This document shows positions 1 through 64,000 of a stretch of DNA of 64,000 nt, in pieces. The first letter of the stretch is position 1; every line of letters starts with the position of its first letter. Source of the stretch: Pseudalkalibacillus sp. SCS-8 (GTDB taxonomy: Bacteria > Bacillota > Bacilli > Bacillales > Fictibacillaceae); assembly GCF_040126055.1 (NCBI RefSeq), contig NZ_CP143541.1, positions 1,736,001 through 1,800,000 on the forward strand, in the 5' to 3' direction. Under the pieces are notes generated by a model that saw only the letters and a list, made by a program, of their open reading frames with translations, was not told the DNA's origin and made no database searches. Both the position numbers and the translations under genes were made by a program.

Positions 1-525
1 TATATCATCACCCACAAAGACAATGGATTTGAAACGTTGGAGGACTTCTTGAAGGATAGTGAACAATATGATTTCGCTTTTGGTGATCAGAACTCGACTT
101 CCGGATCATTGATTCCAAGCATCGAACTTGGTGATCGTGGTGTTTTCACGAATGAAGATGAACATAAATTCAATACGGTCCGCTATACAGGATCACACGA
201 TGCCACAGCTTTGGCTGTCCAAAACAAACAGGTGGACGCTGGGGCAATTGACAGCGCGATCTATAACCAACTTATCGAGTCAGGTAAAATTGATGAACAA
301 CAACTGAAAGTGATCTGGAAATCCGATAAGCTGTTTCAGTATCCTTGGGCGGTGAACAAGGAAATGGATGATGAAACTGTTGAAAAATTACAAGAGATCT
401 TCATCGACATTGATGATAAAGAGATTTTAGATGCATTTGGTGCGTCAGGTTTCACAAAAGCATCTAATGAAGATTATGAAAGCATTCGACAAGCAGCGAT
501 CAAGCAGGGAGTCATTAAGGAGTAG
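1..525 (+). CDS. phnD: Phosphonate-type ABC transporter substrate-binding protein, C-terminal part (cut by window start)
   Basis: The frame is open from base 1 to a TAG stop at 523-525, so only the last 174 residues of a protein that is normally about 300-330 residues long are present. The residues NSTSGSLIP form the glycine/serine-rich ligand loop typical of the PhnD/PtxB family of periplasmic-type binding proteins, followed by a second-lobe segment around GSHDATALAV. Family members deliver phosphonate, phosphite or phosphate esters to a membrane permease. The permease (phnE) begins 6 bases downstream and the ATPase (phnC) follows, which confirms an importer operon. The lipoprotein signal expected at the N-terminus is outside the window. 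The substrate cannot be told from this fragment. Confidence 0.88.
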   Translation, partial: YIITHKDNGFETLEDFLKDSEQYDFAFGDQNSTSGSLIPSIELGDRGVFTNEDEHKFNTVRYTGSHDATALAVQNKQVDAGAIDSAIYNQLIESGKIDEQQLKVIWKSDKLFQYPWAVNKEMDDETVEKLQEIFIDIDDKEILDAFGASGFTKASNEDYESIRQAAIKQGVIKE

Positions 526-531
526 AAAGAA

Positions 532-1290
532 ATGGCCTGGTTTAAACGTCGTCATATCATCACGACATTTTTATTGACGTTGATCATTCTGATCAGCATG
601 AAAGCGATGGAATTCGATTTATCCAAGTTTCGTGATTTCCGAAACATGATTGAATTTTTATCAGGATGGTTTCCGATCAATACCGAAATTATCCCGAAAA
701 TGATAATGGAAAGCCTTGATACGATGGCGATGGCGTTCCTGGGGAGTTTTCTCGGCCTCGTCATCGCGTTGCCACTCGCGTTTGTAGCGGCTCGGAATAC
801 GAGCCGTTCTCCTTTTTTGTATGGATTTTTCCGAATCGGCTTGAGCTTTCTTCGTTCCATACCAGAGATCGTATTCGGATTGATTTTATTAACCGCACTT
901 GGGCTGGGCCCTTTTCCTGCAGTTATTGCAATCATCCTTCACAACATAGGAGTACTCGGTAAGCTAATTTCCGAATTGATTGAAGCTGCGGATGTTGGTC
1001 CTCAGGAAGCGATGAAATCCGTAGGGGCAAGAAGATGGATAGCGAACCTGTTTTCCATTCTTCCGCAAATATGGCCCAACGTGTTATCCCACTACTTTTA
1101 TCGTTTTGAAGTTGCAATCCGCACATCACTCATTCTTGGGTTCATTGGGGGAGGCGGAATCGGCCAGCAGCTGTTCAATCATTTTAAAACATTCCATTAT
1201 CAGGCGGTGGCGGTCGATGTCATTTTGATCATGATCATGGTCATCCTTGTCGATTTTGCTGGTAGTAAAATAAGGGAAACGGTGATTTGA
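532..1290 (+). CDS. phnE: Phosphonate-type ABC transporter permease
   Basis: This 252-residue membrane protein forms the channel of a phosphonate-type importer. It has an N-terminal hydrophobic segment (about residues 9-25), several further membrane helices, and the cytoplasmic EAA loop that docks the ATPase (EAADVGPQEAMKSVGARRW, from about residue 151). A glycine-rich GFIGGGGIGQQL stretch near residue 205 is typical of PhnE. The ATG at 532 sits behind AAGGAG, which overlaps the end of phnD. Its TGA stop overlaps the ATG of phnC, so the two are translationally coupled. Confidence 0.92.
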   Translation: MAWFKRRHIITTFLLTLIILISMKAMEFDLSKFRDFRNMIEFLSGWFPINTEIIPKMIMESLDTMAMAFLGSFLGLVIALPLAFVAARNTSRSPFLYGFFRIGLSFLRSIPEIVFGLILLTALGLGPFPAVIAIILHNIGVLGKLISELIEAADVGPQEAMKSVGARRWIANLFSILPQIWPNVLSHYFYRFEVAIRTSLILGFIGGGGIGQQLFNHFKTFHYQAVAVDVILIMIMVILVDFAGSKIRETVI

Positions 1291-2042
1291 TGGGTAATGA
1301 AGCAATCATCCAACTACAGAACGTTAGCGTACAATACCCTCAATCCGAGCATGTAGCTGTCAACGATCTAAGCCTAGCAATGGAATCCGGTGAATTCATC
1401 TGTGTGTTAGGTAAAAGTGGTGCGGGTAAATCAACGATGATCCGTTGTTTGAATGGTCTACAACGACCAAATGAGGGTAAAGTATTGTTTGAAGGAAACG
1501 ACATTACCGAATATAAAGAAAAAGCTTTACGTGAAGTGCGGACAAACATGGGAATGATCTTTCAGCATTTCAACCTGATTCCGAGACTATCTGTCATGCA
1601 AAATGTGCTGACGGGGACATTCGGTAAGCGAAACGATTGGTTGAACTTGATTGGTTACTTTTATAAAGAGGAAAGGGACGAAGCGCTTAAAGCGATAGAA
1701 GCCGTCGAGTTAGGTCAGCATGTCCATAAGCGGGTGGAGCATTTGAGCGGAGGCCAGAAACAACGGGTGGCAATTGCGCGTGCGCTCCTTCAAAAACCAA
1801 AAGTCTTCCTAGGCGACGAACCGGTCGCAAGCCTTGATCCGGGTACGGCAAACCGGATCTTCCAGCTCATCAAACGGATTCATGAAAAGCATCAGCTGCT
1901 TACATTGATTAACGTACACGATGTGACTTTGGCGAAGAGGTATGCAACCAGGGTTCTTGCGTTAAAAGATGGAAAGCTCATCTTTGATGGGAAACCAGAC
2001 CGAGTGACCGACGACATATTGGAAACGATCTATGAAGAATAA
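1290..2042 (+). CDS. phnC: Phosphonate-type ABC transporter ATP-binding protein
   Basis: This 250-residue ATPase powers the PhnE permease. In order it shows Walker A (GKSGAGKST, about residue 40), a Q-loop (IFQHFN), the ABC signature (LSGGQKQR, about residue 153), Walker B with the catalytic Glu (VFLGDEPVASLD) and the H-loop (NVHD). I chose the ATG at 1290, which overlaps the phnE stop as TGATG; a TTG one codon upstream is also possible. A terminator follows at once. PhnDEC sits beside selenium genes, but nothing in the ATPase tells the substrate. Confidence 0.93.
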   Translation: MGNEAIIQLQNVSVQYPQSEHVAVNDLSLAMESGEFICVLGKSGAGKSTMIRCLNGLQRPNEGKVLFEGNDITEYKEKALREVRTNMGMIFQHFNLIPRLSVMQNVLTGTFGKRNDWLNLIGYFYKEERDEALKAIEAVELGQHVHKRVEHLSGGQKQRVAIARALLQKPKVFLGDEPVASLDPGTANRIFQLIKRIHEKHQLLTLINVHDVTLAKRYATRVLALKDGKLIFDGKPDRVTDDILETIYEE

Positions 2043-2044
2043 GA

Positions 2045-2074
2045 GAAGAGTGATCGATTGATCACTCTTCATTT
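2045..2074. terminator. Bidirectional intrinsic terminator between phnC and selD
   Basis: A perfect 11-bp inverted repeat (GAAGAGTGATC / GATCACTCTTC, 2045-2055 and 2060-2070) is followed by ATTTTT on the plus strand. It lies between two convergent genes and can serve both. Confidence 0.85.
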
Positions 2075-3127
2075 TTATTTACCTGCATATAAGAAGTATT
2101 CTTGTTTTTCTTTAACAGTTCCGATGATGGAAGTCTCAGATATATCGTGTTCCTTCATTAATTTCACGTATTGTTCAGCTTCATCTGTAGGCATGCTGAT
2201 CAGAAGCCCCCCGGACGTGATCGCGTCGCAGAGCAGCCATTGTTCAAGCTCTGACAATCCATCATATTGTACATCTTCAGCAATCCAGCGATGGTTCGCC
2301 TTCGTACCGCCTGGAACAAAACCACGTTCAGCAAGTTGCATCGTTCCTTCAAGGACCGGTACATCGTTCAAGTGTACTTCCATTGAAACGTTGCTTCCTT
2401 TCGCCATTTCGGATGCATGACCGAGCAAACCGAAGCCTGTCACGTCTGTAACTGCGTTAGGATTGAAATCCGTTAGGAGTTCTGCTGCTGTTTTGTTCAA
2501 TGTCGCCATTACTTCTGAAACGCGCTCGAGCTGTTCAGTGGTCAATCCTTCTTTCTTGATGGCTGTCGTTTGGATACCAACACCGATTGGTTTCGTCAAA
2601 ACGAGGGCATCTCCTGGTTTTGCTCCGACATTTTTGAAGATCCTATCTGGATGGACGACACCTGTAACCGATAAACCGAATTTTGGCTCGTTATCATCAA
2701 TGGAATGTCCACCAGCGATGACGGCACCGGATTCCTTCACTTTATCTGCCGCACCTTTCAGGATTTCAGCAAGGATATCTGGACCAAGTGATTTGATCGG
2801 AAAGCCAAGTATGTTCAAGACGGTTTTTGGTTGACCTCCCATCGCGTAGACATCACTTAATGAGTTGGCTGCAGCGATTTGCCCGAACTGATATGGATCG
2901 TCAACGATTGGCGTAAAGAAGTCGACTGTTTGAATGATTGCTAAATCATCTGTCAGCTTATATACTCCTGCATCATCAGACGTATCTATACCGACAAGTA
3001 GGTTTGGATCTTTTTCACGTTCTGGTAATTGACGCAAAACTTGCGCCAGGTCTTCAGGACCGATTTTGCATCCTCAACCACCTTTTGACGATAAGGTCGT
3101 TAATCGAATTTTTTCTTCCTTATTCAA
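2075..3127 (-). CDS. selD: Selenide, water dikinase SelD, itself a selenoprotein (in-frame TGA at codon 18)
   Basis: SelD makes selenophosphate from selenide and ATP, the selenium donor for selenocysteine and selenouridine. The conventional ORF begins at 3037, but the frame continues upstream through one TGA (3076-3074) to a TTG at 3127, placed 8 bases after AGGAGG. Reading the TGA as Sec gives SSKGGUGCKIG, so Sec is at residue 18 where other SelD proteins have the catalytic Cys or Sec, and the essential Lys follows at residue 21. The full product is 350 residues, the normal SelD length. Downstream are the ATP-binding GIDTSDDAGVYKL and GGHSIDDNE motifs. A SECIS-like hairpin lies 33 nt after the TGA. 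It is divergent from selW and selA. Confidence 0.93.
3031..3047 (-). promoter_or_regulatory. Candidate bacterial SECIS hairpin of selD
   Basis: On the coding strand, GGCGCAA and TTGCGTC pair over 7 bp (one G-U) around a GTT loop. The loop begins 34 nt after the TGA at 3076-3074, with G as its first base. Published bacterial SECIS rules ask for a loop about 16-37 nt after UGA with a G in the first two loop positions, so it fits. The fold was judged by eye. Confidence 0.65.
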
Positions 3128-3233
3128 TGAAAGCACCTCCTATCCATAGTATAAACATCTTTTTTGCGATTTGAGAAATAATATACTAGAATGAAGATAA
3201 TTCAGAAAACGAAATATTAAGATTAAGTTAAAA

Positions 3234-3448
3234 ATGATGTTGATTTTTTCGAAATTCACTCCCTTTCCGCGGGCGAACCGCGAGCCTCACTTCCACAGGA
3301 TGTGGTGGCTTCGACGTTCACCACAGGACGTGGTGGGTTTTATTCGAAGATCCTATGTGATAATTGACCCACATGTTTGCTGCGGGGTCTCGCCTGGCTC
3401 GCTGTTCCCGCAGGAGTGTCGTAAATTTCAGTTCAAAATCAACTTCAT
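3234..3448. repeat. Long imperfect inverted-repeat element in the selD-selW gap
   Basis: This fills most of the 365-base gap between selD and selW. Its ends are inverted copies: ATGATGTTGATTTT (3234-3247) against AAAATCAACTTCAT (3435-3448), with GTTGATTTT matching perfectly. Further in, CTCCCTTTCCGCGGGCGA faces a CGCTGTTCCCGCAGGAG arm. Inside are two near-identical palindromic units, CCACAGGATGTGGTGG and CCACAGGACGTGGTGG. It resembles the dispersed GC-rich hairpin repeats seen in intergenic regions of Bacillaceae. No protein is likely; a 74-codon frame inside it is the product of the repeat. Confidence 0.6.
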
Positions 3449-3492
3449 GAATAACTAATTATTGTAAGTTATAAACTTGAGGAGGAATTTTA

Positions 3493-3735
3493 ATGAGTTA
3501 CAAAGTATCAGTCGAATTCTGCATGCAGTGAAACTATGCACCAAAAGCCGCGAGTTTCGCGGAAGAGCTATTCAATCATTTCCGTTCCGACGTGACATCT
3601 CTTGATTTGATTCCAAGTTCCGGTGGCGCATTCGAAGTCACAGTGAACGGGACGAAATTGTACTCAAAGCTTGATACGGGTGAATTCCCTGACAACGACA
3701 AGCTATTTGCTGATATTGAAAAATTGAACCGATAA
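3493..3735 (+). CDS. SelW-like Rdx-family selenoprotein with CxxU redox motif (TGA read as Sec)
   Basis: No ordinary ORF caller reports this gene because codon 13 is TGA (3529-3531). Reading it as Sec gives an 80-residue protein starting MSYKVSVEFCMQUNYAPKA. The CMQU motif sits at the end of the first beta strand, exactly where SelW/SelT/SelH (Rdx, thioredoxin-like fold) proteins carry CxxU or CxxC. The C-terminal half has the family signature GGAFEVTVNGTKLYSK followed by the GEFPD turn. The ATG at 3493 is preceded by GAGGAGG with suitable spacing. The codon use after the TGA stays coding-like up to TAA at 3733. selA follows and selD lies upstream, so the Sec machinery surrounds its substrate. 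Rdx proteins are thought to be thiol oxidoreductases, but the bacterial role is unsettled. Confidence 0.93.
3548..3562 (+). promoter_or_regulatory. Candidate bacterial SECIS hairpin of the selW-like gene
   Basis: CCGCG (3548-3552) pairs perfectly with CGCGG (3558-3562) around an AGTTT loop. There are 21 nt between the TGA and the loop, and G is the second loop base, both within the known rules for bacterial SECIS elements recognised by SelB. Confidence 0.65.
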
Positions 3736-3740
3736 TCGTG

Positions 3741-3770
3741 ACACCTCCTGAGGATTCCCTGGAGGTGTTC
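3741..3770 (+). terminator. Hairpin between the selW-like gene and selA
   Basis: ACACCTCC (3741-3748) pairs with GGAGGTGT (3761-3768), followed by TCTT. The T-run is short, so it may be a leaky terminator that makes selW more abundant than selA, or an mRNA-stabilising stem. Confidence 0.5.
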
Positions 3771-3804
3771 TTACGCCTTTAGAGGAATGATGGGAGTGAA
3801 TGAG

Positions 3805-5202
3805 ATGAAAGAACAACTACGTTTATTACCAGCCGTACATATGATCCAGGCAGATCCACGTTTCAAAATGGCTGCTGAAGAAAGTGATTTTACAGAAAGC
3901 GGGCTGACTGTAATCGTCCAGGATATCCTGAATGATTTACGGGAGCGAATCCTGAATGGGGAATACGTGGGTTGTGAGACGAAAGAGAAAATGATCGATC
4001 TCATCTTTCAGAAGATTGGAGACCATATAACAACGAACGGTAGCTTTGAATTAAAGCCTGTCATCAATGCAACAGGAGTCGTCATCCATACCAATCTAGG
4101 TCGTTCGAGATTGAGTGAGGATGCTCTTAAGCAGATGAATCGAGTTGCAAGGCATTATTCAAACCTTGAATACAATCTCTCGGAAGGGAAGCGGGGTTCA
4201 AGACATGACCTAGTTGATGGTCTCTTGCAGGACATCACGGGAGCAGAGGCAGCGATGGTCGTCAATAACAATGCAGCTGCTGTCTTTCTTGTGCTAAGGG
4301 CTTTAGCAAAGGACCGGAGTGTTGTCGTATCTCGTGGTGAACTCGTTGAAATTGGTGGCTCATTCAGGGTGTCTTCTATTATGGAAGAGAGTGGTGCCCA
4401 TTTGACAGAAGTAGGAACGACCAACAAGACACATTTGCATGATTATGATGCTGCCATTGATGAATGGACAGCCATGCTTATGAAAGTCCATACGTCCAAC
4501 TTCAAAGTCGTTGGATTTACAGATTCTGTACAGACAGAAAAGTTGGTAGAACTGGCTTCCCGCTATGAAAACCTTTTGACATATGAAGACCTTGGGAGTG
4601 GAGCGCTATACGATTTTGAGAAAGAGGGGATCGGGGATGAACCTCTTGTCAGTAAAGTGATTGCGACAGGAGTTGACCTCATCACGTTCAGCGGAGACAA
4701 GTTGTTAGGAGGACCGCAATGCGGTGTGATTGCAGGAAAGAAAGCGTTGATCGATAAGCTGAAAAAGCATCAGCTCGCTCGAGTGCTCAGAGTCGACAAA
4801 TTTACGTTGGCTGCGCTGGAAGCGACCCTAGTTGCGTACAAGTATGGACAAATTGATGAGATTCCTACTGTCCGTGACATTTTACGCTCAGCTGAAGACA
4901 TAAAAATACAAGCAGAACGTTTCATATCAAAAGCATCAAAGCTGACAAACCTCTCAATGGACCTGCTGGAGAGTACATCTAGAATTGGTGGGGGCACAAT
5001 GCCTGAGGTTGAGCTTCCGACATATGTCGTTTCGGTCCGGCCTGAGCGTCTGACGAGTGAGGAACTGTTCAATGCGTTACGGTCTGCTGAAATACCCGTC
5101 ATTGGACGAATCAAGGAAGAGCAGGTCATTTTGGATCTTCGGACCGTCACCCAAGAAGAGGAAGATGAAATTATCAGAACGTTAGAATCCATTTCGGTTT
5201 AA
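3805..5202 (+). CDS. selA: L-seryl-tRNA(Sec) selenium transferase
   Basis: SelA is a PLP enzyme that turns Ser-tRNA(Sec) into Sec-tRNA(Sec) using selenophosphate from SelD. The 465-residue product has the SelA N-terminal domain (MKEQLRLLPAVHMI), the substrate segment PVINATGVVIHTNLGRS, and the PLP-binding lysine in TFSGDKLLGGPQCG (about Lys299). I chose the ATG at 3805, 6-7 bases after GGGAGTG, because it gives the usual SelA start; ATGs at 3787 and 3790 are also in frame. It follows selW after a hairpin. selB, normally next to selA, is absent here, so the elongation factor and tRNA-Sec must be elsewhere. Confidence 0.95.
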   Translation: MKEQLRLLPAVHMIQADPRFKMAAEESDFTESGLTVIVQDILNDLRERILNGEYVGCETKEKMIDLIFQKIGDHITTNGSFELKPVINATGVVIHTNLGRSRLSEDALKQMNRVARHYSNLEYNLSEGKRGSRHDLVDGLLQDITGAEAAMVVNNNAAAVFLVLRALAKDRSVVVSRGELVEIGGSFRVSSIMEESGAHLTEVGTTNKTHLHDYDAAIDEWTAMLMKVHTSNFKVVGFTDSVQTEKLVELASRYENLLTYEDLGSGALYDFEKEGIGDEPLVSKVIATGVDLITFSGDKLLGGPQCGVIAGKKALIDKLKKHQLARVLRVDKFTLAALEATLVAYKYGQIDEIPTVRDILRSAEDIKIQAERFISKASKLTNLSMDLLESTSRIGGGTMPEVELPTYVVSVRPERLTSEELFNALRSAEIPVIGRIKEEQVILDLRTVTQEEEDEIIRTLESISV

Positions 5203-5221
5203 AGACAATCATATTGGGTAT

Positions 5222-5265
5222 AAAAAAACCGTAGAAAGACTTTTTTGGAAAGTACGATCTACGGT
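5222..5265 (-). terminator. Intrinsic terminator of sspP (minus strand)
   Basis: ACCGTAGA (5228-5235) and TCTACGGT (5258-5265) form an 8-bp stem. Seven As at 5222-5228 on the plus strand give the T-run on the minus strand, pointing to sspP. It may also stop transcripts coming from selA, though less well. Confidence 0.7.
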
Positions 5266-5296
5266 ATATTCGCATACAATCTGCTAACTTGGGACC

Positions 5297-5437
5297 TTAC
5301 AAATGGCCCCCGTGCTTTTGGCGTGTATGGTTTCGATTCTTCACTTTCTTTGAACCATCTAATGGTTCAGGCTGACCATGATTATCGCCTTTAGGTGCAT
5401 TTTTCCTTTGATCCTTTGATGTATTTCGCTCTGTCAT
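5297..5437 (-). CDS. sspP: Small acid-soluble spore protein P
   Basis: This 46-residue protein ([19 protein letters not shown]...) carries the invariant SspP core [21 protein letters not shown]. SspP is a minor protein of the spore core, made in the forespore. The start is the ATG at 5437 behind AAGGGGGG. In B. subtilis sspP and sspO lie next to the aconitase gene, as here, although in this window a small plus-strand gene is inserted between them. Confidence 0.93.
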
Positions 5438-5563
5438 ACAGAACCCCCCTTTATAGGTAGTATGCTGGAGTCGAATGAAGGATATTCATGACCTGGATGG
5501 AATAAATCAGTCGATCCTGTCTCATATTAATGACAGACCATTATGAAAGGAAGAGGGATTCTC

Positions 5564-5821
5564 ATGCCGTATCATAAGGATAAACAACAAGCGTTCCAGG
5601 CTGCTCAACAAGGCTATGAGCAAGCGATCAAGGCGAATGGAGCCGCACTTGAGAGTTCGGCAGACCCTGATTTTGCAGCAAAAGAGCAAATGTTTACCCA
5701 AGAATTGAATGAAGCGCTACAGCAGATTGATAATGCATTGGAAGTCGCAAGTGAACACCAACGTGCACAATTGCGTCAATACCAGGAAGATCTGTACAAT
5801 TTACGTAAAGACCTATATTGA
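5564..5821 (+). CDS. Small hypothetical protein, predicted helical
   Basis: The product is an 85-residue soluble, glutamine- and glutamate-rich protein (MPYHKDKQQAFQAAQQGYEQ...) without membrane segments or signal peptide. Its pattern suggests two amphipathic helices, the second QRAQLRQYQEDLYNLRKDL. The second half faintly recalls the DUF2524 (YtzC) family of Bacillus, but I cannot confirm this. I chose the ATG at 5564 behind GGAAGAGGG; an ATG at 5543 is in frame without a good ribosome site. It sits between the spore genes sspP and sspO on the opposite strand, so sporulation-linked expression is possible but not shown. Confidence 0.65.
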   Translation: MPYHKDKQQAFQAAQQGYEQAIKANGAALESSADPDFAAKEQMFTQELNEALQQIDNALEVASEHQRAQLRQYQEDLYNLRKDLY

Positions 5822-5830
5822 TAAAAAGAG

Positions 5831-5872
5831 GAAGGGTTGTCATTCCAAATGATGACACCCCTTCGTTTTTTC
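5831..5872. terminator. Bidirectional terminator between the small gene and sspO
   Basis: GAAGGGTTGTCAT (5831-5843) pairs with ATGATGACACCCCTTC (5849-5864) with one bulge, followed by GTTTTTT on the plus strand. It serves two convergent genes. Confidence 0.75.
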
Positions 5873-6020
5873 ATTGATTTTTTTTGCGTTTTTTATTGTT
5901 TTGACGTTCAGCTTCTGTCAAAGGTTCATTAGCGAACTCATGGTCGAACCCGGTAGGCTGTTGAATCGCTTGTTTATCTGAAGTTGCTGGGTTCACTTTA
6001 CCTCTTTTTGGTTTAGCCAA
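5871..6020 (-). CDS. sspO: Small acid-soluble spore protein O
   Basis: The product is a 49-residue basic spore-core protein. The C-terminal [16 protein letters not shown] matches the hallmark end of SspO. The start is a TTG at 6020 placed 9 bases after GGAGG; no ATG fits. Its neighbour citB on the other strand is the same arrangement as in B. subtilis. The gene is short and needs motif recognition to be called. Confidence 0.92.
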
Positions 6021-6098
6021 TGGATTTCACCTCCACGAATTTAGTGTGTTTCCAAAGCATTGAACACATACATAGTGAAATTCTTGAAAACACATGGG

Positions 6099-6115
6099 CA
6101 TAAGAAAAACTTATG
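6099..6115. promoter_or_regulatory. CcpC-type operator upstream of citB
   Basis: CATAAG-AAAAA-CTTATG contains ATAA-N7-TTAT (6100-6114), the dyad known for CcpC, the LysR-type citrate-responsive repressor of B. subtilis citB and citZ. Its centre lies about 60 bases before the inferred transcription start, close to the position of the B. subtilis citB dyad. A TTAT half-site at 6143-6146 lies inside the promoter spacer. Confidence 0.7.
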
Positions 6116-6131
6116 AACATACATAAAAATA

Positions 6132-6161
6132 TTGAAATTTACTTATATAGTGGTCTATACT
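6132..6161 (+). promoter_or_regulatory. Sigma-A-type promoter of citB, overlapped by a palindrome
   Basis: TTGAAA (6132-6137), an 18-base spacer and TATACT (6156-6161) predict a start near 6168, leaving a leader of about 100 bases. A perfect 14-bp palindrome, CTACACTAGTGTAG (6160-6173), overlaps the end of the -10 box and the start site, a place where a repressor could act. Confidence 0.65.
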
Positions 6162-6267
6162 ACACTAGTGTAGAAGGAAGGATAAAACCAATAGAAACAC
6201 AAACAGTAATCTTTCGACAGCATTCCAGTAATTGATGTATCATGGATAGGAGAAGGAGGTTTTTTGC

Positions 6268-8979
6268 ATGAGCACAAACGATGTTTATAATGCAAAAAAG
6301 ACATTTGATGCGAACGGAAAGACGTATCATTATTATGACTTGAAAGCGCTTGACCAAGCGGGAGTCGGAAACACATCCCGTCTACCTTATTCTGTTAAGG
6401 TATTGTTAGAATCTGTTTTACGTCAATATGACGGTAGAGTAATTGACAAAGAACACATTGAAAACCTTGCGAAGTGGGGAACAAAGGACGTTAAAGACAT
6501 TGATGTACCTTTCAAACCTTCCCGTGTCATTCTACAAGACTTCACAGGTGTTCCAGCTGTTGTTGACCTGGCATCATTACGTAAGGCAATGGCGGATATG
6601 GGTGGGTCACCAGATCAGATCAACCCTGAAATTCCAGTTGATCTTGTCATCGACCACTCTGTACAAGTTGATAAGCACGGAACGGACGATGCGTTGAAAT
6701 TCAACATGAAACGTGAATTCGAACGTAACCTTGAGCGTTACAAATTCTTGCGTTGGGCACAAACGTCCTTCGACAACTACCGTGCTGTACCACCTGCAAC
6801 AGGTATCGTACACCAGGTAAACCTTGAATACTTAGCCTCTGTTGTTGGTGCTCACGAGGCAGATGGAGAAACAGTAGCATATCCGGATTCTCTAGTCGGT
6901 ACAGATTCCCATACGACAATGATCAACGGAATCGGTGTACTTGGCTGGGGTGTAGGTGGAATTGAAGCGGAAGCAGGAATGCTTGGCCAGCCATCTTACT
7001 TCCCGGTACCGGAAGTCATCGGTGTGAAATTGACTGGTGAAATGCCTGAAGGAACGACAGCAACAGACCTTGCATTGAAAGTGACGCAAGTTCTTCGTAA
7101 GAAAAACGTTGTCGGTAAGTTCGTCGAATTCTTCGGACCAGGCCTTGCAGATATGACGCTTGCTGACCGTGCGACGATTTCCAACATGGCGCCTGAGTAC
7201 GGTGCAACTTGCGGATTCTTCCCGGTTGACGATGAAACCTTGAACTACATGCGTTTGACTGGACGCTCTCCAGAACAAGTCGAGCTGGTTGAGAAGTATA
7301 CAAAAGCAAATGGAATGTTCTACACACCTGGAACAGCTGATCCAGAGTTCACAGATGTTGTTGAATTGAACCTTTCTGAGCTTGAGCCGAACCTATCTGG
7401 ACCGAAACGTCCGCAAGATTTGATTCCACTTTCTGAAATGAAAGATGCGTTCAACCGTGCATTGGTTGCACCAGCTGGAAACAGCGGATTCGGTTTAGAA
7501 AAAGACGAAATCAACAAGTCCGTTGAAATCAAGCACCCGAACGGTAAAGTTTCCAACATGAAGACTGGAGACCTAGCGATCGCTGCAATTACAAGTTGTA
7601 CGAACACGTCCAATCCTAGTGTTATGCTCGGAGCTGGACTCATCGCGAAAAAAGCGGTTGAGAAAGGCCTCGAAGTTCCTGAGTATGTGAAAACAAGCTT
7701 GGCGCCAGGATCCAAGGTTGTTACAGGTTACCTTGAAGAATCCGGTTTAATGCCTTACATGGAAAAGCTCGGATTCAACCTCGTTGGTTACGGCTGTACG
7801 ACATGTATCGGTAACTCCGGTCCATTGGCTGAAGAAATCGAAGAAGCAATTGCTGAAAGCGATCTTATCGTATCTTCTGTCCTATCTGGTAACCGTAACT
7901 TCGAAGGACGTATCCACCCGCTTGTAAAAGCGAACTACTTGGCTTCACCGCCACTTGTTGTCGCTTATGCTTTGGCTGGTTCCGTCAACTTCGATCTTCA
8001 AAAGGATTCATTCGGTAAAGATAAAGACGGAAATGACGTGTACTTCAAGGATCTATGGCCAACTACTGCTGAAATCAAGGAAGCGATGGATGACGCTGTT
8101 AAGCCTGAACTGTTCAAGAAAGAATATGAGCGCGTATTCGATGATAACGAAGAGTGGAACGATCTCGATACGACTGAAGAAGAGCTATATAGCTGGGATG
8201 ACGACTCTACGTACATCCAAAACCCACCATTCTTCCAAGGCTTGTCTAAAGAGCCTGGCAAGATTGAAAGTCTCAATAACATGCGCGTTGTAGGTAAGTT
8301 CGGTGACTCTGTCACAACGGACCACATCTCTCCGGCAGGGGCGATCGCAAAAGACAGCCCTGCAGGTAAATACTTGATGGATAACGGCGTCAAGCCTTCC
8401 GAATTCAACTCATACGGTTCTCGTCGTGGTAACCATGAAGTTATGATGCGTGGTACGTTTGCAAACATCCGTATCCGTAACCAAATCGCCCCTGGAACAG
8501 AGGGTGGATGGACGACTTACTGGCCGACAGAAGAAGTCATGTACATCTACGATGCTTGCATGAAGTATCAACAGGATGGTACTGGACTTGCCGTACTAGC
8601 TGGTAAGGATTACGGAATGGGAAGCTCCCGTGACTGGGCTGCGAAAGGTACAAACCTTCTTGGCATCAAGACAGTCATCGCGGAAAGCTTCGAGCGTATC
8701 CACAGAAGTAACCTTGTATTGATGGGTGTATTACCGCTTCAATTCAAGGATGGAGACAGTGCTGAATCACTTGGATTGACAGGAAAAGAAACATTCGATG
8801 TCGACATTGATGAGAATGTGAAGCCACGTCAATTGTTGAAAGTGACTGCAACAGATGAAGAAGGGAACAAGAAAGAATTTGAAGTTGTTGCTCGATTCGA
8901 CAGTGAAGTTGAAATCGACTACTACCGTCACGGTGGTATCCTTCAAATGGTTCTCCGTAACAAACTTCAAAACGCTTAA
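6268..8979 (+). CDS. citB: Aconitate hydratase (aconitase A)
   Basis: Aconitase interconverts citrate and isocitrate in the TCA cycle. The 903-residue length equals the AcnA/IRP1 type. The three [4Fe-4S] cluster cysteines are visible: Cys444 in SCTNTSNP and Cys510/Cys513 in [10 protein letters not shown]. Other conserved blocks are [23 protein letters not shown] and [16 protein letters not shown] of the C-terminal swivel domain. The ATG at 6268 follows AGGAGG. In B. subtilis the protein also binds RNA when the cluster is lost, and this long form could as well. The promoter carries a CcpC-type site. A strong terminator follows. Confidence 0.98.
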
Positions 8980-8993
8980 ATGTCAACAAGACG

Positions 8994-9021
8994 AGCAGCT
9001 CCACAAAGGAGCTGCTTTTTT
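8994..9021 (+). terminator. Intrinsic terminator of citB
   Basis: AGCAGCTCC (8994-9002) pairs perfectly with GGAGCTGCT (9008-9016) around ACAAA, followed by a run of Ts. Confidence 0.9.
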
Positions 9022-9045
9022 CATACATAGAGGAGTGGAATTTCT

Positions 9046-9726
9046 GTGAAGAGAGTCACCTTAAGTCTCGTATTGTTCATTTTCGCGCTTGCTGGATGTG
9101 CCGGTCATGAAAGCCCCGATACCTATGAAGTAACGAAGGTCATCGATGGTGATACGTTCAAAGTGAATTATGAAGGAAAAGAAGAAACCATTCGTCTTCT
9201 GTTGATTGATACACCTGAAACGGTCCATCCAAGAAAGCCTGAACAGCCTTTTGGAAAAGAAGCAAGTGATTTTATGAAAGATAAGTTATCCGGAGAATAT
9301 GTACGTTTGGAATTGGATGTATCGGAGCGTGATAAGTATGGTCGGATTCTTGCATATGCATATGATGCAGAAGGTGAAATGCTGAATGAACAATTACTTC
9401 GTAAGGGATTAGCTCGTGTCCCATATATCTTTCCGCCAAACACGAAGTATGTTGATCGGTTCCAGGAAATCCAGAGAGAAGCTCAAAAGAAAAAAGTTGG
9501 AATATGGAGTATAGAGGATTATGTAACTGACGAAGGATTTCAGACCACTGAAAACACTAATGAAAACGATCCATCACAGTGTAAAATCAAAGGAAATATC
9601 AACTCAAGCGGAGAGAAGATCTATCACCTCCCAGGTGGTTCATCGTACGAGGTAACAAAGCCTGAACAAATCTTCTGTACGATTGAGGAAGCGAAAGATG
9701 CTGGCTTCCGACCTGTAAAAAGGTGA
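9046..9726 (+). CDS. Thermonuclease-family lipoprotein (SNase domain)
   Basis: This 226-residue protein starts with a lipoprotein signal ending in LAGC (Cys18), so it should be anchored outside the membrane. The staphylococcal nuclease fold follows (about residues 27-160), with catalytic-type residues in IRLLLIDTPE (Arg, Asp, Glu) and the second Arg in ERDKYGRILAY. The C-terminal 45 residues (CKIKGNINSSGEKIYHLPGG...) form a small Cys-bearing module often attached to such nucleases in Bacillaceae. The start is a GTG at 9046 behind AGAGGAG. It likely degrades extracellular nucleic acids for nutrient recovery; that role is inferred. Confidence 0.9.
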   Translation: MKRVTLSLVLFIFALAGCAGHESPDTYEVTKVIDGDTFKVNYEGKEETIRLLLIDTPETVHPRKPEQPFGKEASDFMKDKLSGEYVRLELDVSERDKYGRILAYAYDAEGEMLNEQLLRKGLARVPYIFPPNTKYVDRFQEIQREAQKKKVGIWSIEDYVTDEGFQTTENTNENDPSQCKIKGNINSSGEKIYHLPGGSSYEVTKPEQIFCTIEEAKDAGFRPVKR

Positions 9727-9809
9727 TTCACAAGTCCCGGTAACCCTGAATTTTCGCACATCCTATAAACTTTCAGATAATTTGAATAAAAAGATTTGGA
9801 ACTGGGAAG

Positions 9810-9828
9810 AATGATCATAGAGATCATT
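9810..9828. promoter_or_regulatory. 19-bp perfect inverted repeat before the fbpB-like gene
   Basis: AATGATC-ATAGA-GATCATT is a perfect dyad 18 bases before the start codon. FbpB genes are Fur-controlled in B. subtilis. The site shares the ATGAT...ATCAT skeleton of Fur boxes but does not match the 7-1-7 consensus well, so the regulator is uncertain. Confidence 0.35.
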
Positions 9829-9845
9829 GTGCGAGGAGGGTACAT

Positions 9846-9974
9846 ATGCGTAAGGGCAATAAACGATCATTCAAAGAACTCGTTCTGGAGAATAAGCGCG
9901 AGCTGCTGAAAGATCAAGAAGCTATGGAACAGATTGAAATCAGATTAGAAAATCGGCATATGAAGAACAATTGA
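9846..9974 (+). CDS. FbpB-like small basic protein
   Basis: The 42-residue product (MRKGNKRSFKELVLENKREL...) matches the Fur-regulated basic protein B family: a conserved FKELVxENKRELLKDxEAxExIExRLExR helix with a basic N-terminus. In B. subtilis FbpB works with the small RNA FsrA to spare iron, with succinate dehydrogenase and aconitase among the targets. Its location near citB is suggestive but may be chance, and paralogues without iron control exist. GGAGGG precedes the ATG by 5 bases. A terminator begins at the stop codon. Confidence 0.75.
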   Translation: MRKGNKRSFKELVLENKRELLKDQEAMEQIEIRLENRHMKNN

Positions 9975-10002
9975 AAACAGGAAAACCTGTTTTCTTTTTT
10001 TT
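9974..10002 (+). terminator. Intrinsic terminator of the fbpB-like gene
   Basis: AAAACAGG (9974-9981) and CCTGTTTT (9986-9993) form an 8-bp stem around AAAA, followed by a T-rich run. Confidence 0.85.
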
Positions 10003-10063
10003 CGCAGATTAACGTAAGCCCTCAAGGAAAATGGGAAGCCTATGTAGGAAGGGAGCTGATGAA

Positions 10064-10204
10064 ATGAGTAATCCGAAACGTCACCCGAAGGATTTCGTAC
10101 CCAACCACATCGGCACGCAACAAAAGGCTGCTGGTGGAAACAAAGGGAAACAGATGAGCAATAAATCCGATGAACAACCGGATTATGTCCCTCCAAAGGG
10201 TTAA
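10064..10204 (+). CDS. sspN: Small acid-soluble spore protein N
   Basis: The 46-residue product begins [20 protein letters not shown] and contains [10 protein letters not shown], both diagnostic of the SspN family of spore-core proteins. The ATG at 10064 follows AAGGGAG. In B. subtilis sspN is near citB and is followed by tlp; here tlp is missing and a terminator follows. Confidence 0.92.
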
Positions 10205-10211
10205 GTGAAGA

Positions 10212-10240
10212 GTATGTGGCTTTTACGCTACATGCTTTTT
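10212..10240 (+). terminator. Intrinsic terminator of sspN
   Basis: A 9-bp stem, GTATGTGGC (10212-10220) with GCTACATGC (10227-10235) including two G-U pairs, is followed by TTTTT. Confidence 0.8.
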
Positions 10241-10367
10241 CATTTTCATGGATCCTGATTAGTCCAAGGATCTGGATAAAACAGGGTAAAAAAGATGGTC
10301 AAAAGCCCTCTTGAAATACGGTTAACATTCGAACCCTATGGATGTACGACGGGGAGGAATGGAAGAA

Positions 10368-10877
10368 ATGACAGTTCAAGCAATGATTCAACCACTTGAA
10401 GTGACAAACAGAGATAAAAACGATCCATTCTATCGAAAGCTCGAAATTCATATGCAGCGTCTCGGGCATCTCATTCCGTTCAAGGAACAATTGAACTGGG
10501 ATCATCCGATTACGAGCATTGAGCTTGGGGATCTAGAAACATTGAAGAATTTTAAGAAAAAGACAGCCAAAAATGATGGTGTACTGCTTTTATATGCGAA
10601 ATTGACAAAAGGAACGATATATCAACATATTATCCTACATCCGAACAGTACCGGAATCTATTTACCTTTCCGGTTTGAGGATCCTTTTTACATGACGATT
10701 GGAAGTAAGAAAATATGGATCGGCTCATCCGTCCGTTTGCTTGAAGAGCTCGGGTGGTTGGAGTTGACGATGGCTGAAGAAGAAGATCAATCAATCGTCT
10801 CCTTCTGGAAAAACATGAAAGAAGCGTGTGAAACTTCAGTTGAGCATACGACACCGTTCATGCTTCAAACCTCATAA
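10368..10877 (+). CDS. Hypothetical protein, soluble
   Basis: I do not recognise this 169-residue protein. It has no signal peptide or membrane helix. A mixed alpha/beta pattern is visible, with segments GVLLLYAKLTKGTIYQHIILHPNSTGIYLPF and KIWIGSSVRLLEELGWLEL; an Asp/Glu-rich stretch lies near residue 140. The ATG at 10368 lies 9 bases after GGGGAGG, better spaced than in-frame ATGs at 10359 and 10338. It stands alone between sspN and an AAA+ gene, with its own terminator, in a neighbourhood of sporulation genes. Confidence 0.7.
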   Translation: MTVQAMIQPLEVTNRDKNDPFYRKLEIHMQRLGHLIPFKEQLNWDHPITSIELGDLETLKNFKKKTAKNDGVLLLYAKLTKGTIYQHIILHPNSTGIYLPFRFEDPFYMTIGSKKIWIGSSVRLLEELGWLELTMAEEEDQSIVSFWKNMKEACETSVEHTTPFMLQTS

Positions 10878-10890
10878 TAGACATCCTTGA

Positions 10891-10925
10891 ACAGACTGAT
10901 CCGATTCGGGTCAGTCTGTTGTATT
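10891..10925 (+). terminator. Hairpin terminator of the hypothetical gene
   Basis: ACAGACTGA (10891-10899) pairs perfectly with TCAGTCTGT (10911-10919), followed by TGTATTTTC, a weak T-run. Confidence 0.7.
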
Positions 10926-11006
10926 TTCAGGAAGCCTAAGTACGGAAGGAAGGGGAGTGAATGTGATATAATGGGACCGATTGGGAATTGCAGGTGGTGA
11001 ACAAAC

Positions 11007-13340
11007 ATGAAGAATGCACATCGAGACCGAAAGAATAAAATAACGGACTGGATCGATGCTCTAAACAAGAAGGACGTTTATCCTCCGAATGTAGAGATCG
11101 ATCTATTAAAACAGCTTCAATACGTGGAACAAGCGTTTTCTGCGGAAGAAGCTTATGAATTAATCGGAAAATTGAACGCCATGATCGTCAAGGTGAGAGT
11201 GGATCGAAGGCATGAGATCGATGATGCCATAAAGCATCGGGTTGAAATCGCATTGTCGCATGCCCGACAGGACACACTTGTGAATGATGTCGTTTACTCG
11301 GTTTATACCATGAAACTGAGACGATGGTTTGAAAAGATGGAATTACCTGTTATAAGAGAAACGGATAACGTGCCTGCTAAGCGTAAGGCTGCAGAGGACC
11401 TTATTCAAACGGCAAACACTGTCCTTGAAAACGAAGAGGAAATAGTGGCTCTCGCCAATCAAGCCCTCGTTTCAGCAAAGGTGATTGGTGATGTCGACCG
11501 TATGGATTGGATGAATTCGAGATATGGAGAGATTGAACACGTATTCCATGTTTTCCGTCGTCTTCGTGAGGTGACAGAGGAATACAGGTCCTCGTTATCC
11601 GGATCCTTCCATCCATCTGCCCTTCAGACAGAAATGAAGGAAAGAATCACAGAGATCCGCTCGATTCAAAGTGAATGGATGAATGAGGAACAAGAACAAA
11701 AGCAAGGTAGCACTGCTTTAATGCAGTTGAACGAAATGATCGGTATGGAAGAAGTGAAAGAACGGGTCCATAAGCTATACCAATTCTTGCAATTCCAAAA
11801 GCATCGGCAGCAACATGGCTATCAAATGAAGGATGAATTGAGTCTGAATATGGTTCTGACAGGACATCCAGGCACAGGTAAAACGACGATTGCGAGGTTG
11901 TTGGCAGCATTGTATCATGATCTCGGAATCCTTCCGAACAGTAAGGTGACTGAAGTTGATCGTTCACAGCTTGTGGGTGGATATGTCGGTCAAACAGAAG
12001 AAAATACGATGAAAGTGATTCAACAGGCTGTTGGAGGTGTCCTGTTCATTGATGAGGCATACACCTTGAAACGAGAAGGTTCATCAGGTAATGACTATGG
12101 GCAAACCGCTATTGATACATTGGTTTCAGCGATGACGAGCAGTGAGTATGCAGGAAAATTTGCTGTAATCCTCGCGGGATACCCGGAAGAAATGAGACAG
12201 TTTCTTCAAATGAATCCAGGACTGCAAAGTCGCTTTCCAGAAAGCAATCATATTTACCTTCCACAATACTCGAATGAAGAATTGCTTCAGATTGCTGAGA
12301 AGGTGGCATTTGAAAATGATTACACCTTCACAGAGGATGCACTTCTACGGTTAGAGGAAAAAATTGATTATGCCCGTGTGGATGATTCGTTCGGTAATGC
12401 CAGGACAGTACGGAACTTGGTTCTGGATGTCATCTTCCAAAAAGGGGCGAACATTGAAACGGTAGAGGATGCAACGACTGAGGATTTCACGACGATTGCA
12501 AAAGAGGATGTGAAATTACAGGAGCCTACCTTTGATGAAGATCCGGATGAGCAGCTGAAGCAGCTTGTAGGGATGGACAAAATAAAAAATGAAATGGAAT
12601 CTCTAAGCGCATTTATTGAGGTCCAGCAATTACGTCGTGACAAGGGATTACCTACCGTACCCATCCAGCTCCATTCTGTATTTGTTGGAAATCCGGGTAC
12701 AGGGAAAACGACGGTAGCATCAATTTATGCGAATTTGCTTAAGAAAAAGGGCTTCTTGAAACGTGGTCACTTGATTGTGGTTGGAAGATCGGATCTTGTT
12801 GCTGGCTATACGGGACAAACTGCAATCAAAACGAGGAAAAAGGTACGGGAGGCGCTTGGAGGCGTTCTTTTCATTGATGAAGCGTATGCTTTGTATAATC
12901 GTCAAGGTGCGGATTTCGGCAAGGAAGCGATTAATACCTTAGTGGAAGAGATGACCAAGCATAACGAAAACCTCGTCGTTATCCTTGCGGGCTATCCGGA
13001 AGAGACGAAACAGCTCCTAAATAGTAACCCAGGGCTTTCTTCGAGATTCAAGAAATTTTTCCATTTTGAGGATTATTCAGTAGCTGAGCTGATTGAAATC
13101 ATGAAGAGGCATTCTCAGAAGTACGGTTATGTATGGGGGGAAGATACGGTTTCTTATTTGGAGGAATCGCTCACTGATATCCACATTGACGGAAATGGAC
13201 GCTTCGCAACCGATTTGATCGATTTGACGATCCAGCTCCAAGCGCAACGGGTGATGCATGAAGCATTGACTCCAGATGAACAATCTTTGAACCGCTTGGA
13301 GAAAAAAGACTTCAAACAAGCGATACAATTGATGGAATAA
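11007..13340 (+). CDS. Double AAA+ ATPase of SpoVK/CbbX type
   Basis: The product is 777 residues long: an N-terminal helical region (about 1-240) followed by two CbbX-like AAA+ modules. The first has Walker A GHPGTGKTT near residue 286 and Walker B VLFIDEAY; the second has GNPGTGKTT near residue 561 and again VLFIDEAY. Each contains the pore-type GGYVGQT or AGYTGQT segment. B. subtilis SpoVK, needed for spore maturation, has one such module in about 320 residues, so this is a duplicated relative. Proteins of this sort remodel other proteins. The ATG follows AGGTGG. The neighbouring spore genes support but do not prove a sporulation role. Confidence 0.85.
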   Translation: MKNAHRDRKNKITDWIDALNKKDVYPPNVEIDLLKQLQYVEQAFSAEEAYELIGKLNAMIVKVRVDRRHEIDDAIKHRVEIALSHARQDTLVNDVVYSVYTMKLRRWFEKMELPVIRETDNVPAKRKAAEDLIQTANTVLENEEEIVALANQALVSAKVIGDVDRMDWMNSRYGEIEHVFHVFRRLREVTEEYRSSLSGSFHPSALQTEMKERITEIRSIQSEWMNEEQEQKQGSTALMQLNEMIGMEEVKERVHKLYQFLQFQKHRQQHGYQMKDELSLNMVLTGHPGTGKTTIARLLAALYHDLGILPNSKVTEVDRSQLVGGYVGQTEENTMKVIQQAVGGVLFIDEAYTLKREGSSGNDYGQTAIDTLVSAMTSSEYAGKFAVILAGYPEEMRQFLQMNPGLQSRFPESNHIYLPQYSNEELLQIAEKVAFENDYTFTEDALLRLEEKIDYARVDDSFGNARTVRNLVLDVIFQKGANIETVEDATTEDFTTIAKEDVKLQEPTFDEDPDEQLKQLVGMDKIKNEMESLSAFIEVQQLRRDKGLPTVPIQLHSVFVGNPGTGKTTVASIYANLLKKKGFLKRGHLIVVGRSDLVAGYTGQTAIKTRKKVREALGGVLFIDEAYALYNRQGADFGKEAINTLVEEMTKHNENLVVILAGYPEETKQLLNSNPGLSSRFKKFFHFEDYSVAELIEIMKRHSQKYGYVWGEDTVSYLEESLTDIHIDGNGRFATDLIDLTIQLQAQRVMHEALTPDEQSLNRLEKKDFKQAIQLME

Positions 13341-13351
13341 GGAATGATTTC

Positions 13352-13783
13352 ATGACAGTAACAAACACTGAAATAGAAGTAAGGTATGCAGAGACAGATC
13401 AGATGGGTGTTGTGCATCATGCAACGTACCTCGTCTGGTTTGAAGTAGGTCGCACCCAATTCATAAAAGACCTGGGGTTCAGTTATGCACAGATGGAGGA
13501 AGACGGTGTCCTCGCACCCGTCACTGACATTTCCATTTCGTATAAAAAACCTTTCCGATATGGGGAGACCGCTCGGATAAAAACATGGTTGGAAGAATAT
13601 TCAGGCGTAAGGGCGATCTATGGGTATGCCATCTATAATGAGAGCGATGAGCTCTGCATTACTGGGTATTCCACACACGTCCTGGTTGATAAAGATTCGT
13701 TCAAACCACTTATCATGAAGAAGGTGCTCCCAGAGTGGCATAAGGCTTATACGAAGGCAGTGAAAGGGAAATCGAAGGGATAA
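13352..13783 (+). CDS. yneP: Acyl-CoA thioesterase, YbgC/YneP type (hotdog fold)
   Basis: This 143-residue protein is a single 4-hydroxybenzoyl-CoA-thioesterase-like hotdog domain. The signature VRYAETDQMGVVHHATYLVWFE contains the catalytic Asp of the family, and SISYKKPFRYGE is the second conserved strand. It should hydrolyse acyl-CoA thioesters in the cytoplasm; the exact substrate is unknown. It lies 11 bases after the AAA+ gene and 7 before yneQ. The order yneP-yneQ-yneR matches B. subtilis. Confidence 0.9.
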   Translation: MTVTNTEIEVRYAETDQMGVVHHATYLVWFEVGRTQFIKDLGFSYAQMEEDGVLAPVTDISISYKKPFRYGETARIKTWLEEYSGVRAIYGYAIYNESDELCITGYSTHVLVDKDSFKPLIMKKVLPEWHKAYTKAVKGKSKG

Positions 13784-13790
13784 GGACCAT

Positions 13791-14111
13791 ATGGCATTTG
13801 GGATCAGGCGTACAGAATTGGAAGCATGGAAACGAAAGGCTGAACAGAATGAAATCGCTTTTCTGACTCATTATTGGATTGATCCAAGATTCCCCGAATA
13901 TGAAACAGTGACGAAGGTTGGGTGCAACGATCTTGATAAATTGATTGAATGGGGAAAATCACATGGCTTGAGGAAGGAATGGATCGATCACCATTCCGGT
14001 TATCCCCATTACGACCTTCTCGGTGAACGGCAATTGGCGATTTTACGAGCTGAAGGACAGTTTGAACAGATCCAACGGTTCAATTTGGATAAAAGAGTAG
14101 GAAACGAATAA
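13791..14111 (+). CDS. yneQ: YneQ-like conserved protein
   Basis: The 106-residue soluble protein has no known catalytic motif. Conserved-looking segments are THYWIDPRFPEYETVTKVG and KEWIDHHSGYPHYDLLGERQ, rich in aromatic residues and His. I identify it as YneQ mainly by its place between yneP and yneR as in B. subtilis, so the name rests on synteny. It starts 7 bases after the yneP stop and probably shares its transcript. A terminator follows. Confidence 0.7.
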   Translation: MAFGIRRTELEAWKRKAEQNEIAFLTHYWIDPRFPEYETVTKVGCNDLDKLIEWGKSHGLRKEWIDHHSGYPHYDLLGERQLAILRAEGQFEQIQRFNLDKRVGNE

Positions 14112-14113
14112 AA

Positions 14114-14145
14114 AAAACACAGGATTTCACCCTGTGTTTTTAACA
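14114..14145. terminator. Bidirectional terminator between yneQ and yneR
   Basis: AAAACACAGG (14114-14123) pairs perfectly with CCTGTGTTTT (14131-14140). Flanking A and T runs serve the converging genes on both strands. Confidence 0.85.
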
Positions 14146-14448
14146 TCAATCATGATCTTGTCCAGAATACTCGAAAGAGATTTCATCATATTTACGGCTG
14201 TATTTGATTTTAAGGTCATGATCATCAAAATACCAGATGTCCTTTTCTTCAATGAAGAACGTGATCCCATCAGATTCAAACGTCTTTGCTGGTTCAAATG
14301 GGGACTCTTTTGAAATACCGAGTGAATATCCAGATTGGACGGTACTACACCCTCCGACCCGTGCGAAGAATCTGACATGATCGCCCTCTGATAGATCGAG
14401 TTCATTGATGAACCATTGCACTGCTGGTTTCGTTATCGAGAATTCCAT
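14146..14448 (-). CDS. yneR: HesB/IscA-like protein YneR
   Basis: The 100-residue protein belongs to the YneR branch of the HesB/IscA fold. The central VGGCSTVQSGYSLGI holds the single conserved Cys of this branch; the C-terminal Cys pair (CxC) found in true A-type iron-sulfur carriers is absent. A direct iron-sulfur role is therefore doubtful. The C-terminus is acidic and ends in EYSGQDHD. Synteny with yneP and yneQ supports the name. Confidence 0.85.
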   Translation of the reverse strand: MEFSITKPAVQWFINELDLSEGDHVRFFARVGGCSTVQSGYSLGISKESPFEPAKTFESDGITFFIEEKDIWYFDDHDLKIKYSRKYDEISFEYSGQDHD

Positions 14449-14602
14449 AACCGATCCTCCTATTCTCTATTGCGGACTTACTCATAGAACATATAAGTTG
14501 AATTCAATGTATCAACACGTACTTAGGATTGCAACTCATATGCAAGTGTGGGCCTATTTTATATTACAATAGTGGTAGATTGACCTAGATTGAGGGGATA
14601 TA

Positions 14603-15484
14603 ATGAAAAAATACAAGTGGATATACCTGATCCTCATCCCACTAATCGTTATGATTGGTTTTCTTCTTACGACGAATCAAATTCAGGACCAGCCTGAGTC
14701 TGACCCGGTTATCGGACCGATTGTCACTGAACCCTCCAACGATGAAGAAGAAAAAACCAAAGATGACGAAAAGCAGAATGACGAAGGTGAAAAGAAGGGT
14801 AAGAAAGATGATAAGAGTGAGGAAGTAACGGAGGCGGTCATTGAGGATATCCATATCGTCGGATTAGGGGATTCCTTGACGAAAGGTTCTGGTGATAAAA
14901 CGAAAGGTGGTTATATCCACCCCGTTTCACAATACATTCAAGAGAATTCAGAAGACCCTGTCAGCATGAAGAATTTCGGCATCCACGGTCTGCCTAGCGA
15001 AAAGCTGGTCAAAAAAGTCGATAAAGAAAATGTCCAGGAGCACATCAAAAGTGCGGATCATGTCTTCATCACGATCGGTGGTAATGACATCCTGAACATT
15101 ATTGAATACAATTTCTTCAGTTTGAATATGGACTTGTTTGAAACAGGGAAGGAGCGGTATCGGAAGAACCTGTTCGTTATTGTTCAGACGATCAGGACAT
15201 TGAATCCCGATGCAAATATTTACTTGATCGGGTTATTCAATCCTTTCCATAACTTCTTCCAGGATATAAAGGAGATCGATGGGGTGATTGGAGAATGGAA
15301 CGATACGGCCGAAATGGTTGCAGAAATTAACGAAAAGACGTATTACATCCCGATCGACGACCTTTTCACCGATGAGGATAGCGACGCGCTCTTCTCCAAT
15401 GATAAATTGCACCCGAACCAAAAAGGGTACAGTAAAATGGCGAACCGTATCCAGGATTATGTACAATTGCCAGAGGAGGACTGA
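14603..15484 (+). CDS. SGNH/GDSL-type esterase or lipase, membrane-anchored or exported
   Basis: The 293-residue protein has an N-terminal hydrophobic segment (about residues 4-23) without a clear lipobox, then a charged, low-complexity Lys/Glu/Asp linker (about 40-75), then an SGNH hydrolase domain. Block I is VGLGDSLTKGSG with the nucleophile Ser, block III is ITIGGNDIL with the Asn, and block V is DKLHPNQKGY with the catalytic Asp and His. It resembles the YpmR group of Bacillus. It probably acts outside the membrane on ester-linked acyl groups; the substrate is unknown. The ATG at 14603 lies behind GAGGGG. Confidence 0.85.
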   Translation: MKKYKWIYLILIPLIVMIGFLLTTNQIQDQPESDPVIGPIVTEPSNDEEEKTKDDEKQNDEGEKKGKKDDKSEEVTEAVIEDIHIVGLGDSLTKGSGDKTKGGYIHPVSQYIQENSEDPVSMKNFGIHGLPSEKLVKKVDKENVQEHIKSADHVFITIGGNDILNIIEYNFFSLNMDLFETGKERYRKNLFVIVQTIRTLNPDANIYLIGLFNPFHNFFQDIKEIDGVIGEWNDTAEMVAEINEKTYYIPIDDLFTDEDSDALFSNDKLHPNQKGYSKMANRIQDYVQLPEED

Positions 15485-15493
15485 TCCTCCTCT
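15472..15493. terminator. Shared hairpin at the esterase/antiporter junction
   Basis: AGAGGAGGA (15472-15480) pairs with TCCTCCTCT (15485-15493) around CTGA. It overlaps the esterase stop codon and abuts the antiporter stop. T-runs are very short, so termination may be weak. Confidence 0.55.
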
Positions 15494-16897
15494 TTACATA
15501 ATGAAGGTGATACCGAAATATAAAATAGCGGATATCCCTACTGCGATCAACGCGGCTTTAAGCTTGAACCTTGCGTATTCCATTACTTGAAGGTTTAAGA
15601 TTCGACTGATCGTATTGATATCATCACTCAACGGGGACGCGAACGATCCGAAGGTTCCACTTGCAAATACTGCTCCGATTACGAGTGGTAATGAAACATC
15701 TGCCATGGAGGCCATCGAAATCCCCAAGGGCATGATGATACCCCACGTCCCCCAGGCTGAACCGATGAAATAGGAGACAGCTGATCCAAATAGGAAAAGG
15801 ATCGGCGGGACAAGTATGGCTGGTATCCAGGAAGCATTTTCAGTGATGAATGCTGAAAAACCGAGATCCTCAGTAACAGATGCAAGTCCCCAAATGATTG
15901 AAAGCAGCAGAATGACGGACATCAGATTGTTACCTCCGAAAACGAAGCTTTCAATCAACATCTTTAATTCGAAATTCTGAAAAAGGTAGAAGAGGACTGT
16001 CAATAACGTCGTAATCAACAAGGCGATGACCATCGCATCTAAAACGTTCGCCTTGATAAATGCTTGGAAAAAACCAAAGCCTTTTTGAGCCCCATCATAC
16101 CAGGTTAGAGCTAGCGTTAGGATGATGACGACGAATAGAGGAAGCAATAAATTCAATGGTTTTGACGGAAGGTCGAGTGAAACTGCTGGATCACAATTAT
16201 GCCAATCATCTTCGTCCTTCTCATCGGAAGGCTCCTCTTGTTCTCCATCAGAAGAATGATGAAAGAAACTAAGATAGATCCCTACGAGGAAGATTGAGAT
16301 GGCAAAGAAATTGAAGGGTATACTTTGGATGAACAGTCTGTATGGATCTCCTTCTAAATTTTGATTATGAAGACCGAGCTCAATGACTGAAACCATATAA
16401 CCGACAAATGCGGTCGCAATCGGAATCAACACAATGATTGGAGTTGTGGTGGTTTCAATGACAAAGCCTAATTCTTTCTTAGTCATACTCACACGTTTCA
16501 TCAATGCCCGCATGATCGGGCCGATTGTGACGAATCGGAAACTTGGAGCACTGAATGTTCCGAGTGTTGAGACATATGTTAGGAGTATAGCTTCCTTTTT
16601 CGTATCGACTCTTTCCGAAGCAGCTTCAACAAAGCCCTTGATCCCTCCGGCGATTTTGATCATACCGACAAGACCAGAAAAAACATAAAGGAAAACGATG
16701 ATTTTGATGTTGTTCTTATCAACCAGTGCGGTTACAAGATAAGTAAGCATCGTTTCTATACCGCCGATCGGAGAAGGATTACTCAAATAAGCACCCGCAA
16801 TCAGACCGACAAGGATACCTGGTAGTACTTGTTTCGTAAGCATGGCTATGGGAATGACTACTAAGAAGGGGATGATGGATATCCAATTTCCGTCCAT
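15494..16897 (-). CDS. Na+/H+ antiporter of the NhaC family
   Basis: The 467-residue polytopic protein has about 11-12 hydrophobic segments and a long hydrophilic acidic loop near the middle (about 215-245, rich in Glu and Asp). The conserved NhaC-family stretches SAWGTWGIIMPLGI and FGSFASPLSDDINTIS are near the C-terminus. Such antiporters exchange sodium or an organic acid ion for protons, helping at high salt or high pH. I prefer the ATG at 16897 behind AGGTG; an in-frame GTG at 16906 is inside that site. It is divergent from the transaminase gene. Confidence 0.85.
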   Translation of the reverse strand: MDGNWISIIPFLVVIPIAMLTKQVLPGILVGLIAGAYLSNPSPIGGIETMLTYLVTALVDKNNIKIIVFLYVFSGLVGMIKIAGGIKGFVEAASERVDTKKEAILLTYVSTLGTFSAPSFRFVTIGPIMRALMKRVSMTKKELGFVIETTTTPIIVLIPIATAFVGYMVSVIELGLHNQNLEGDPYRLFIQSIPFNFFAISIFLVGIYLSFFHHSSDGEQEEPSDEKDEDDWHNCDPAVSLDLPSKPLNLLLPLFVVIILTLALTWYDGAQKGFGFFQAFIKANVLDAMVIALLITTLLTVLFYLFQNFELKMLIESFVFGGNNLMSVILLLSIIWGLASVTEDLGFSAFITENASWIPAILVPPILFLFGSAVSYFIGSAWGTWGIIMPLGISMASMADVSLPLVIGAVFASGTFGSFASPLSDDINTISRILNLQVMEYARFKLKAALIAVGISAILYFGITFIM

Positions 16898-16987
16898 GTA
16901 AATCACCTAAGTCCTTTATGATGTGAACTTTTATAGCTTGCGGATTCAATTGCATTTTATACTTTAGAAAAAACGGAGGGGAACACG

Positions 16988-17836
16988 ATGATATTAGTAC
17001 AAGACAAGTTGATGGAACAGAAGGAATTACATATCGGAATGGAAGATCGGGGCTACCAATTCGGGGACGGCATCTATGAGGTGATCCGTATTTACAACGG
17101 TTGTTTTTTCGGTATGGATGAACATTTGACACGTCTAGAAAGAAGTGCAAGGGAACTTCAGATGAGCCTGCCCTACGCAAAAGATTTGTTGAAAAAGCGT
17201 TTAGAGGATCTTGCAGCTGTTAACAATGTAAAAGACGGACAAGTTTATTTGCAGGTGACAAGAGGGGTTGCAGAAAGGACACACCACTTCCCGGATCACG
17301 CGGACGGTGTTCTTATCGCTTATACGAAAGAGGCTCCAAGACCTTATCAAAAAATGGCGGACGGCATCGGGGTCATCACGACAGAGGACATTCGTTGGTT
17401 GAGATGTGACATCAAGAGTCTGAACCTGTTGGGGAATGTGTTGAGTAAACAAAAAGCGAAGGATGCAGGGTGTGATGAAGCGATTCTAATACGGGACGGG
17501 ATCGTCACGGAAGGAAGTTCATCCAACGTCTTCATTGTAAAAGAGGGTGAATTGGTGACTCATCCCGCGGATAACCTGATATTGAATGGAATAACACGCA
17601 ATGTTTTGTTCAAGATTGCTGAAGAATCCCAGCTCAATGTCGTTGAAAAGAAATTTGGAATGGATGATTTATTGAATGCAGATGAAGTGATGATTACAAG
17701 TACAACAATGGAAATCACTCCTGTCGTCACCATCGATGGTAAACCTGTCCAAGACGGTAAGCCTGGTCCAATAACGAAACGATTGCAGGAAAAATTCAAT
17801 CTCCGTATCCATGAAGTGCAAAGTGTTGAAAATTGA
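16988..17836 (+). CDS. dat: D-amino-acid transaminase
   Basis: The 282-residue fold-IV PLP enzyme transfers amino groups between D-amino acids, making D-glutamate or D-alanine for peptidoglycan. Visible features are the N-terminal EDRGYQFGDGIYEVIR, the PLP lysine in DIKSLNLLGN (about Lys143; the known enzyme uses Lys145), the EGSSSNVF cofactor-phosphate segment and the C-terminal EVMITSTTMEITPV loop. The length equals that of Bacillus Dat. The ATG at 16988 follows GGAGGGG. It stands as a single gene, with a terminator about 85 bases after the stop. Confidence 0.93.
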   Translation: MILVQDKLMEQKELHIGMEDRGYQFGDGIYEVIRIYNGCFFGMDEHLTRLERSARELQMSLPYAKDLLKKRLEDLAAVNNVKDGQVYLQVTRGVAERTHHFPDHADGVLIAYTKEAPRPYQKMADGIGVITTEDIRWLRCDIKSLNLLGNVLSKQKAKDAGCDEAILIRDGIVTEGSSSNVFIVKEGELVTHPADNLILNGITRNVLFKIAEESQLNVVEKKFGMDDLLNADEVMITSTTMEITPVVTIDGKPVQDGKPGPITKRLQEKFNLRIHEVQSVEN

Positions 17837-17921
17837 TTTCTTGTTTTTCTGATACAACCATGATATATTTTAATCTGAATGAATAACCGGTAGCTCATAT
17901 AATGAACGTAAACATGGTGAG

Positions 17922-17949
17922 GCACTTCCGGAACCGGGAAGTGCTTTTG
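17922..17949 (+). terminator. Intrinsic terminator after dat
   Basis: GCACTTCC (17922-17929) pairs with GGAAGTGC (17937-17944), followed by TTTTG. It lies in the 349-base gap between dat and cshA. Confidence 0.75.
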
Positions 17950-18046
17950 TATGTCTTGAATCTCCAATTGTTTACGGAATTGAAAACAGTGGAACTTTCA
18001 ATAATAAGAGCAAAGGTACTAAGCAAGGCAATGTTAGTCACTCGAA

Positions 18047-18076
18047 TGGACATGAGTTCATATAGATTCGTATAAT
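18047..18076 (+). promoter_or_regulatory. Sigma-A-type promoter and structured leader of cshA
   Basis: TGGACA (18047-18052), an 18-base spacer and a perfect TATAAT (18071-18076) predict a start near 18083, leaving a leader of about 100 bases. In the leader TGACGTT (18109-18115) can pair with AACGTCA (18128-18134), and CTTACTTTTT follows. Long structured leaders are common for cold-induced helicase genes, but control here is inferred. Confidence 0.65.
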
Positions 18077-18185
18077 GACACCTCTTAAACGGGGGAATGA
18101 AAATCGGATGACGTTTGAGTTGAGCCGAACGTCACTTACTTTTTACATGCTAACGCTGCCTTCAATTAAAAAGGAGTTAGATGAT

Positions 18186-19679
18186 TTGACAACATTTAAA
18201 GATTTAGGAATTGAAGCACGTACATTGAAAGCAATTAATGACATGGGATTCGAAGAACCAACCCCGATCCAAAGAGATGCGATTCCAGTCGCGCTTAAAG
18301 GAAAAGACTTGATTGGTCAAGCGCAGACCGGAACAGGGAAGACTGCAGCATTCGGAATTCCGATGATCGAAAAAATCGACAAGGATCAAACAGGTGTTCA
18401 AGCGTTGATTGTAACACCGACGCGTGAGTTGGCGATCCAGGTCGCAGAAGAATTGAACAAGATCGGGCATCACAAACGCATCCGCACATTGCCGATCTAT
18501 GGCGGACAGCATATTGGATTGCAGATCAAAGCATTGAAAAAACGTCCGCAAATCCTCGTTGGTACACCAGGACGTTTATTGGATCACTTGAATCGAAAAA
18601 CGATTCGATTAGGTGAATTGAAAACCGTCATTCTAGACGAAGCGGATGAAATGTTGAACATGGGATTCATTGACGACATCAAAGCGATTCTTGGTCAAAT
18701 CCCTGAAGAACACCAAACGATGCTGTTCTCAGCAACAATGCCAAAAGCAATTCAATCCCTTGCGAACCAGTTCATGAAGGAAGACCGGGAAATTATCCGC
18801 GTAAAAGCGAGTGAGATGACCGTTACGAAAATCGACCAGCGGTATGTGAAAGTTCATGAAAAGGAAAAGTTCGATGTCCTATGCCGATTACTCGATATTC
18901 AGGCACCAGAACTTGCCATCATTTTCGGCCGTACGAAGAAACGTGTAGACGAAGTGACGGATGCATTGAACAAACGTGGTTATTCAGCAGACGGAATCCA
19001 TGGCGATCTCTCGCAGCAAAAACGTGACCGCGTTATGAAGAAGTTCCGTACTGGCCGGGTGGACATCCTCGTTGCAACAGATGTTGCTGCTCGTGGAATT
19101 GATATCAGTGGTGTTACACACGTATACAACTTCGATATTCCTCAAGATCCAGAAAGCTATGTACACCGGATCGGACGTACAGGTCGTGCTGGAAAAACAG
19201 GAATTGCCATTACGTTCATGACATCCCGTGAATTCGATCACTTGAAGACAATTGAACAAATCACGAAGAAAAGAATGGAACAGATGACGATTCCGACGAC
19301 GGATGATGCATTGGAAGGTCAACAGCGTATGGCTGCGGACCAATTGACGAATTCCATCAAAAATGAAGATCTGGAGTCTTATTATAGTGTCGCAGATGAG
19401 TTGCTTGCACAATACAACCCACGCGACTTGGTTGCAGCAGCGCTTAAAGGATATACGAAAGAACCGGATAAGACACCAGTTGATATTACACCAATCAAAC
19501 CATTGGATTCCAAGAAAAAATCCAACAAAGGTGGCGGCGGTCGACCATTCAACAAAAACAATAAAGGGAAAGGTGGACGTCCTCCAAAGCGTGGAGGCGG
19601 CAACCGACCTCAAAACAACCGTTCTGGTGGAAGTCGACAAAACCGTTCTCACCGTTCTTACAAGCAACGGGTGAAATAA
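18186..19679 (+). CDS. cshA: DEAD-box ATP-dependent RNA helicase CshA
   Basis: The 497-residue product shows all DEAD-box motifs in order: Q motif (PTPIQ), [37 protein letters not shown] and [11 protein letters not shown] CshA-type dimerisation region follows, then a basic Gly/Arg/Asn-rich tail (about the last 60 residues) that binds RNA. CshA joins the RNA degradosome and helps ribosome assembly and cold adaptation. I chose the TTG at 18186, 9 bases after AAGGAG, because it gives the usual start (LTTFKDLG) and the usual length; a longer frame to 18075 lies upstream but would begin inside the promoter. Confidence 0.93.
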
Positions 19680-19711
19680 GAAAATTTAAGTAAAACAGGA
19701 AGTGATGCTTC

Positions 19712-20203
19712 ATGAAAAAAATCCTCCTGTTAGCGGATACGCATATACGAACTTCTGGGAAACTTTTCCCAGAAGTTCTTTTAACAGAGATGGAAAAAGC
19801 AGATCTGATCTTACATGCAGGAGATTTCATTGAATCAAGTGTAGTGGAAGACTTGATGAAGTTTGCTCCAGTCGAAGCTGTATATGGGAATGTTGATTCC
19901 GAGGAACTGCAGGAAAAGCTTCCGGATAAGAAAGTTGTGGAAATAGAAGGTTTTCGGATCGGACTCGTCCATGGTCATCTCGGAAAGGGAAAAAGCACAC
20001 CGGAACGGGCTTTGCGTTCATTCGAAGGCGAGGCAGTAGATGTCATTGTGTTTGGACATTCCCATATTCCTCATCATGAAGAGGTGGATGGGATAACACT
20101 TTATAATCCAGGATCAGCGACAGCCAAACGATTTCAAAAGAATTATTCATATGGTTGGCTGACGATTCATGACTCCCTCCAAATTGAGACACACTACTTT
20201 TAG
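19712..20203 (+). CDS. YfcE/MJ0936-family metallophosphoesterase
   Basis: This 163-residue calcineurin-like phosphodiesterase has the metal-ligand motifs LADTH, HAGDF, YGNVDS, VHGH and FGHSHIP in order. This compact form acts on phosphodiesters in vitro; a physiological substrate is not established. ATG 19712 lies behind AGGAAGTG. It follows cshA closely and precedes a GNAT gene, so the three may share transcripts. Confidence 0.88.
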   Translation: MKKILLLADTHIRTSGKLFPEVLLTEMEKADLILHAGDFIESSVVEDLMKFAPVEAVYGNVDSEELQEKLPDKKVVEIEGFRIGLVHGHLGKGKSTPERALRSFEGEAVDVIVFGHSHIPHHEEVDGITLYNPGSATAKRFQKNYSYGWLTIHDSLQIETHYF

Positions 20204-20227
20204 TAATGTGTACAGGAGGGATGATGT

Positions 20228-20788
20228 GTGACGTTGAAACGTGAACCACACATTTATACATTCGAAGCGAAGGATGGAACAGATGTCACCATTCGCCCCG
20301 CGGATATACGTGATGCCGAGCAAATCATCAGTGCTGCTGAATCGATTGTTAGTACCCGTTCGTTCATCCAAAAGGAAGAGACACGTTCGCTTGAGGAAGA
20401 AAAAGCATTCATCACTGATATGAAGCTTTCAAACAACATGTATTCCGTTGTTGAGGCTGAAGGTAAGATTGTGGGCATCGCCCGTGTGATGAGAGGCGAG
20501 CTCGAAATGAAACGCCACTGCGGTGTTTTCCGTACCTGGGTGACCGAAGATGCGCAAGGGAAGGGAATTGGGACGAAAATCATGGCCTATACACTCGATT
20601 GGGGCCGGAAAGAAAATCTTCATAAGATTTGGCTGACAGTCTTTTCAAACAATCCGATTGCTTCAAAATTGTATGAACGCTACGGTTTCGTGTATGAAGG
20701 GACCCAGAAAGACCAGCTATGTATTAAAGGTGAATTTGAAGATGAAATTTACATGGCGTATTTCTTTGATCAGAGGGATCGTTGCTGA
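20228..20788 (+). CDS. GNAT-family N-acetyltransferase
   Basis: The 186-residue protein carries a GNAT fold: RPADIRDAEQI at the N-terminus, the acetyl-CoA-binding segment VTEDAQGKGIGTKIM (Q/RxxGxG type) and the C-terminal NNPIASKLYERYGFVYEGTQKD, typical of RimJ/RimL-like enzymes. The substrate is unknown. The start is the GTG at 20228, suitably spaced after AGGAGGG. It lies 24 bases after the phosphoesterase. Confidence 0.85.
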   Translation: MTLKREPHIYTFEAKDGTDVTIRPADIRDAEQIISAAESIVSTRSFIQKEETRSLEEEKAFITDMKLSNNMYSVVEAEGKIVGIARVMRGELEMKRHCGVFRTWVTEDAQGKGIGTKIMAYTLDWGRKENLHKIWLTVFSNNPIASKLYERYGFVYEGTQKDQLCIKGEFEDEIYMAYFFDQRDRC

Positions 20789-20835
20789 TCACCCCATAAT
20801 AATGATTAACCAAATGAAATAAAGCTTGAAAAAGA

Positions 20836-20876
20836 CACGGACTGAGGGGTGATCAGTGATCACTCTCAGTCCGTTC
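20836..20876. terminator. Convergent hairpin after the GNAT gene and antiporter
   Basis: CGGACTGAG faces CTCAGTCCG, with an inner GTGATCA/TGATCAC pairing, so the two arms form a long stem between converging genes. The T-run is poor on the plus strand. Confidence 0.6.
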
Positions 20877-20881
20877 ATCGT

Positions 20882-22474
20882 TCATTCACTTTCTGTTTTA
20901 TGGAGAGCGACTTGGTCCCCCATATTTTCCCGTTCGAGTAGGTCACGGATGAACCGTTTCTCTTCTTCTGTCACTTGATCAGATATGAGATGTCTGCTTT
21001 CCAACTGTTCAAGTGCTTCATGTTCTGCGTATAAGGCTTGACGGATTGCACGAGCCGTCGATTCTTTCCTTAATTCTGGCTCTTTTTCATAAAGGCTTTC
21101 AAGACGCTCATTCAATTCTTTTAATTCTTCATCGTATTGATTGACCAGTCGGTTGAAGACGATTGATGATAACGTTCCTTCCGCTGTCATTTTCTCAAGT
21201 TGTTTACGTCCTGAGTGATAGCGGTAAATTCTGCTTTGAATCCGGTCGTATTCCAGCTTCTCATCCTTGGTCGCTTTTTCACCTAAAAGTGCCACGAGCG
21301 GTTTGATCGTCAATCCTTGTACGATTAGCGAGAAGAAGACGACCCCAAATGCAAGCATCAAAATCTCCTCACGGAAGGGAAAGTCGATTGGAAGACTGAG
21401 AGCAAGCGCTAAAGATAAAGAACCCTTCAGACCACCCCAGTTGAAGATATGCTTCCACTTCTTGGGTAATGATCGGATAAAACCAATGGATGTATAGACA
21501 GCGATGCTTCGTGCCACCACAACGATCCCGATTGCGGCAAGAACTTGAAGCCAGTTTACCGCATCGAATATTCTCGTGATTTCCAAACCGACAAGCAGGA
21601 AGACGAGAGTGTTCGCCACAAGAGAAGCGACAGCCCAAAAGGTCCGGATACTTAAGCTCGTTGTCGGGCTCATACCGATCTTTTTCCCGAAGTTACCAAA
21701 AATGATACCGCTGATAACAACAGCAATTACGCCTGAAACGTGAAAGGCTTCTGCTACGAAAAAAGATCCGTAGAACAAAAGCATGGAAAAGACGATTTCC
21801 AATGGATAATCATCAAAGAATGTTGTAAGGCGTGAGAAGAAGTAACCGAATGCACCTCCCACGAGTAAACCACCGAGTACGACCTTCAGGAATTCACCTA
21901 GGGCGATACCGATTCCGCCTGCTCCCGCATCCAATATCGCATCAAATTGGTAGGCTGCAATCGTGAACAGGACGACAGCAAGTCCGTCATTGATAAGACT
22001 TTCTCCTTCCATCACAGTTGAAATCCGATGGTTAACGCCCATTGATTTGAAAATGGACAAGACACTGATCGGGTCTGTAGGGGCCATCAAGGCAGCAAAG
22101 ACCAGCGCTGCCTGAATTGATAATCCGAGGAACAAAGCGGTCATCCATCCTGCTGTCACGAACGTAATGAATGTTCCGACAACGGCCAGCAACAAAATCG
22201 GGAGCTTGTTCTCCTTCAAATGTGAAAAGGGCAGGTTCAGCGTCGCTTCACCTAGCAGGGTTGGAAGGAAAATTGATATGATTGCAAAATGAAAAAATTC
22301 GTCTTCTGCAAAGGTTTCCTTCAACTCTTCCAACCCGCTATATGGCATAATCCCAATCACGACACCGATGACGACGAGGGCGATCGGATACGGCTGGTTC
22401 CATTTTTTCGCAACAGCAGTAATTCCAGCGGCAATCGCTAATAATAATAAGACCAGTTCAAATTGTGATTCCAT
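20882..22474 (-). CDS. Na+/H+ antiporter, CPA1 (NhaP-like) family
   Basis: The 530-residue protein has about 12 hydrophobic segments over its first 390 residues. It carries the ion-binding signatures MAPTDPISVLSIFKSM and GESLINDGLAVVLFT (the TD and ND pairs of CPA1 exchangers) and a long hydrophilic, charged C-terminal tail (about 140 residues). CPA1 proteins of Bacillus exchange Na+ or K+ for H+. With the NhaC-type gene it suggests an organism coping with salt or alkaline conditions. It starts with ATG at 22474 and is divergent from dynA. Confidence 0.9.
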   Translation of the reverse strand: MESQFELVLLLLAIAAGITAVAKKWNQPYPIALVVIGVVIGIMPYSGLEELKETFAEDEFFHFAIISIFLPTLLGEATLNLPFSHLKENKLPILLLAVVGTFITFVTAGWMTALFLGLSIQAALVFAALMAPTDPISVLSIFKSMGVNHRISTVMEGESLINDGLAVVLFTIAAYQFDAILDAGAGGIGIALGEFLKVVLGGLLVGGAFGYFFSRLTTFFDDYPLEIVFSMLLFYGSFFVAEAFHVSGVIAVVISGIIFGNFGKKIGMSPTTSLSIRTFWAVASLVANTLVFLLVGLEITRIFDAVNWLQVLAAIGIVVVARSIAVYTSIGFIRSLPKKWKHIFNWGGLKGSLSLALALSLPIDFPFREEILMLAFGVVFFSLIVQGLTIKPLVALLGEKATKDEKLEYDRIQSRIYRYHSGRKQLEKMTAEGTLSSIVFNRLVNQYDEELKELNERLESLYEKEPELRKESTARAIRQALYAEHEALEQLESRHLISDQVTEEEKRFIRDLLERENMGDQVALHKTESE

Positions 22475-22660
22475 ACTAACTCTCCTCTCCCATCAAATTC
22501 TGACAAGTCATTTTGCTATTTTCAGTGTTACCAATATCAACCTATCCAATGTCATTCCCTTTCTTTATATCGAAAAAAACACAATGATCTTAAAGTGACG
22601 CACAGAAGTTGGCAAATATGATAAAGTAAGATTAAAACAAGAAAAAATCAGGTGTATAAC

Positions 22661-25600
22661 ATGACAACGAATGAACAGAACAAAAAGATTCATTGGATTG
22701 ATCGGTTGTATCAGCTTGCAGGACATTTATCTGAAAACAACGCGGATCAAGCCCTTCTACATAAAATTCATCAGCTTGCCCAAAAAGCTGATTCAGAAGA
22801 ATTGACTGTCGCTTTTTGTGGCCATTTCAGCGCCGGAAAGTCGAGCATGATCAATAAATTGATGGGAGATGATCTCCTTCCGTCTTCACCGATACCGACG
22901 AGTGCCAATATCGTCGCGATCAAGGAAGGGGAACCAAAGGTAGTCCTCACAGATCAGAAAGGCACGAAGGTATCCTATTCTGGAGAAATCAATCTGGAAG
23001 AAGTAAAGAAAGCCTCTAAAGACGGTGAGGCGGTAAAGACCATCGAAATTTATAAACACCATCCATTCTTACAGGACGACACGACCTTGATGGATACACC
23101 AGGAATCGATTCCACAGACGATGCACACCGGATTTCGACTGAATCAATGCTACATCTTGCTGATGTCGTGATCTATGTTATGGACTACAATCATGTCCAG
23201 TCTGAATTGAATTTCAATTTCACGAAGGAAATGCAGGACCTCGGAAAAGAGGTTTATCTCGTCATTAATCAAATCGATAAGCATAATAAGGACGAATTGT
23301 CATTTGCCGATTACAAAAAACAGACCATTGATGCATTCAAGCAATGGGGTGTACATCCGAAAGCAACCTTCTTTACATCATTGAAACGTGAGAACCATCC
23401 TGAAAACCAATTGGTTCGATTACAAGAGGAGTTAGAAAGGATCAAAACGGATAAGCACACCTTCATTCACCAAACAATGGATCGAATGACTTCTCAAATC
23501 ATTAACGATTATTTAGAAAATAAATATGCGGTGGACGAAAACGCGCAACTTGATGGCAATGACAGCTTGAATGACATCCAGGATACAGAACAAGCCATCC
23601 AGGAGCTCAACGCACAAGGTTCGACAGTTGAAAAGGAATTTCAAACAGAACTGAAGAAATTGATTGAAAATGCCAGGGTGGCACCTTATGAAATAAGAGA
23701 ACTTGGAAGAGCCGTATTGGAATCATTACGGGAGGATTTCAAGGTAGGTATTCTCTTTTCCCGAAAGAAAACGGAAGAGGAACGCGAAGCACGTATCGGC
23801 CAATTTGTTGAGGCTGTCAATGAAAAGACGAAAACCGAGCTTGAGTGGCATTTGAAGGACGCCTTGCAAAAGCAATTGAAAAAGCTGAATGTCCATGACT
23901 CACAAATCGAGAACGACATATTGGAAATGGAGCATCGATTTTCTGAAGAGGACGTAAGACGTCTTCATCAAAAGGGCGCGACCTTTAACGAAGCTTATGT
24001 GCTTCAATACAATCGTGATGTTGAAGACGATTTGAAGAAAAGATATCGGAAAACGGCTGTTACCTTGTTTGAATCGATGAAGAACAAATACATGGAGGAA
24101 CAAATCGAGCCTCAGAAACAGCAACTGCTAGAAAAGCTCGAGAATCTTGAAGGAAAACGCAAGGAAGCAGAAGCGGCCAAAGCTGAAAGGAACAAATTCG
24201 TAGCTGAGAGGGAAACGCTTCAATCCATACTACAGGCGGTTGAAAAGGTTCCTGGTGCTGAAGAATGGTTGAAGGAGATCAAGGATCGGCTTCAAATCAC
24301 TGAATTGGAAGGGGACTGGTTAAAAGCAAAAGGTCATGAAGAACGAGCTTCTCTCCAACCATCCGATGATGCTGATCGCCTTCCACAGGCTGAGCCAGTT
24401 TCAAATCGTGATGTAGAGCTAGCCGCATCTCAGCTTGATAGAGCTTCTGATCTTCTTTCAGGCTGGGATTCGTTACGTGATTTGACAAAAAGGATGTCGG
24501 AACGATCAGAGAAGATAAGAAACAACCAGTATACGATTGCGTTGTTCGGTGCTTTCAGTGCTGGGAAGTCGTCCTTTGCAAATGCATGGCTGAAGGAAAG
24601 TGTCCTCCCCGTGTCTCCAAATCCGACGACGGCGACAATCAATAAGATTTTACCTGTGACTGAAAACGATAAGCACGGAACCGTCAAGATCGAAATGAAG
24701 TCAGAGGAGGTCGTACTTGAAGAGGTCAATCATTCTTTACAGCGTTTTGGTGAGAAATGCGAAACAATAGAACATGCACTCCAATTGATCCAAAGACTTG
24801 ATACCGAAAAACCTGACCCTCATTACAACTTCCTGCAGGCTGTCGCCAAAGGCTATCCGTCGATGAAGGATTATCTAGGCTCGGAGCAGATCATCGATCA
24901 TGAAAACTTTGCTTCCTTTGTCGCACAGGAAGACAAGGCATGCTTTACGGAATCGGTTGAGCTCTATTATGACTGTGAGCTTACCCGCCAAGGGATTACT
25001 CTCGTTGATACCCCTGGAGCGGACTCCATTAATGCGCGTCATACATCTGTTGCATTCGAATATATCAAAAATGCTGATGCGATCGTATTCGTTACTTATT
25101 ACAATCATGCATTTTCAAAAGCTGACCGTGATTTCCTGATTCAATTAGGACGAGTGAAAGATACATTTTCAATGGACAAAATGTACTTCGTTATCAATGC
25201 AGCTGACTTGGCCAGTGATGACGAAGAGCGGGAAGCGGTAGTCGAATATGTAAGATCACAGCTCAATGCATATGGAATACGGCATCCGAGAATGTATGCA
25301 TTATCCAGTAAGGAGGCCCTTCTAGAAAGACAAGGGAACAAGATCGGTGATGCATCGATGTTCGGTACATTTGCTGAAGCGTTCCAAACCACAACGATCA
25401 AAGAACGGGATGAAATATTACGCCAACAAGCTACTCAACTGCTTGAAGCAGGAAGGGACCGCTTAACAGAGTGGATTCGAAACGCGCAGGCTGATACGGA
25501 GCAGCAAGCAGCTCAAAGGCAGAAGCTAAAGGCGGATCAGGCACGCTTGACAGAGCAAATTAACGCAAGTACGACCAAATCCTATGAAAAAGCTGTTGTT

Positions 25601-26284
25601 CAAGAAACGAAAGAACTTCTTCATTATGTCGTACAGCGGTTGATGCTTACCTTCAATGATGAATTCAAAGTCGCTTTCAACCCGTCGGTCCTTTCGCAGA
25701 AAAACATCGGGAAAGAACAGCTCCAACGATGCCTGGATGAATTGTTGGAATCAATGGCGTTCCAGCTTGCTCAGGAATTGAGAGCCACGACACTCCGTAT
25801 AGAGAAAAGTGTCAATGAGCAGCGGCTTCAATTTTACAAAATGGCAGCTGAATTCACTGCTGAACGATGCCGTTATGAATTTATGGAGCTGGAAGAAACG
25901 AGACTTGATACACCAGAGGTGGAACCTCAATGGTCTGAACAGACACGTGCTCAAATGGTACCGTTGTTAAAGCGTTTCAAAAATCCGAAACAATTCTTTG
26001 AAGGAAATGGAAGGGACATCTTACGTGAAGAGCTTGCAGAGACCTTCAAGCCAGAAATGCAATCCTTAGTAGACGAATACACTGAGAAATTCACTGGTTT
26101 TTACCAAGAAAAGCTAGTAGAAGAGTTGGACAATTTGAAAGAACAGCTGCAAACAGAGTTAGAGCAATATTATAATGGATTGCTCGAATCATTCGGTTCA
26201 AAGGAACAGTTGGAACGTATGCAAAAGATGGAAGCTGAACTTACAAGTATCATTAATCAAGAGGCACAGGTCAAGCATGACTGA
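22661..26284 (+). CDS. dynA: Bacterial dynamin, two fused GTPase units (DynA)
   Basis: This 1207-residue GTPase consists of two dynamin-like halves. P-loops are GHFSAGKSS near residue 54 and GAFSAGKSS near residue 630; each has a G3 motif (DTPG) and a G4-like element (NQID in the first, NAAD in the second). Long coiled-coil segments lie after each GTPase. DynA of B. subtilis (YpbR, 1193 residues) has the same fused plan and tethers and fuses membranes, protecting against phage and membrane damage. The start is the ATG at 22661 behind CAGGTG. The next gene overlaps its stop, and a YpbS homologue follows, confirming the locus. Confidence 0.93.
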   Translation: MTTNEQNKKIHWIDRLYQLAGHLSENNADQALLHKIHQLAQKADSEELTVAFCGHFSAGKSSMINKLMGDDLLPSSPIPTSANIVAIKEGEPKVVLTDQKGTKVSYSGEINLEEVKKASKDGEAVKTIEIYKHHPFLQDDTTLMDTPGIDSTDDAHRISTESMLHLADVVIYVMDYNHVQSELNFNFTKEMQDLGKEVYLVINQIDKHNKDELSFADYKKQTIDAFKQWGVHPKATFFTSLKRENHPENQLVRLQEELERIKTDKHTFIHQTMDRMTSQIINDYLENKYAVDENAQLDGNDSLNDIQDTEQAIQELNAQGSTVEKEFQTELKKLIENARVAPYEIRELGRAVLESLREDFKVGILFSRKKTEEEREARIGQFVEAVNEKTKTELEWHLKDALQKQLKKLNVHDSQIENDILEMEHRFSEEDVRRLHQKGATFNEAYVLQYNRDVEDDLKKRYRKTAVTLFESMKNKYMEEQIEPQKQQLLEKLENLEGKRKEAEAAKAERNKFVAERETLQSILQAVEKVPGAEEWLKEIKDRLQITELEGDWLKAKGHEERASLQPSDDADRLPQAEPVSNRDVELAASQLDRASDLLSGWDSLRDLTKRMSERSEKIRNNQYTIALFGAFSAGKSSFANAWLKESVLPVSPNPTTATINKILPVTENDKHGTVKIEMKSEEVVLEEVNHSLQRFGEKCETIEHALQLIQRLDTEKPDPHYNFLQAVAKGYPSMKDYLGSEQIIDHENFASFVAQEDKACFTESVELYYDCELTRQGITLVDTPGADSINARHTSVAFEYIKNADAIVFVTYYNHAFSKADRDFLIQLGRVKDTFSMDKMYFVINAADLASDDEEREAVVEYVRSQLNAYGIRHPRMYALSSKEALLERQGNKIGDASMFGTFAEAFQTTTIKERDEILRQQATQLLEAGRDRLTEWIRNAQADTEQQAAQRQKLKADQARLTEQINASTTKSYEKAVVQETKELLHYVVQRLMLTFNDEFKVAFNPSVLSQKNIGKEQLQRCLDELLESMAFQLAQELRATTLRIEKSVNEQRLQFYKMAAEFTAERCRYEFMELEETRLDTPEVEPQWSEQTRAQMVPLLKRFKNPKQFFEGNGRDILREELAETFKPEMQSLVDEYTEKFTGFYQEKLVEELDNLKEQLQTELEQYYNGLLESFGSKEQLERMQKMEAELTSIINQEAQVKHD

Positions 26285-26456
26285 CAAACGTTTTCACTGC
26301 TGTGCAACATGTGTCCATTTCAGAGTTGATAAGAGACCGAGATCCATCTCCTATTATTGTGAGCGACTCGGTTATGAGACGAAACCAGATTATACGTTCA
26401 ATTGTTGGACACCCAAAGAACATGTGAAGAAATTGATGGATAAGGAAAAAAGATAA
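26277..26456 (+). CDS. Small Cys-rich protein coupled to dynA
   Basis: This 59-residue protein begins at an ATG inside the end of dynA, overlapping by 8 bases. It contains four or five cysteines, CCATC near residue 8, a single Cys at about 28 and another at 43 (NCWTPKEH), plus His residues, which suggests a small zinc-binding unit. I cannot assign a named family with confidence. Tight coupling to dynA and the following ypbS suggests a shared transcript and possibly a shared task. Confidence 0.75.
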   Translation: MTDKRFHCCATCVHFRVDKRPRSISYYCERLGYETKPDYTFNCWTPKEHVKKLMDKEKR

Positions 26457-26468
26457 GGAGGCTGCTCA

Positions 26469-26729
26469 ATGTCAGTACATCAGGAAATCTCAAAACATAG
26501 CCAGGATCAACATGATAGAGTCCGCCGATTCTCTGAATTGGATGCTGCTCGTGAAAAGTGGATCGAAATCGCGCTGCAAAAATGTAGGGAAAAAGAAGAC
26601 TTCGCAGATGCCCTTGATGAAATTAATGCAGTTACGGATCAAATCAATGAATTGGCCCGGAAAGGTATCGTACCTCAGCGGAAGAATGTTACGAAGGAAA
26701 TGGTAGAAGAATATTGCAGAAAGCAATAA
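26469..26729 (+). CDS. ypbS: YpbS-like protein (DUF2533)
   Basis: The 86-residue helical protein MSVHQEISKHSQDQHDRV... resembles YpbS (DUF2533) of B. subtilis in length, in the N-terminal HQEISKHS pattern and in its place behind dynA. It has no membrane segment or known catalytic motif. The ATG follows AAGGAGG. Its function is unknown. A terminator follows. Confidence 0.8.
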   Translation: MSVHQEISKHSQDQHDRVRRFSELDAAREKWIEIALQKCREKEDFADALDEINAVTDQINELARKGIVPQRKNVTKEMVEEYCRKQ

Positions 26730-26734
26730 ACCTG

Positions 26735-26768
26735 AAGAGGGTGTGATGGAAAACATCGCACTCTTTTT
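26735..26768 (+). terminator. Intrinsic terminator of the dynA-ypbS operon
   Basis: AAGAGGGTGTGATG (26735-26748) pairs with CATCGCACTCTT around GAAAA with one bulge, followed by a T-run of seven. Confidence 0.85.
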
Positions 26769-26788
26769 TTACGAAGGAGGAAATACCC

Positions 26789-27121
26789 TTGAAAGAGATG
26801 AATGAACTGAAGTCGATCGATCAAGTCAATGCATTCATTGACGAACATAAAATGGCTTTTCTGTATATCTCAAGAACGAATTGCAGTGTATGTCACGCCC
26901 TGCTTCCACAGGTCCGCGAGATGCTGATGCAATATGCAACCCTGCAAATGGGCTATGTGAACGCTGATGAGGTGCCAGATATTGCAGGTCATTTTTCGAT
27001 TTTCACCGTACCGGTCCTGTTGTTGTTCGTGGAAGGAAAGGAAATGATCCGTGATGCACGTTTCGTCCAGATGGATCGCTTGGAATCCCAACTGGACAAG
27101 ATTTATCACTTGCAGGAATAA
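26789..27121 (+). CDS. Thioredoxin-like protein
   Basis: The 110-residue protein has a thioredoxin fold: FLYISRTNCSVCHALLP with a CSVC active site (instead of CGPC), a cis-Pro region in FTVPVLLLF, and a GKE turn. It begins with TTG at 26789, 10 bases after AGGAGG. It should be a cytoplasmic thiol oxidoreductase related to YtpP/YdbP-type proteins; the partner is unknown. It lies just before a small membrane protein gene. Confidence 0.85.
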   Translation: MKEMNELKSIDQVNAFIDEHKMAFLYISRTNCSVCHALLPQVREMLMQYATLQMGYVNADEVPDIAGHFSIFTVPVLLLFVEGKEMIRDARFVQMDRLESQLDKIYHLQE

Positions 27122-27165
27122 AAAGAGTGGTAAAAGCTCAATCCTTTAATAAGGAGTTGAGCAGA

Positions 27166-27615
27166 ATGTTCATCAATACATTGTTCGGATTATTGGTACC
27201 GTGGATTGCAGCGTTATTTTTGCTGAAGAAGGATTTGAGGATTTTTCTATTAACGGCTCCCTTTGCTGCTGTCGTTGCATTTACCTTTGATGTTCTCGGC
27301 ATCTACTTTCAATTTTGGCGGATCGATCCGAAAAACGAAATAGAGATGTTTGCAGCGTTGCCGATGTATTTAGGCATATATCCAATCTTGACTGCATATT
27401 TGTTTTACTTCATCAAAAGGACAGGACGTAATCCCGCCTTTTGGATTCTGATCTTCAGCTTATTGACAACCGTCATCGAATTTATAGGTGTAATGATCGG
27501 AATGGTCCATTACTATAACGGCTGGACCATTGCTTGGACGTTCGTCTCATATTTACTTGCCTATATCGTTTGTTACGGTTATTTCAAATTATTGAAGAAG
27601 TATGTCGATATATAA
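27166..27615 (+). CDS. Small integral membrane protein, unknown function
   Basis: The 149-residue product has about five hydrophobic helices and a short basic C-terminus (FKLLKKYVDI). I see no catalytic motif. It resembles the loosely defined CBO0543-like group of small membrane proteins in spore-formers, by hydropathy only. I chose the ATG at 27166 behind AAGGAG; the frame is open further up to 27127. A bidirectional terminator follows. Confidence 0.7.
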   Translation: MFINTLFGLLVPWIAALFLLKKDLRIFLLTAPFAAVVAFTFDVLGIYFQFWRIDPKNEIEMFAALPMYLGIYPILTAYLFYFIKRTGRNPAFWILIFSLLTTVIEFIGVMIGMVHYYNGWTIAWTFVSYLLAYIVCYGYFKLLKKYVDI

Positions 27616-27617
27616 AA

Positions 27618-27647
27618 AAACGAGCAGAAATCTGCTCGTTTATTTTT
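27618..27647. terminator. Bidirectional intrinsic terminator
   Basis: ACGAGCAGA and TCTGCTCGT form a 9-bp stem around AA, with As before and Ts after. It separates the membrane protein gene and patA, which converge. Confidence 0.88.
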
Positions 27648-28803
27648 TCTTTAGATTTTTAATGAATCGTTCTAAACGATCCAGTCCTTCTTTAAGTTGA
27701 TCAATATGGTAGGCATATGAAATTCGGATATAGTCGTCTCCTAAATCGGAGAATGCAATTCCAGGTACGACAGCGAGCTGTTCTTTCTCTAGCAATTGTG
27801 TAGCGAAATCCCAGGAGCCCATTCCAAATTCCTTGATAGATGGGAACAAATAAAACGCTCCTCCAGGTCGATGGATTTCAAGACCCATTTTCTCCAACCG
27901 GTTACATGAATAGGCCAGCCGTTCTTCATAAATCTTCCGCATCGGGGCCGCGTCGTCCTTTCCAGCGGTTAAAGCTTCTACTGCAGCTGCTTGGGTAATC
28001 GATGAAACACAAGTCACATTGTATTGATGGACCTTCAAAATATGCTTGGAAATCACAGCATCAGAAAGCAGGAATCCGATTCGCCAGCCTGTCATGGAAT
28101 GCGATTTCGAAAGTCCGTTGATGACGATCGTCTTTTCCTTCATCCCCTCGTAAGTCGCAATCGACTGATGGCTCTGGTCATAAGTCAATTCACTGTAAAT
28201 TTCATCAGATAAAACGAAAACGTCTTTATCATGAAGGAGATCAGCAATCTCTTTCAATTCTTCTAGCGATAACGTCATACCCGTAGGATTGGAAGGGTAG
28301 GGGAGGATTACGCATTTCGTCTTCTCAGTAAGATGCTTTTCAATTAAGGATGCGGTCAGTTTGAATTCCGAATCTCTTGTATCGACATGGACAGGCTTTG
28401 CACCACATAAACGGATGACAGGCTCATACCCTGGATAGACGGGAGCGGGTAAAATCACTTCATCTCCCTCCACAAGAATCGTCCGAAGGGAAATATCAAT
28501 TGCCTCGCTTGCTCCGCTCGTTGCAATGATTTCCTCTTCAGCACTGTATGCCAAATGGTATTTTTCTTTAATAAATTGTTGGATCGCCTTCCTCAATTCG
28601 ATAGACCCAGCATTATGTGTATATGTCGTTTTGTTCGCATCAATTGCGGTTTTACCTGCTTCCTTCACATGTTCGGGTGTCGGGAAATCCGGAAGTCCGA
28701 GCGTCAGTGAGATCGCCTCGGGATAGGATGAAACCTTGTTGAAGAACTGTCTGATACCGGAAATTTGTATGTCTTTCACTCTAGGATTGATCCATTGCTC
28801 CAT
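27640..28803 (-). CDS. patA: Class I aminotransferase, PatA type
   Basis: This 387-residue PLP enzyme has the fold-I signature: GLPDFPTPEH at the N-terminus, ATSGASEAIDI, the PSNPTGMTLS loop, SDEIYSELTYD and the PLP lysine in NGLSKSHSMTGWRIGF. The C-terminal Arg is in DYIRISYAY. It matches PatA of B. subtilis, assigned to N-acetyl-LL-diaminopimelate transamination for lysine and cell-wall synthesis. Close relatives act on aromatic amino acids, so specificity is inferred. The ATG at 28803 is divergent from the sulfurtransferase. Confidence 0.88.
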   Translation of the reverse strand: MEQWINPRVKDIQISGIRQFFNKVSSYPEAISLTLGLPDFPTPEHVKEAGKTAIDANKTTYTHNAGSIELRKAIQQFIKEKYHLAYSAEEEIIATSGASEAIDISLRTILVEGDEVILPAPVYPGYEPVIRLCGAKPVHVDTRDSEFKLTASLIEKHLTEKTKCVILPYPSNPTGMTLSLEELKEIADLLHDKDVFVLSDEIYSELTYDQSHQSIATYEGMKEKTIVINGLSKSHSMTGWRIGFLLSDAVISKHILKVHQYNVTCVSSITQAAAVEALTAGKDDAAPMRKIYEERLAYSCNRLEKMGLEIHRPGGAFYLFPSIKEFGMGSWDFATQLLEKEQLAVVPGIAFSDLGDDYIRISYAYHIDQLKEGLDRLERFIKNLKKK

Positions 28804-28955
28804 TGAAATATGACCTCTCTTTATTTAGCAATTAACGATTCTGAATCTATCTGAAGTTTAATTGTTTCTGTTTACGACGTCAATGAAGCTCGCTCCATTT
28901 GTCATCAATACTCGCAATTCGATACAATGTAGGAAAACGAAAGAGAGCAGGTGAA

Positions 28956-29786
28956 ATGATGAAGAACATCGTATCAGTAGATTGGTTGTATGAGAATCTT
29001 GAAAATGAAAATGTCATTCCGGTAGACTGCAGATTTTACCTGGACAATAAGGATCAAGGTCAGGAAGAATACCATGATGCGCATATTCCAGGCGCGCATT
29101 ATGCGGATTTAGAGAAGCATTTATCTGGAACCGTTCATGAACATGGCGGACGTCATCCGTTACCAGAGCTTAATCAATTCGTAAACTTCTTGGAGTCGAT
29201 TGGGGTCGATGAAACGAAAACGGTTGTTGCCTACGATGCCCAAAATACTGCAATGGCAGCTCGACTCTGGTGGATGCTGAAATACCTTGGACATGAGAAG
29301 GCTTATGTTCTCGATGGAGGATTCCAGGCCTGGGAAAAGAAAAATTATCCGTTGACTGAAAAACTGCCCGAAACAGAAAAGACGACTTTCAATCCGGATA
29401 TTCAATATGATATGGTTGCTGATTTGAATGAAGTGAAGGATGCTACAGAAAATGATGACATCGTATTGGTTGATGCACGGGATGAAGCTCGTTATCTAGG
29501 AAAAACCGAACCGATCGATCCAAAAGCTGGACATATACCGAGCGCACTTAATCGCTTTTTCATGGAAAACATTGAACAAGGGCAATGGGTGTCTTCCAGC
29601 CAGTTGAAGGAACGTTTTGAAGAACTGACCGACAAGCCTGTTATCAATTATTGCGGTTCCGGTGTAACCGCCTGTGTAAATGTGCTGGCACTTGATGAAA
29701 TCGGCAAGAAAAGCAAATTGTACATCGGAAGCTGGAGCGACTGGAGCTCCTACGATGAGAATCAAGTTGAGACGGAACGAAAATAA
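28956..29786 (+). CDS. Sulfurtransferase, two rhodanese domains
   Basis: The 276-residue enzyme has an inactive N-terminal rhodanese domain (VIPVDCRFYL...DAHIPGAHY) and an active C-terminal one, with Cys233 in NYCGSGVTACVN, the six-residue loop of thiosulfate or 3-mercaptopyruvate sulfurtransferases. The loop CGSGVTA fits the mercaptopyruvate type. It moves sulfane sulfur to acceptors such as thiols or cyanide. The ATG at 28956 or 28959 follows GCAGGTG. Confidence 0.88.
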   Translation: MMKNIVSVDWLYENLENENVIPVDCRFYLDNKDQGQEEYHDAHIPGAHYADLEKHLSGTVHEHGGRHPLPELNQFVNFLESIGVDETKTVVAYDAQNTAMAARLWWMLKYLGHEKAYVLDGGFQAWEKKNYPLTEKLPETEKTTFNPDIQYDMVADLNEVKDATENDDIVLVDARDEARYLGKTEPIDPKAGHIPSALNRFFMENIEQGQWVSSSQLKERFEELTDKPVINYCGSGVTACVNVLALDEIGKKSKLYIGSWSDWSSYDENQVETERK

Positions 29787-30043
29787 TTGACTAAAATTTC
29801 ACGTACCGTACTTATAGTTAATAAATAGTGATTGATCGAAAAGAACTTCATTAGGGTGATGAAGATTAAAACAGCGCCCATATACCAGACAAATGACCAG
29901 CCTTCACCATCAGGCTGAAAACTTTTTACACAAAAGTTTAATAAAATCCCTATTATGGATTGCCAATCCCTTGGAATCGTTGTAAACTCATTTTGGCTTT
30001 ATTATTATTTCGAGTTTTTTCGGTTCAAAGGGGTGATCTCTGA
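29787..30043. other. Noncoding stretch before the TRIC-type gene
   Basis: There is no ORF here. It contains a small hairpin, AGCCT-N8-AGGCT, followed by GAAAACTTTTTAC near 29915, which could act as a weak terminator or leader structure. TTGACT near 29788 could be a -35 box, but no convincing -10 is spaced from it. I recognise no known riboswitch. Confidence 0.3.
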
Positions 30044-30649
30044 TTGACATGGGAGGTACTGAATGTCATCGGCACGATGGCATTTGCAATAAGTGGAGCC
30101 ATCATTGCGATGGAAGAGGATTATGATCTGTTAGGTGTTTTGATTTTAGGATTGGCTACTGCATTCGGTGGTGGAATTATCCGGAATATCTTGATTGATG
30201 TGCCAATGTCGACATTATGGGAGCAGGATATCCTTATAAAGGTGACTGTATTGATCATTATTGTCGTCTTTCTCATTCCGGACAACTGGATTCTGTTCAC
30301 CAAAGGCTGGCTGAATTTCTTTGATGCAGTCGGATTATCAACCTTTGCGATCCAGGGTGCGCTGTATGCCTATGCAGCAGAACACTCATTGGCACCGATC
30401 ATCATGGCGGCGGTCATGACGGGAACAGGCGGAGGTATTGTGAGAGATTTGTTAGCTGGACGGAAACCGACAGTCCTTCGCTATGATATTTATGCGGCAT
30501 GGGCTATTCTTGCCGGCGTCTTCATTGGAACGGGAATTGTTGATAAGCCGTGGGAATTGTATGTCCTCTGTGTTGTATTGATTACATTGCGGCTATTTTC
30601 CGCTAGGTACCGTTGGAAGCTCCCACACCGATACTTGCAGACACTATAG
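30044..30649 (+). CDS. Trimeric intracellular cation channel family protein (UPF0126)
   Basis: The 201-residue membrane protein has seven hydrophobic segments in two homologous halves. Each half has a glycine-rich motif: AFGGGIIRNILI in the first and GTGGGIVRDLLAG in the second. That is the bacterial TRIC channel pattern (UPF0126, YvgT-like), and such proteins conduct monovalent cations. The start is the TTG at 30044 behind AAGGGGTGATC. A strong terminator follows. Confidence 0.88.
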   Translation: MTWEVLNVIGTMAFAISGAIIAMEEDYDLLGVLILGLATAFGGGIIRNILIDVPMSTLWEQDILIKVTVLIIIVVFLIPDNWILFTKGWLNFFDAVGLSTFAIQGALYAYAAEHSLAPIIMAAVMTGTGGGIVRDLLAGRKPTVLRYDIYAAWAILAGVFIGTGIVDKPWELYVLCVVLITLRLFSARYRWKLPHRYLQTL

Positions 30650-30656
30650 ATGATAG

Positions 30657-30692
30657 AACCACAGCTTTCGAGAAGAAAGTTGTGGTTTTTTC
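30657..30692 (+). terminator. Intrinsic terminator of the TRIC-type gene
   Basis: AACCACAGCTTTC (30657-30669) pairs with GAAAGTTGTGGTT (30675-30687) over 13 positions with one G-U, followed by a T-run. Confidence 0.92.
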
Positions 30693-30797
30693 TTTTGCAT
30701 GGGTGAAGCTGGGGGTTGTCTTTATCTTTTCACTCGGCAGGAAAAGGGCATGATCATATGGAATCTTATAGAAAAATATCTTGATTGGGGGCAAGGA

Positions 30798-31664
30798 ATG
30801 ATGAGGGAATTAAAGGTGTTCCAGGAAGATCGTGTCGTTTCTGCAACGGATTTTACAATGAATGTTTCGCTGGATTTTTTTAATGAACGACTGAAAATAG
30901 AAGACTATCGTGGAAATGTAGAATCAATTCATAAACAAATTGTACGACTGCTCGAAGATCATCCTTTTACAAAGGTCATCGTGAAATCCAGACAGGAAGA
31001 TTGGAAGCATTTTCTTACACTTGGATATCAATTTGAAGCGATCTTCACAGGGTTTTTCAATGGAAACGATGCGTATTCCATGGCCATGTTTACTGAAAAT
31101 GCCCGTCGAACGAGTGAATATTGGGTATATGAAGATGAAACACTCCAACAGGTTAAAGAGCTTTCACGATCATTAGACGTTCCTGCAGATCCCAGCTATA
31201 CGATTCGGAAAGCGGAAGCATCAGATGCGGCAGCCCTCGCTGATCTGTATCAAGCCGTGTTTGAGATCTATCCGACACCGATGAATGATCCCGATTACAT
31301 TCATAAACTCATCAATCATCATTCCATCTTCTACGTTGCTGTTTATGAAGGCAAGATTGTAAGCGCAGCTTCCGCCGATATCCATTCGACATATAACAAT
31401 GCTGAACTTACAGATTGTGCGACATTACCGGAGCACCGCAAGAAAGGTCTTATGAAAATGTTGATCGCCAAACTGGAGCACGAGTTGAAGGAGCAACAGA
31501 TCTATTGTGCATACTCCATTGCACGTGCACTTTCCTTTGGTATGAATGCTGTATTCCATCAACGCTATTACGAGTATAAAGGCCGGTTTACGAATAATTG
31601 CAACATTTATAACAAGCTTGAAGATATGAATCTATGGGTTTGTGATTTGTCTCGCAGAAAGTAG
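30798..31664 (+). CDS. ablB: Beta-lysine N-acetyltransferase
   Basis: AblB (YodP in B. subtilis) acetylates beta-lysine made by KamA. The C-terminal GNAT domain starts near YTIRKAEASDAAALADLYQ and has the acetyl-CoA segment TLPEHRKKGLMKML. The N-terminal half (LDFFNERLKIEDY... and VIVKSRQEDW) is specific to this family. I place the start at the ATG pair 30798/30801 after GGGGGCAAGGA, which gives about 288 residues; ATGs at 30750 and 30699 would give longer forms. It lies just before the sigma-54 activator, at the head of the lysine cluster. Confidence 0.85.
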   Translation: MMRELKVFQEDRVVSATDFTMNVSLDFFNERLKIEDYRGNVESIHKQIVRLLEDHPFTKVIVKSRQEDWKHFLTLGYQFEAIFTGFFNGNDAYSMAMFTENARRTSEYWVYEDETLQQVKELSRSLDVPADPSYTIRKAEASDAAALADLYQAVFEIYPTPMNDPDYIHKLINHHSIFYVAVYEGKIVSAASADIHSTYNNAELTDCATLPEHRKKGLMKMLIAKLEHELKEQQIYCAYSIARALSFGMNAVFHQRYYEYKGRFTNNCNIYNKLEDMNLWVCDLSRRK

Positions 31665-31728
31665 TGCCGAAAATCCAGCACTCATATGATGAATTTTGGG
31701 CATCTTGTATCAGGGGAGGGATTGGTAC

Positions 31729-33144
31729 ATGCTACTGGATGTGACCAATACAAGAGAAATGCTCCAAGCCATCTTAAGTTCGATTGATGAGGGGATTCAT
31801 GTCATCAACAACGAAGGGATTACCGTATTTTACAATGAGATTGCCTCAATGCATGACGGTGTACCTGTCGAAGATGTATTAGGCCATCACCTGCTCGATG
31901 TTTTCCCGACTTTCTCGAAGGAAACGAGTACATTACTGAAGGTAGTGGAATCTGGTGAGCCGATTTATAATCAGCATCAACGGTATCCCAATGTAAAAGG
32001 AAAACTGATCACGACTGTCAATACAACGTTGCCTATCATCGTTCAAGGTGAAATTGTCGGAGCGGTTGAAATCGCAAAGGATTTCTCAAAAATCCAACAG
32101 CTATCCTGGAAGCTTCTTGACCTGGAAGCGCGTGTCAAAGGCTCAAATACAAAGGATAAACCGAAGGAATATGAAAACGGTACAAATTTCAAGATGAATG
32201 ACATCCTGACGCAAAACAGTCTTTTTTTGAAAGTGAAGGAGATGGCACTGAAGGCTGCTGAATCCTCTTCTCCTGTGATTGTATATGGTGAGACAGGGAC
32301 TGGAAAAGAACTGCTTGTCCAAGCGATCCACAATGCCTCTGACCGAAGCAGACGGTCCTTTATCGCCCAAAATTGTGCAGCCATTCCATCCTCGTTGCTT
32401 GAGAGCATTCTCTTTGGAACTGCTAAAGGAAGCTATACGGGAGCAGTAGACCGACCGGGACTTTTTGAGCTGGCGGATGGGGGAACGTTGTTTCTGGATG
32501 AGTTGAACTCGATGCCTCTCGATACCCAGGCAAAGCTGCTACGGGTCCTGCAGAACGGGAAAATCCGCCGAGTTGGGAGTACGTCTGAAAAAAGCGTCGA
32601 TGTACGGGTCATCGTAGCGATGAATGAAGATCCGAAAGTTTGCATTGAAAGAGAAACGTTAAGGAAGGATCTTTATTATCGGTTGAATGTCATCTTTTTA
32701 AAGATCCCACCACTCCGGGATCGTAAGGAAGACATCCCATTATTGATGGATCACTTCATCCAGCGATACAACTTCAAGTTTGGTAAACTGGTCATTCGTG
32801 TTTCGGATGAGGTGAAGCACTTGTTTAAGGAGTACCAATGGCCAGGTAATGTACGTGAGTTGGAGCATGCAATCGAATCAGCACTGAACCTAATCACGGA
32901 AGATACATTGACACTTGAGCATATTCCGATCCATTTAATCGAAGCATCAGATGTCCCAGGTGAGGAGGTCCGTATCCCTTCACTCCGTGAGGCCATATCA
33001 GACACAGAGGAAAAATGGATCAAAAAAGCGATGGATGCGACAAACGGGAACATCCAAAGAGCTGCAAAGTTACTCAAAATCCCACGACAAACGCTCCAAT
33101 ATAAGCTGGCGAAAATTACTGAAAAACACACTGCCGAAAATTAG
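31729..33144 (+). CDS. Sigma-54-dependent transcriptional activator (PAS, AAA+, Fis-type HTH)
   Basis: The 471-residue regulator has an N-terminal PAS domain (about 8-115), an AAA+ domain with Walker A GETGTGKE near residue 187 and GSYTGA near residue 234 (the sigma-54 contact loop, usually GAFTGA), and a C-terminal Fis-type helix-turn-helix (NIQRAAKLLKIPRQTLQYKL). It works with sigma-54 (SigL) polymerase. A matching -24/-12 promoter stands before kamA, so it most likely switches on lysine catabolism in answer to a small molecule bound by PAS. The ATG at 31729 follows GGGGAGGG. Confidence 0.92.
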   Translation: MLLDVTNTREMLQAILSSIDEGIHVINNEGITVFYNEIASMHDGVPVEDVLGHHLLDVFPTFSKETSTLLKVVESGEPIYNQHQRYPNVKGKLITTVNTTLPIIVQGEIVGAVEIAKDFSKIQQLSWKLLDLEARVKGSNTKDKPKEYENGTNFKMNDILTQNSLFLKVKEMALKAAESSSPVIVYGETGTGKELLVQAIHNASDRSRRSFIAQNCAAIPSSLLESILFGTAKGSYTGAVDRPGLFELADGGTLFLDELNSMPLDTQAKLLRVLQNGKIRRVGSTSEKSVDVRVIVAMNEDPKVCIERETLRKDLYYRLNVIFLKIPPLRDRKEDIPLLMDHFIQRYNFKFGKLVIRVSDEVKHLFKEYQWPGNVRELEHAIESALNLITEDTLTLEHIPIHLIEASDVPGEEVRIPSLREAISDTEEKWIKKAMDATNGNIQRAAKLLKIPRQTLQYKLAKITEKHTAEN

Positions 33145-33156
33145 GCGGTGTTTTTC
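33128..33156 (+). terminator. Intrinsic terminator of the activator gene
   Basis: ACACTGCC (33128-33135) pairs with GGCGGTGT (33144-33151) with one G-U, followed by TTTTT. It overlaps the stop codon and separates the activator from the sigma-54 promoter. Confidence 0.8.
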
Positions 33157-33287
33157 ATTTTATGGACGTTTTGAAATGAATTGCCCCCCCCAGGATCCCT
33201 ATCCTTGTAAATTTCAACTAGTCATTCACCCTTTTCTGCCTAGTCTTCATATGATGTAGAAGCTATTGTTTTCAGAAATATAAGAAT

Positions 33288-33303
33288 TGGCACAAAACTT
33301 GCA
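33288..33303 (+). promoter_or_regulatory. Sigma-54 (-24/-12) promoter of kamA
   Basis: TTGGCACAAAACTTGCAT contains TGGCAC (33288-33293), five bases and TTGCA (33299-33303), close to the consensus TGGCACG-N4-TTGC. It ends 40 bases before the kamA ATG. The activator gene directly upstream completes the system. A CATATGATG sequence occurs here (33248-33256) and before the activator gene (31683-31691), a possible activator site. Confidence 0.85.
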
Positions 33304-33343
33304 TTAAATAATGATGAGCAGAACTTTTACTGGGGGGAATGAC

Positions 33344-34735
33344 ATGAAAGAGTTCACGTTTAAACCGAAAAGGCATTGGAAGGATGTCGAGCTTTGGAAA
33401 GATGTTACGGATGAGCAGTGGAACGATTGGCTCTGGCAGCTGACCCATACAATACGAAATGTCGATCAGCTAAAGAAAGTCGTTAATCTGACGCCAGAGG
33501 AAGAGGAAGGCGTACGAATCTCAACGCGTACGATTCCGTTGAACATTACACCTTATTATGCGTCACTCATGAACCCTGACGATCATCGTTGTCCGATACG
33601 TATGCAGTCCGTGCCAATCTCAGCAGAAATCAATAAAACGAAGTATGACCTAGAGGATCCTTTGCATGAAGACGAGGATTCACCGGTTCCAGGTCTGACG
33701 CACCGTTACCCGGATCGCGTACTTTTTCTAGTGACAAACCAATGTTCCATGTATTGCCGGTATTGTACGAGACGTCGTTTCTCTGGCCAGATCGGCATGG
33801 GTGTACCGAAGAAACAACTGGATGCCGCCATCGGGTATATTGCTAACACACCTGCCGTAAGAGATGTGTTGATTTCAGGTGGGGATGGGTTGTTAATCAA
33901 TGACAACATCCTAGAATACGTATTGAAGAACTTACGTGCGATCCCACATGTTGAAATCATCCGAATCGGTACACGTGCACCGGTCGTGTTTCCGCAGCGT
34001 ATTACGGAAAACCTGTGCAAGATTCTGAAGAAATACCATCCTGTCTGGTTGAATACACATTTTAATACCTCGATTGAAATTACCGAAGAATCGAAGAAAG
34101 CCTGTGAAATGCTGGCTGATGCAGGTGTGCCGGTTGGGAACCAGGCCGTTATTCTGGCGGGAATCAATGACAGCCCTTACATTATGAAAAAACTGATGCA
34201 TGATCTCGTTAAGATCCGGGTCCGCCCTTATTACATTTATCAATGTGATTTATCAGAAGGAATTGGTCATTTTCGAGCACCGGTTTCAAAAGGGCTTGAA
34301 ATCATGGAATCACTGCGTGGTCATACATCCGGATATGCGGTTCCTACCTTTGTCGTCGACGCGCCTGGGGGAGGAGGCAAGATTTCCGTTCAGCCGAATT
34401 ATATCATCTCGCAAAGTGCCGATAAGGTCGTCCTACGAAACTTTGAAGGGGTCATCACCACTTATCCAGAACCAGAAAACTATGTGGCTGGGCGGGCTGA
34501 GGCATACTTTGATGAACATTATCAAATCACAGAAAAACCGAAGACGGTTGGAATTGCAAGCTTGATGCGGGATGAAGCGTTCAATCTAGTTCCTGAAGGG
34601 TTACAGCGGTTGAACCGACGTAAAACGTATCAGGAGGATCCCGACCACTCCTCGCTGAAAGACCGTCGCTCGAAGCGTGATGAAATGATTGAACGGAAAT
34701 GGCAAGCCGAACAGAACAAAACGGCTGGAGACTAA
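33344..34735 (+). CDS. kamA: Lysine 2,3-aminomutase
   Basis: KamA converts L-lysine to L-beta-lysine. The 463-residue enzyme is a radical-SAM protein with the CxxxCxxC cluster at Cys134, Cys138 and Cys141 (CSMYCRYC), the PLP lysine in APGGGGK and the substrate-acid pair region around YQCDLSEGIGHFR. The length is typical of Bacillus KamA (YodO). The ATG at 33344 follows TGGGGGG. It is the first gene behind the -24/-12 promoter, and yokU follows 11 bases after the stop. Confidence 0.96.
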   Translation: MKEFTFKPKRHWKDVELWKDVTDEQWNDWLWQLTHTIRNVDQLKKVVNLTPEEEEGVRISTRTIPLNITPYYASLMNPDDHRCPIRMQSVPISAEINKTKYDLEDPLHEDEDSPVPGLTHRYPDRVLFLVTNQCSMYCRYCTRRRFSGQIGMGVPKKQLDAAIGYIANTPAVRDVLISGGDGLLINDNILEYVLKNLRAIPHVEIIRIGTRAPVVFPQRITENLCKILKKYHPVWLNTHFNTSIEITEESKKACEMLADAGVPVGNQAVILAGINDSPYIMKKLMHDLVKIRVRPYYIYQCDLSEGIGHFRAPVSKGLEIMESLRGHTSGYAVPTFVVDAPGGGGKISVQPNYIISQSADKVVLRNFEGVITTYPEPENYVAGRAEAYFDEHYQITEKPKTVGIASLMRDEAFNLVPEGLQRLNRRKTYQEDPDHSSLKDRRSKRDEMIERKWQAEQNKTAGD

Positions 34736-34746
34736 GGGGGAATTCG

Positions 34747-35019
34747 ATGCAATGTATGTGGTGTGAATCTGAAAAAGCAAGTCAAGGTGCAGCTACAAGT
34801 TACTGGGAGCTGCCAGACGGGTCCCGTGCGATTGAAATCAAGGCTATTCCCTCGATACAGTGTCCGGATTGCGGCATGGAGTATCAAGAAGAGTCTTTGA
34901 TTGAAGAGATTGAGGACCAACTGATGCTGATTGATACAAAGCCTCTGCCAAACTCATTGACGTTTAAAGAACTTATGGATGTTCCAAGATTTTTGAAGAA
35001 GAATTATTTCAAGCTTTAG
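34747..35019 (+). CDS. YokU-family zinc-binding protein
   Basis: The 90-residue protein has two cysteine pairs, CMWCESEK and CPDCGMEY, that should bind zinc. The central YWELPDGSRAIEI and the acidic C-terminal EEIEDQLMLIDTK are typical of YokU, whose N-terminal zinc ribbon resembles MqsA-type antitoxins. No toxin partner is next to it. It lies between kamA and the aminotransferase, so I expect a regulatory or accessory role in lysine breakdown. Confidence 0.8.
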   Translation: MQCMWCESEKASQGAATSYWELPDGSRAIEIKAIPSIQCPDCGMEYQEESLIEEIEDQLMLIDTKPLPNSLTFKELMDVPRFLKKNYFKL

Positions 35020-35080
35020 GAAGAATGGCTTCCTTTAAGGAAAATAAAACAATCTTAAGCAAATGGAAGGGAGCAGATGA

Positions 35081-36493
35081 ATGAGCTGCTTCTTTCCTCA
35101 TCGGAAAGAGGTGTACACCGCCATGACCAACAAATCACATCTCATCAAACCGTTACTTGGCGCATCCTACCCTGAAGTGGCATATGGAAAAGGCATCTAT
35201 CTTTATGATACTGAAGGCAATCGTTATTTGGACGGAGCCTCGGGTGCAGTTACAGCCAATATTGGGCATGGTGTCGGCGAAATCGTCGAAGCGATGAAGG
35301 AGCAGGCGGAAAAAATATCGTTCGTCTACCGTTCTCAATTTACAAACCGTCCAGCTGAGGAGCTTGCAGAAAAGCTCGCCCAAATTGCGCCAGGTGACTT
35401 GGATTATGTCTTTTTCGTAAACAGCGGTTCCGAAGCGACTGAAACAGCTTTGAAAATTGCTGTCCAATACTGGCAGGAACAAGGCAGACCAGAGAAGAAT
35501 CGGATCATTTCGCGCTGGACCAGCTATCATGGAATCACTTTGGGCGCATTATCCATGTCTGGGCATGTTTTAAGACGTAACCGATTCAGTTCATTATTGG
35601 CTGACTATCCTGCTGTTTCGCCACCTTACTGTTATCAATGTCCGTTCTATGACACCTTCCCAACCTGTGGGATGAAGTGTGCAGAGGAACTGGAGACCGC
35701 CATACAACGGATCGGACCAGACAAGGTCGCAGCATTCATATTTGAACCGATTATCGGAGCAGCAGGAGGGGCAATCGTTCCACCCGAGCCTTATTATGCG
35801 CGAGTAAAAGAGATTTGTGATCGGTATGAGGTGCTCTTGATTGCGGATGAAGTGATGACAGGCTTTGGACGTACTGGAGCCGGTTTTGCCATGGAGCATT
35901 GGGGGGTTCAACCGGATATCATGGCGTTAGGAAAGGGATTGAGCGGTGGTTATACGCCGATTGGAGCGACAATGGCTTCCGAACGAATCATCAAAACGAT
36001 TGAAAGTGGATCTAGGGTGATCATGAGCGGACATACATTAAGTGGTAATCCGCAATCTGCGGCGGTGGCGTCAGCCGTTCTCAGCTACATGAACATCCAC
36101 CAGGTTACGGACCGTGCAGCTGCCTTTGAACCGCTCGTTGAGCAAGAGTTGAGACAGATCGCAAGCCGTTATCCTGTCATCGGGGATGTGCGTGGCAAAG
36201 GACTTCTTTGGGGGTTAGAATTCGTCAGTAATCCAGATACGAAGGAATGCTTCCCGATCCAAACCTTTGTGACAGAACGAATCATAAAGAAATGCTTTGA
36301 AAAAGGGTTGATTGTCTATCCGGCAATCGGTGGGATCAACGGGACATCTGGAGATGCAATTATTGTCGCGCCACCACTAACCATTAATAAAGAGGAAATC
36401 AAACTATTGATGACAATCCTGGAAGAAGCGATCGCTGAAATCAGTCATGATCTCGATCACGACGGATTGTTGCAGCATCGTTCAATCAGTTAG
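35081..36493 (+). CDS. yodT: Class III aminotransferase of the lysine cluster (YodT-like)
   Basis: The 470-residue PLP enzyme is a class III (ornithine-type) aminotransferase: NSGSEATETALKIA, the LLIADEVMTGFGRTG segment and the PLP lysine in MALGKGLSGGYTPIGA. The family is omega-amino acid specific. In this operon it probably removes an amino group from acetyl-beta-lysine, or the deacetylated product, to give a keto acid. ATG 35081 and ATG 35123 both have ribosome sites; the second gives a start closer to YodT. It is homologous to YodT beside kamA in B. subtilis. Confidence 0.88.
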   Translation: MSCFFPHRKEVYTAMTNKSHLIKPLLGASYPEVAYGKGIYLYDTEGNRYLDGASGAVTANIGHGVGEIVEAMKEQAEKISFVYRSQFTNRPAEELAEKLAQIAPGDLDYVFFVNSGSEATETALKIAVQYWQEQGRPEKNRIISRWTSYHGITLGALSMSGHVLRRNRFSSLLADYPAVSPPYCYQCPFYDTFPTCGMKCAEELETAIQRIGPDKVAAFIFEPIIGAAGGAIVPPEPYYARVKEICDRYEVLLIADEVMTGFGRTGAGFAMEHWGVQPDIMALGKGLSGGYTPIGATMASERIIKTIESGSRVIMSGHTLSGNPQSAAVASAVLSYMNIHQVTDRAAAFEPLVEQELRQIASRYPVIGDVRGKGLLWGLEFVSNPDTKECFPIQTFVTERIIKKCFEKGLIVYPAIGGINGTSGDAIIVAPPLTINKEEIKLLMTILEEAIAEISHDLDHDGLLQHRSIS

Positions 36494-36510
36494 GAAGGAG
36501 GAGGTGAACG

Positions 36511-37245
36511 ATGGAACCGAAAATCCCTTCAAAAGTAGTGGAAATGAAGGAAGTAGCAAAACTGTTCAAGGACGGAATGACGTTGATGTGTGGTGGATTC
36601 GGAGGTGTCGGTGCACCACCGGGTCTCGTGAATTTAATACTTGATACAGGTGTAAAGGATATAACACTCATATCCAATGATGTCGGTTTTCCATGGATCG
36701 GACCAGGCAAGCTTGTCACAGACAAAAGAATCTCACGTCTGATCGCTTCCCATATCGGCTCTAACCCTGAAGCAGGAAAACAAATGCATGATGGCGAACT
36801 TGTAGTTGAGTTTTATCCCCAAGGAACGTTAGCTGAAAAGATAAGAGCAGGTGGCATGGGTCTTGGGGGGATCCTGGTCGATGTGGGAATAGGAACATTG
36901 GTTGAAAAAGGGAAACAGAAGGTAACGGTTGATGAGCGGGAATATATGATCGAACCGGCACTCACTGCGGATGTTTCCATCGTCTTCGCGAAGGAAGCCG
37001 ATATTTATGGCAACCTGACTTTCGATAAAAGTGCAAGGAACACGAACCCTCTTGTGGCGACAGCAGGAGACATTACGATTGTTGAAGCGGAAACCATCGT
37101 GGAAGCAGGCGAATTGGATCCTGAATGTATCGTAACGCCAGGGGCATTCGTCGATTATGTCGTACCGAGTAAAGGGGTGGATTGGAAATGGGTCTGGGAG
37201 CTGAAACGCGCAGACGGATCGCTGAACGTGCCGCCCAAGAAATAA
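36511..37245 (+). CDS. yodS: CoA-transferase alpha subunit (YodS-like)
   Basis: The 244-residue subunit has the class I CoA-transferase A signature GGFGGVGAPPGLVN near the N-terminus and the IRAGGMGLGGILVDVGIGT segment with its CoA-contact glycine stretch. It pairs with the overlapping downstream subunit. In the operon it should move CoA onto an acid from lysine breakdown, probably a 3-keto acid. The ATG follows AGGAGGAGGTG. Confidence 0.92.
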   Translation: MEPKIPSKVVEMKEVAKLFKDGMTLMCGGFGGVGAPPGLVNLILDTGVKDITLISNDVGFPWIGPGKLVTDKRISRLIASHIGSNPEAGKQMHDGELVVEFYPQGTLAEKIRAGGMGLGGILVDVGIGTLVEKGKQKVTVDEREYMIEPALTADVSIVFAKEADIYGNLTFDKSARNTNPLVATAGDITIVEAETIVEAGELDPECIVTPGAFVDYVVPSKGVDWKWVWELKRADGSLNVPPKK

Positions 37246-37850
37246 CAGAGGGGATGATCGTTAATTTAGGTATCGGCATTCCGACATTGGTAGCGGATTA
37301 CTTGAAGCCAGAGCTAGGTGTGATGCTGCACACCGAGAACGGCATCCTCGGGATGGGACCTTCACCTGAATACGGAACGGAAGATGGGCATCTATCGAAT
37401 GCGGGAGGATATCCGGTCACGCTCGTTACAGGAGCATCCTATTTTGATAGTGCGATGGCCTTCGGAATCATTCGTAAAGGGTACCTTGATATGACGATTC
37501 TTGGAGCTCTTGAAGTGAGTGAGCAAGGGGATATCGCCAATTGGATTGTGCCCGGAAAAAGAGTCCCAGGCATGGGTGGAGCCATCGATCTCGCACAAAA
37601 AGCGAAAAAAGTGATTGTCCTCATGAACCATACGAATAAGGATGGCTGCTCGAAAATTGTTCAAAAGTGCCGTTTACCTCTTACAGTCCAAAAAGGTGCT
37701 CATATGATCATTACAGAGATGGCGGTTTTCCAAATCGACACAGAAGGCTTACAACTAATTGAAATCATGCATCCTTATACGCTTGAAGAAATCGAAAGCG
37801 CAACCGAAGCATCCTTTACTGTGAGCTCTGAACTCACGATCAATTCGTGA
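37188..37850 (+). CDS. yodR: CoA-transferase beta subunit (YodR-like)
   Basis: The 220-residue subunit shows NLGIGIPTLVADYL, then HTENGILGMG with the catalytic Glu that forms the glutamyl-CoA intermediate. The gene overlaps the alpha subunit by 58 bases, as often seen for these pairs. I chose the ATG at 37188 behind AGGGGTGG; a TTG at 37182 is also in frame. Terminator stem bases overlap its stop codon. Confidence 0.92.
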   Translation: MGLGAETRRRIAERAAQEITEGMIVNLGIGIPTLVADYLKPELGVMLHTENGILGMGPSPEYGTEDGHLSNAGGYPVTLVTGASYFDSAMAFGIIRKGYLDMTILGALEVSEQGDIANWIVPGKRVPGMGGAIDLAQKAKKVIVLMNHTNKDGCSKIVQKCRLPLTVQKGAHMIITEMAVFQIDTEGLQLIEIMHPYTLEEIESATEASFTVSSELTINS

Positions 37851-37860
37851 GTTTTTTCCT
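37831..37860 (+). terminator. Intrinsic terminator overlapping the yodR stop
   Basis: AACTCACG (37831-37838) pairs with CGTGAGTT (37846-37853), followed by TTTTT. It lies before yodQ, so the latter may be transcribed at lower level or from another promoter. Confidence 0.8.
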
Positions 37861-37913
37861 TTATTCATAAAGGTCAGAGCTGACCATACATAATGCAGAG
37901 GGGGAACGAGTCG

Positions 37914-39164
37914 ATGAAGATCAAACAATGGATTGAGGAAAATAAAACGGAAGCGATTGAATTCTTACAAAAACTAGTACAAGAAGATAGTGTACAGGGA
38001 AATGAAGAGGGAGTCCAAATGCTTGTTAAAGAGCATCTCGAAAAGATCGGACTTGAAACGGACTATTGGATACCTGAAGATGATGCGTTTTTGAATCATC
38101 CTTATTTCTGCTCGACCCGAAAGGATTTTTCCAGAAGCCCTAATCTTGTTGGCATATGGCGTGGGACAGGCGGAGGAAAATCAATCGTATTGAACGGTCA
38201 TATCGATGTCGTTCCACCAGGGGACCTGAATCAATGGGAGGCAGAGCCCTATAGCGGGCATATCGAAGACGGTAAAATGTACGGTCGAGGGGTTACGGAC
38301 ATGAAGGGTGGGAATCTCGCTCTTCTTTTGGCTGTTCAATGTCTGAAAGACCTCGGTGTCACACTGAAAGGGGATGTGTTGTTCCATAGCGTCATCGAAG
38401 AAGAAAGTGGTGGTGCAGGAACATTGGCGGCGATCTTAAGGGGATACACAGCGGATGCGGCTCTGGTACCTGAGCCGACGAATATGAAAATCTTTCCAAA
38501 GCAACAAGGGTCGATCTGGTTTCGCTTGAAGATCAATGGTTTATCAGCTCATGGTGGGACAAGGTACGAAGGGGTTAGTTCCATCGAAAAGTCGATTCCG
38601 GTCATCCAGGCCATTCAGAAATTGGAAAGGGAGCGGAACAAGCGTGTAGAGGATCCGCTTTACCGGAACACCCCTATTCCATTGCCTATCAACATCGGGA
38701 AAATAGAAGGGGGAAGTTGGCCATCCTCTGTACCGGATGAAGTGCTCATTGAAGGACGGATCGGAGTAGGTCCTCAAGAAACGCTGGAGGAGGTAAAGGC
38801 AGAATTTGAACAGGCAATCGCTTATATCGAAGACCAATGGCTGCAGAAACATCCCGTCCAAGTGGAATGGTTCGGAGCTCGTTGGCTGCCTGGTTCGATT
38901 GAGGTCGAGCATCCCTTGATGGGAATCCTTCAAAAACACTACAAAGACGTAGTCGGCAAAGAACCTGAAATCGAGGCTTCTCCATGGGGAACAGATGGAG
39001 GACTGCTTACTCAAGTTGGTAAAACGCCTTCAATCGTATTTGGACCAGGTGTGACCTCCTACGCCCATTACCCAAATGAATATATTGAACTTCAGAAGGT
39101 GTTTCAAACAGCAGAAATTTTCACTCATGTCATCTATGAGTGGTGTGAGGGAGAAGGATTATAG
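37914..39164 (+). CDS. yodQ: M20-family deacetylase/peptidase (YodQ-like)
   Basis: The 416-residue metalloenzyme belongs to the ArgE/DapE/ACY1 group. Zinc ligands appear as NGHIDVVPPGD, GRGVTDMKGG, the catalytic Glu pair in EEESGGAGT, VPEPTNM and the late His in TSYAHYPNE. In this operon it probably removes the acetyl group that AblB puts on beta-lysine or on a later intermediate. The ATG at 37914 lies behind GAGGGGGAA. The closest relative by context is YodQ of B. subtilis. Confidence 0.88.
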   Translation: MKIKQWIEENKTEAIEFLQKLVQEDSVQGNEEGVQMLVKEHLEKIGLETDYWIPEDDAFLNHPYFCSTRKDFSRSPNLVGIWRGTGGGKSIVLNGHIDVVPPGDLNQWEAEPYSGHIEDGKMYGRGVTDMKGGNLALLLAVQCLKDLGVTLKGDVLFHSVIEEESGGAGTLAAILRGYTADAALVPEPTNMKIFPKQQGSIWFRLKINGLSAHGGTRYEGVSSIEKSIPVIQAIQKLERERNKRVEDPLYRNTPIPLPINIGKIEGGSWPSSVPDEVLIEGRIGVGPQETLEEVKAEFEQAIAYIEDQWLQKHPVQVEWFGARWLPGSIEVEHPLMGILQKHYKDVVGKEPEIEASPWGTDGGLLTQVGKTPSIVFGPGVTSYAHYPNEYIELQKVFQTAEIFTHVIYEWCEGEGL

Positions 39165-39178
39165 CATTTATAGAGGGG

Positions 39179-39224
39179 TGACATTGAACCTTGGTGATGA
39201 AGGTTATTGTCAGCCTTTTCTGTT
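39179..39224 (+). terminator. Hairpin after yodQ
   Basis: TGACA...AACCTT (39179-39192) faces AAGGTT...TGTCA (39200-39212) with a small internal loop, followed by GCCTTTTCT. It probably ends the lysine operon. Confidence 0.6.
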
Positions 39225-39282
39225 GTCTGCTCCTACCAAATATTAGAATTTATGGTAGGATGGATAAGAGAGGGGTGTCGGA

Positions 39283-40773
39283 GTGGCAAAAAGCATTTTA
39301 TTGAAAAAGGTTCTTCCTCTTTTGCTGATCATCGTTATTTTCGTTTTTGTTCAAAGAGCGATGACAACGGATGAAATCGAACCTGTCGTGGTAGATGAAG
39401 AGCATTTCCTTATCCTCAATACATATGAAGAAGCGAAGTTTTACAACCGTATCTTATCCAGTTGGTCGGAACAACTTGAAAAAGCAGAGCATTATGATTT
39501 AATGAAGCAGCTTGGTGCTCAGGAAATACTTGTACTCGGCACGAAAAGAACGATCCAATTGCATGAGGCATGGAGCATGCATAATAAGATCTATTTGTTA
39601 TATAGCGTGAATTTAATTCATAGAGATCGGACCGCTCGGGATATACCGAGTCTAGAGGTGAATAAGGTTGGGCTGAGACATGATAAAGGGGACCAAGTGG
39701 TCGTCTCGGCAGAAACGTTCCATGCACATCCGGAAGCGTTTAAGGAAATCGACTCCACTAAACCTTTCGTTTTTGACGGAAGAGTGTACCGTGGTTTGTG
39801 GATCGAGCCCGATATAGATGAAGGGTTCGCTACTGTCATGGATTGGGAGCAAACGTCGAAAGAAACGTTCCAGGACAGATTGAAAGATGTAAGCCAAATT
39901 ACACTTTCTCAGGTAACCTTGACCAATCATAAAAAATCAAAGAGTCATAAAGTTAAAGATATCCCGATTGAAATGGCCTTTTCAAAAGGTGATGATCCGA
40001 TTACAACCTATGAAATTGACAAAACCGTTCAATTGGGTGAAATGATTGCGGTGCATATCGATCATTTAGAAATCGGCGTGGATGGAAACCGCTTGGTTTA
40101 TAATATGAAGCCTGATTCATTCAAATATAATCTACTTCTCTATACGATGGAAGGGAACAAATTGAACGACATACCGTTTGCTGATGAACATGGTGAGTCA
40201 TCCGTTAGAGTCATTGATTTAACAGATCACAAAAAGCCTGAGTTGAGTTTCAGCATCAGAGGGGCACTCGTTCCGAGCGAACGGGAATACACCTTTCGAT
40301 TTACTGAAGAGGATATTAAGCGTTACAAAGATTTTGCAAGCACCAATGAGCGGACACTTTTTGAAGAAATGTATTCAAATGATACCGGAGACAACATTAC
40401 ATTGGTTGATGTCTTTCATCCGAATACCCATGACAACATCCACCTTTTGTTCAGAATGAGAATGGAAGAAGAATACCATGATACACCTAAATTCCCGTTT
40501 CGGGATTATTCTGTCGTTTTAGAAGAGCGTAAAAACAACCCAACAGAAGGTGATACCGATCCATATCCATATGTCGAAGTAACGGATAAGGACGGAGAAC
40601 GTATCGAACTCTTATCGGTATGGGAGATTATGCCTGGTCATGAATTTGGAATCGCCATGAAAACCGAACAATTCATCCAATCCGGAGGTCTCTCTTTCCG
40701 TCTGTTCCACTTTTCAGATCGGATTGAATTTCAACCGAATGAGGTCAAAATTAAACTGGATCATTCCCACTAG
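39283..40773 (+). CDS. Membrane-anchored protein of unknown function, tandem paralogue 1
   Basis: The 496-residue protein has one N-terminal membrane helix (about residues 7-25) followed by a large hydrophilic domain presumed outside the cell. Segments shared with its two neighbours include ILNTYEEAKFYNRI, RTIQLHEAW, LLYSVNLI, the RVYRGLWIEP strand and TVQLGEMIAVHIDHLEIG. The last stretch recalls beta-sandwich domains seen in DUF4179 anti-sigma-like proteins, but I cannot assign a family. The start is a GTG at 39283 behind AGAGGGG. The genes are in one operon with no enzyme or sigma factor nearby. Confidence 0.8.
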   Translation: MAKSILLKKVLPLLLIIVIFVFVQRAMTTDEIEPVVVDEEHFLILNTYEEAKFYNRILSSWSEQLEKAEHYDLMKQLGAQEILVLGTKRTIQLHEAWSMHNKIYLLYSVNLIHRDRTARDIPSLEVNKVGLRHDKGDQVVVSAETFHAHPEAFKEIDSTKPFVFDGRVYRGLWIEPDIDEGFATVMDWEQTSKETFQDRLKDVSQITLSQVTLTNHKKSKSHKVKDIPIEMAFSKGDDPITTYEIDKTVQLGEMIAVHIDHLEIGVDGNRLVYNMKPDSFKYNLLLYTMEGNKLNDIPFADEHGESSVRVIDLTDHKKPELSFSIRGALVPSEREYTFRFTEEDIKRYKDFASTNERTLFEEMYSNDTGDNITLVDVFHPNTHDNIHLLFRMRMEEEYHDTPKFPFRDYSVVLEERKNNPTEGDTDPYPYVEVTDKDGERIELLSVWEIMPGHEFGIAMKTEQFIQSGGLSFRLFHFSDRIEFQPNEVKIKLDHSH

Positions 40774-40796
40774 ATTTATGCTTCAAGGAGGTCAAC

Positions 40797-42260
40797 ATGA
40801 AAAAGGCTTTACCCGTCATCATTGTAATCGTCCTATTCATTTTACTAGGACAGCAGTTACTTAAGGAAGAACAAACGAGCTTTGCAGTCGATGAAGAAGC
40901 GTTCACAGTGTTTGATACGTATGAGGAAATCCTAATGTACAGCCGTTTCTCGTCAGACCATTATTGGGCTCTTTTGGAGAAAGCGAGGGAGTATAATCTG
41001 ATTCATAGATTTGAAGATAAAGTATTTCCGCTCAATCAAACGCACCGTACGATACAAATCCATGAGGTGTGGAACGCGGATAATGATTTCTATCTATTGT
41101 ACAGCATTAATCTGCTGCCTAAAGATGAAAATCCAAGCGATGTTCCGTACATAACGATGTCAGACATCACCGTTCATAATGCAGAGGACCAGCAGGCAAG
41201 CCTATATATTCCTTATCAAAAGGATAAGGACATGTTCAGAAATAGAGATGGGCTCGTCTATGATAATCGGTTTTATAGAAGCCTGTGGATTCGTAGTGAG
41301 ATCGATGGAAGCTTTTATACATCGATTCATGAATGGGAAGGCATTGATTACAAAAATAAACCGATTGATTATCGATGGGTAAATGCTGTTGAAAAGGTTA
41401 CGTTTGATAACCTGATTCTGACTGCCCCTCAAACAGACATTCAAATGGATCCGATCCAGCTGGATATGACGTTGACCGATATGGATGAACCTCTGGAAGT
41501 AATTGAATTAGGTAATGAAGTGACATTGATGCCAGGTACTTCAATCAAGCTAGAGCGTATCGAATATGGACTTCGGAATACAAAGTTATATGTAGAACTA
41601 GGTGATAATGAACAAGAGATCCGCCATTTGTCCTTCATGGTAAACAGTATGGCATGGGATTCGTTTATTGAAACGGATGAGAATGGTGATTCGTATTTAA
41701 ACCTTTGGAATGAACTTTCTAATTTTGATCAATCGAACATCCTGTTTACCGAAGCGCTCGTACCTGAGGAGAAAGAGTTGACTTATCAACTTACTGAACA
41801 GGATATGAATGCGTATAAGGAAATGCTTCAAAATGGAGAAACGACAATGATGAAATTGGAAAAAGAATTCGGAACACTTGATGACAAGCTCACCTTTAAA
41901 GCTTCCCATCTCGACACGATGACTTCGCCTGAGCGTGAAGAGATCGTATTAGCAGTCGATATAGAGGGGGATGCTCAGAGCCGCTATCGTTCCTGGTTCA
42001 CCAACTACGAGAATATTCGAAATGATCCTGAACGTTTTAAAAACCGAAATAACCTTTCGTACATTGAAGTAACGGATGAAACGGGCACACCTGTTGATTC
42101 AGTAAGAATTATGGGACATGGTCGTCAAACGAAATTCCGTTTTTCCAAACAGGACTTCATGGAGAAGAAAGAACTTCATTTTCGCTTCTTCCATTTATCA
42201 AAACAGATCATTTTAGACACGGATATGACTACAATCCAAACGCAAGGAGGGACATCGTGA
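40797..42260 (+). CDS. Membrane-anchored protein of unknown function, tandem paralogue 2
   Basis: The 487-residue product repeats the plan of the first paralogue: N-terminal helix (about 4-20), then TFDTYEEILMYSRFSS, RTIQIHEVW, LLYSINLL, RFYRSLWIRS and TLMPGTSIKLERIEYG aligned in the same order. The identity looks low (perhaps a quarter), so the duplication is old. The ATG lies behind AAGGAGG. It is 23 bases from the first and overlaps the third by 4 bases, so the three should be expressed together. Confidence 0.8.
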   Translation: MKKALPVIIVIVLFILLGQQLLKEEQTSFAVDEEAFTVFDTYEEILMYSRFSSDHYWALLEKAREYNLIHRFEDKVFPLNQTHRTIQIHEVWNADNDFYLLYSINLLPKDENPSDVPYITMSDITVHNAEDQQASLYIPYQKDKDMFRNRDGLVYDNRFYRSLWIRSEIDGSFYTSIHEWEGIDYKNKPIDYRWVNAVEKVTFDNLILTAPQTDIQMDPIQLDMTLTDMDEPLEVIELGNEVTLMPGTSIKLERIEYGLRNTKLYVELGDNEQEIRHLSFMVNSMAWDSFIETDENGDSYLNLWNELSNFDQSNILFTEALVPEEKELTYQLTEQDMNAYKEMLQNGETTMMKLEKEFGTLDDKLTFKASHLDTMTSPEREEIVLAVDIEGDAQSRYRSWFTNYENIRNDPERFKNRNNLSYIEVTDETGTPVDSVRIMGHGRQTKFRFSKQDFMEKKELHFRFFHLSKQIILDTDMTTIQTQGGTS

Positions 42261-43762
42261 GAAGGAAGCAAACCCTACTTAAAATCATTCCCTTGCTGCT
42301 CGTTTTGGTCGCTTTTCTATTCTTAAGTGACAAGTTGAAGGAAAAAGAACGTACATCCTTTACGGTCGACAATGAGAAGTTTAATGTAGCCGAAACGGAA
42401 GAAGAGCTGCACAAGAGATTGACGAATGAAATCAGGAATTTCCACCCTGAATTGATGCTGAAATTGGATCGATATAATCTTCTCACGGATATCGAAGGTG
42501 TGGATGTTCAGATCATGGACGGTCAGCGTACATTCCAAATCGAGTCAATTTGGAATGAAGGAATGCGTCTGCTCCTTACGTACAGCATTGAATTATCTCC
42601 ATTCGATCAAGAACCAGACGATGTTCCCCACCTTACGATCGACAGGCTGACATTTGGAAAAAATGAAAAGTCGATTGAGTTGCCTGTTGAAAATTTCGAC
42701 GGAATACCCCAGCGCCAATTCCGTAGCGATGGGGTCGTCTTTAAAAATAAAATTTATCGGAGAGTCATAGTTGAATCGTATTGGCACGAGGATACGATGC
42801 AAACATTGATGAGCTGGGTAGAAGGGGATCAAACGGGTACCGATGAAATGACACGCATCGATCAAGCTATAAAGCAAATCAATCGGATTGCACTGAATGA
42901 CGTTTCTTTTCACCAGAAATCCAACGATGAATCCGTCACGAACATTGAGAAAATCGACATTCCGTACAAGATGCAAGGTTGGAATCCTGTTTTAGCAAAA
43001 TACCCGATCGATCGAGCGCACGTAGTGACTCCTGATACTCAAATCACCTTTGAGGAGTTTGAGATACGGCTACACCAAAGCCGCATTTATTTGGAGCTTG
43101 TTTCACCACATGAATTGAATGAGCTTGAATATAAAATGAATGGTGTCATAAGGACAGACAGGATCATGCGTGATGAGAATGGGCGTGATTATCTTGAGTT
43201 ACCTCACTTTTTGAGACTGGATGAAACGAATGACGAGGTAGAGATGGAGATGCTTTCTGGAATTTTCAATACGGATGAAGAGATACGGTTTACCATTGAT
43301 GACGAACTGGAAGCCTTTCGGAAAGGGCTGAAAGAGGGAAAGAGTCGATACCAGGTTGATCGTAGGATCGGGGAATTAAATGATATCGAATTTGAGTTAA
43401 GCTACTTGGATAAAGGAGCACACGGACCGTCAGACAACGTTTATGGGTTCTTCTTGAAGACGAAGTCAAATATGTTCACAGGAAGGAACCTTTATTTCGA
43501 GAACTATACCATCTATCAAAAAAATCTTGAAGAATACCCATATTCTAGGGATTTCGGTCGATACATGCCGTTCTTTGAAGTGAAGGATCAAAATCAGAAT
43601 CCTGTAGAGTTTAACACGCTCCACTCGGATTCTGAAGGCCAATTTTTCGCAGTAAACAAAGATCGATTCAATCAGTTGGAGAAAATGCACGTACGTCTTT
43701 TTAACCTTCCTAAAAAAGTAGCTTTTTCTGGTGAGCGTAAAGTTACCATTAAAATGGAATAA
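42257..43762 (+). CDS. Membrane-anchored protein of unknown function, tandem paralogue 3
   Basis: The 501-residue product has an N-terminal hydrophobic helix (about 8-23), then NVAETEEELHKRL, RTFQIESIW, LLTYSIELS, KIYRRVIVE and TPDTQITFEEFEIRLHQS in the order seen in paralogues 1 and 2. Its GTG start overlaps the TGA of the second gene, so translation is coupled. No catalytic motif is visible. It could form part of a hetero-oligomeric surface complex with the other two; this is inference from coexpression and shared design. Confidence 0.8.
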   Translation: MRRKQTLLKIIPLLLVLVAFLFLSDKLKEKERTSFTVDNEKFNVAETEEELHKRLTNEIRNFHPELMLKLDRYNLLTDIEGVDVQIMDGQRTFQIESIWNEGMRLLLTYSIELSPFDQEPDDVPHLTIDRLTFGKNEKSIELPVENFDGIPQRQFRSDGVVFKNKIYRRVIVESYWHEDTMQTLMSWVEGDQTGTDEMTRIDQAIKQINRIALNDVSFHQKSNDESVTNIEKIDIPYKMQGWNPVLAKYPIDRAHVVTPDTQITFEEFEIRLHQSRIYLELVSPHELNELEYKMNGVIRTDRIMRDENGRDYLELPHFLRLDETNDEVEMEMLSGIFNTDEEIRFTIDDELEAFRKGLKEGKSRYQVDRRIGELNDIEFELSYLDKGAHGPSDNVYGFFLKTKSNMFTGRNLYFENYTIYQKNLEEYPYSRDFGRYMPFFEVKDQNQNPVEFNTLHSDSEGQFFAVNKDRFNQLEKMHVRLFNLPKKVAFSGERKVTIKME

Positions 43763-43795
43763 GTGGTTCATACATTTTGACAGCATAAATACCGT

Positions 43796-43836
43796 CCCTC
43801 CTGAATAGGTATGAACGTATTCACCATGAAGGAGGG
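43796..43836 (+). promoter_or_regulatory. Possible ribosome-site-masking hairpin before the SnoaL-like gene
   Basis: CCCTCCT (43796-43802) is a perfect complement of AGGAGGG (43830-43836), the ribosome binding site of the next gene. GAATA (43803-43807) can pair with TATTC (43818-43822) inside. When folded, the stem would hide the ribosome site. There is no known riboswitch pattern. Confidence 0.45.
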
Positions 43837-43842
43837 AAATCG

Positions 43843-44247
43843 ATGGACTACAAACAGTTTGTCCAGTCGTTCCAGGATGAGGTGATCAACGGAAGGTGTT
43901 ATGATAAATTTCTTGACTATTGCCATGAAGATTTCACCTACAAATCCAATGAAGAGAACTGTATCTTCGGGTTTGAAGCTTTTCGAGACCAAATGGAGCA
44001 GTATTTTGATGCCTTTCCTAATCTTACCTTCCAAACAATCAATATGTTTCAAGATGGAAATTGTATCATCCAATACTGGTGTGCCAAGGGTAAGCACAAC
44101 TACAATAATTCACGTATACCTGGAAAGCCGATAAAATTCCATGGTTTTTCCCTCTTCCGTTTCAAGGGAAGAAAGATCTACGAAAACTATGTGTGTTATA
44201 ACGAATATGATATCCTGAAACAATTAGGAATCTTCCAAAACGTATAA
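43843..44247 (+). CDS. SnoaL/NTF2-like protein
   Basis: The 134-residue protein has the SnoaL-like cone fold pattern: an N-terminal helix, YHEDFTYKSNEENC near a conserved His/Asp, FRDQMEQYFDAFPNLTF, and late strands IIQYWCAKGKHN and KFHGFSLFRFKGRKIYENYV. Enzymes of this fold act as polyketide cyclases, isomerases or binding proteins; here no substrate can be given. The AGGAGGG site before the ATG may be masked by a hairpin. A terminator begins at the stop. Confidence 0.75.
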   Translation: MDYKQFVQSFQDEVINGRCYDKFLDYCHEDFTYKSNEENCIFGFEAFRDQMEQYFDAFPNLTFQTINMFQDGNCIIQYWCAKGKHNYNNSRIPGKPIKFHGFSLFRFKGRKIYENYVCYNEYDILKQLGIFQNV

Positions 44248-44275
44248 AAGCCCCCGTATTGGGAGGCTTTTTTAT
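44246..44275. terminator. Intrinsic terminator of the SnoaL-like gene
   Basis: AAAGCCCCC pairs with GGGAGGCTTT with one bulge around GTATT, followed by TTTT. It may also serve the converging zinc-ribbon gene. Confidence 0.78.
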
Positions 44276-44281
44276 TTTCCT

Positions 44282-44542
44282 TTAACTTAAGAACGGGTTC
44301 TTTTGAGAATTCGCCCTTGCAATGAAGGTTTCTTCGTTCTCAATCAAACCGCATGCGGCACATTGCACTCGGTATTTCGAGCCCTGATAAGGAATGTGGA
44401 ACATGTCCAAATTGTCATTGGAGTACTCTTCGACGATTTCTCCTGATTGCGGATCCATTTTGATCCCTTTTGGAATCTGTTCAATCACGTTAAAACGGGT
44501 CCTGTTCGTTTTGCAGCCAGGACATAAGTATGGTCCACTCAT
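44282..44542 (-). CDS. Zinc-ribbon protein, unknown function
   Basis: The 86-residue product begins MSGPYLCPGCKTNRTRFN and has a second pair, QCAACGLIENE, so four cysteines in CPGC and CAAC form a zinc ribbon. It ends with a polar tail. The ATG at 44542 lies 7 bases after AGGAGGTG. I know no function. Hydrophilic character suggests a cytoplasmic, possibly nucleic-acid-binding protein. Confidence 0.75.
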   Translation of the reverse strand: MSGPYLCPGCKTNRTRFNVIEQIPKGIKMDPQSGEIVEEYSNDNLDMFHIPYQGSKYRVQCAACGLIENEETFIARANSQKNPFLS

Positions 44543-44635
44543 ACGAACACCTCCTTTTGATAATGTAACCATTCCAATGCAGAATTATGAGGTAATAAAC
44601 GTCCATACTAAAGGATTAAGGAGGGATCGATCTCA

Positions 44636-44767
44636 ATGGGTAAACAAAAAAAGGGCAACCCGAACGCTCAACGAAATAACAATGCAAAAAAGATGGAACA
44701 ACGAGCTGAAAAAGCGAATATGCCGAACTTCGCTGAAATTGAATCAAAAAAAATGGAAAGCGAATAA
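44636..44767 (+). CDS. Small basic protein, possibly spore-related
   Basis: The 43-residue product (MGKQKKGNPNAQRNNNAKKM...) is rich in Lys, Asn and Gln. A strong AAGGAGG lies before the ATG at a good distance, and a strong hairpin follows. The composition and the missing signal resemble small spore-type proteins, but I do not recognise a family. Confidence 0.65.
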   Translation: MGKQKKGNPNAQRNNNAKKMEQRAEKANMPNFAEIESKKMESE

Positions 44768-44774
44768 CAAGGTG

Positions 44775-44815
44775 TTGAAGGGTTGACGACATTTTCGTCA
44801 ACCCTTCAAATAAAT
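44775..44815 (+). terminator. Strong hairpin after the small basic gene
   Basis: TTGAAGGGTTGACG (44775-44788) pairs perfectly over 14 bp with CGTCAACCCTTCAA (44796-44809), followed by ATAAATT. The T-run is poor, so it may be a Rho-independent stop of lower strength or a boundary element before eps. Confidence 0.75.
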
Positions 44816-44862
44816 TAAGAAAATTCATACTTCTATATTGACATCTAAAAATCCGTTTGATA

Positions 44863-44879
44863 AGTTGTTAGTAACAACT
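44863..44879. repeat. Palindrome in the eps upstream region
   Basis: AGTTGTTA-G-TAACAACT is a perfect dyad in the 231-base gap before epsA. TTGACA at 44838-44843 could be a -35 box, but the candidate -10 near 44861 (TAAGTT) is poor. The site may be an operator for a second regulator of the eps locus. Confidence 0.4.
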
Positions 44880-44954
44880 GTTTCTTATAACGAACAGCGA
44901 CATTATTTAATTAAACTAAATATCGGTAACATATTTTTATTTTTTTAGCATTAT

Positions 44955-44979
44955 GTTCTATATAAAGAACAAAAAGAAC
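44955..44979. promoter_or_regulatory. SinR-type operator upstream of epsA
   Basis: GTTCTATATAAAGAAC (44955-44970) is a palindrome with one mismatch. AAAGAAC is repeated at 44973-44979. The known B. subtilis SinR consensus is GTTCTYT, whose inverse is ARAGAAC, so two exact AAAGAAC half-sites are present. It lies 20 bases before the epsA start codon, just upstream of its ribosome site. Confidence 0.72.
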
Positions 44980-44998
44980 AGGCTGTGAGGAGGTAGTC

Positions 44999-45703
44999 AT
45001 GGAAGAGCTTAAAATGAATGAACAAATGACATTACATGCTAAAGGAAAAGAGTTGAATCTGAATGATTTGAAATCTGCCCTCTTTAAAAGAAAGATTATG
45101 ATTTTTGTCATTACTATGTTTTTCACACTGTTAAGTGCCTTGTACAGTTTTTATACATTCTACACGGTCAATGAAGCGTCCACACGCATTCTTGTGAAGG
45201 CCTCACCCGAAACGATGGAAACGTTGCTTGTCATGATGGATGAGCCGGTAGTATTAAGAAAAGTTGTTGAAGATTTGAACCTCTCAATGTCACCTGAGAC
45301 CCTCTCCAACAAAATCTCAGTATCCACAGTAAATGAATCTCAAGTGGTCAAAATTACGGTTAGTGATCGTGATCCAGTCTTGGCTGCTAAGATTGCAAAT
45401 AAAACAGCTGAAGCATACCAAAGCGAAATTCCCCAGTTATTTGGATTCAACAACTTTAAATTACTTTCCACAGCTGATGAACATAGCAGCAAGTCCTATA
45501 TCAATTTTGATCTCTTCAAGAATTTATTTTTAGGTATCATACTTGGATTATTCATCTCTATCGGTATCGTTTTTATATTGGATAGTCTTGATCAAACGTT
45601 CAAAACTGAAACAGAAGTCGAAAACATATTAGGTATCCCTGTTGTTGGATCGATTTCAAGCTTCAAATCAAAACAATTCAGGACAAGCAATAGAAGAGGG
45701 TGA
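44999..45703 (+). CDS. epsA: Wzz-type capsule/EPS modulator EpsA
   Basis: The 234-residue membrane protein is the partner of the tyrosine kinase EpsB. It has a Wzz domain: a first membrane helix (about residues 37-58), an extracytoplasmic region starting NEASTRILVKASP, and a second helix (about 177-198) with the cytoplasmic end NILGIPVVGSISSFK that activates the kinase. It controls chain length and export. The ATG follows GAGGAGG. EpsB overlaps or nearly overlaps its end. Confidence 0.88.
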   Translation: MEELKMNEQMTLHAKGKELNLNDLKSALFKRKIMIFVITMFFTLLSALYSFYTFYTVNEASTRILVKASPETMETLLVMMDEPVVLRKVVEDLNLSMSPETLSNKISVSTVNESQVVKITVSDRDPVLAAKIANKTAEAYQSEIPQLFGFNNFKLLSTADEHSSKSYINFDLFKNLFLGIILGLFISIGIVFILDSLDQTFKTETEVENILGIPVVGSISSFKSKQFRTSNRRG

Positions 45704-45708
45704 AATTC

Positions 45709-46341
45709 ATGGGTGTTATGAAAGAACGACAGAAATATCGTAGATTGACCTCACAGTCCGTAGAAGAATTTCGGACGTTAAAAACCCATCTACTGTACTC
45801 TTTAAAAAGAAGAAACAGCAAATCTCTTTTGATCACCTCGCCTTCTAATCAAGATGGTAAATCATTTATTACTACACATCTTGCAACTGCTTTCGCAGAA
45901 GAAGGAAAAAAGGTTTTAATTATCGATGCAAACTTTAGAACCCCTGCCCAACATCATTTCTTTCAAGTGGAAAACCGAAAGGGTCTTACAAACATTTTAT
46001 GTGGTGAAAAAACGATCGAAGATACGATCCAAAAGACAAACATATACTGCATCGACTTGTTGCCGAGTGGTCCTAAACCACCTAACCCGCCTCAATTGTT
46101 AAGATCAAATGTAATGTCTGACGTGATGGAATATGCATTTTGGAATTATGAAATCGTATTACTGGATTCTTCAGCCATTCTGGAAGTTTCCGATGCTGAA
46201 ATCATCTCCAATTTATGTGAAGGCGTTCTACTCGTTATTTCGCAGGACAAAACGAAGGTACAAGAAGCGAATGAAGCAAAAAGGATATTGGAACTTGCTC
46301 ATGCGAATGTAGTCGGAATCACCATCAACCGAAAAGGGTGA
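45709..46341 (+). CDS. epsB: Bacterial tyrosine kinase EpsB (CpsD/CapB family), without Tyr tail
   Basis: The 210-residue ATPase forms the kinase part of the EpsA/EpsB pair. It has a Walker A-like ITSPSNQDGKSFIT (the usual PGEGKST changed), Walker A' VLIIDANFRTP, and Walker B VLLDSS. BY-kinases normally end in a Tyr cluster that is phosphorylated; this one ends NVVGITINRKG with no C-terminal Tyr cluster. I prefer the ATG at 45709 behind GAGGGTG; a GTG at 45700 is in frame. The next element is the SinR-type palindrome, then the EAR RNA. Confidence 0.83.
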   Translation: MGVMKERQKYRRLTSQSVEEFRTLKTHLLYSLKRRNSKSLLITSPSNQDGKSFITTHLATAFAEEGKKVLIIDANFRTPAQHHFFQVENRKGLTNILCGEKTIEDTIQKTNIYCIDLLPSGPKPPNPPQLLRSNVMSDVMEYAFWNYEIVLLDSSAILEVSDAEIISNLCEGVLLVISQDKTKVQEANEAKRILELAHANVVGITINRKG

Positions 46342-46357
46342 ACTTTTATATCCTATC

Positions 46358-46373
46358 GTTCTTTATAAAGAAC
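46358..46373. promoter_or_regulatory. Second SinR-type operator (perfect palindrome)
   Basis: GTTCTTTATAAAGAAC is a perfect 16-bp palindrome made of GTTCTTT and its inverse, matching GTTCTYT exactly on both arms. It differs from the site before epsA by one base. It lies in the epsB-epsC gap, 17 bases past the epsB stop and before the EAR element. Confidence 0.75.
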
Positions 46374-46409
46374 AAAAGGTGATGTCTCCTTGCCGTTATC
46401 AATGGAGGC

Positions 46410-46490
46410 ACTCGGGCATGCTGTGGGTTGAAAAACCTTAGACGCTGGTCGTCGAAAGTGTGTTGTGAGGATGGGTTGAATGCCCTGTTT
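46410..46490 (+). ncRNA. EAR element (eps-associated RNA, antitermination)
   Basis: This sits in the epsB-epsC gap, exactly where the EAR (epsC RNA) element is known from B. subtilis and its relatives. The outer stem GGGCAT (46414-46419) pairs with ATGCCC (46480-46485). Inside are GGGTT-GAAA-AACC and GACG-CTGGT-CGTC hairpins and the conserved-looking TGTGTTGTGAGG. EAR lets RNA polymerase pass terminators in the eps operon. I identify it from position and stems; a covariance search was not possible. Confidence 0.82.
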
Positions 46491-46520
46491 CATTTGTTTT
46501 CGATGTAGAAAGAGAAGGGA

Positions 46521-48350
46521 GTGATTCCTATTACTTATAGAAAGAGAGTTTCGTTATTCAGCGTACTTGATACTGGGCTGATTCTGTTTTCACTCTTCAT
46601 TGCATTCATGTTGGTTTCTGAAGGTCCTGTACCTTTTTCACATATAAGCATAATAACCGGGATCTTGTTAATCAGTTATCATATTTCTTCCTACCATATG
46701 AACCTCTACAAAACAGCTTGGGAGTATGCAAGCACAAGGGAATTGATTGTCCTTCTAAAAACCTTCCTAATGTCAATGTCAAGTACATTTGTGCTGCAGA
46801 TCATTGTTTTTCAATTTATTCATATTGAATTGGTGATTGTCGCAATGATGAGCATGAGTACATTGATTGGAGGTTTCAGACTACTGTGGAGGATTTTCAC
46901 AAACAATTATATGACAAAGAGAAGTAATAAAAGGACTTTGATCATTGGTGCAGGATCGGCAGGAACTATGATTGCAAGACACCTGATCAATAACCAGGAA
47001 ACCGATCTGTTACCGATTGCATTCGTGGATGATTGTGTGAAGAAACATCACCTCCACATTTATGGGATCCCAGTGTTGGGCGGTATGCGCTCACTAAAGA
47101 AGATCGTCGATGAATATAACATACACATGATTATCATTGCTATACCTTCACTAAGCAAAGCTCAACTCAATCCGATTATTAAAGAATGTGCATTGACGAA
47201 TGCAAAAACTCAAATTCTTCCAAGACTTGAAGACATTGTCTCTGGAAAGGTTTCATTCAACCAATTCAGAGATATTGAAGTGGAAGATCTTTTAGGAAGG
47301 GAACCTGTTGATCTCGATATCCATACCATCGCGAGCACAATTACAGGTAAAGTCGTATTAGTGACTGGAGCAGGTGGTTCCATCGGATCAGAAATCTGTA
47401 GACAAATTGTAAAGTTCAAACCGAGACAGTTGGTTCTACTCGGGCATGGAGAAAACAGCATTTATACTATTCACCAAGAGTTGAAGGGTGGGGCTGGGAA
47501 TCAAGACATTATTTTGACCCCTGAAATCGCCGATATACAAAATGCGGAAAAAATGATGAAAGTGATGAGCATGTATGTTCCTGATGTCGTCTATCACGCT
47601 GCTGCCCATAAACATGTGCCTATGATGGAGCGAAATCCAGATGAAGCGATAAGCAATAACCTGATCGGTACTTTAAATGTAGCCAAAGCATCAGATCAAT
47701 GCGGAGTCCATACGTTTGTTATGCTGTCTTCCGATAAAGCAGTCAACCCCACAAGTGTGATGGGAAGCACAAAACGGCTGGCTGAATTGGTTATCCAGGA
47801 TATCAATACACGTAGTCGAACAAACTTCACTGCTGTTCGCTTTGGTAACGTTCTCGGTAGTCGGGGAAGTGTCATCCCCTTATTCAAAAATCAGATTAAG
47901 GACGGAGGGCCTGTGACCATAACCCACCCGGATATGGTCCGTTACTTTATGACGATTCCTGAAGCTTCGAGGCTCGTCATTCAAGCCGGGGCCTTATCCA
48001 AAGGTGGAGAAATATTTGTGTTGGATATGGGAGAACCAGTAAAAATTGTCGACTTAGCTACCAATTTGATTCGCTTAACGGGTTACTCACTAGACGACAT
48101 AAGGATCGAGTATACAGGAATTCGTGAAGGCGAGAAATTATATGAAGAACTATTGAATGAAGACGAAGTATCAAAGGAACAGATCCATCCTAAAATCTAT
48201 CTTGGGCGTACATCAGCCATACAACTAAAAGAAATCGAAGATCTGATTAAATCCTATAAAGATATGGAAAACAATCGATTACGTGAAACGTTACTACAAT
48301 TAGCCAACAAGAAAGCTGAAAGGGAAGTCGAACTACAAAGGTCAAGTTGA
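46521..48350 (+). CDS. epsC: UDP-GlcNAc 4,6-dehydratase, long CapD form (EpsC)
   Basis: The roughly 609-residue membrane protein has four N-terminal helices, a first NAD-type fold ([16 protein letters not shown]), and the catalytic short-chain dehydrogenase domain with [16 protein letters not shown], then [17 protein letters not shown] with the dehydratase active site. It makes the UDP-4-keto-6-deoxy sugar that starts bacillosamine-type synthesis. The start is uncertain: a GTG at 46521 is in frame, but AAGGGAG fits best to an ATT at 46530 giving an EpsC-like N-terminus (TYRKRVSL). Confidence 0.9.
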
Positions 48351-48367
48351 GGAGGGAATTTCACCTT

Positions 48368-49252
48368 ATGAAAGTAAAAAAAGCAATCATTCCTGCAGCA
48401 GGACTTGGGACCAGGTTCCTACCTGCTACAAAAGCCATGCCAAAAGAAATGCTGCCGATCGTGGACAAACCGACTATACAATACATCATCGAAGAAGCAG
48501 TGGAATCTGGGATAGATGATATTATCATCGTGACTGGAAAAGGGAAAAGAGCGATTGAGGATCATTTTGACCATTCATTTGAGCTTGAACAGAACTTATT
48601 TGAAAAAGGTAAATTCGATTTATTGGAAGAAGTGAAGAAATCTTCTAACATTGTGGATATTCACTATATTCGCCAGAAACAGCCCCTTGGGCTTGGACAT
48701 GCCATATGGTGTGCGAGAAAATTTATCGGTGATGAACCATTTGCAGTATTACTAGGAGATGACATCGTAAGGGCTGATCGCCCTTGCCTCAAACAACTGA
48801 TTGAGCAATACGACCAGTACGAAGCCTCTATCTTAGGTGTTCAACCCGTACCGCTAAATGAGGTGTCCCGATATGGTATCGTAAATGGAACAAAGAAAGG
48901 AGAAAGGCTGCACGATGTTAATGACTTGATAGAAAAACCGGAAACATCGCTTGCTCCTTCCAATCTGGCGATCCTCGGGAGATATATTCTCAGTCCTGCC
49001 ATATTTGAAATTCTAGAGAGGCAAGCACCTGGCTCAGGTAACGAAATTCAATTAACGGATGCAATCTCAGAACTCAACAAGTTTGAGAAGGTTTATGCTT
49101 ATCAATTCGAAGGAACACGACATGATGTAGGAGAAAAAATGGGATTCATAAAAACAACGATTGAAATGGCATTGGCTCGGCCTGAATTGAGGAATGATCT
49201 TATGGTCTACCTCACGGATATTCTTGATCATCAGCTCATTGATGTGAACTGA
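48368..49252 (+). CDS. galU: UTP-glucose-1-phosphate uridylyltransferase
   Basis: The 294-residue enzyme makes UDP-glucose. It has the nucleotidyltransferase signature [22 protein letters not shown], the GLGHAI segment, LLGDDIV with metal-binding Asp and the [13 protein letters not shown] end of GtaB. ATG 48368 is 11 bases from GAGGAGG, a long spacing; the upstream TTG at 48347 is in frame but less like other GalU proteins. With GalE at the right end it supplies UDP-glucose and UDP-galactose. A terminator follows. Confidence 0.93.
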
Positions 49253-49272
49253 CAACTAAAAAATTTGAAATG

Positions 49273-49306
49273 AGGATGTATACCATAACTGGTTACATCC
49301 TTTTTT
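49273..49306 (+). terminator. Intrinsic terminator inside the eps locus
   Basis: AGGATGTA (49273-49280) pairs perfectly with TACATCCT (49294-49301), with ACC/GGT continuing the stem, followed by TTTTTT. It would block transcription into the glycosyltransferase genes unless antitermination by EAR operates. Confidence 0.85.
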
Positions 49307-49324
49307 CAATTGAGGGTGATCCGG

Positions 49325-50479
49325 ATGGCAAAAAAAGTACTTTTCACAGCGACTGTCGATTATCACTTCCTAGTCTTTCATCTACCGATCTTACGATGGT
49401 TCAAAGATCAAGGTTGGATAATCCATATTGCTGCGAATGGTCATTTAACAATTCCATACGTAGACAGAAAGTATGACATCCCGTTTGAAAGAATGCCTCT
49501 GAAGTGGAACAATGTCAAAGCATATCAAAAACTCAAGTCATTACTTGAGGAAGAGAACTATGATTTGATTCATACTCATACCCCTATTGGTGGTGTGCTT
49601 ACAAGGCTGGCTTCCATGCAATATAAAAAGACGCCAACTAAGGTAATCTACACCGCACATGGTTTTCATTTTTGTAAAGGGGCACCATTAAGTAATTGGC
49701 TTCTTTATTATCCAGTCGAGAAATTTCTTGCTCGGCATACAGACTGTTTAATTACGATTAATGAAGAGGACTATCGAATCGCGACTTCTCGAAATTTCAA
49801 AGCTACAAGAATTCATTGGGTTAATGGAGTAGGTGTGGACACTAAAGCGTTCAAGCCAATGAGCTCAACTGAAAAACGGGTGATGAGAGCAAAATTCGGC
49901 TATCAATCGAATCAAAAATTGATGATCTACACAGCAGAGTTCAATAAAAACAAAAATCATCAAATGTTGATAAATGTATTGCGTTTCTTAAAAGAAGATA
50001 GGCCAAACATTAAATTATTGCTCGCTGGCGATGGTCCTCTGTTGGAGCAATGCCGAAATTATGCCAAACGATTGGGCGTAGCTTCTGAAGTTGATTTCTT
50101 AGGCTATCGGAATGATATTTCGAAAATCGTCCCAATGTGTGATTTAGCTTTATCCAGCAGTTACAGAGAGGGCTTGCCGGTCAATATCATGGAGACGATG
50201 GCATGTGGCTTACCGGTGATTGCAACTCGTAACCGTGGACATGTTGAATTAATAAAGGAAGATGAAAATGGATATTTAGTGGGTTGTAATGATACCAAAG
50301 CGATGGGAGAGCGAATAAAGCAAATTCTAAATGATTCGGACCTTCAGTTACGGTTAGGACAATCTGGTAGGAAAATGATCGAGAATAAATATTCAACCGT
50401 ATCGACATTAATGCAATATAAGAGGATATATGAAGGAATCATGAGGTCAGATGGGGGAATTGAATGGAAAGCCCAATGA
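49325..50479 (+). CDS. epsD: Glycosyltransferase family 4, EpsD-like
   Basis: The 384-residue protein is a GT-B glycosyltransferase: N-terminal AKKVLFTATVDYHFLVFHLPIL, acceptor loop around HTHTPIGGVLTRLAS, and the donor-site YREGLPVNIMETMACGLPVIATRNRGH with the EX7E-type pattern. It resembles EpsD of the B. subtilis eps operon. The ATG at 49325 lies after GAGGGTGATCCGG. The next gene overlaps its end by 16 bases. Confidence 0.85.
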   Translation: MAKKVLFTATVDYHFLVFHLPILRWFKDQGWIIHIAANGHLTIPYVDRKYDIPFERMPLKWNNVKAYQKLKSLLEEENYDLIHTHTPIGGVLTRLASMQYKKTPTKVIYTAHGFHFCKGAPLSNWLLYYPVEKFLARHTDCLITINEEDYRIATSRNFKATRIHWVNGVGVDTKAFKPMSSTEKRVMRAKFGYQSNQKLMIYTAEFNKNKNHQMLINVLRFLKEDRPNIKLLLAGDGPLLEQCRNYAKRLGVASEVDFLGYRNDISKIVPMCDLALSSSYREGLPVNIMETMACGLPVIATRNRGHVELIKEDENGYLVGCNDTKAMGERIKQILNDSDLQLRLGQSGRKMIENKYSTVSTLMQYKRIYEGIMRSDGGIEWKAQ

Positions 50480-51612
50480 GAGTGCTTCATACTGTAGTGA
50501 ACATGAATCGTGGTGGAGCAGAAACGTTACTGATGAATCTATATCGGAGAATCAATCGTAAGACAATACAATTTGATTTCTTGACTAGTCGGGAAGGGAT
50601 ATTTGATGACGAAATCCGGAAATTAGGTGGCCGTATTTATCGAATTCCTTATATCACTGACTTAGGTCCTATAGCATATCAGAAAGCTCTTGAACAATTT
50701 TTCTCCTCAGATATGAAATACCAAATTGTACATTCTCACATGGACAAGATGGGCGGATTGATTTTAAGTACAGCAAAGAAGAGCGGAATTCCGATACGGA
50801 TTGCACACAGTCACAACACAATGAGTGAAGGGAATAAGCTGCAACAACTCTTTAAATGGTATGTCGGGAGAAGAATTCTTAGTGATTCTACCCATCAAAT
50901 TGCTTGTTCGAAAGATGCTGCTAGTTGGCTCTTTTCCAAACAGGCTGAGAATGCGTATATTCTTAAGAATGGTATCGAGACTAAAAAGTTCAAATTCTGT
51001 GCACTAAACAGGTTGAAAAAGAGGTTCGAATTACAGTTGAGGGAAGATGATTTTGTAATTGGGCATGTAGGCAGATTTAACCAACAAAAGAACCATAACT
51101 TCCTTCTGGATATCTTTGCAAAGGTGAAAAAAGTAATTCCTAATGCGAAGCTGGTTCTGGTCGGTGATGGTGCATTGCAAGGAGAGATGAAGGCACGTGC
51201 GGAGGTTATGAAAATTGAAAAGCATGTACTTTTCACGGGTGTCCAGGAAGATATCGCTTCTTATCTTCATGCTTTCGATCTATTCCTATTTCCATCCTTA
51301 CATGAAGGATTGGGGATTGCCCTGATTGAAGCTCAAGCGGCAGGATTGAATTGTATCGTTTCAGATCAGATTCCCAAAGAAGTGGATTTGGGAATAGGGC
51401 TTATACATTATACACCATTGGATGATCCTTTTGAATGGGTTAAGAAAACCATTCATTTTCAAAACAATCGTTTTCCGCGCTCAATTTATCAAGGCAAAAT
51501 TATAGAGGCTGGATATGATATTCAAAATGTCACCATGGAAATGGAACGTTTCTACCTTTCTTTAAAAGGAGGCAATCATGAAAACGTTGACGGTGTTTAC
51601 GCCAACTTATAA
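50464..51612 (+). CDS. epsF: Glycosyltransferase family 4, EpsF-like
   Basis: The 382-residue GT-B enzyme starts MRVLHTVVNMNRGGAETLL, the usual GGAE N-terminal loop. Its C-terminal half has VGRFNQQKNHNFLL and LFPSLHEGLGIALIEAQAAGL. The ATG at 50464 is inside the end of epsD, and its own tail overlaps the next gene by 35 bases, so the three are translationally linked. The sugar donor is unknown. Confidence 0.86.
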   Translation: MESPMRVLHTVVNMNRGGAETLLMNLYRRINRKTIQFDFLTSREGIFDDEIRKLGGRIYRIPYITDLGPIAYQKALEQFFSSDMKYQIVHSHMDKMGGLILSTAKKSGIPIRIAHSHNTMSEGNKLQQLFKWYVGRRILSDSTHQIACSKDAASWLFSKQAENAYILKNGIETKKFKFCALNRLKKRFELQLREDDFVIGHVGRFNQQKNHNFLLDIFAKVKKVIPNAKLVLVGDGALQGEMKARAEVMKIEKHVLFTGVQEDIASYLHAFDLFLFPSLHEGLGIALIEAQAAGLNCIVSDQIPKEVDLGIGLIHYTPLDDPFEWVKKTIHFQNNRFPRSIYQGKIIEAGYDIQNVTMEMERFYLSLKGGNHENVDGVYANL

Positions 51613-52504
51613 TCGAGCTTACTGCCTTCATAAATGCTATGAAAGCTTAAAGAGACAAACGTGTAAAGATTTTAAATGGCTGATCGTTGATGATGGCTCG
51701 ACAGACCGAACAAAAGCACTGGTATCTTCTTGGCAGGAAGAAGATCTTGTGGAAATCATCTATGTAGAACAAGAAAACATGGGCATGCATGGTGCCCACA
51801 ATACTGCATACGAAATCATCGATACTGAACTAAATGTCTGTGTCGATTCCGATGATTATCTTACAGAAGAAGCGGTAGAAAAAATACTATCCTTTTGGAA
51901 GGAAAGTGGGGGAGAGCATGTTGGTGGGATCATGGCACTCAATATTTCTCCAGAAGGAAGAGTCATTGGAACACCTTTTCCTGCTTCATTAAAGACTTCC
52001 ACGCTATATGATCTCTATCAAAAACATCATATACGAGGAGATAAGAAGCTGATCTATCGGACTGAACTAACAAAGCGATACCCGTATCCCATCTTTGGTG
52101 CTGAAAAGTATGTCGGTCTGGATTATAAATATCTCAAGTTGGATCAGGAATTTGAATTGTTAGTTTTGAATGAAGCGATTTGTGTGGTCGAATACCAGGA
52201 AGATGGATCCTCAAAGAATATGTTGTTTCAATATCGCAACAATCCAAGGGGATTCTCCTTCTATAGGAAGGAATTGATGAAGCTCCCATTCGCGACCTAT
52301 CGGTTCAAATTACGACAGTCTATTCACTATGTATCTAGCAGTTTACTCGACCGGAACTCTCACTTCATCAAAGAGAGTCCATCGAAATTCCTGACACTCA
52401 TATCAATACCTTTTGGACTACTTCTCTACTATTACATCATTAGTAAGACGACGATCGCAAGAAAAGAATATGTGAGTAAGATGCGATCTTGGAAGGATAG
52501 TTAG
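51578..52504 (+). CDS. Glycosyltransferase family 2
   Basis: The 308-residue GT-A enzyme has FTPTYNRAYCLHKC at the N-terminus, IVDDGSTDRT and the metal-binding CVDSDDYLT (DXD). A hydrophobic segment (about 268-290) near the C-terminus may dock the protein on the membrane. The ATG at 51578 behind AAAGGAGG lies inside the upstream gene. Two bases separate it from the epsG start region. The linkage it makes is unknown. Confidence 0.86.
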   Translation: MKTLTVFTPTYNRAYCLHKCYESLKRQTCKDFKWLIVDDGSTDRTKALVSSWQEEDLVEIIYVEQENMGMHGAHNTAYEIIDTELNVCVDSDDYLTEEAVEKILSFWKESGGEHVGGIMALNISPEGRVIGTPFPASLKTSTLYDLYQKHHIRGDKKLIYRTELTKRYPYPIFGAEKYVGLDYKYLKLDQEFELLVLNEAICVVEYQEDGSSKNMLFQYRNNPRGFSFYRKELMKLPFATYRFKLRQSIHYVSSSLLDRNSHFIKESPSKFLTLISIPFGLLLYYYIISKTTIARKEYVSKMRSWKDS

Positions 52505-52505
52505 T

Positions 52506-53567
52506 ATGGGCATCTTGTGGGTTAATCTAGGTCTTGTTTACAGCTTTTCATTATTAGCCCGATATTTTTCGTACTCCAAGTCTCATTTTGAAAATAAGCC
52601 GAACATGTTTTTTGTTCTGAGTACGATGCTTTGCCTCATTCTTGTTTCTGGATTGCGTTCCAATATTGGTGATACCTATTATTATATGCATGCTTTTGTC
52701 GTCAACGAATTTACATTGGAGACGATATTAGGGCAAAAAGATATCGGTTTCGGCCTTTTACAGATGATTATTAAGCAATATACGAATGATCCACAGGTTC
52801 TTATCTTCTTATGTGCTCTCATAACCAACCTACTGATCGTACTTGTTGTGTACCACTATTCGAGATTGATTGAATTGAGTTTATATATTTATATCACAAG
52901 TGGCCTCTTTCTTGTTTCCATGAATGGTATAAGACAATTTGTAGCAGCCGCGATCCTGTTTGCTGGCACGAAATTCATATTAAATGGTGACTGGATCAAG
53001 TTTCTGATGGTCGTTTTGTTCGCATCGGCTTTTCATCAAAGCGCCCTTATCATGATACCGGTTTACTTTGTAGTTCGTACCAAAGCTTGGTCAAAAGCTA
53101 CCCTATATATTATCCTTGGCTCTTTCGTGTTTGCCATCGGATTCGAACAAACTTCTTCCTTGTTCTTCAAAATAATTGAAGATACTCAGTATGGTCACTA
53201 TGTAGAATTTGAAGAAGGTGGCGCAAACTATATCAGGGTCGGAATATATAGTTTGCCGATCATTGCAGCATTTTTAGCAAGAAACAGATTAGGTCAAATT
53301 TTTCCGTATAGTGATTACCTTGTAAACCTTAGCATCATCGGATTGGTATTCATGATCATATCCACACAAAATTGGATATTTGCCAGATTCTCCATTTATT
53401 TCAGTCTATATCAATTAATTCTCATAACGTGGATTGTGAAATCCTTCCGTCATCATGATCAAAAGTTTGTTTATTATTTAATCTTAATTTTCTATGCCCT
53501 ATTTTTCTATTATGAACATGTTGTCACGCTTAATGTATTTTATAAGAGTGACTTTATCCAGTTTTAA
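52506..53567 (+). CDS. epsG: EPS polymerase-like membrane protein EpsG
   Basis: The 353-residue protein is almost entirely hydrophobic with about 10 helices, and has the EpsG-family features LRSNIGDTYYYM near residue 58, GINGIRQFVAA-like GIRQFVAAAI, and FASAFHQSAL. The family acts as the polymerase that joins repeat units. Position directly after glycosyltransferases fits. The frame is short on charged catalytic residues, as normal. Confidence 0.85.
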   Translation: MGILWVNLGLVYSFSLLARYFSYSKSHFENKPNMFFVLSTMLCLILVSGLRSNIGDTYYYMHAFVVNEFTLETILGQKDIGFGLLQMIIKQYTNDPQVLIFLCALITNLLIVLVVYHYSRLIELSLYIYITSGLFLVSMNGIRQFVAAAILFAGTKFILNGDWIKFLMVVLFASAFHQSALIMIPVYFVVRTKAWSKATLYIILGSFVFAIGFEQTSSLFFKIIEDTQYGHYVEFEEGGANYIRVGIYSLPIIAAFLARNRLGQIFPYSDYLVNLSIIGLVFMIISTQNWIFARFSIYFSLYQLILITWIVKSFRHHDQKFVYYLILIFYALFFYYEHVVTLNVFYKSDFIQF

Positions 53568-53595
53568 GAGAGTGGAAGGCATGAGGTGATTAATC

Positions 53596-54351
53596 ATGGA
53601 TAACGTAAAATATTCCATCCCTAAAAAAATTCATTATTGCTGGTTTGGTGGTTATGAAAAGCCGACGATCGTGAGTAAGTGTTTGGAAAGTTGGAAGGAC
53701 AAACTTGATGGGTATGAGCTGATCGAGTGGAATGAAAGGAACTTTGATATTGAGTTCAACCAGTATGTAAAGGAAGCTTATCGGAAGAAAAAGTATGCGT
53801 TCGTAAGTGATTACGTTCGATTATATGCATTAAACACCATCGGGGGAATTTATCTTGATACGGATGTAGAAGTGTTGAAGCCATTTGACGACCTCTTAAA
53901 TCATCAATCATTTTGGGGTTTTGAACAAGAGAACTTCATTGCTACTAGTACATTTGGAGCTAAGAAATCACACCCGATCATCCAACAATTACTTGATTCA
54001 TATGAGGAGCGCCCATTTGTTCTGGAAAATGGAAAGTTTGATAGCTTGACCAATGTGGCTATGATAACCAGAACGTTTCAGTGTATAGGTGTTAAGTTGA
54101 ATGGAGCCTTTCAGGAACCTACAAGTGAAATTACGATCTATCCGCAAACCTATTTTTCCCCATATGATTACATCAATTGCAGGTATTTCACCAATGACGA
54201 AACATACACAATCCATCATTTCCATAAAAGTTGGTTAAAGCCCAGTGAGAGGATGAAAAGTACACTCAAGAAATCCTTGTCGAAGGTAATAGGTGGAGAT
54301 AATCTCCATAGAATGCGTACCTTCGTGACAGAAAGCAGGAATCGATCATGA
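53596..54351 (+). CDS. Glycosyltransferase family 32 (DXD sugar-binding)
   Basis: The 251-residue protein has IPKKIHYCWFGGYEKP at the N-terminus and YAFVSDYVRLYALNTIGGIYLDTDVEV, the DXD-bearing core of capsular polysaccharide glycosyltransferases of GT32 (OCH1-like). No membrane segment is seen. B. subtilis eps has no such gene in this place, so this locus has its own repeat structure. Stop and next start overlap by 4 bases (ATGA). Confidence 0.88.
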   Translation: MDNVKYSIPKKIHYCWFGGYEKPTIVSKCLESWKDKLDGYELIEWNERNFDIEFNQYVKEAYRKKKYAFVSDYVRLYALNTIGGIYLDTDVEVLKPFDDLLNHQSFWGFEQENFIATSTFGAKKSHPIIQQLLDSYEERPFVLENGKFDSLTNVAMITRTFQCIGVKLNGAFQEPTSEITIYPQTYFSPYDYINCRYFTNDETYTIHHFHKSWLKPSERMKSTLKKSLSKVIGGDNLHRMRTFVTESRNRS

Positions 54352-55544
54352 AAAAAGTGTTGATATCCACATTCGATCTAGAAGTAGGAGGTGTTGAAAG
54401 AAGCCTCCTCAGTTTATTGAACCATTTTGATTATGAATCCTATGAAGTTGATTTGATGTTGTATAAGCAACAAGGTGATTTTCTCCAACAGCTGTCTCAT
54501 AAGCCCACGCTGTTAGAGGAGGTCCCAGAATATGCCACCTTTAGACAAACCATTAGTGACACCCTTAAACAAAGGTATTTCCATATCGGCTTGGCAAGAT
54601 TGATGGCGAAAAGTATGGCATCATATGCCGGCAGGAAAAAAAGATTGGAAGAACCCGGGTATTATCAAATGCAGCTGATGTGGAAATTATCCTTACCCTA
54701 TCTTCCGGACTTGGGCAGAACGTACGATGTAGCGATCAGCTACCTGTGGCCCCACTATTTTGTTGCCGATAAAGTAAAAGCAAAAAAGAAAATCGCATGG
54801 ATTCATACAGATTACTCGACCATTGATACGAATACACGCATGGATTTGAAGATGTGGAAGAATTTCGACCACATTATCGCAGTGTCCGAAGCCTGTAAAA
54901 CATCTTTTATAAAGAAGTATCCCGAGTTAAGTGGGAAAGTCATCATCATGGAGAATATCACCTCACCAGATTTAGTAAATACACTGGCAGATCATGAGGA
55001 AGCACAGGAAATGAAAAATGATCCTCGCACCAAATTGTTGACCATAGCGAGACTTTGTCATCAAAAAGGAATTGATAATGCCATTAAAGCGATGAAACGA
55101 CTTCGAGATAAAGGATATGAAAATGTAGCCTGGTATGTCGTAGGTTATGGTGGAGATCGAGGAGAATTGGAAAAACTGATTCGTCATCATGGTCTTCAAG
55201 ATTCATTTTACCTCTTAGGAAAGAAAACGAACCCATATCCATACTTGAGAGCATGTGATATCTATGTTCAACCATCTCGTTACGAAGGTAAAGCCGTAAC
55301 CGTCCTCGAAGCACAAATCATGGGAAAACCCGTACTCATCACAAATTACGCGACAGCAAACAGTCAACTGAAGCATGGAATAGACGGTTACATTACTGAT
55401 CAAGGTGTAGACGGTATTGTCCAAGGCGTCGAGGAACTATTGTCAAACCACACGTTATGTAATGAATTGATAAAGAACACTAAAAAAAGGAGCTATCGTA
55501 ATCAAAGCGAAATCAAGACATTGTATCAATTGATTAATCAATGA
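54348..55544 (+). CDS. Glycosyltransferase family 4
   Basis: The 398-residue GT-B enzyme starts [21 protein letters not shown] with the GGVER loop, and carries [17 protein letters not shown] and [24 protein letters not shown]. It overlaps the GT32 gene by 4 bases. The donor sugar is not predictable. The order GT32-GT4-EpsL suggests late glycosylation steps. Confidence 0.86.
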
Positions 55545-55569
55545 TCATATCATTTGGAGTTGTTGCCCG

Positions 55570-56172
55570 ATGAAAAGGATATTCGACATCATCTTTGCAA
55601 TCGTCCATCTCTTCCTCTTTTCGATTTTGCTAGTGACGTTATATTTCTTAGTAAAAGTAAACATGGGGAAGCCTGTAATCCTTAAACAGCAACGTCCGGG
55701 CTTGTATGGTATGCCTTTCTATGTATACAAGTTTCGGACGATGACAAATGAAAAAGATGAAAAAGGGCGATTACTTGAAGACAGCAAACGGTTGACTTCA
55801 TTCGGGGGTTTTCTTCGCAAATATAGTCTCGATGAACTCCCACAACTTTTCAACGTATTAAAGGGAGATATGAGTGTTGTCGGCCCAAGACCACTCTTAA
55901 TGGAATATCTCCCATTATACAGTGAGGAGCAAATGAAAAGACATGATGTACGACCAGGAATTACCGGTTGGGCACAGGTCAATGGACGGAACGATCTTTC
56001 CTGGGAAGATAAATTCAAAATGGACACATGGTACGTCAAACATCAGTCCTTTAAGTTGGATTTAAAGATTATCGGAATGACAATTGTAAAAGTGCTAAAG
56101 GCAGAGGGAACAGCGAAGAAGGGACATGTTTCCACTGAAAAATTCAAAGGCTCCATTAAAAAGGGAGTGTAA
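55570..56172 (+). CDS. epsL: Initiating sugar-phosphate transferase EpsL
   Basis: The 200-residue enzyme moves the first sugar-1-phosphate to undecaprenyl phosphate. It has one N-terminal membrane helix (about 6-29) and the conserved catalytic block [38 protein letters not shown], and [14 protein letters not shown] of PglC/WcaJ-like proteins. Position before epsM and epsN matches B. subtilis. The likely substrate is UDP-diacetylbacillosamine made by EpsC, EpsN and EpsM. Confidence 0.93.
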
Positions 56173-56174
56173 AT

Positions 56175-56813
56175 ATGGACATCGTCGTGATAGGTAACGG
56201 AGGCCATGCTAAAGTCATACTTGATCTCATAGAAGCTGCCGGATTATACCGTGTGATCGGATATGTTGATGAAAAGTATGAGCGAACATCCTTTGAACAA
56301 GGTGTTTTTTATACCTCTTTTCATTCATTGGATTTGAAACGGCTCTCTCCTGAATGTAAAGTCATCATTGCCATCGGTGATAATCTCACTCGAAGGAAAA
56401 TATACAAGAAATTAGCACTCTCAGAAGAAAAGTTTGCCACACTGATTCATCCGACAGCAGTCATCAGTCCACGAGCTTCCATCGGTCCGGGGTCCATCAT
56501 AATGGCAAACGCGGTCATACATGCCGATGCGAACGTTGGAAGCCAAACGATCATCAACACCAATTCAGTAGTAGAGCATGACTGTCAGATCGGAGATTTT
56601 GTCCATCTTTCTCCTAGTGCCACTTTGACGGGTAACGTAACAATTGAGGATGATGTGTTCATTGGAGCAGGTTCAACAGTGATTCCTAGTGTATCCGTGA
56701 GAAAGGGTTCAATTATAGGAGCAGGGTCGATTGTCATCAAAGATGTTCCTCCAAACCGGAAAGCAGTCGGAAATCCAGCCGTTGTATTGGAGAAAAGGAA
56801 AGAGGGTGCATAA
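56175..56813 (+). CDS. epsM: Sugar N-acetyltransferase EpsM (NeuD/PglD family)
   Basis: The 212-residue protein has an N-terminal Rossmann-like part (VVIGNGGHAKVILDLI), then a left-handed beta-helix with hexapeptide repeats (IGPGSIIMANAVIHADANVGS... and VFIGAGSTVIP). The catalytic His is in VEHDCQIGDF. It should acetylate the 4-amino sugar formed by EpsN. It starts 3 bases after epsL and ends 2 bases before epsN. Confidence 0.92.
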   Translation: MDIVVIGNGGHAKVILDLIEAAGLYRVIGYVDEKYERTSFEQGVFYTSFHSLDLKRLSPECKVIIAIGDNLTRRKIYKKLALSEEKFATLIHPTAVISPRASIGPGSIIMANAVIHADANVGSQTIINTNSVVEHDCQIGDFVHLSPSATLTGNVTIEDDVFIGAGSTVIPSVSVRKGSIIGAGSIVIKDVPPNRKAVGNPAVVLEKRKEGA

Positions 56814-56814
56814 C

Positions 56815-57984
56815 ATGTCAGTACGAGATAAAGAAAAGATCTTTCTGTCTCCTCCACACATGACAGGTAATGAAATGGAATATGTCCAAGAAGCTTTCAA
56901 TTCGAATTGGATTGCTCCATTAGGACCGAATGTGGATGCATTTGAAAAAGGGATAGCAGAATATGTTGGAGCCAAGGGAGCGTTAGCGGTCAGTTCAGGG
57001 ACAGCTGCCATCCACTTGGCTCTTTCATTATTAGGCATCGGAGAAGGAGATACGGTATTATGTTCAACGTTGACGTTTGTTGCCAGTGCGAATCCAATAC
57101 TCTATCTAGGGGCTGAACCTGTCTTCGTGGACTCGGAGCCTGATTCATGGAATATGTCACCGGCAGCACTCGAAAAAGCAATAAGAGAAGAGATGAAAAG
57201 AGGTAAAATTCCGAAAGCGATTATTGTCGTCCATATCTATGGACTAGTGGCTGATATGGATAAAATTTGCGAAATCAGTAAGAGGTATGGAATACCCATC
57301 ATTGAAGATGCGGCAGAATCACTCGGATCAACGTACAAAGGGAGACAAAGCGGATCAATTGGAGATTTTGGCATTTATTCCTTCAACGGGAATAAGATCA
57401 TTACCACATCTGGCGGCGGGATGTTGGTTTCGAATGATATCGAATCCATTGAGCGAGCACGATTTTTATCAACCCAGGCAAGGGATCCTGCGATTCATTA
57501 TCAACATAGTCAAGTAGGGTATAACTATCGAATGAGCAATATCCTTGCAGGTATAGGTCTCTCACAATTAAAGGTGATCAAAGAAAGAATTAAACAGAAG
57601 AGAACAGTTTTCGAACGTTATGTCCATGGCTTTCAAGGTATCCCAGAAATTACATTTATGCCCGAATTAGAACAAACGTATTCGAACCGTTGGTTGACCA
57701 CGATCCTTCTTCAACCTTCTCGGGGACCAGGGAGTCCTTCTTATATCTTAAATAAACTAAGAGACGAACAAATTGAAGCAAGACCAATTTGGAAACCATT
57801 GCACCTACAACCATTGTTCAAAAAGATGCGTTTTTATACGCATTTCAATGATAAGAGTGTCGCAGAAGGCATTTATGCAAATGGGCTATGTCTTCCTTCA
57901 GGATCAAACCTGAGCCTAATCCAACAGAGAAGAGTGATTGATTGTATACTTGGTTGTTTCATGTTAAGGGTTAAGTCCGGTTGA
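56815..57984 (+). CDS. epsN: UDP-sugar aminotransferase EpsN (DegT family)
   Basis: The 389-residue PLP enzyme converts the UDP-4-keto sugar from EpsC to the amino sugar. It has VSSGTAAIHLAL, EDAAESLGSTYKG, and the PLP lysine in FNGNKIITTSGGGML. The ATG at 56815 follows AGGGTG; the frame is open upstream through the end of epsM but that part is not coding. It closes the EpsL-M-N trio, in the same order as in B. subtilis. Confidence 0.92.
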   Translation: MSVRDKEKIFLSPPHMTGNEMEYVQEAFNSNWIAPLGPNVDAFEKGIAEYVGAKGALAVSSGTAAIHLALSLLGIGEGDTVLCSTLTFVASANPILYLGAEPVFVDSEPDSWNMSPAALEKAIREEMKRGKIPKAIIVVHIYGLVADMDKICEISKRYGIPIIEDAAESLGSTYKGRQSGSIGDFGIYSFNGNKIITTSGGGMLVSNDIESIERARFLSTQARDPAIHYQHSQVGYNYRMSNILAGIGLSQLKVIKERIKQKRTVFERYVHGFQGIPEITFMPELEQTYSNRWLTTILLQPSRGPGSPSYILNKLRDEQIEARPIWKPLHLQPLFKKMRFYTHFNDKSVAEGIYANGLCLPSGSNLSLIQQRRVIDCILGCFMLRVKSG

Positions 57985-58033
57985 TCAAGTTTCCTGATGG
58001 CCGGTTACGACTAAAATAAAATGGGGTAAAGCT

Positions 58034-58366
58034 ATGATCGGGAAAAATATTATTGGTCTTCGTAAAAAGAAAGGACTTTCATTGACGGAATTAGCTGAAA
58101 GGGCGGGGATCAGCAAATCATATTTAAGTAACATCGAACGTGATGTGAATACCAATCCATCCATCCAGGTCTTGCTTAAACTCGCTCATGTTCTGCAAGT
58201 AGATATCGCAGACATCGTGAAAGACCGTAAGGAGACGACAATAGACAGAGAAATGGAGGAACTAATCAGAGCGTTTAAGCAATCCGGTGTGAAAAAAGAG
58301 GATATTGAGGACTACCGTAAATTGATTGATTTTATCCAATGGCAAAAGGAGCACGACGGGAAATGA
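58034..58366 (+). CDS. sinR: SinR-like transcriptional repressor inside the eps locus
   Basis: The 110-residue protein has a Cro/CI-type helix-turn-helix (about 7-62) with MIGKNIIGLRKKKGLSLTEL and SKSYLSNIERDVNTNPSIQ, nearly as in SinR, and a C-terminal region EELIRAFKQSGVKKEDIE...DFIQWQK matching the SinR/SinI dimerisation domain. SinR represses eps matrix genes in B. subtilis and is freed by SinI. In this window the repressor gene lies within the eps run and no sinI is seen. Two operator-like palindromes lie upstream. The ATG follows AATGGGG. Confidence 0.88.
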   Translation: MIGKNIIGLRKKKGLSLTELAERAGISKSYLSNIERDVNTNPSIQVLLKLAHVLQVDIADIVKDRKETTIDREMEELIRAFKQSGVKKEDIEDYRKLIDFIQWQKEHDGK

Positions 58367-58383
58367 GCAGGGGGTGAGTTGAA

Positions 58384-59421
58384 ATGTCAACGGTGAGTAT
58401 CGTCGTACCCATTTATAATGTTGAACGTTATCTGAGCAGATGCCTTGAAAGTATTAAGAATCAAAGCTATAAGAACCTGGAAATCATCTTGGTGGTGGAT
58501 GGAGCAACAGATGGGTCTTTAAAAATTGCGAAGGGATATGAAAATCAGGATAGCAGGATTAAAGTCTTCCAAAAGGAGAACGGTGGACTGTCAGATGCAA
58601 GGAATTATGGAATGGGAAAGGTTACTGGAAGATATACGATGTTCGTAGATAGTGATGATTGGTTAGAAATGAATATCGTGGAACGATTGAAAGAAACCTT
58701 GGAAGAACATGAGGCCCAAGTGGTCCAGTCCGCTTTCTATTATACCTATGATCATTACATGCTTGTCGATGAGAGAGAGAGGAAAATCGGTTCTCCGCCG
58801 GTCAAATTGAACAATCTTCAGCTTATGAACGAATTAATCCGGAATAAACTTGTGAAAAACTTCGTATGGGCAAAGTTATATCAAACAGAATTAATCAAAA
58901 ATATACCTTTCAAGAAAGGGGTCATTTTTGAGGATATGTACTGGAGTTATAAGGTCATGAAGGAAGTTCAACAGTATGTAATCATCAATGAACCCTTATA
59001 TCACTATTACCAGCGATCCAGCAGTATATCAGGTACTTACAGTCCGAGGAGTATGGATTTAATCTATGGTATGAAAGAGCGACATACTTTTTTGAAGGAA
59101 CAATATCCTGATTTGGTCTACGAATCATCAAGGCATATTCTTATGGAATACCTCAACCAGTATCAAAGGCTATTCTTACATTCACATGGATATAGAAAGA
59201 CAAAAAAACATCGAGATGAGGTCCAGAAACATATTGAAAATCATCGAGATTATTATTTGGATCTGTTAAACGAAGAAAAGGATATGATCTTGATGTTACG
59301 TATGTTCCTAATTCACCCATTACTTTATATGACTCTAATGGTAGTGAAGAAACTCTTGAGCCGGCTTAGAATCCTGCAAAAAGATGAACCATTGACTATT
59401 GTGAAGCAAGATGCAAGTTAA
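58384..59421 (+). CDS. Glycosyltransferase family 2, EpsJ-like
   Basis: The 345-residue GT-A enzyme has SIVVPIYNVERYLSRCLESI, LVVDGATDGS and MFVDSDDWLE. The C-terminal half is rich in charged and aromatic residues (YHYYQRSSSISGTYSPRS), typical of the EpsJ/CpsJ type. It starts 17 bases after the sinR-like gene and so is probably cotranscribed. Confidence 0.85.
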   Translation: MSTVSIVVPIYNVERYLSRCLESIKNQSYKNLEIILVVDGATDGSLKIAKGYENQDSRIKVFQKENGGLSDARNYGMGKVTGRYTMFVDSDDWLEMNIVERLKETLEEHEAQVVQSAFYYTYDHYMLVDERERKIGSPPVKLNNLQLMNELIRNKLVKNFVWAKLYQTELIKNIPFKKGVIFEDMYWSYKVMKEVQQYVIINEPLYHYYQRSSSISGTYSPRSMDLIYGMKERHTFLKEQYPDLVYESSRHILMEYLNQYQRLFLHSHGYRKTKKHRDEVQKHIENHRDYYLDLLNEEKDMILMLRMFLIHPLLYMTLMVVKKLLSRLRILQKDEPLTIVKQDAS

Positions 59422-59449
59422 TTGAATAGACATCTCCAGTGCTTGGTCT

Positions 59450-59476
59450 GCTTCCATAAATGAGGAGGCTTTTTTT
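59450..59476 (+). terminator. Hairpin with T-run overlapping the ribosome site of the TagF-like gene
   Basis: GCTTCC (59450-59455) pairs with GGAGGC (59464-59469) with one G-U, followed by seven Ts and the ATG. The right arm is also the ribosome binding site of the next gene. It could stop or attenuate transcription unless the EAR system prevents it. Confidence 0.6.
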
Positions 59477-60691
59477 ATGCAATCGATACTCATACAAATA
59501 CGCTCCAGACTTAAAGAGATTTTAGTACTGATGGTTCAACAGCTGATGATGCTCTTTCCTATAAAGAAAAATAAATTGTTCTTCTATAGTTATTATGGTG
59601 CTCAATATGGATGTAATCCGAAGTATATAACAGAGTATATACGAAAGCATTATCCAGAAGATCATTTCAGATTGGTGTGGGCGTTCCATCAACCAGATGA
59701 GAAACCTAATTTACCTGGTGTTAAGAAAGTGAAGACGATGTCCCTTTCGTACTTTTATGAACTTTGCACCTCGAAGGTCATTATCACGAATTTTCGAACG
59801 ACAAACCTTTTTAGAAAAAGAAAAGGACAATATTATATACAAACATGGCATAGCTCAATTCGTTTAAAAAAGAGTGAGAAGGATACGGAAGCTTCCTTGC
59901 CAACCAAGTATGTCAAAATGGCTGTTGAAGACTCTGAAAAATGTGATTTGCTCCTATCAGGAAGTCAGTTCAGTTCAGAGTTATACAAGCGGGCGTTTTG
60001 GTATGACGGGGAAATTTTTGAGCACGGAACTCCTCGAAACGACTTGCTGGTCTGTCATGACCTTACAGAAAGACAGAGGATTCTAAAAAAACTAGACCTG
60101 TCCGAAAAGGACAAGGTCTTATTGTTTGCACCTACCTTTCGAAATCATCATAAAGTAGACATTTATGATTTGGACTATCGACTCATTCTAAAAACGCTTA
60201 ATGAAATTTCTTCGGCGAATTGGAACATATTAGTCAGGTTGCATCCCCATCTTTACAATGAGGGTGCTCATTTAGCAATGCCTGAGAAGGTAACAGATGT
60301 ATCAAAATACGATGATACTCAAGAGCTATTGAGTATAGCTGACATACTCATCACAGATTATTCCTCTTTAATGTTTGATTACTCTTTGACAAGGCGCCCT
60401 TGCTTTCTTCATACACCAGACTTAAAAGAATACCTTGAAAAGGAAAGAGGACTTTATTTTCAAATTTGTGATTTGCCATTTCCTCATGCATTAAACAACG
60501 AACAATTAATCAAGCAAATGCAAGAGTTTGATGATGGGATCTTTCAGCAAAAATTGGAGCAGTTTATGAAAGAAACGGGCTCATATGAAAAGGGTGAAGC
60601 ATCTTACAATCTTGTCAAAAAAATCGAATCGATCTGTTATCCCGCAAGTAATCTTCAGACGAATCAATCCAAACCGATTCAGATCCAATAA
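59477..60691 (+). CDS. CDP-glycerol glycerophosphotransferase family protein (TagB/TagF-like)
   Basis: The 404-residue protein has the family features FFYSYYGAQYGCNPKYI, WHSSIRLKKSEKD, HGTPRNDLL, FAPTFRNHH, and ITDYSSLMFDY with the catalytic-type Asp/Ser. Such enzymes attach glycerol- or ribitol-phosphate from CDP-alditols in teichoic acid or capsule making. Here the eps polymer or its linkage may carry polyol phosphate. The start ATG overlaps a hairpin. No CDP-glycerol synthase is in the window. Confidence 0.87.
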   Translation: MQSILIQIRSRLKEILVLMVQQLMMLFPIKKNKLFFYSYYGAQYGCNPKYITEYIRKHYPEDHFRLVWAFHQPDEKPNLPGVKKVKTMSLSYFYELCTSKVIITNFRTTNLFRKRKGQYYIQTWHSSIRLKKSEKDTEASLPTKYVKMAVEDSEKCDLLLSGSQFSSELYKRAFWYDGEIFEHGTPRNDLLVCHDLTERQRILKKLDLSEKDKVLLFAPTFRNHHKVDIYDLDYRLILKTLNEISSANWNILVRLHPHLYNEGAHLAMPEKVTDVSKYDDTQELLSIADILITDYSSLMFDYSLTRRPCFLHTPDLKEYLEKERGLYFQICDLPFPHALNNEQLIKQMQEFDDGIFQQKLEQFMKETGSYEKGEASYNLVKKIESICYPASNLQTNQSKPIQIQ

Positions 60692-60713
60692 AAAGTTTTA
60701 AGGTGGAAAGTCA

Positions 60714-61712
60714 ATGTACAAGTATATTCCAGTAACTGAGACTGTAAGGATCAATAAAGAAATTCCAGTCATGAAACTACCTTTCATTTTGTATCGATGT
60801 AAACCGCTCATGCCTCAGAAAATAGTTAAACAGATGAAGGTCGTTTTGACATATCTAGCTCTGTACATGAAAAAAGATTATGGTGAGCAACACCTACCGA
60901 TTAAAGGAGATGTAGCTTTGAAGGTGGGGGATGGCCATCATAAAGTGATTGACCTGAGTTCAAATCGAATTTACACCCTTTTTCGTGAGCGTGATAAAAA
61001 ACTTGTCCTCGATCAATTGGGATTTGAAAATCATAGCGGCATGTATGAGGAGATCATCTCGATTAATTGCTCTGCACATATTATTGAAGCCATTTTTTAC
61101 AATGGTCATCATCCTGATCTATGTGATCATTCTCTAAAGTATTTAAAGAAACTCAACAAGATGTTTTTGAACCTCCTATTGGAATCAGAATTAACTTCAA
61201 TTGACGAAATCACCTATGTAAGAAAACTTCGAAAACAGTGCCTTGAACTTCTTATGAGAAACCAGAATAAAATGACGAGCCATCAATTTCGAATGATTAA
61301 GGAGTTCGTTGACGATACGTATGCACAATTCATGGAATGTGCATACGATGCAACAATCGATTTGACATTGAGCCATGGGGATGTGAAACAGGAAAATATC
61401 ATCGAAATGAAAGGAGAATACAAATTAATTGATTGGGAGTTTTGCAAGTACCGTAATCCTTATTTTGATCTTCTCAAATTCATTACGAGGTACCCGATGT
61501 TTTCTCCTTTAATGACTCAAATCCACCATGAAGAAGCACACAACCTGAACAATACCTTAACGAATCGATCACGTTATTGTCTATTATTCTATTTGGAAGA
61601 CATCGAGTTAAGATTGACTCAGTCAGAACATCGAGCATTTGCAAAGGATATCTCTAAAATCATCAGATTCATAAAAGTCATGAAAGAGGATCGACCATTT
61701 AGGGATTTTTAA
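60714..61712 (+). CDS. Protein kinase-like (aminoglycoside phosphotransferase fold) protein
   Basis: The 332-residue protein has a late phosphotransferase core: LSHGDVKQENII with the catalytic HGD and Asn, then KLIDWEFCKYRNPYFDLLKF with the metal-binding Asp. The N-lobe is not well conserved and its nucleotide-binding Lys is not obvious. Members of this APH/choline-kinase fold phosphorylate small molecules or sugars; in an eps locus it may phosphorylate a sugar or polyol. It lies between the TagF-like and ABC genes, 22 bases after the former. Confidence 0.72.
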   Translation: MYKYIPVTETVRINKEIPVMKLPFILYRCKPLMPQKIVKQMKVVLTYLALYMKKDYGEQHLPIKGDVALKVGDGHHKVIDLSSNRIYTLFRERDKKLVLDQLGFENHSGMYEEIISINCSAHIIEAIFYNGHHPDLCDHSLKYLKKLNKMFLNLLLESELTSIDEITYVRKLRKQCLELLMRNQNKMTSHQFRMIKEFVDDTYAQFMECAYDATIDLTLSHGDVKQENIIEMKGEYKLIDWEFCKYRNPYFDLLKFITRYPMFSPLMTQIHHEEAHNLNNTLTNRSRYCLLFYLEDIELRLTQSEHRAFAKDISKIIRFIKVMKEDRPFRDF

Positions 61713-61765
61713 ACGCCTTTAACGTACTTTTGGATATGAACAAATTTTGAAAAGGTGTGAAAAGA

Positions 61766-63538
61766 ATGATGGACATCTTAAACAAACTGAAGACTTTGTT
61801 CAATAAAAAAGAAAAGAACAAGATGATCCTTCTTTTTATAATGATGATCATAGCAGCTTCAGTGGAAACCCTAGGGATTGGTTTAATCGTTCCGTTCGTC
61901 AATATCATCACTAAACCTGATTTTATCAAGGAGAACGTCGTATTGGACAACATCTATACGCTTTTTGGATTCCAAACGTATACGTCCTTTGTCATTTTTT
62001 CAGTCGTTTGTTTACTGATGGTATATGTTTTGAAGAACGTTTATCTTTACTTTTTCAATCACATTCAATTCAAGTTCATTCTGAATCAAGAGGTAGTCTT
62101 ATCACGAAAACTATTGTCTCAGTATTTAAGAAAACCTTATGTATTCCATATTGAGCAAAACTCTGCCAATCTTAATCGAAATATCAATAGTGAAGTATCA
62201 AAAGTGTTTCAAGGAATCATTATCGCTGGTTTTCAGCTTATAACAGAGGTGCTGGTCGTTATTTGCATCCTCGGATTGTTATTATTCGTGGCACCTTTAG
62301 CAACAGCTACAACTGTTCTTATAATGGGGAGTACAGTTTTTATCTTTTTCATCTCTTTCAAGAAAAAAATGAACATGATGGGAAAACAATACCAAGGAGT
62401 AAGCGGACTGGTAATCAAGTGGATCAACCAGGCTTTAGGTGCACTAAAAGAAATCAAAGTGAATGGTAAGGAAACCTTTTTCCTAGAGGCGTATACAAAA
62501 CATAGCCAATTGAAGGCAGATACAACAAAATACAAAAAAATAATGGAACAAGTTCCACGGTTGGTAATCGAGTCTATACTCGTCTTTACTGTTTTACTTA
62601 CAATGTTGATCACATTCTTCCAATATTCAGATACTAGTCAGATGGTAACAACTATGGCATTGTTCGCGATGGCAGCCTTCCGTCTAATGCCTTCCATAAC
62701 ACGAATACTAGCGTTGTTAACGACGGTACGTTACAATCAGCCAGCTCTCGATGTTGTTTACGAGGATCTTCTAAGCATGAAAGGTGATTCAACAGCGTCT
62801 GAGGATAATATAAAAGATGTAAAAGCCTGGAATGAAAAGTTCTTTACGAACGAAATACGTTTATCAGGCATTTGCTTTCGATACCCAAATCAACAGCAGC
62901 TAGCATTAAAGGATTTATCGTTGTCAATTCCTATCGGTGGATCCGTAGCAATCATCGGTCCTTCTGGATCAGGGAAGTCGACTTTATTGGATGTCATGCT
63001 CGGCCTGTTAGAGCCTGAATCAGGTTCCGTAATCATCGATGGGAAAAAACTCCGCTCTCAAGAAAAATTATGGAAGAAAAAAATCGGTTACATTCCGCAA
63101 TCCATCTATTTAACAGACGATACGATAAGAAATAACATCGCATTTGGTATCTCTAAAGAACGTATTGATGATCATAAAATTTGGAGAGTACTTGAACAAG
63201 CTCAGTTGAAGGATTTTGTAGCAGGGCTTCCAGGTAAACTGAATGCTACGATTGGTGAAAGGGGAGTTAAACTATCAGGAGGGCAAAGACAACGGATCGG
63301 TATAGCCAGGGCCTTGTATCATGATCCGGAAATATTGTTCATGGATGAAGCTACCTCTGCACTTGATGACTCCACAGAAAAAGAAATCATGCGTGCAATT
63401 GATGGTTTAAAGGGAGACAAGACATTAATTATCATTGCACATCGGTTAAGTACAATCGAAAATTGCGACCTTGTCTTCAATATTAACGACGGCAAACTCG
63501 TATCAACAACAAAAAAAGTGAATATGATAAGCAGTTGA
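61766..63538 (+). CDS. ABC exporter with fused permease, PglK-like flippase candidate
   Basis: The 590-residue half-transporter has six N-terminal helices (to about residue 310), with SVETLGIGLIVPFVNII near the start resembling PglK of the protein glycosylation pathway. The nucleotide domain has Walker A GPSGSGKST near residue 398, signature LSGGQRQR, and Walker B ILFMDEATSALD. The locus lacks a visible Wzx/EpsK flippase, so this may move the lipid-linked unit across the membrane. I chose the ATG at 61766, 8 bases after AAAGGTG. A terminator follows. Confidence 0.85.
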   Translation: MMDILNKLKTLFNKKEKNKMILLFIMMIIAASVETLGIGLIVPFVNIITKPDFIKENVVLDNIYTLFGFQTYTSFVIFSVVCLLMVYVLKNVYLYFFNHIQFKFILNQEVVLSRKLLSQYLRKPYVFHIEQNSANLNRNINSEVSKVFQGIIIAGFQLITEVLVVICILGLLLFVAPLATATTVLIMGSTVFIFFISFKKKMNMMGKQYQGVSGLVIKWINQALGALKEIKVNGKETFFLEAYTKHSQLKADTTKYKKIMEQVPRLVIESILVFTVLLTMLITFFQYSDTSQMVTTMALFAMAAFRLMPSITRILALLTTVRYNQPALDVVYEDLLSMKGDSTASEDNIKDVKAWNEKFFTNEIRLSGICFRYPNQQQLALKDLSLSIPIGGSVAIIGPSGSGKSTLLDVMLGLLEPESGSVIIDGKKLRSQEKLWKKKIGYIPQSIYLTDDTIRNNIAFGISKERIDDHKIWRVLEQAQLKDFVAGLPGKLNATIGERGVKLSGGQRQRIGIARALYHDPEILFMDEATSALDDSTEKEIMRAIDGLKGDKTLIIIAHRLSTIENCDLVFNINDGKLVSTTKKVNMISS

Positions 63539-63548
63539 TTATACTGCT

Positions 63549-63577
63549 AAACACCCCCGTATCGGTGGTGTTTTTTT
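63549..63577 (+). terminator. Intrinsic terminator after the ABC gene
   Basis: AAACACC...CC faces GG...GGTGTTT with one mismatch around GTATC, followed by a T-run of seven. It separates the ABC gene from galE. Confidence 0.78.
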
Positions 63578-63605
63578 ATTTTCTATAGAAGGAGTGGATT
63601 ATATC

Positions 63606-64000
63606 ATGCTCGTACTCGTAACCGGGGGGACTGGATATATTGGAAGTCATACTTGCATTGAATTGATCAATGAGGGATTTGAGGTGGTGATTCTTGATAA
63701 CTTATCGAACAGTTCATTTGAAGTCATACATCGTATCAAAGAAATAACAGGTAAGAAGCCTCATTTTATTCATGGCGATCTCTTGGATGAAAAGGAACTC
63801 CAAAAAGTGTTCAATGTATACGACATAGAAGCCGTTCTCCATTTTGCAGGTTTGAAAGCAGTAGGGGAGTCGGTCCATTTTCCACTTCGTTATTATCATA
63901 ACAATGTTACAGGTACACTGAATTTGTCTAAGGCCATGCAAGAAACTGGAACAAAGAAGATGGTTTTCAGTTCTTCAGCTACTGTTTATAGTTTGCATGG
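63606..64000 (+). CDS. galE: UDP-glucose 4-epimerase, N-terminal part (cut by window end)
   Basis: The first 131 residues are present with the frame open at the right edge. TGGTGYIGSHTCIELI is the NAD-binding loop, DNLSNSS the adenosine contact, HFAGLKAVGESV the GalE signature, and SSSATVY holds the catalytic Ser/Thr region. It makes UDP-galactose from UDP-glucose, supplied by GalU. The ATG at 63606 lies behind AGAAGGAGTGG. The Tyr-Lys catalytic pair is outside the window. Confidence 0.94.
   Translation, partial: MLVLVTGGTGYIGSHTCIELINEGFEVVILDNLSNSSFEVIHRIKEITGKKPHFIHGDLLDEKELQKVFNVYDIEAVLHFAGLKAVGESVHFPLRYYHNNVTGTLNLSKAMQETGTKKMVFSSSATVYSLH

Follow-up and report, generated by a model that had tools for sequence, protein, structure and literature searches.

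A predicted SelW-like selenoprotein gene between selD and selA in Pseudalkalibacillus sp. SCS-8, and its occurrence with selenocysteine genes in a Bacillus-type order

The selW locus and its neighbourhood

The selW-like gene of Pseudalkalibacillus sp. SCS-8 was found in a 64 000-nt stretch of DNA (hereafter the window) that corresponds to positions 1736001–1800000 of a 3.62 Mb genome assembled as a single contig. Read with TGA as selenocysteine (Sec, U), the gene translates to MSYKVSVEFCMQUNYAPKAASFAEELFNHFRSDVTSLDLIPSSGGAFEVTVNGTKLYSKLDTGEFPDNDKLFADIEKLNR, i.e. 80 residues, followed by TAA. An initial annotation had claimed a frame of 80 codons in which codon 13 is TGA, giving the motif CMQU, a strong ribosome site, and a neighbouring selA; all of these were recovered, the frame by translation of the gene with TGA as U, and the other two as listed in Table 1. 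Its claim that normal ORF finding would miss the gene also held, as the frame is interrupted at codon 13 under translation table 11, and the window's own selW entry in the protein database (P0047) is a 47-residue remnant beginning past the TGA.

Table 1. Features of the selW region and further elements identified in the window; positions are those of the window.
Feature	Position	Strand	Basis or remark
PhnDEC-type ABC transporter, window part	532–2042	+	between selB and selD; also at L009:13626–14525
selD, selenophosphate synthetase	2075–3127	-	divergent from selW; in-frame TGA (U18); assigned by ORF and tblastn similarity to selD of relatives
Predicted SECIS of selD	3030–3048	-	8-bp stem, loop GUU, 33 nt from UGA to loop
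In-frame TGA of selD, predicted Sec codon	3074–3076	-	U18 in GGUGCKIGP; translation
Bacillaceae-1 RNA (RF01690)	3292–3359	-	between selD and selW; 57.5 bits, gathering score 35
Ribosome-binding site AGGAGG	3480–3485	+	7 nt 5′ of the selW ATG; read from the sequence
selW-like (Rdx) selenoprotein gene, predicted	3493–3735	+	80 codons, UGA at codon 13; PF10262 and TIGR02174 over cut-off
In-frame TGA of selW, predicted Sec codon	3529–3531	+	U13 of CMQU; one TGA in 107/107 order-wide Rdx matches
Predicted bacterial SECIS of selW	3548–3562	+	6-bp stem CCGCGA/UCGCGG, loop GUU, 22 nt from UGA to loop, -9.3 kcal/mol
Hairpin between selW and selA	3736–3778	+	-17.8 kcal/mol, z -3.32
selA, Sec synthase	3787–5202	+	TIGR00474, 560.5 bits; 51 nt after the selW stop if the first ATG is used
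epsC RNA element (RF01735)	46377–46486	+	108.2 bits

The selW product exceeded the cut-offs of the Pfam Rdx model PF10262 (78.8 bits against 22.6, E 3.6e-22) and of the SelW/T/H model TIGR02174 (67.5 bits against 34.2), and it was the sole Rdx match in the genome. PDB entry 2fa8 from Agrobacterium was the best solved relative (sequence E 9.9e-14). The AlphaFold2 model, based on 40 aligned rows (pLDDT 87.1, pTM 0.73), gave in Foldseek a TM-score of 0.91 to 2fa8, with mouse SelW (2npb) next at 0.66 and thioredoxins lower. The top 21 PDB chains (E ≤ 0.001) represented the six entries 2fa8, 2obk, 2oka, 3dex, 2ojl and 2p0g, each of which also matched the product by sequence. Within the model, C10-M-Q-U13 occupies the loop between strand 1 (residues 3–10) and helix 1 (residues 16–30), and C10 was invariant across the 40 aligned rows. 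A thioredoxin-like Rdx fold is predicted on the basis of this model, and the Rdx membership proposed in the initial annotation is consistent with both family models, the 2fa8 sequence match and the predicted fold.

The genome contains the complete set of selA, selB, selC (tRNA-Sec) and selD. The tRNA-Sec gene, with anticodon tca, is located at genome positions 1731276–1731368 on the minus strand (59.5 bits, gathering score 47), and selB at 1732706–1734580 on the plus strand (357.9 bits, cut-off 242.25). Both lie within 4.8 kb to the left of the window, while selD and selA flank selW, and the four Sec genes together with selW are comprised within about 10 kb. Among relatives, Sec genes other than selA were present near selW, within flanks of up to 6 kb, in a varying share of the best 80 of 151 named loci (selD in 57, selB in 31, and tRNA-Sec in 17).

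Two further loci adjoin the Sec genes. In the PhnDEC-type transporter between selB and selD, PhnE and PhnC scored over their NCBIfam cut-offs and the binding protein over TIGR01098; against the putative selenate binding protein model TIGR04553, the binding protein reached 185.7 bits, below the cut-off of 250. Similar transporter proteins were identified upstream of selW in 10 of the 80 named loci (phnE and phnC in 10, phnD in 9). The transporter is a possible selenium importer. Adjoining selB, a family 4 glycosyltransferase (L009:12594–13622, plus strand) displayed near-full-length similarity to two models without reaching their cut-offs, scoring 103.7 bits (cut-off 300) for the SenB selenosugar synthase and 243.5 bits (cut-off 400) for the GPMC-system glycosyltransferase. 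Matches to it were present in 9 of the 80 named loci, seven on the plus strand (six of these beside phnE and phnC) and two on the minus strand. Its location beside selB and selD may point to another selenium product.

Codon 13 and the candidate SECIS of selW

The in-frame TGA was conserved at the genus, family and order levels. Rdx genes with one TGA each were present in 7 of the 8 genomes of the same genus, and the sole genome without Rdx (G003) was also without a selA match. Genomes of the same family carried the gene in 26 of 34 cases, again with one TGA each, and of 249 evenly drawn genomes of the same order, 107 had Rdx, with exactly one in-frame TGA in all 107. In the family of genome G145, 160 of the 193 genomes matched P0037, with one TGA in all but one of the matches listed. 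At the DNA level, codon 13 was TGA in 157 of 158 loci, TGT in one, and TGG in none. Since the selW loci from the two genome samples overlap, stretches were deduplicated by sequence, which resulted in 116 and 141 distinct ones. What looks like an insertion in selW of L213 is a stretch of N characters in the database record.

Loss of the frame after the TGA in relatives would have spoken against the initial annotation; the frame was kept, and the SelW residues past the UGA were conserved in the relatives translated. Cys or Sec at residue 13 was likewise recovered in homologues, as TGA or TGT in the loci above, as Cys in P0037 and P0043, and as a CxxC motif in 2fa8. A nonsense mutation that has left selW a pseudogene in this genome would account for the break under table 11 and for the 47-residue remnant being all that the database holds for the genome. 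Such a mutation is scarcely credible against one in-frame TGA in every one of the 107 order-wide Rdx genes, its placement at codon 13 in nearly all loci, and the conserved residues downstream. The UGA frame of selW is not due to chance, because the Pfam Rdx match (E-value above) is joined by this single in-frame TGA throughout the order.

Downstream of the UGA, a candidate bacterial SECIS was identified (Table 1). The accessible text of PMC13188914 gives the rules for bacterial SECIS elements as a loop of 3–9 nt, a stem of 4–16 bp, G within the first two loop bases, a distance of 16–37 nt from the UGA, and a minimum free energy of ≤ -7.5 kcal/mol. The selW element conforms to all of them, with a 3-nt loop starting with G, a 6-bp stem, 22 nt to the UGA, and -9.3 kcal/mol. 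The 17-nt hairpin folded better than its shuffles (z -3.16), while the 52-nt stretch starting from the TGA folded no better than shuffled sequences (z -0.55; 51 of 200 as good). It is covariation that carries the case for the SECIS, the fold of the 52-nt stretch being unexceptional alone.

In two of the six stem pairs, both partners are third codon positions, and in 116 of 116 distinct selW genes these wobble pairs were maintained via synonymous changes. The pair between the codons of A19 and A23 was C-G in 89 genes, T-A in 25 and T-G in 2, and the pair between A20 and F22 was G-C in 105, A-T in 10 and T-A in one; neither was broken in any gene. Codon usage followed the pairing. Alanine codons outside the stem in the same genes were GCA (129), GCT (75), GCG (47) and GCC (19), when within the stem residue 19 used GCC or GCT only, residue 20 GCG (102), GCA (10) or GCT (1), and residue 23 GCG (88) or GCA (25). 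In a shuffle test of each wobble pair, which ignores descent, none of 20,000 shuffles was as good. When mapped onto a tree of 81 SelA rows, at least 8 changes were counted at A19 and at least 7 at A23, never in opposite ways in the pairs drawn. The tree-aware test counted four supported independent changes for A19-A23 and one for A20-F22 (sign test p 0.25 and 1, respectively); these numbers do not reach significance, and they are low because the relatives share descent.

When the 140 distinct TGA-bearing stretches were pooled, 138 paired at all six stem positions (128 with Watson-Crick pairs throughout, 10 with one G-U) and two at five of six, and all TGA-bearing forms listed had G as the first loop base. 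The sole TGT-bearing stretch paired at four of the six positions. This stretch is from genome G304 and encodes a protein of the same sequence as P0037, which one source assigns to Cytobacillus eiseniae. Its stem reads CAGCCA-GUU-UUGCGG, in which both wobble pairs are gone and the residues KAASFAE are unchanged. In the nearest relatives that the search gave for G304 (82% and 79% identity), the codon is TGA and the stem is intact; G304 itself retains selA, and its selD still has TGA at the Sec site. If the stem serves Sec insertion, SECIS decay along with a Cys codon is to be expected. The simplest reading of this single case would be a change from Sec to Cys followed by decay of the SECIS. A change of this kind is called rare, and known mainly in FdhA and SelD, in a 2026 review (PMC13188914); the Cys form with its decayed SECIS would be a clean example.

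The selD gene is the second predicted selenoprotein gene of the locus. Its codon 18 was TGA in each of the 65 loci in which selD could be seen, which represent 56 distinct stretches. In these 56, the triloop located 33 nt past this UGA was GUU (41), GUG (12), GUC (2) or GUA (1), and the five loop-proximal pairs were all standard in 53 stretches and four of five in the remaining 3. The selW and selD elements of the window have GCRAGUUUYGC in common, from which one SelB recognition loop common to both genes may be inferred. The core GCRAGTTTYGC was also used to look for additional selenoprotein genes and was rejected for this purpose: seven hits in the own genome, including selD and selW, compare with 15 for the reversed control, and the core is thus without genome-wide search power.

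The protein database presents the UGA site otherwise. Among 64 database relatives, 48 have W at the site, 14 begin past it (including P0047 of the own genome), and two, P0037 and P0043, have C. The W entries most likely originate from gene callers that used genetic code 4 on short contigs, as the DNA was never TGG in the 158 loci. With most of its database relatives cut short or misread, a selenoprotein common in a culturable group is easily overlooked. Taken at face value, the 48 W entries would favour decoding of the UGA as tryptophan, or its passage by a near-cognate tRNA, instead of Sec insertion. Against this stand the codon itself, which varies to TGT once and never to TGG, the presence of tRNA-Sec, selA, selB and selD, and a stem-loop that is kept with TGA and lost with TGT, all of which make the tryptophan reading very improbable. 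A UGA acting as a plain stop was rejected alongside the pseudogene and tryptophan readings.

A further alternative is that the UGA is mainly regulatory: ribosomes that pass or halt at this codon would signal the selenium supply and thereby tune selA, which lies downstream, and the protein would be a by-product. Gene order fits with this, with selA following selW on the same strand in all 80 named loci (the best 80 of 151), and so does the strong hairpin that separates the two genes in the window. However, the protein is conserved over its full length, including the fold and CxxU, which would be needless in a leader, and G304 has a Cys codon yet keeps the protein. Distance also argues against regulation of this kind: in the same 80 loci, the selA match starts less than 200 bp past selW in 28 and at least 450 bp past it in 50. 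In the one locus of the latter group that was read by table 11, L041 of a Bacillus relative, an opposite-strand ORF of 132 residues (6326–6724, minus strand) lies in between, a place taken in the window by the hairpin alone. A mainly regulatory UGA hence appears improbable, when regulatory and protein roles of selW could be compatible. A minus-strand frame between selW and selA in L062 is similar by eye to the 132-residue ORF of L041. No second selenoprotein gene was evident between selW and selA in these two inspected loci.

Sec insertion at the selW UGA is considered likely on this comparative sequence evidence. With a probability of roughly 0.93, the locus codes for an 80-residue Rdx (SelW-like) protein in which UGA-13 is read as Sec via the conserved downstream stem-loop, the product likely being a small CxxU redox protein. 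According to established bacterial Sec decoding, SelA would make Sec on tRNA-Sec using selenophosphate from SelD, and SelB with Sec-tRNA(Sec) would bind the GUU loop and deliver Sec to the ribosome at the UGA. As judged from the predicted fold and the motif, C10 and U13 may then be joined in a reversible selenenylsulfide, through which electrons would pass to and from thiol partners.

SelW, SelB and formate dehydrogenase in the order

SelB was over the cut-off in 115 of the 249 order genomes. Rdx was present in 106 of these 115, and SelB in 106 of the 107 Rdx genomes (Fisher p 2.4e-58, a value that ignores descent); conversely, Rdx was missing in 133 of the 134 genomes without SelB. The one genome with selW and without a SelB hit (G230) is an assembly in 480 contigs, and it has selA. 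Nine SelB genomes were without Rdx (G041, G078, G086, G092, G134, G156, G214, G238 and G254). Except for G134, their selA loci were inspected, and no selW was found in the selA loci of these eight, each of which had selA.

Formate dehydrogenase FdhA of any kind (E 1e-150) was identified in 85 of the 115 SelB genomes and in 78 of the 134 genomes without SelB. Thirty SelB genomes had no FdhA match at this threshold, and SelW was present in 28 of them. Among the FdhA matches listed order-wide, most were without TGA and at least 11 had it. No Sec-containing FdhA was found in the own genome, in which the FdhA-like hits were without TGA and below the family cut-off.

In the accessible text of a 2006 survey (PMC1794560), FdhA or SelD is held to maintain the Sec trait, and FdhA is reported in 67 of 75 Sec organisms, and a 2016 survey (PMC5029168) counts 35 organisms with SelW-like proteins and 822 with FdhA. 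Judging from the gene counts above, this balance of FdhA over SelW looks reversed in the present order. According to published surveys (PMC1794560, PMC13188914), selenoproteins are seldom kept by aerobic bacteria. The chances seem about even that Sec decoding in this Bacillus-type order is sustained by the SelW-like protein as its client and not by formate dehydrogenase. If so, selenium use in the order would serve a small redox protein and not formate oxidation. SelD-Sec accompanied SelW-Sec wherever both were in view, and SelW and SelD are therefore not separable as keepers of the Sec trait. Since SelW tracks SelB almost one to one, what keeps Sec decoding is testable via deletion of one small gene.

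Comparison with known SelW-like proteins and selenoproteins

SelW-like proteins have been counted among the bacterial selenoprotein families since 2006 (PMC1794560), and they are given as PF10262 with a CxxU motif in the accessible text of two reviews (PMC9312934, PMC13188914). Three selenoproteins were counted in Bacillales in 2006, unnamed in the text seen of that survey (PMC1794560), which may include an earlier sighting of SelW in Bacillales. A literature search combining Bacillaceae, selenoprotein and selenocysteine returned a single paper, the title of which concerns tick flora. The description of such proteins in Bacillaceae as sparse, made in the initial annotation, agrees with the literature searched, but the gene itself is common in the group. 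No description of the order-wide selW distribution was found in the openly accessible literature searched. Bacterial CxxU SelW-like proteins being already known, what seems new is the extent, with selW tracking selB far better than FdhA does.

The mouse selenoprotein W (2npb) resembles the present protein in its Rdx fold (TM 0.66), and it is distant in sequence (E 0.013). It carries the CxxU motif as well, and its SECIS is of the eukaryotic type, in the 3′ UTR. Atu0228 of Agrobacterium tumefaciens (2fa8) is the best match by both sequence and fold, but it has Cys (CTQC) where the present protein has U13. With 73.6 bits against the Campylobacter SelW equivalog model NF041051 (cut-off 88), the selW product is not assigned to that equivalog. 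Campylobacter jejuni also belongs to a different phylum from the present host.

The SelW of C. jejuni (CJnc60) is translated past its UGA according to Ribo-seq and mass spectrometry peptides reported in the accessible text of PMC11955535. It is alike in its length of about 80 aa and in having been missed by annotation; the UGA is read by tRNA-Sec there (PMC11955535), whereas this is predicted here. Compared to the bacterial SelW-like family as described in the available text of PMC1794560, PMC9312934 and PMC13188914, the present protein shares Rdx, CxxU and one Sec, and only its lineage and genomic context differ, the gene being flanked by selD and selA in Bacillus-type genomes. In contrast to the few SelW-like proteins of the 2016 survey (35 organisms, PMC5029168, available text), the gene is common here, with 107 of 249 order genomes. 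Like FdhA as treated in the portion available of PMC1794560, it is a selenoprotein tied to Sec genes, the difference being that in this order SelW, not FdhA, tracks SelB.
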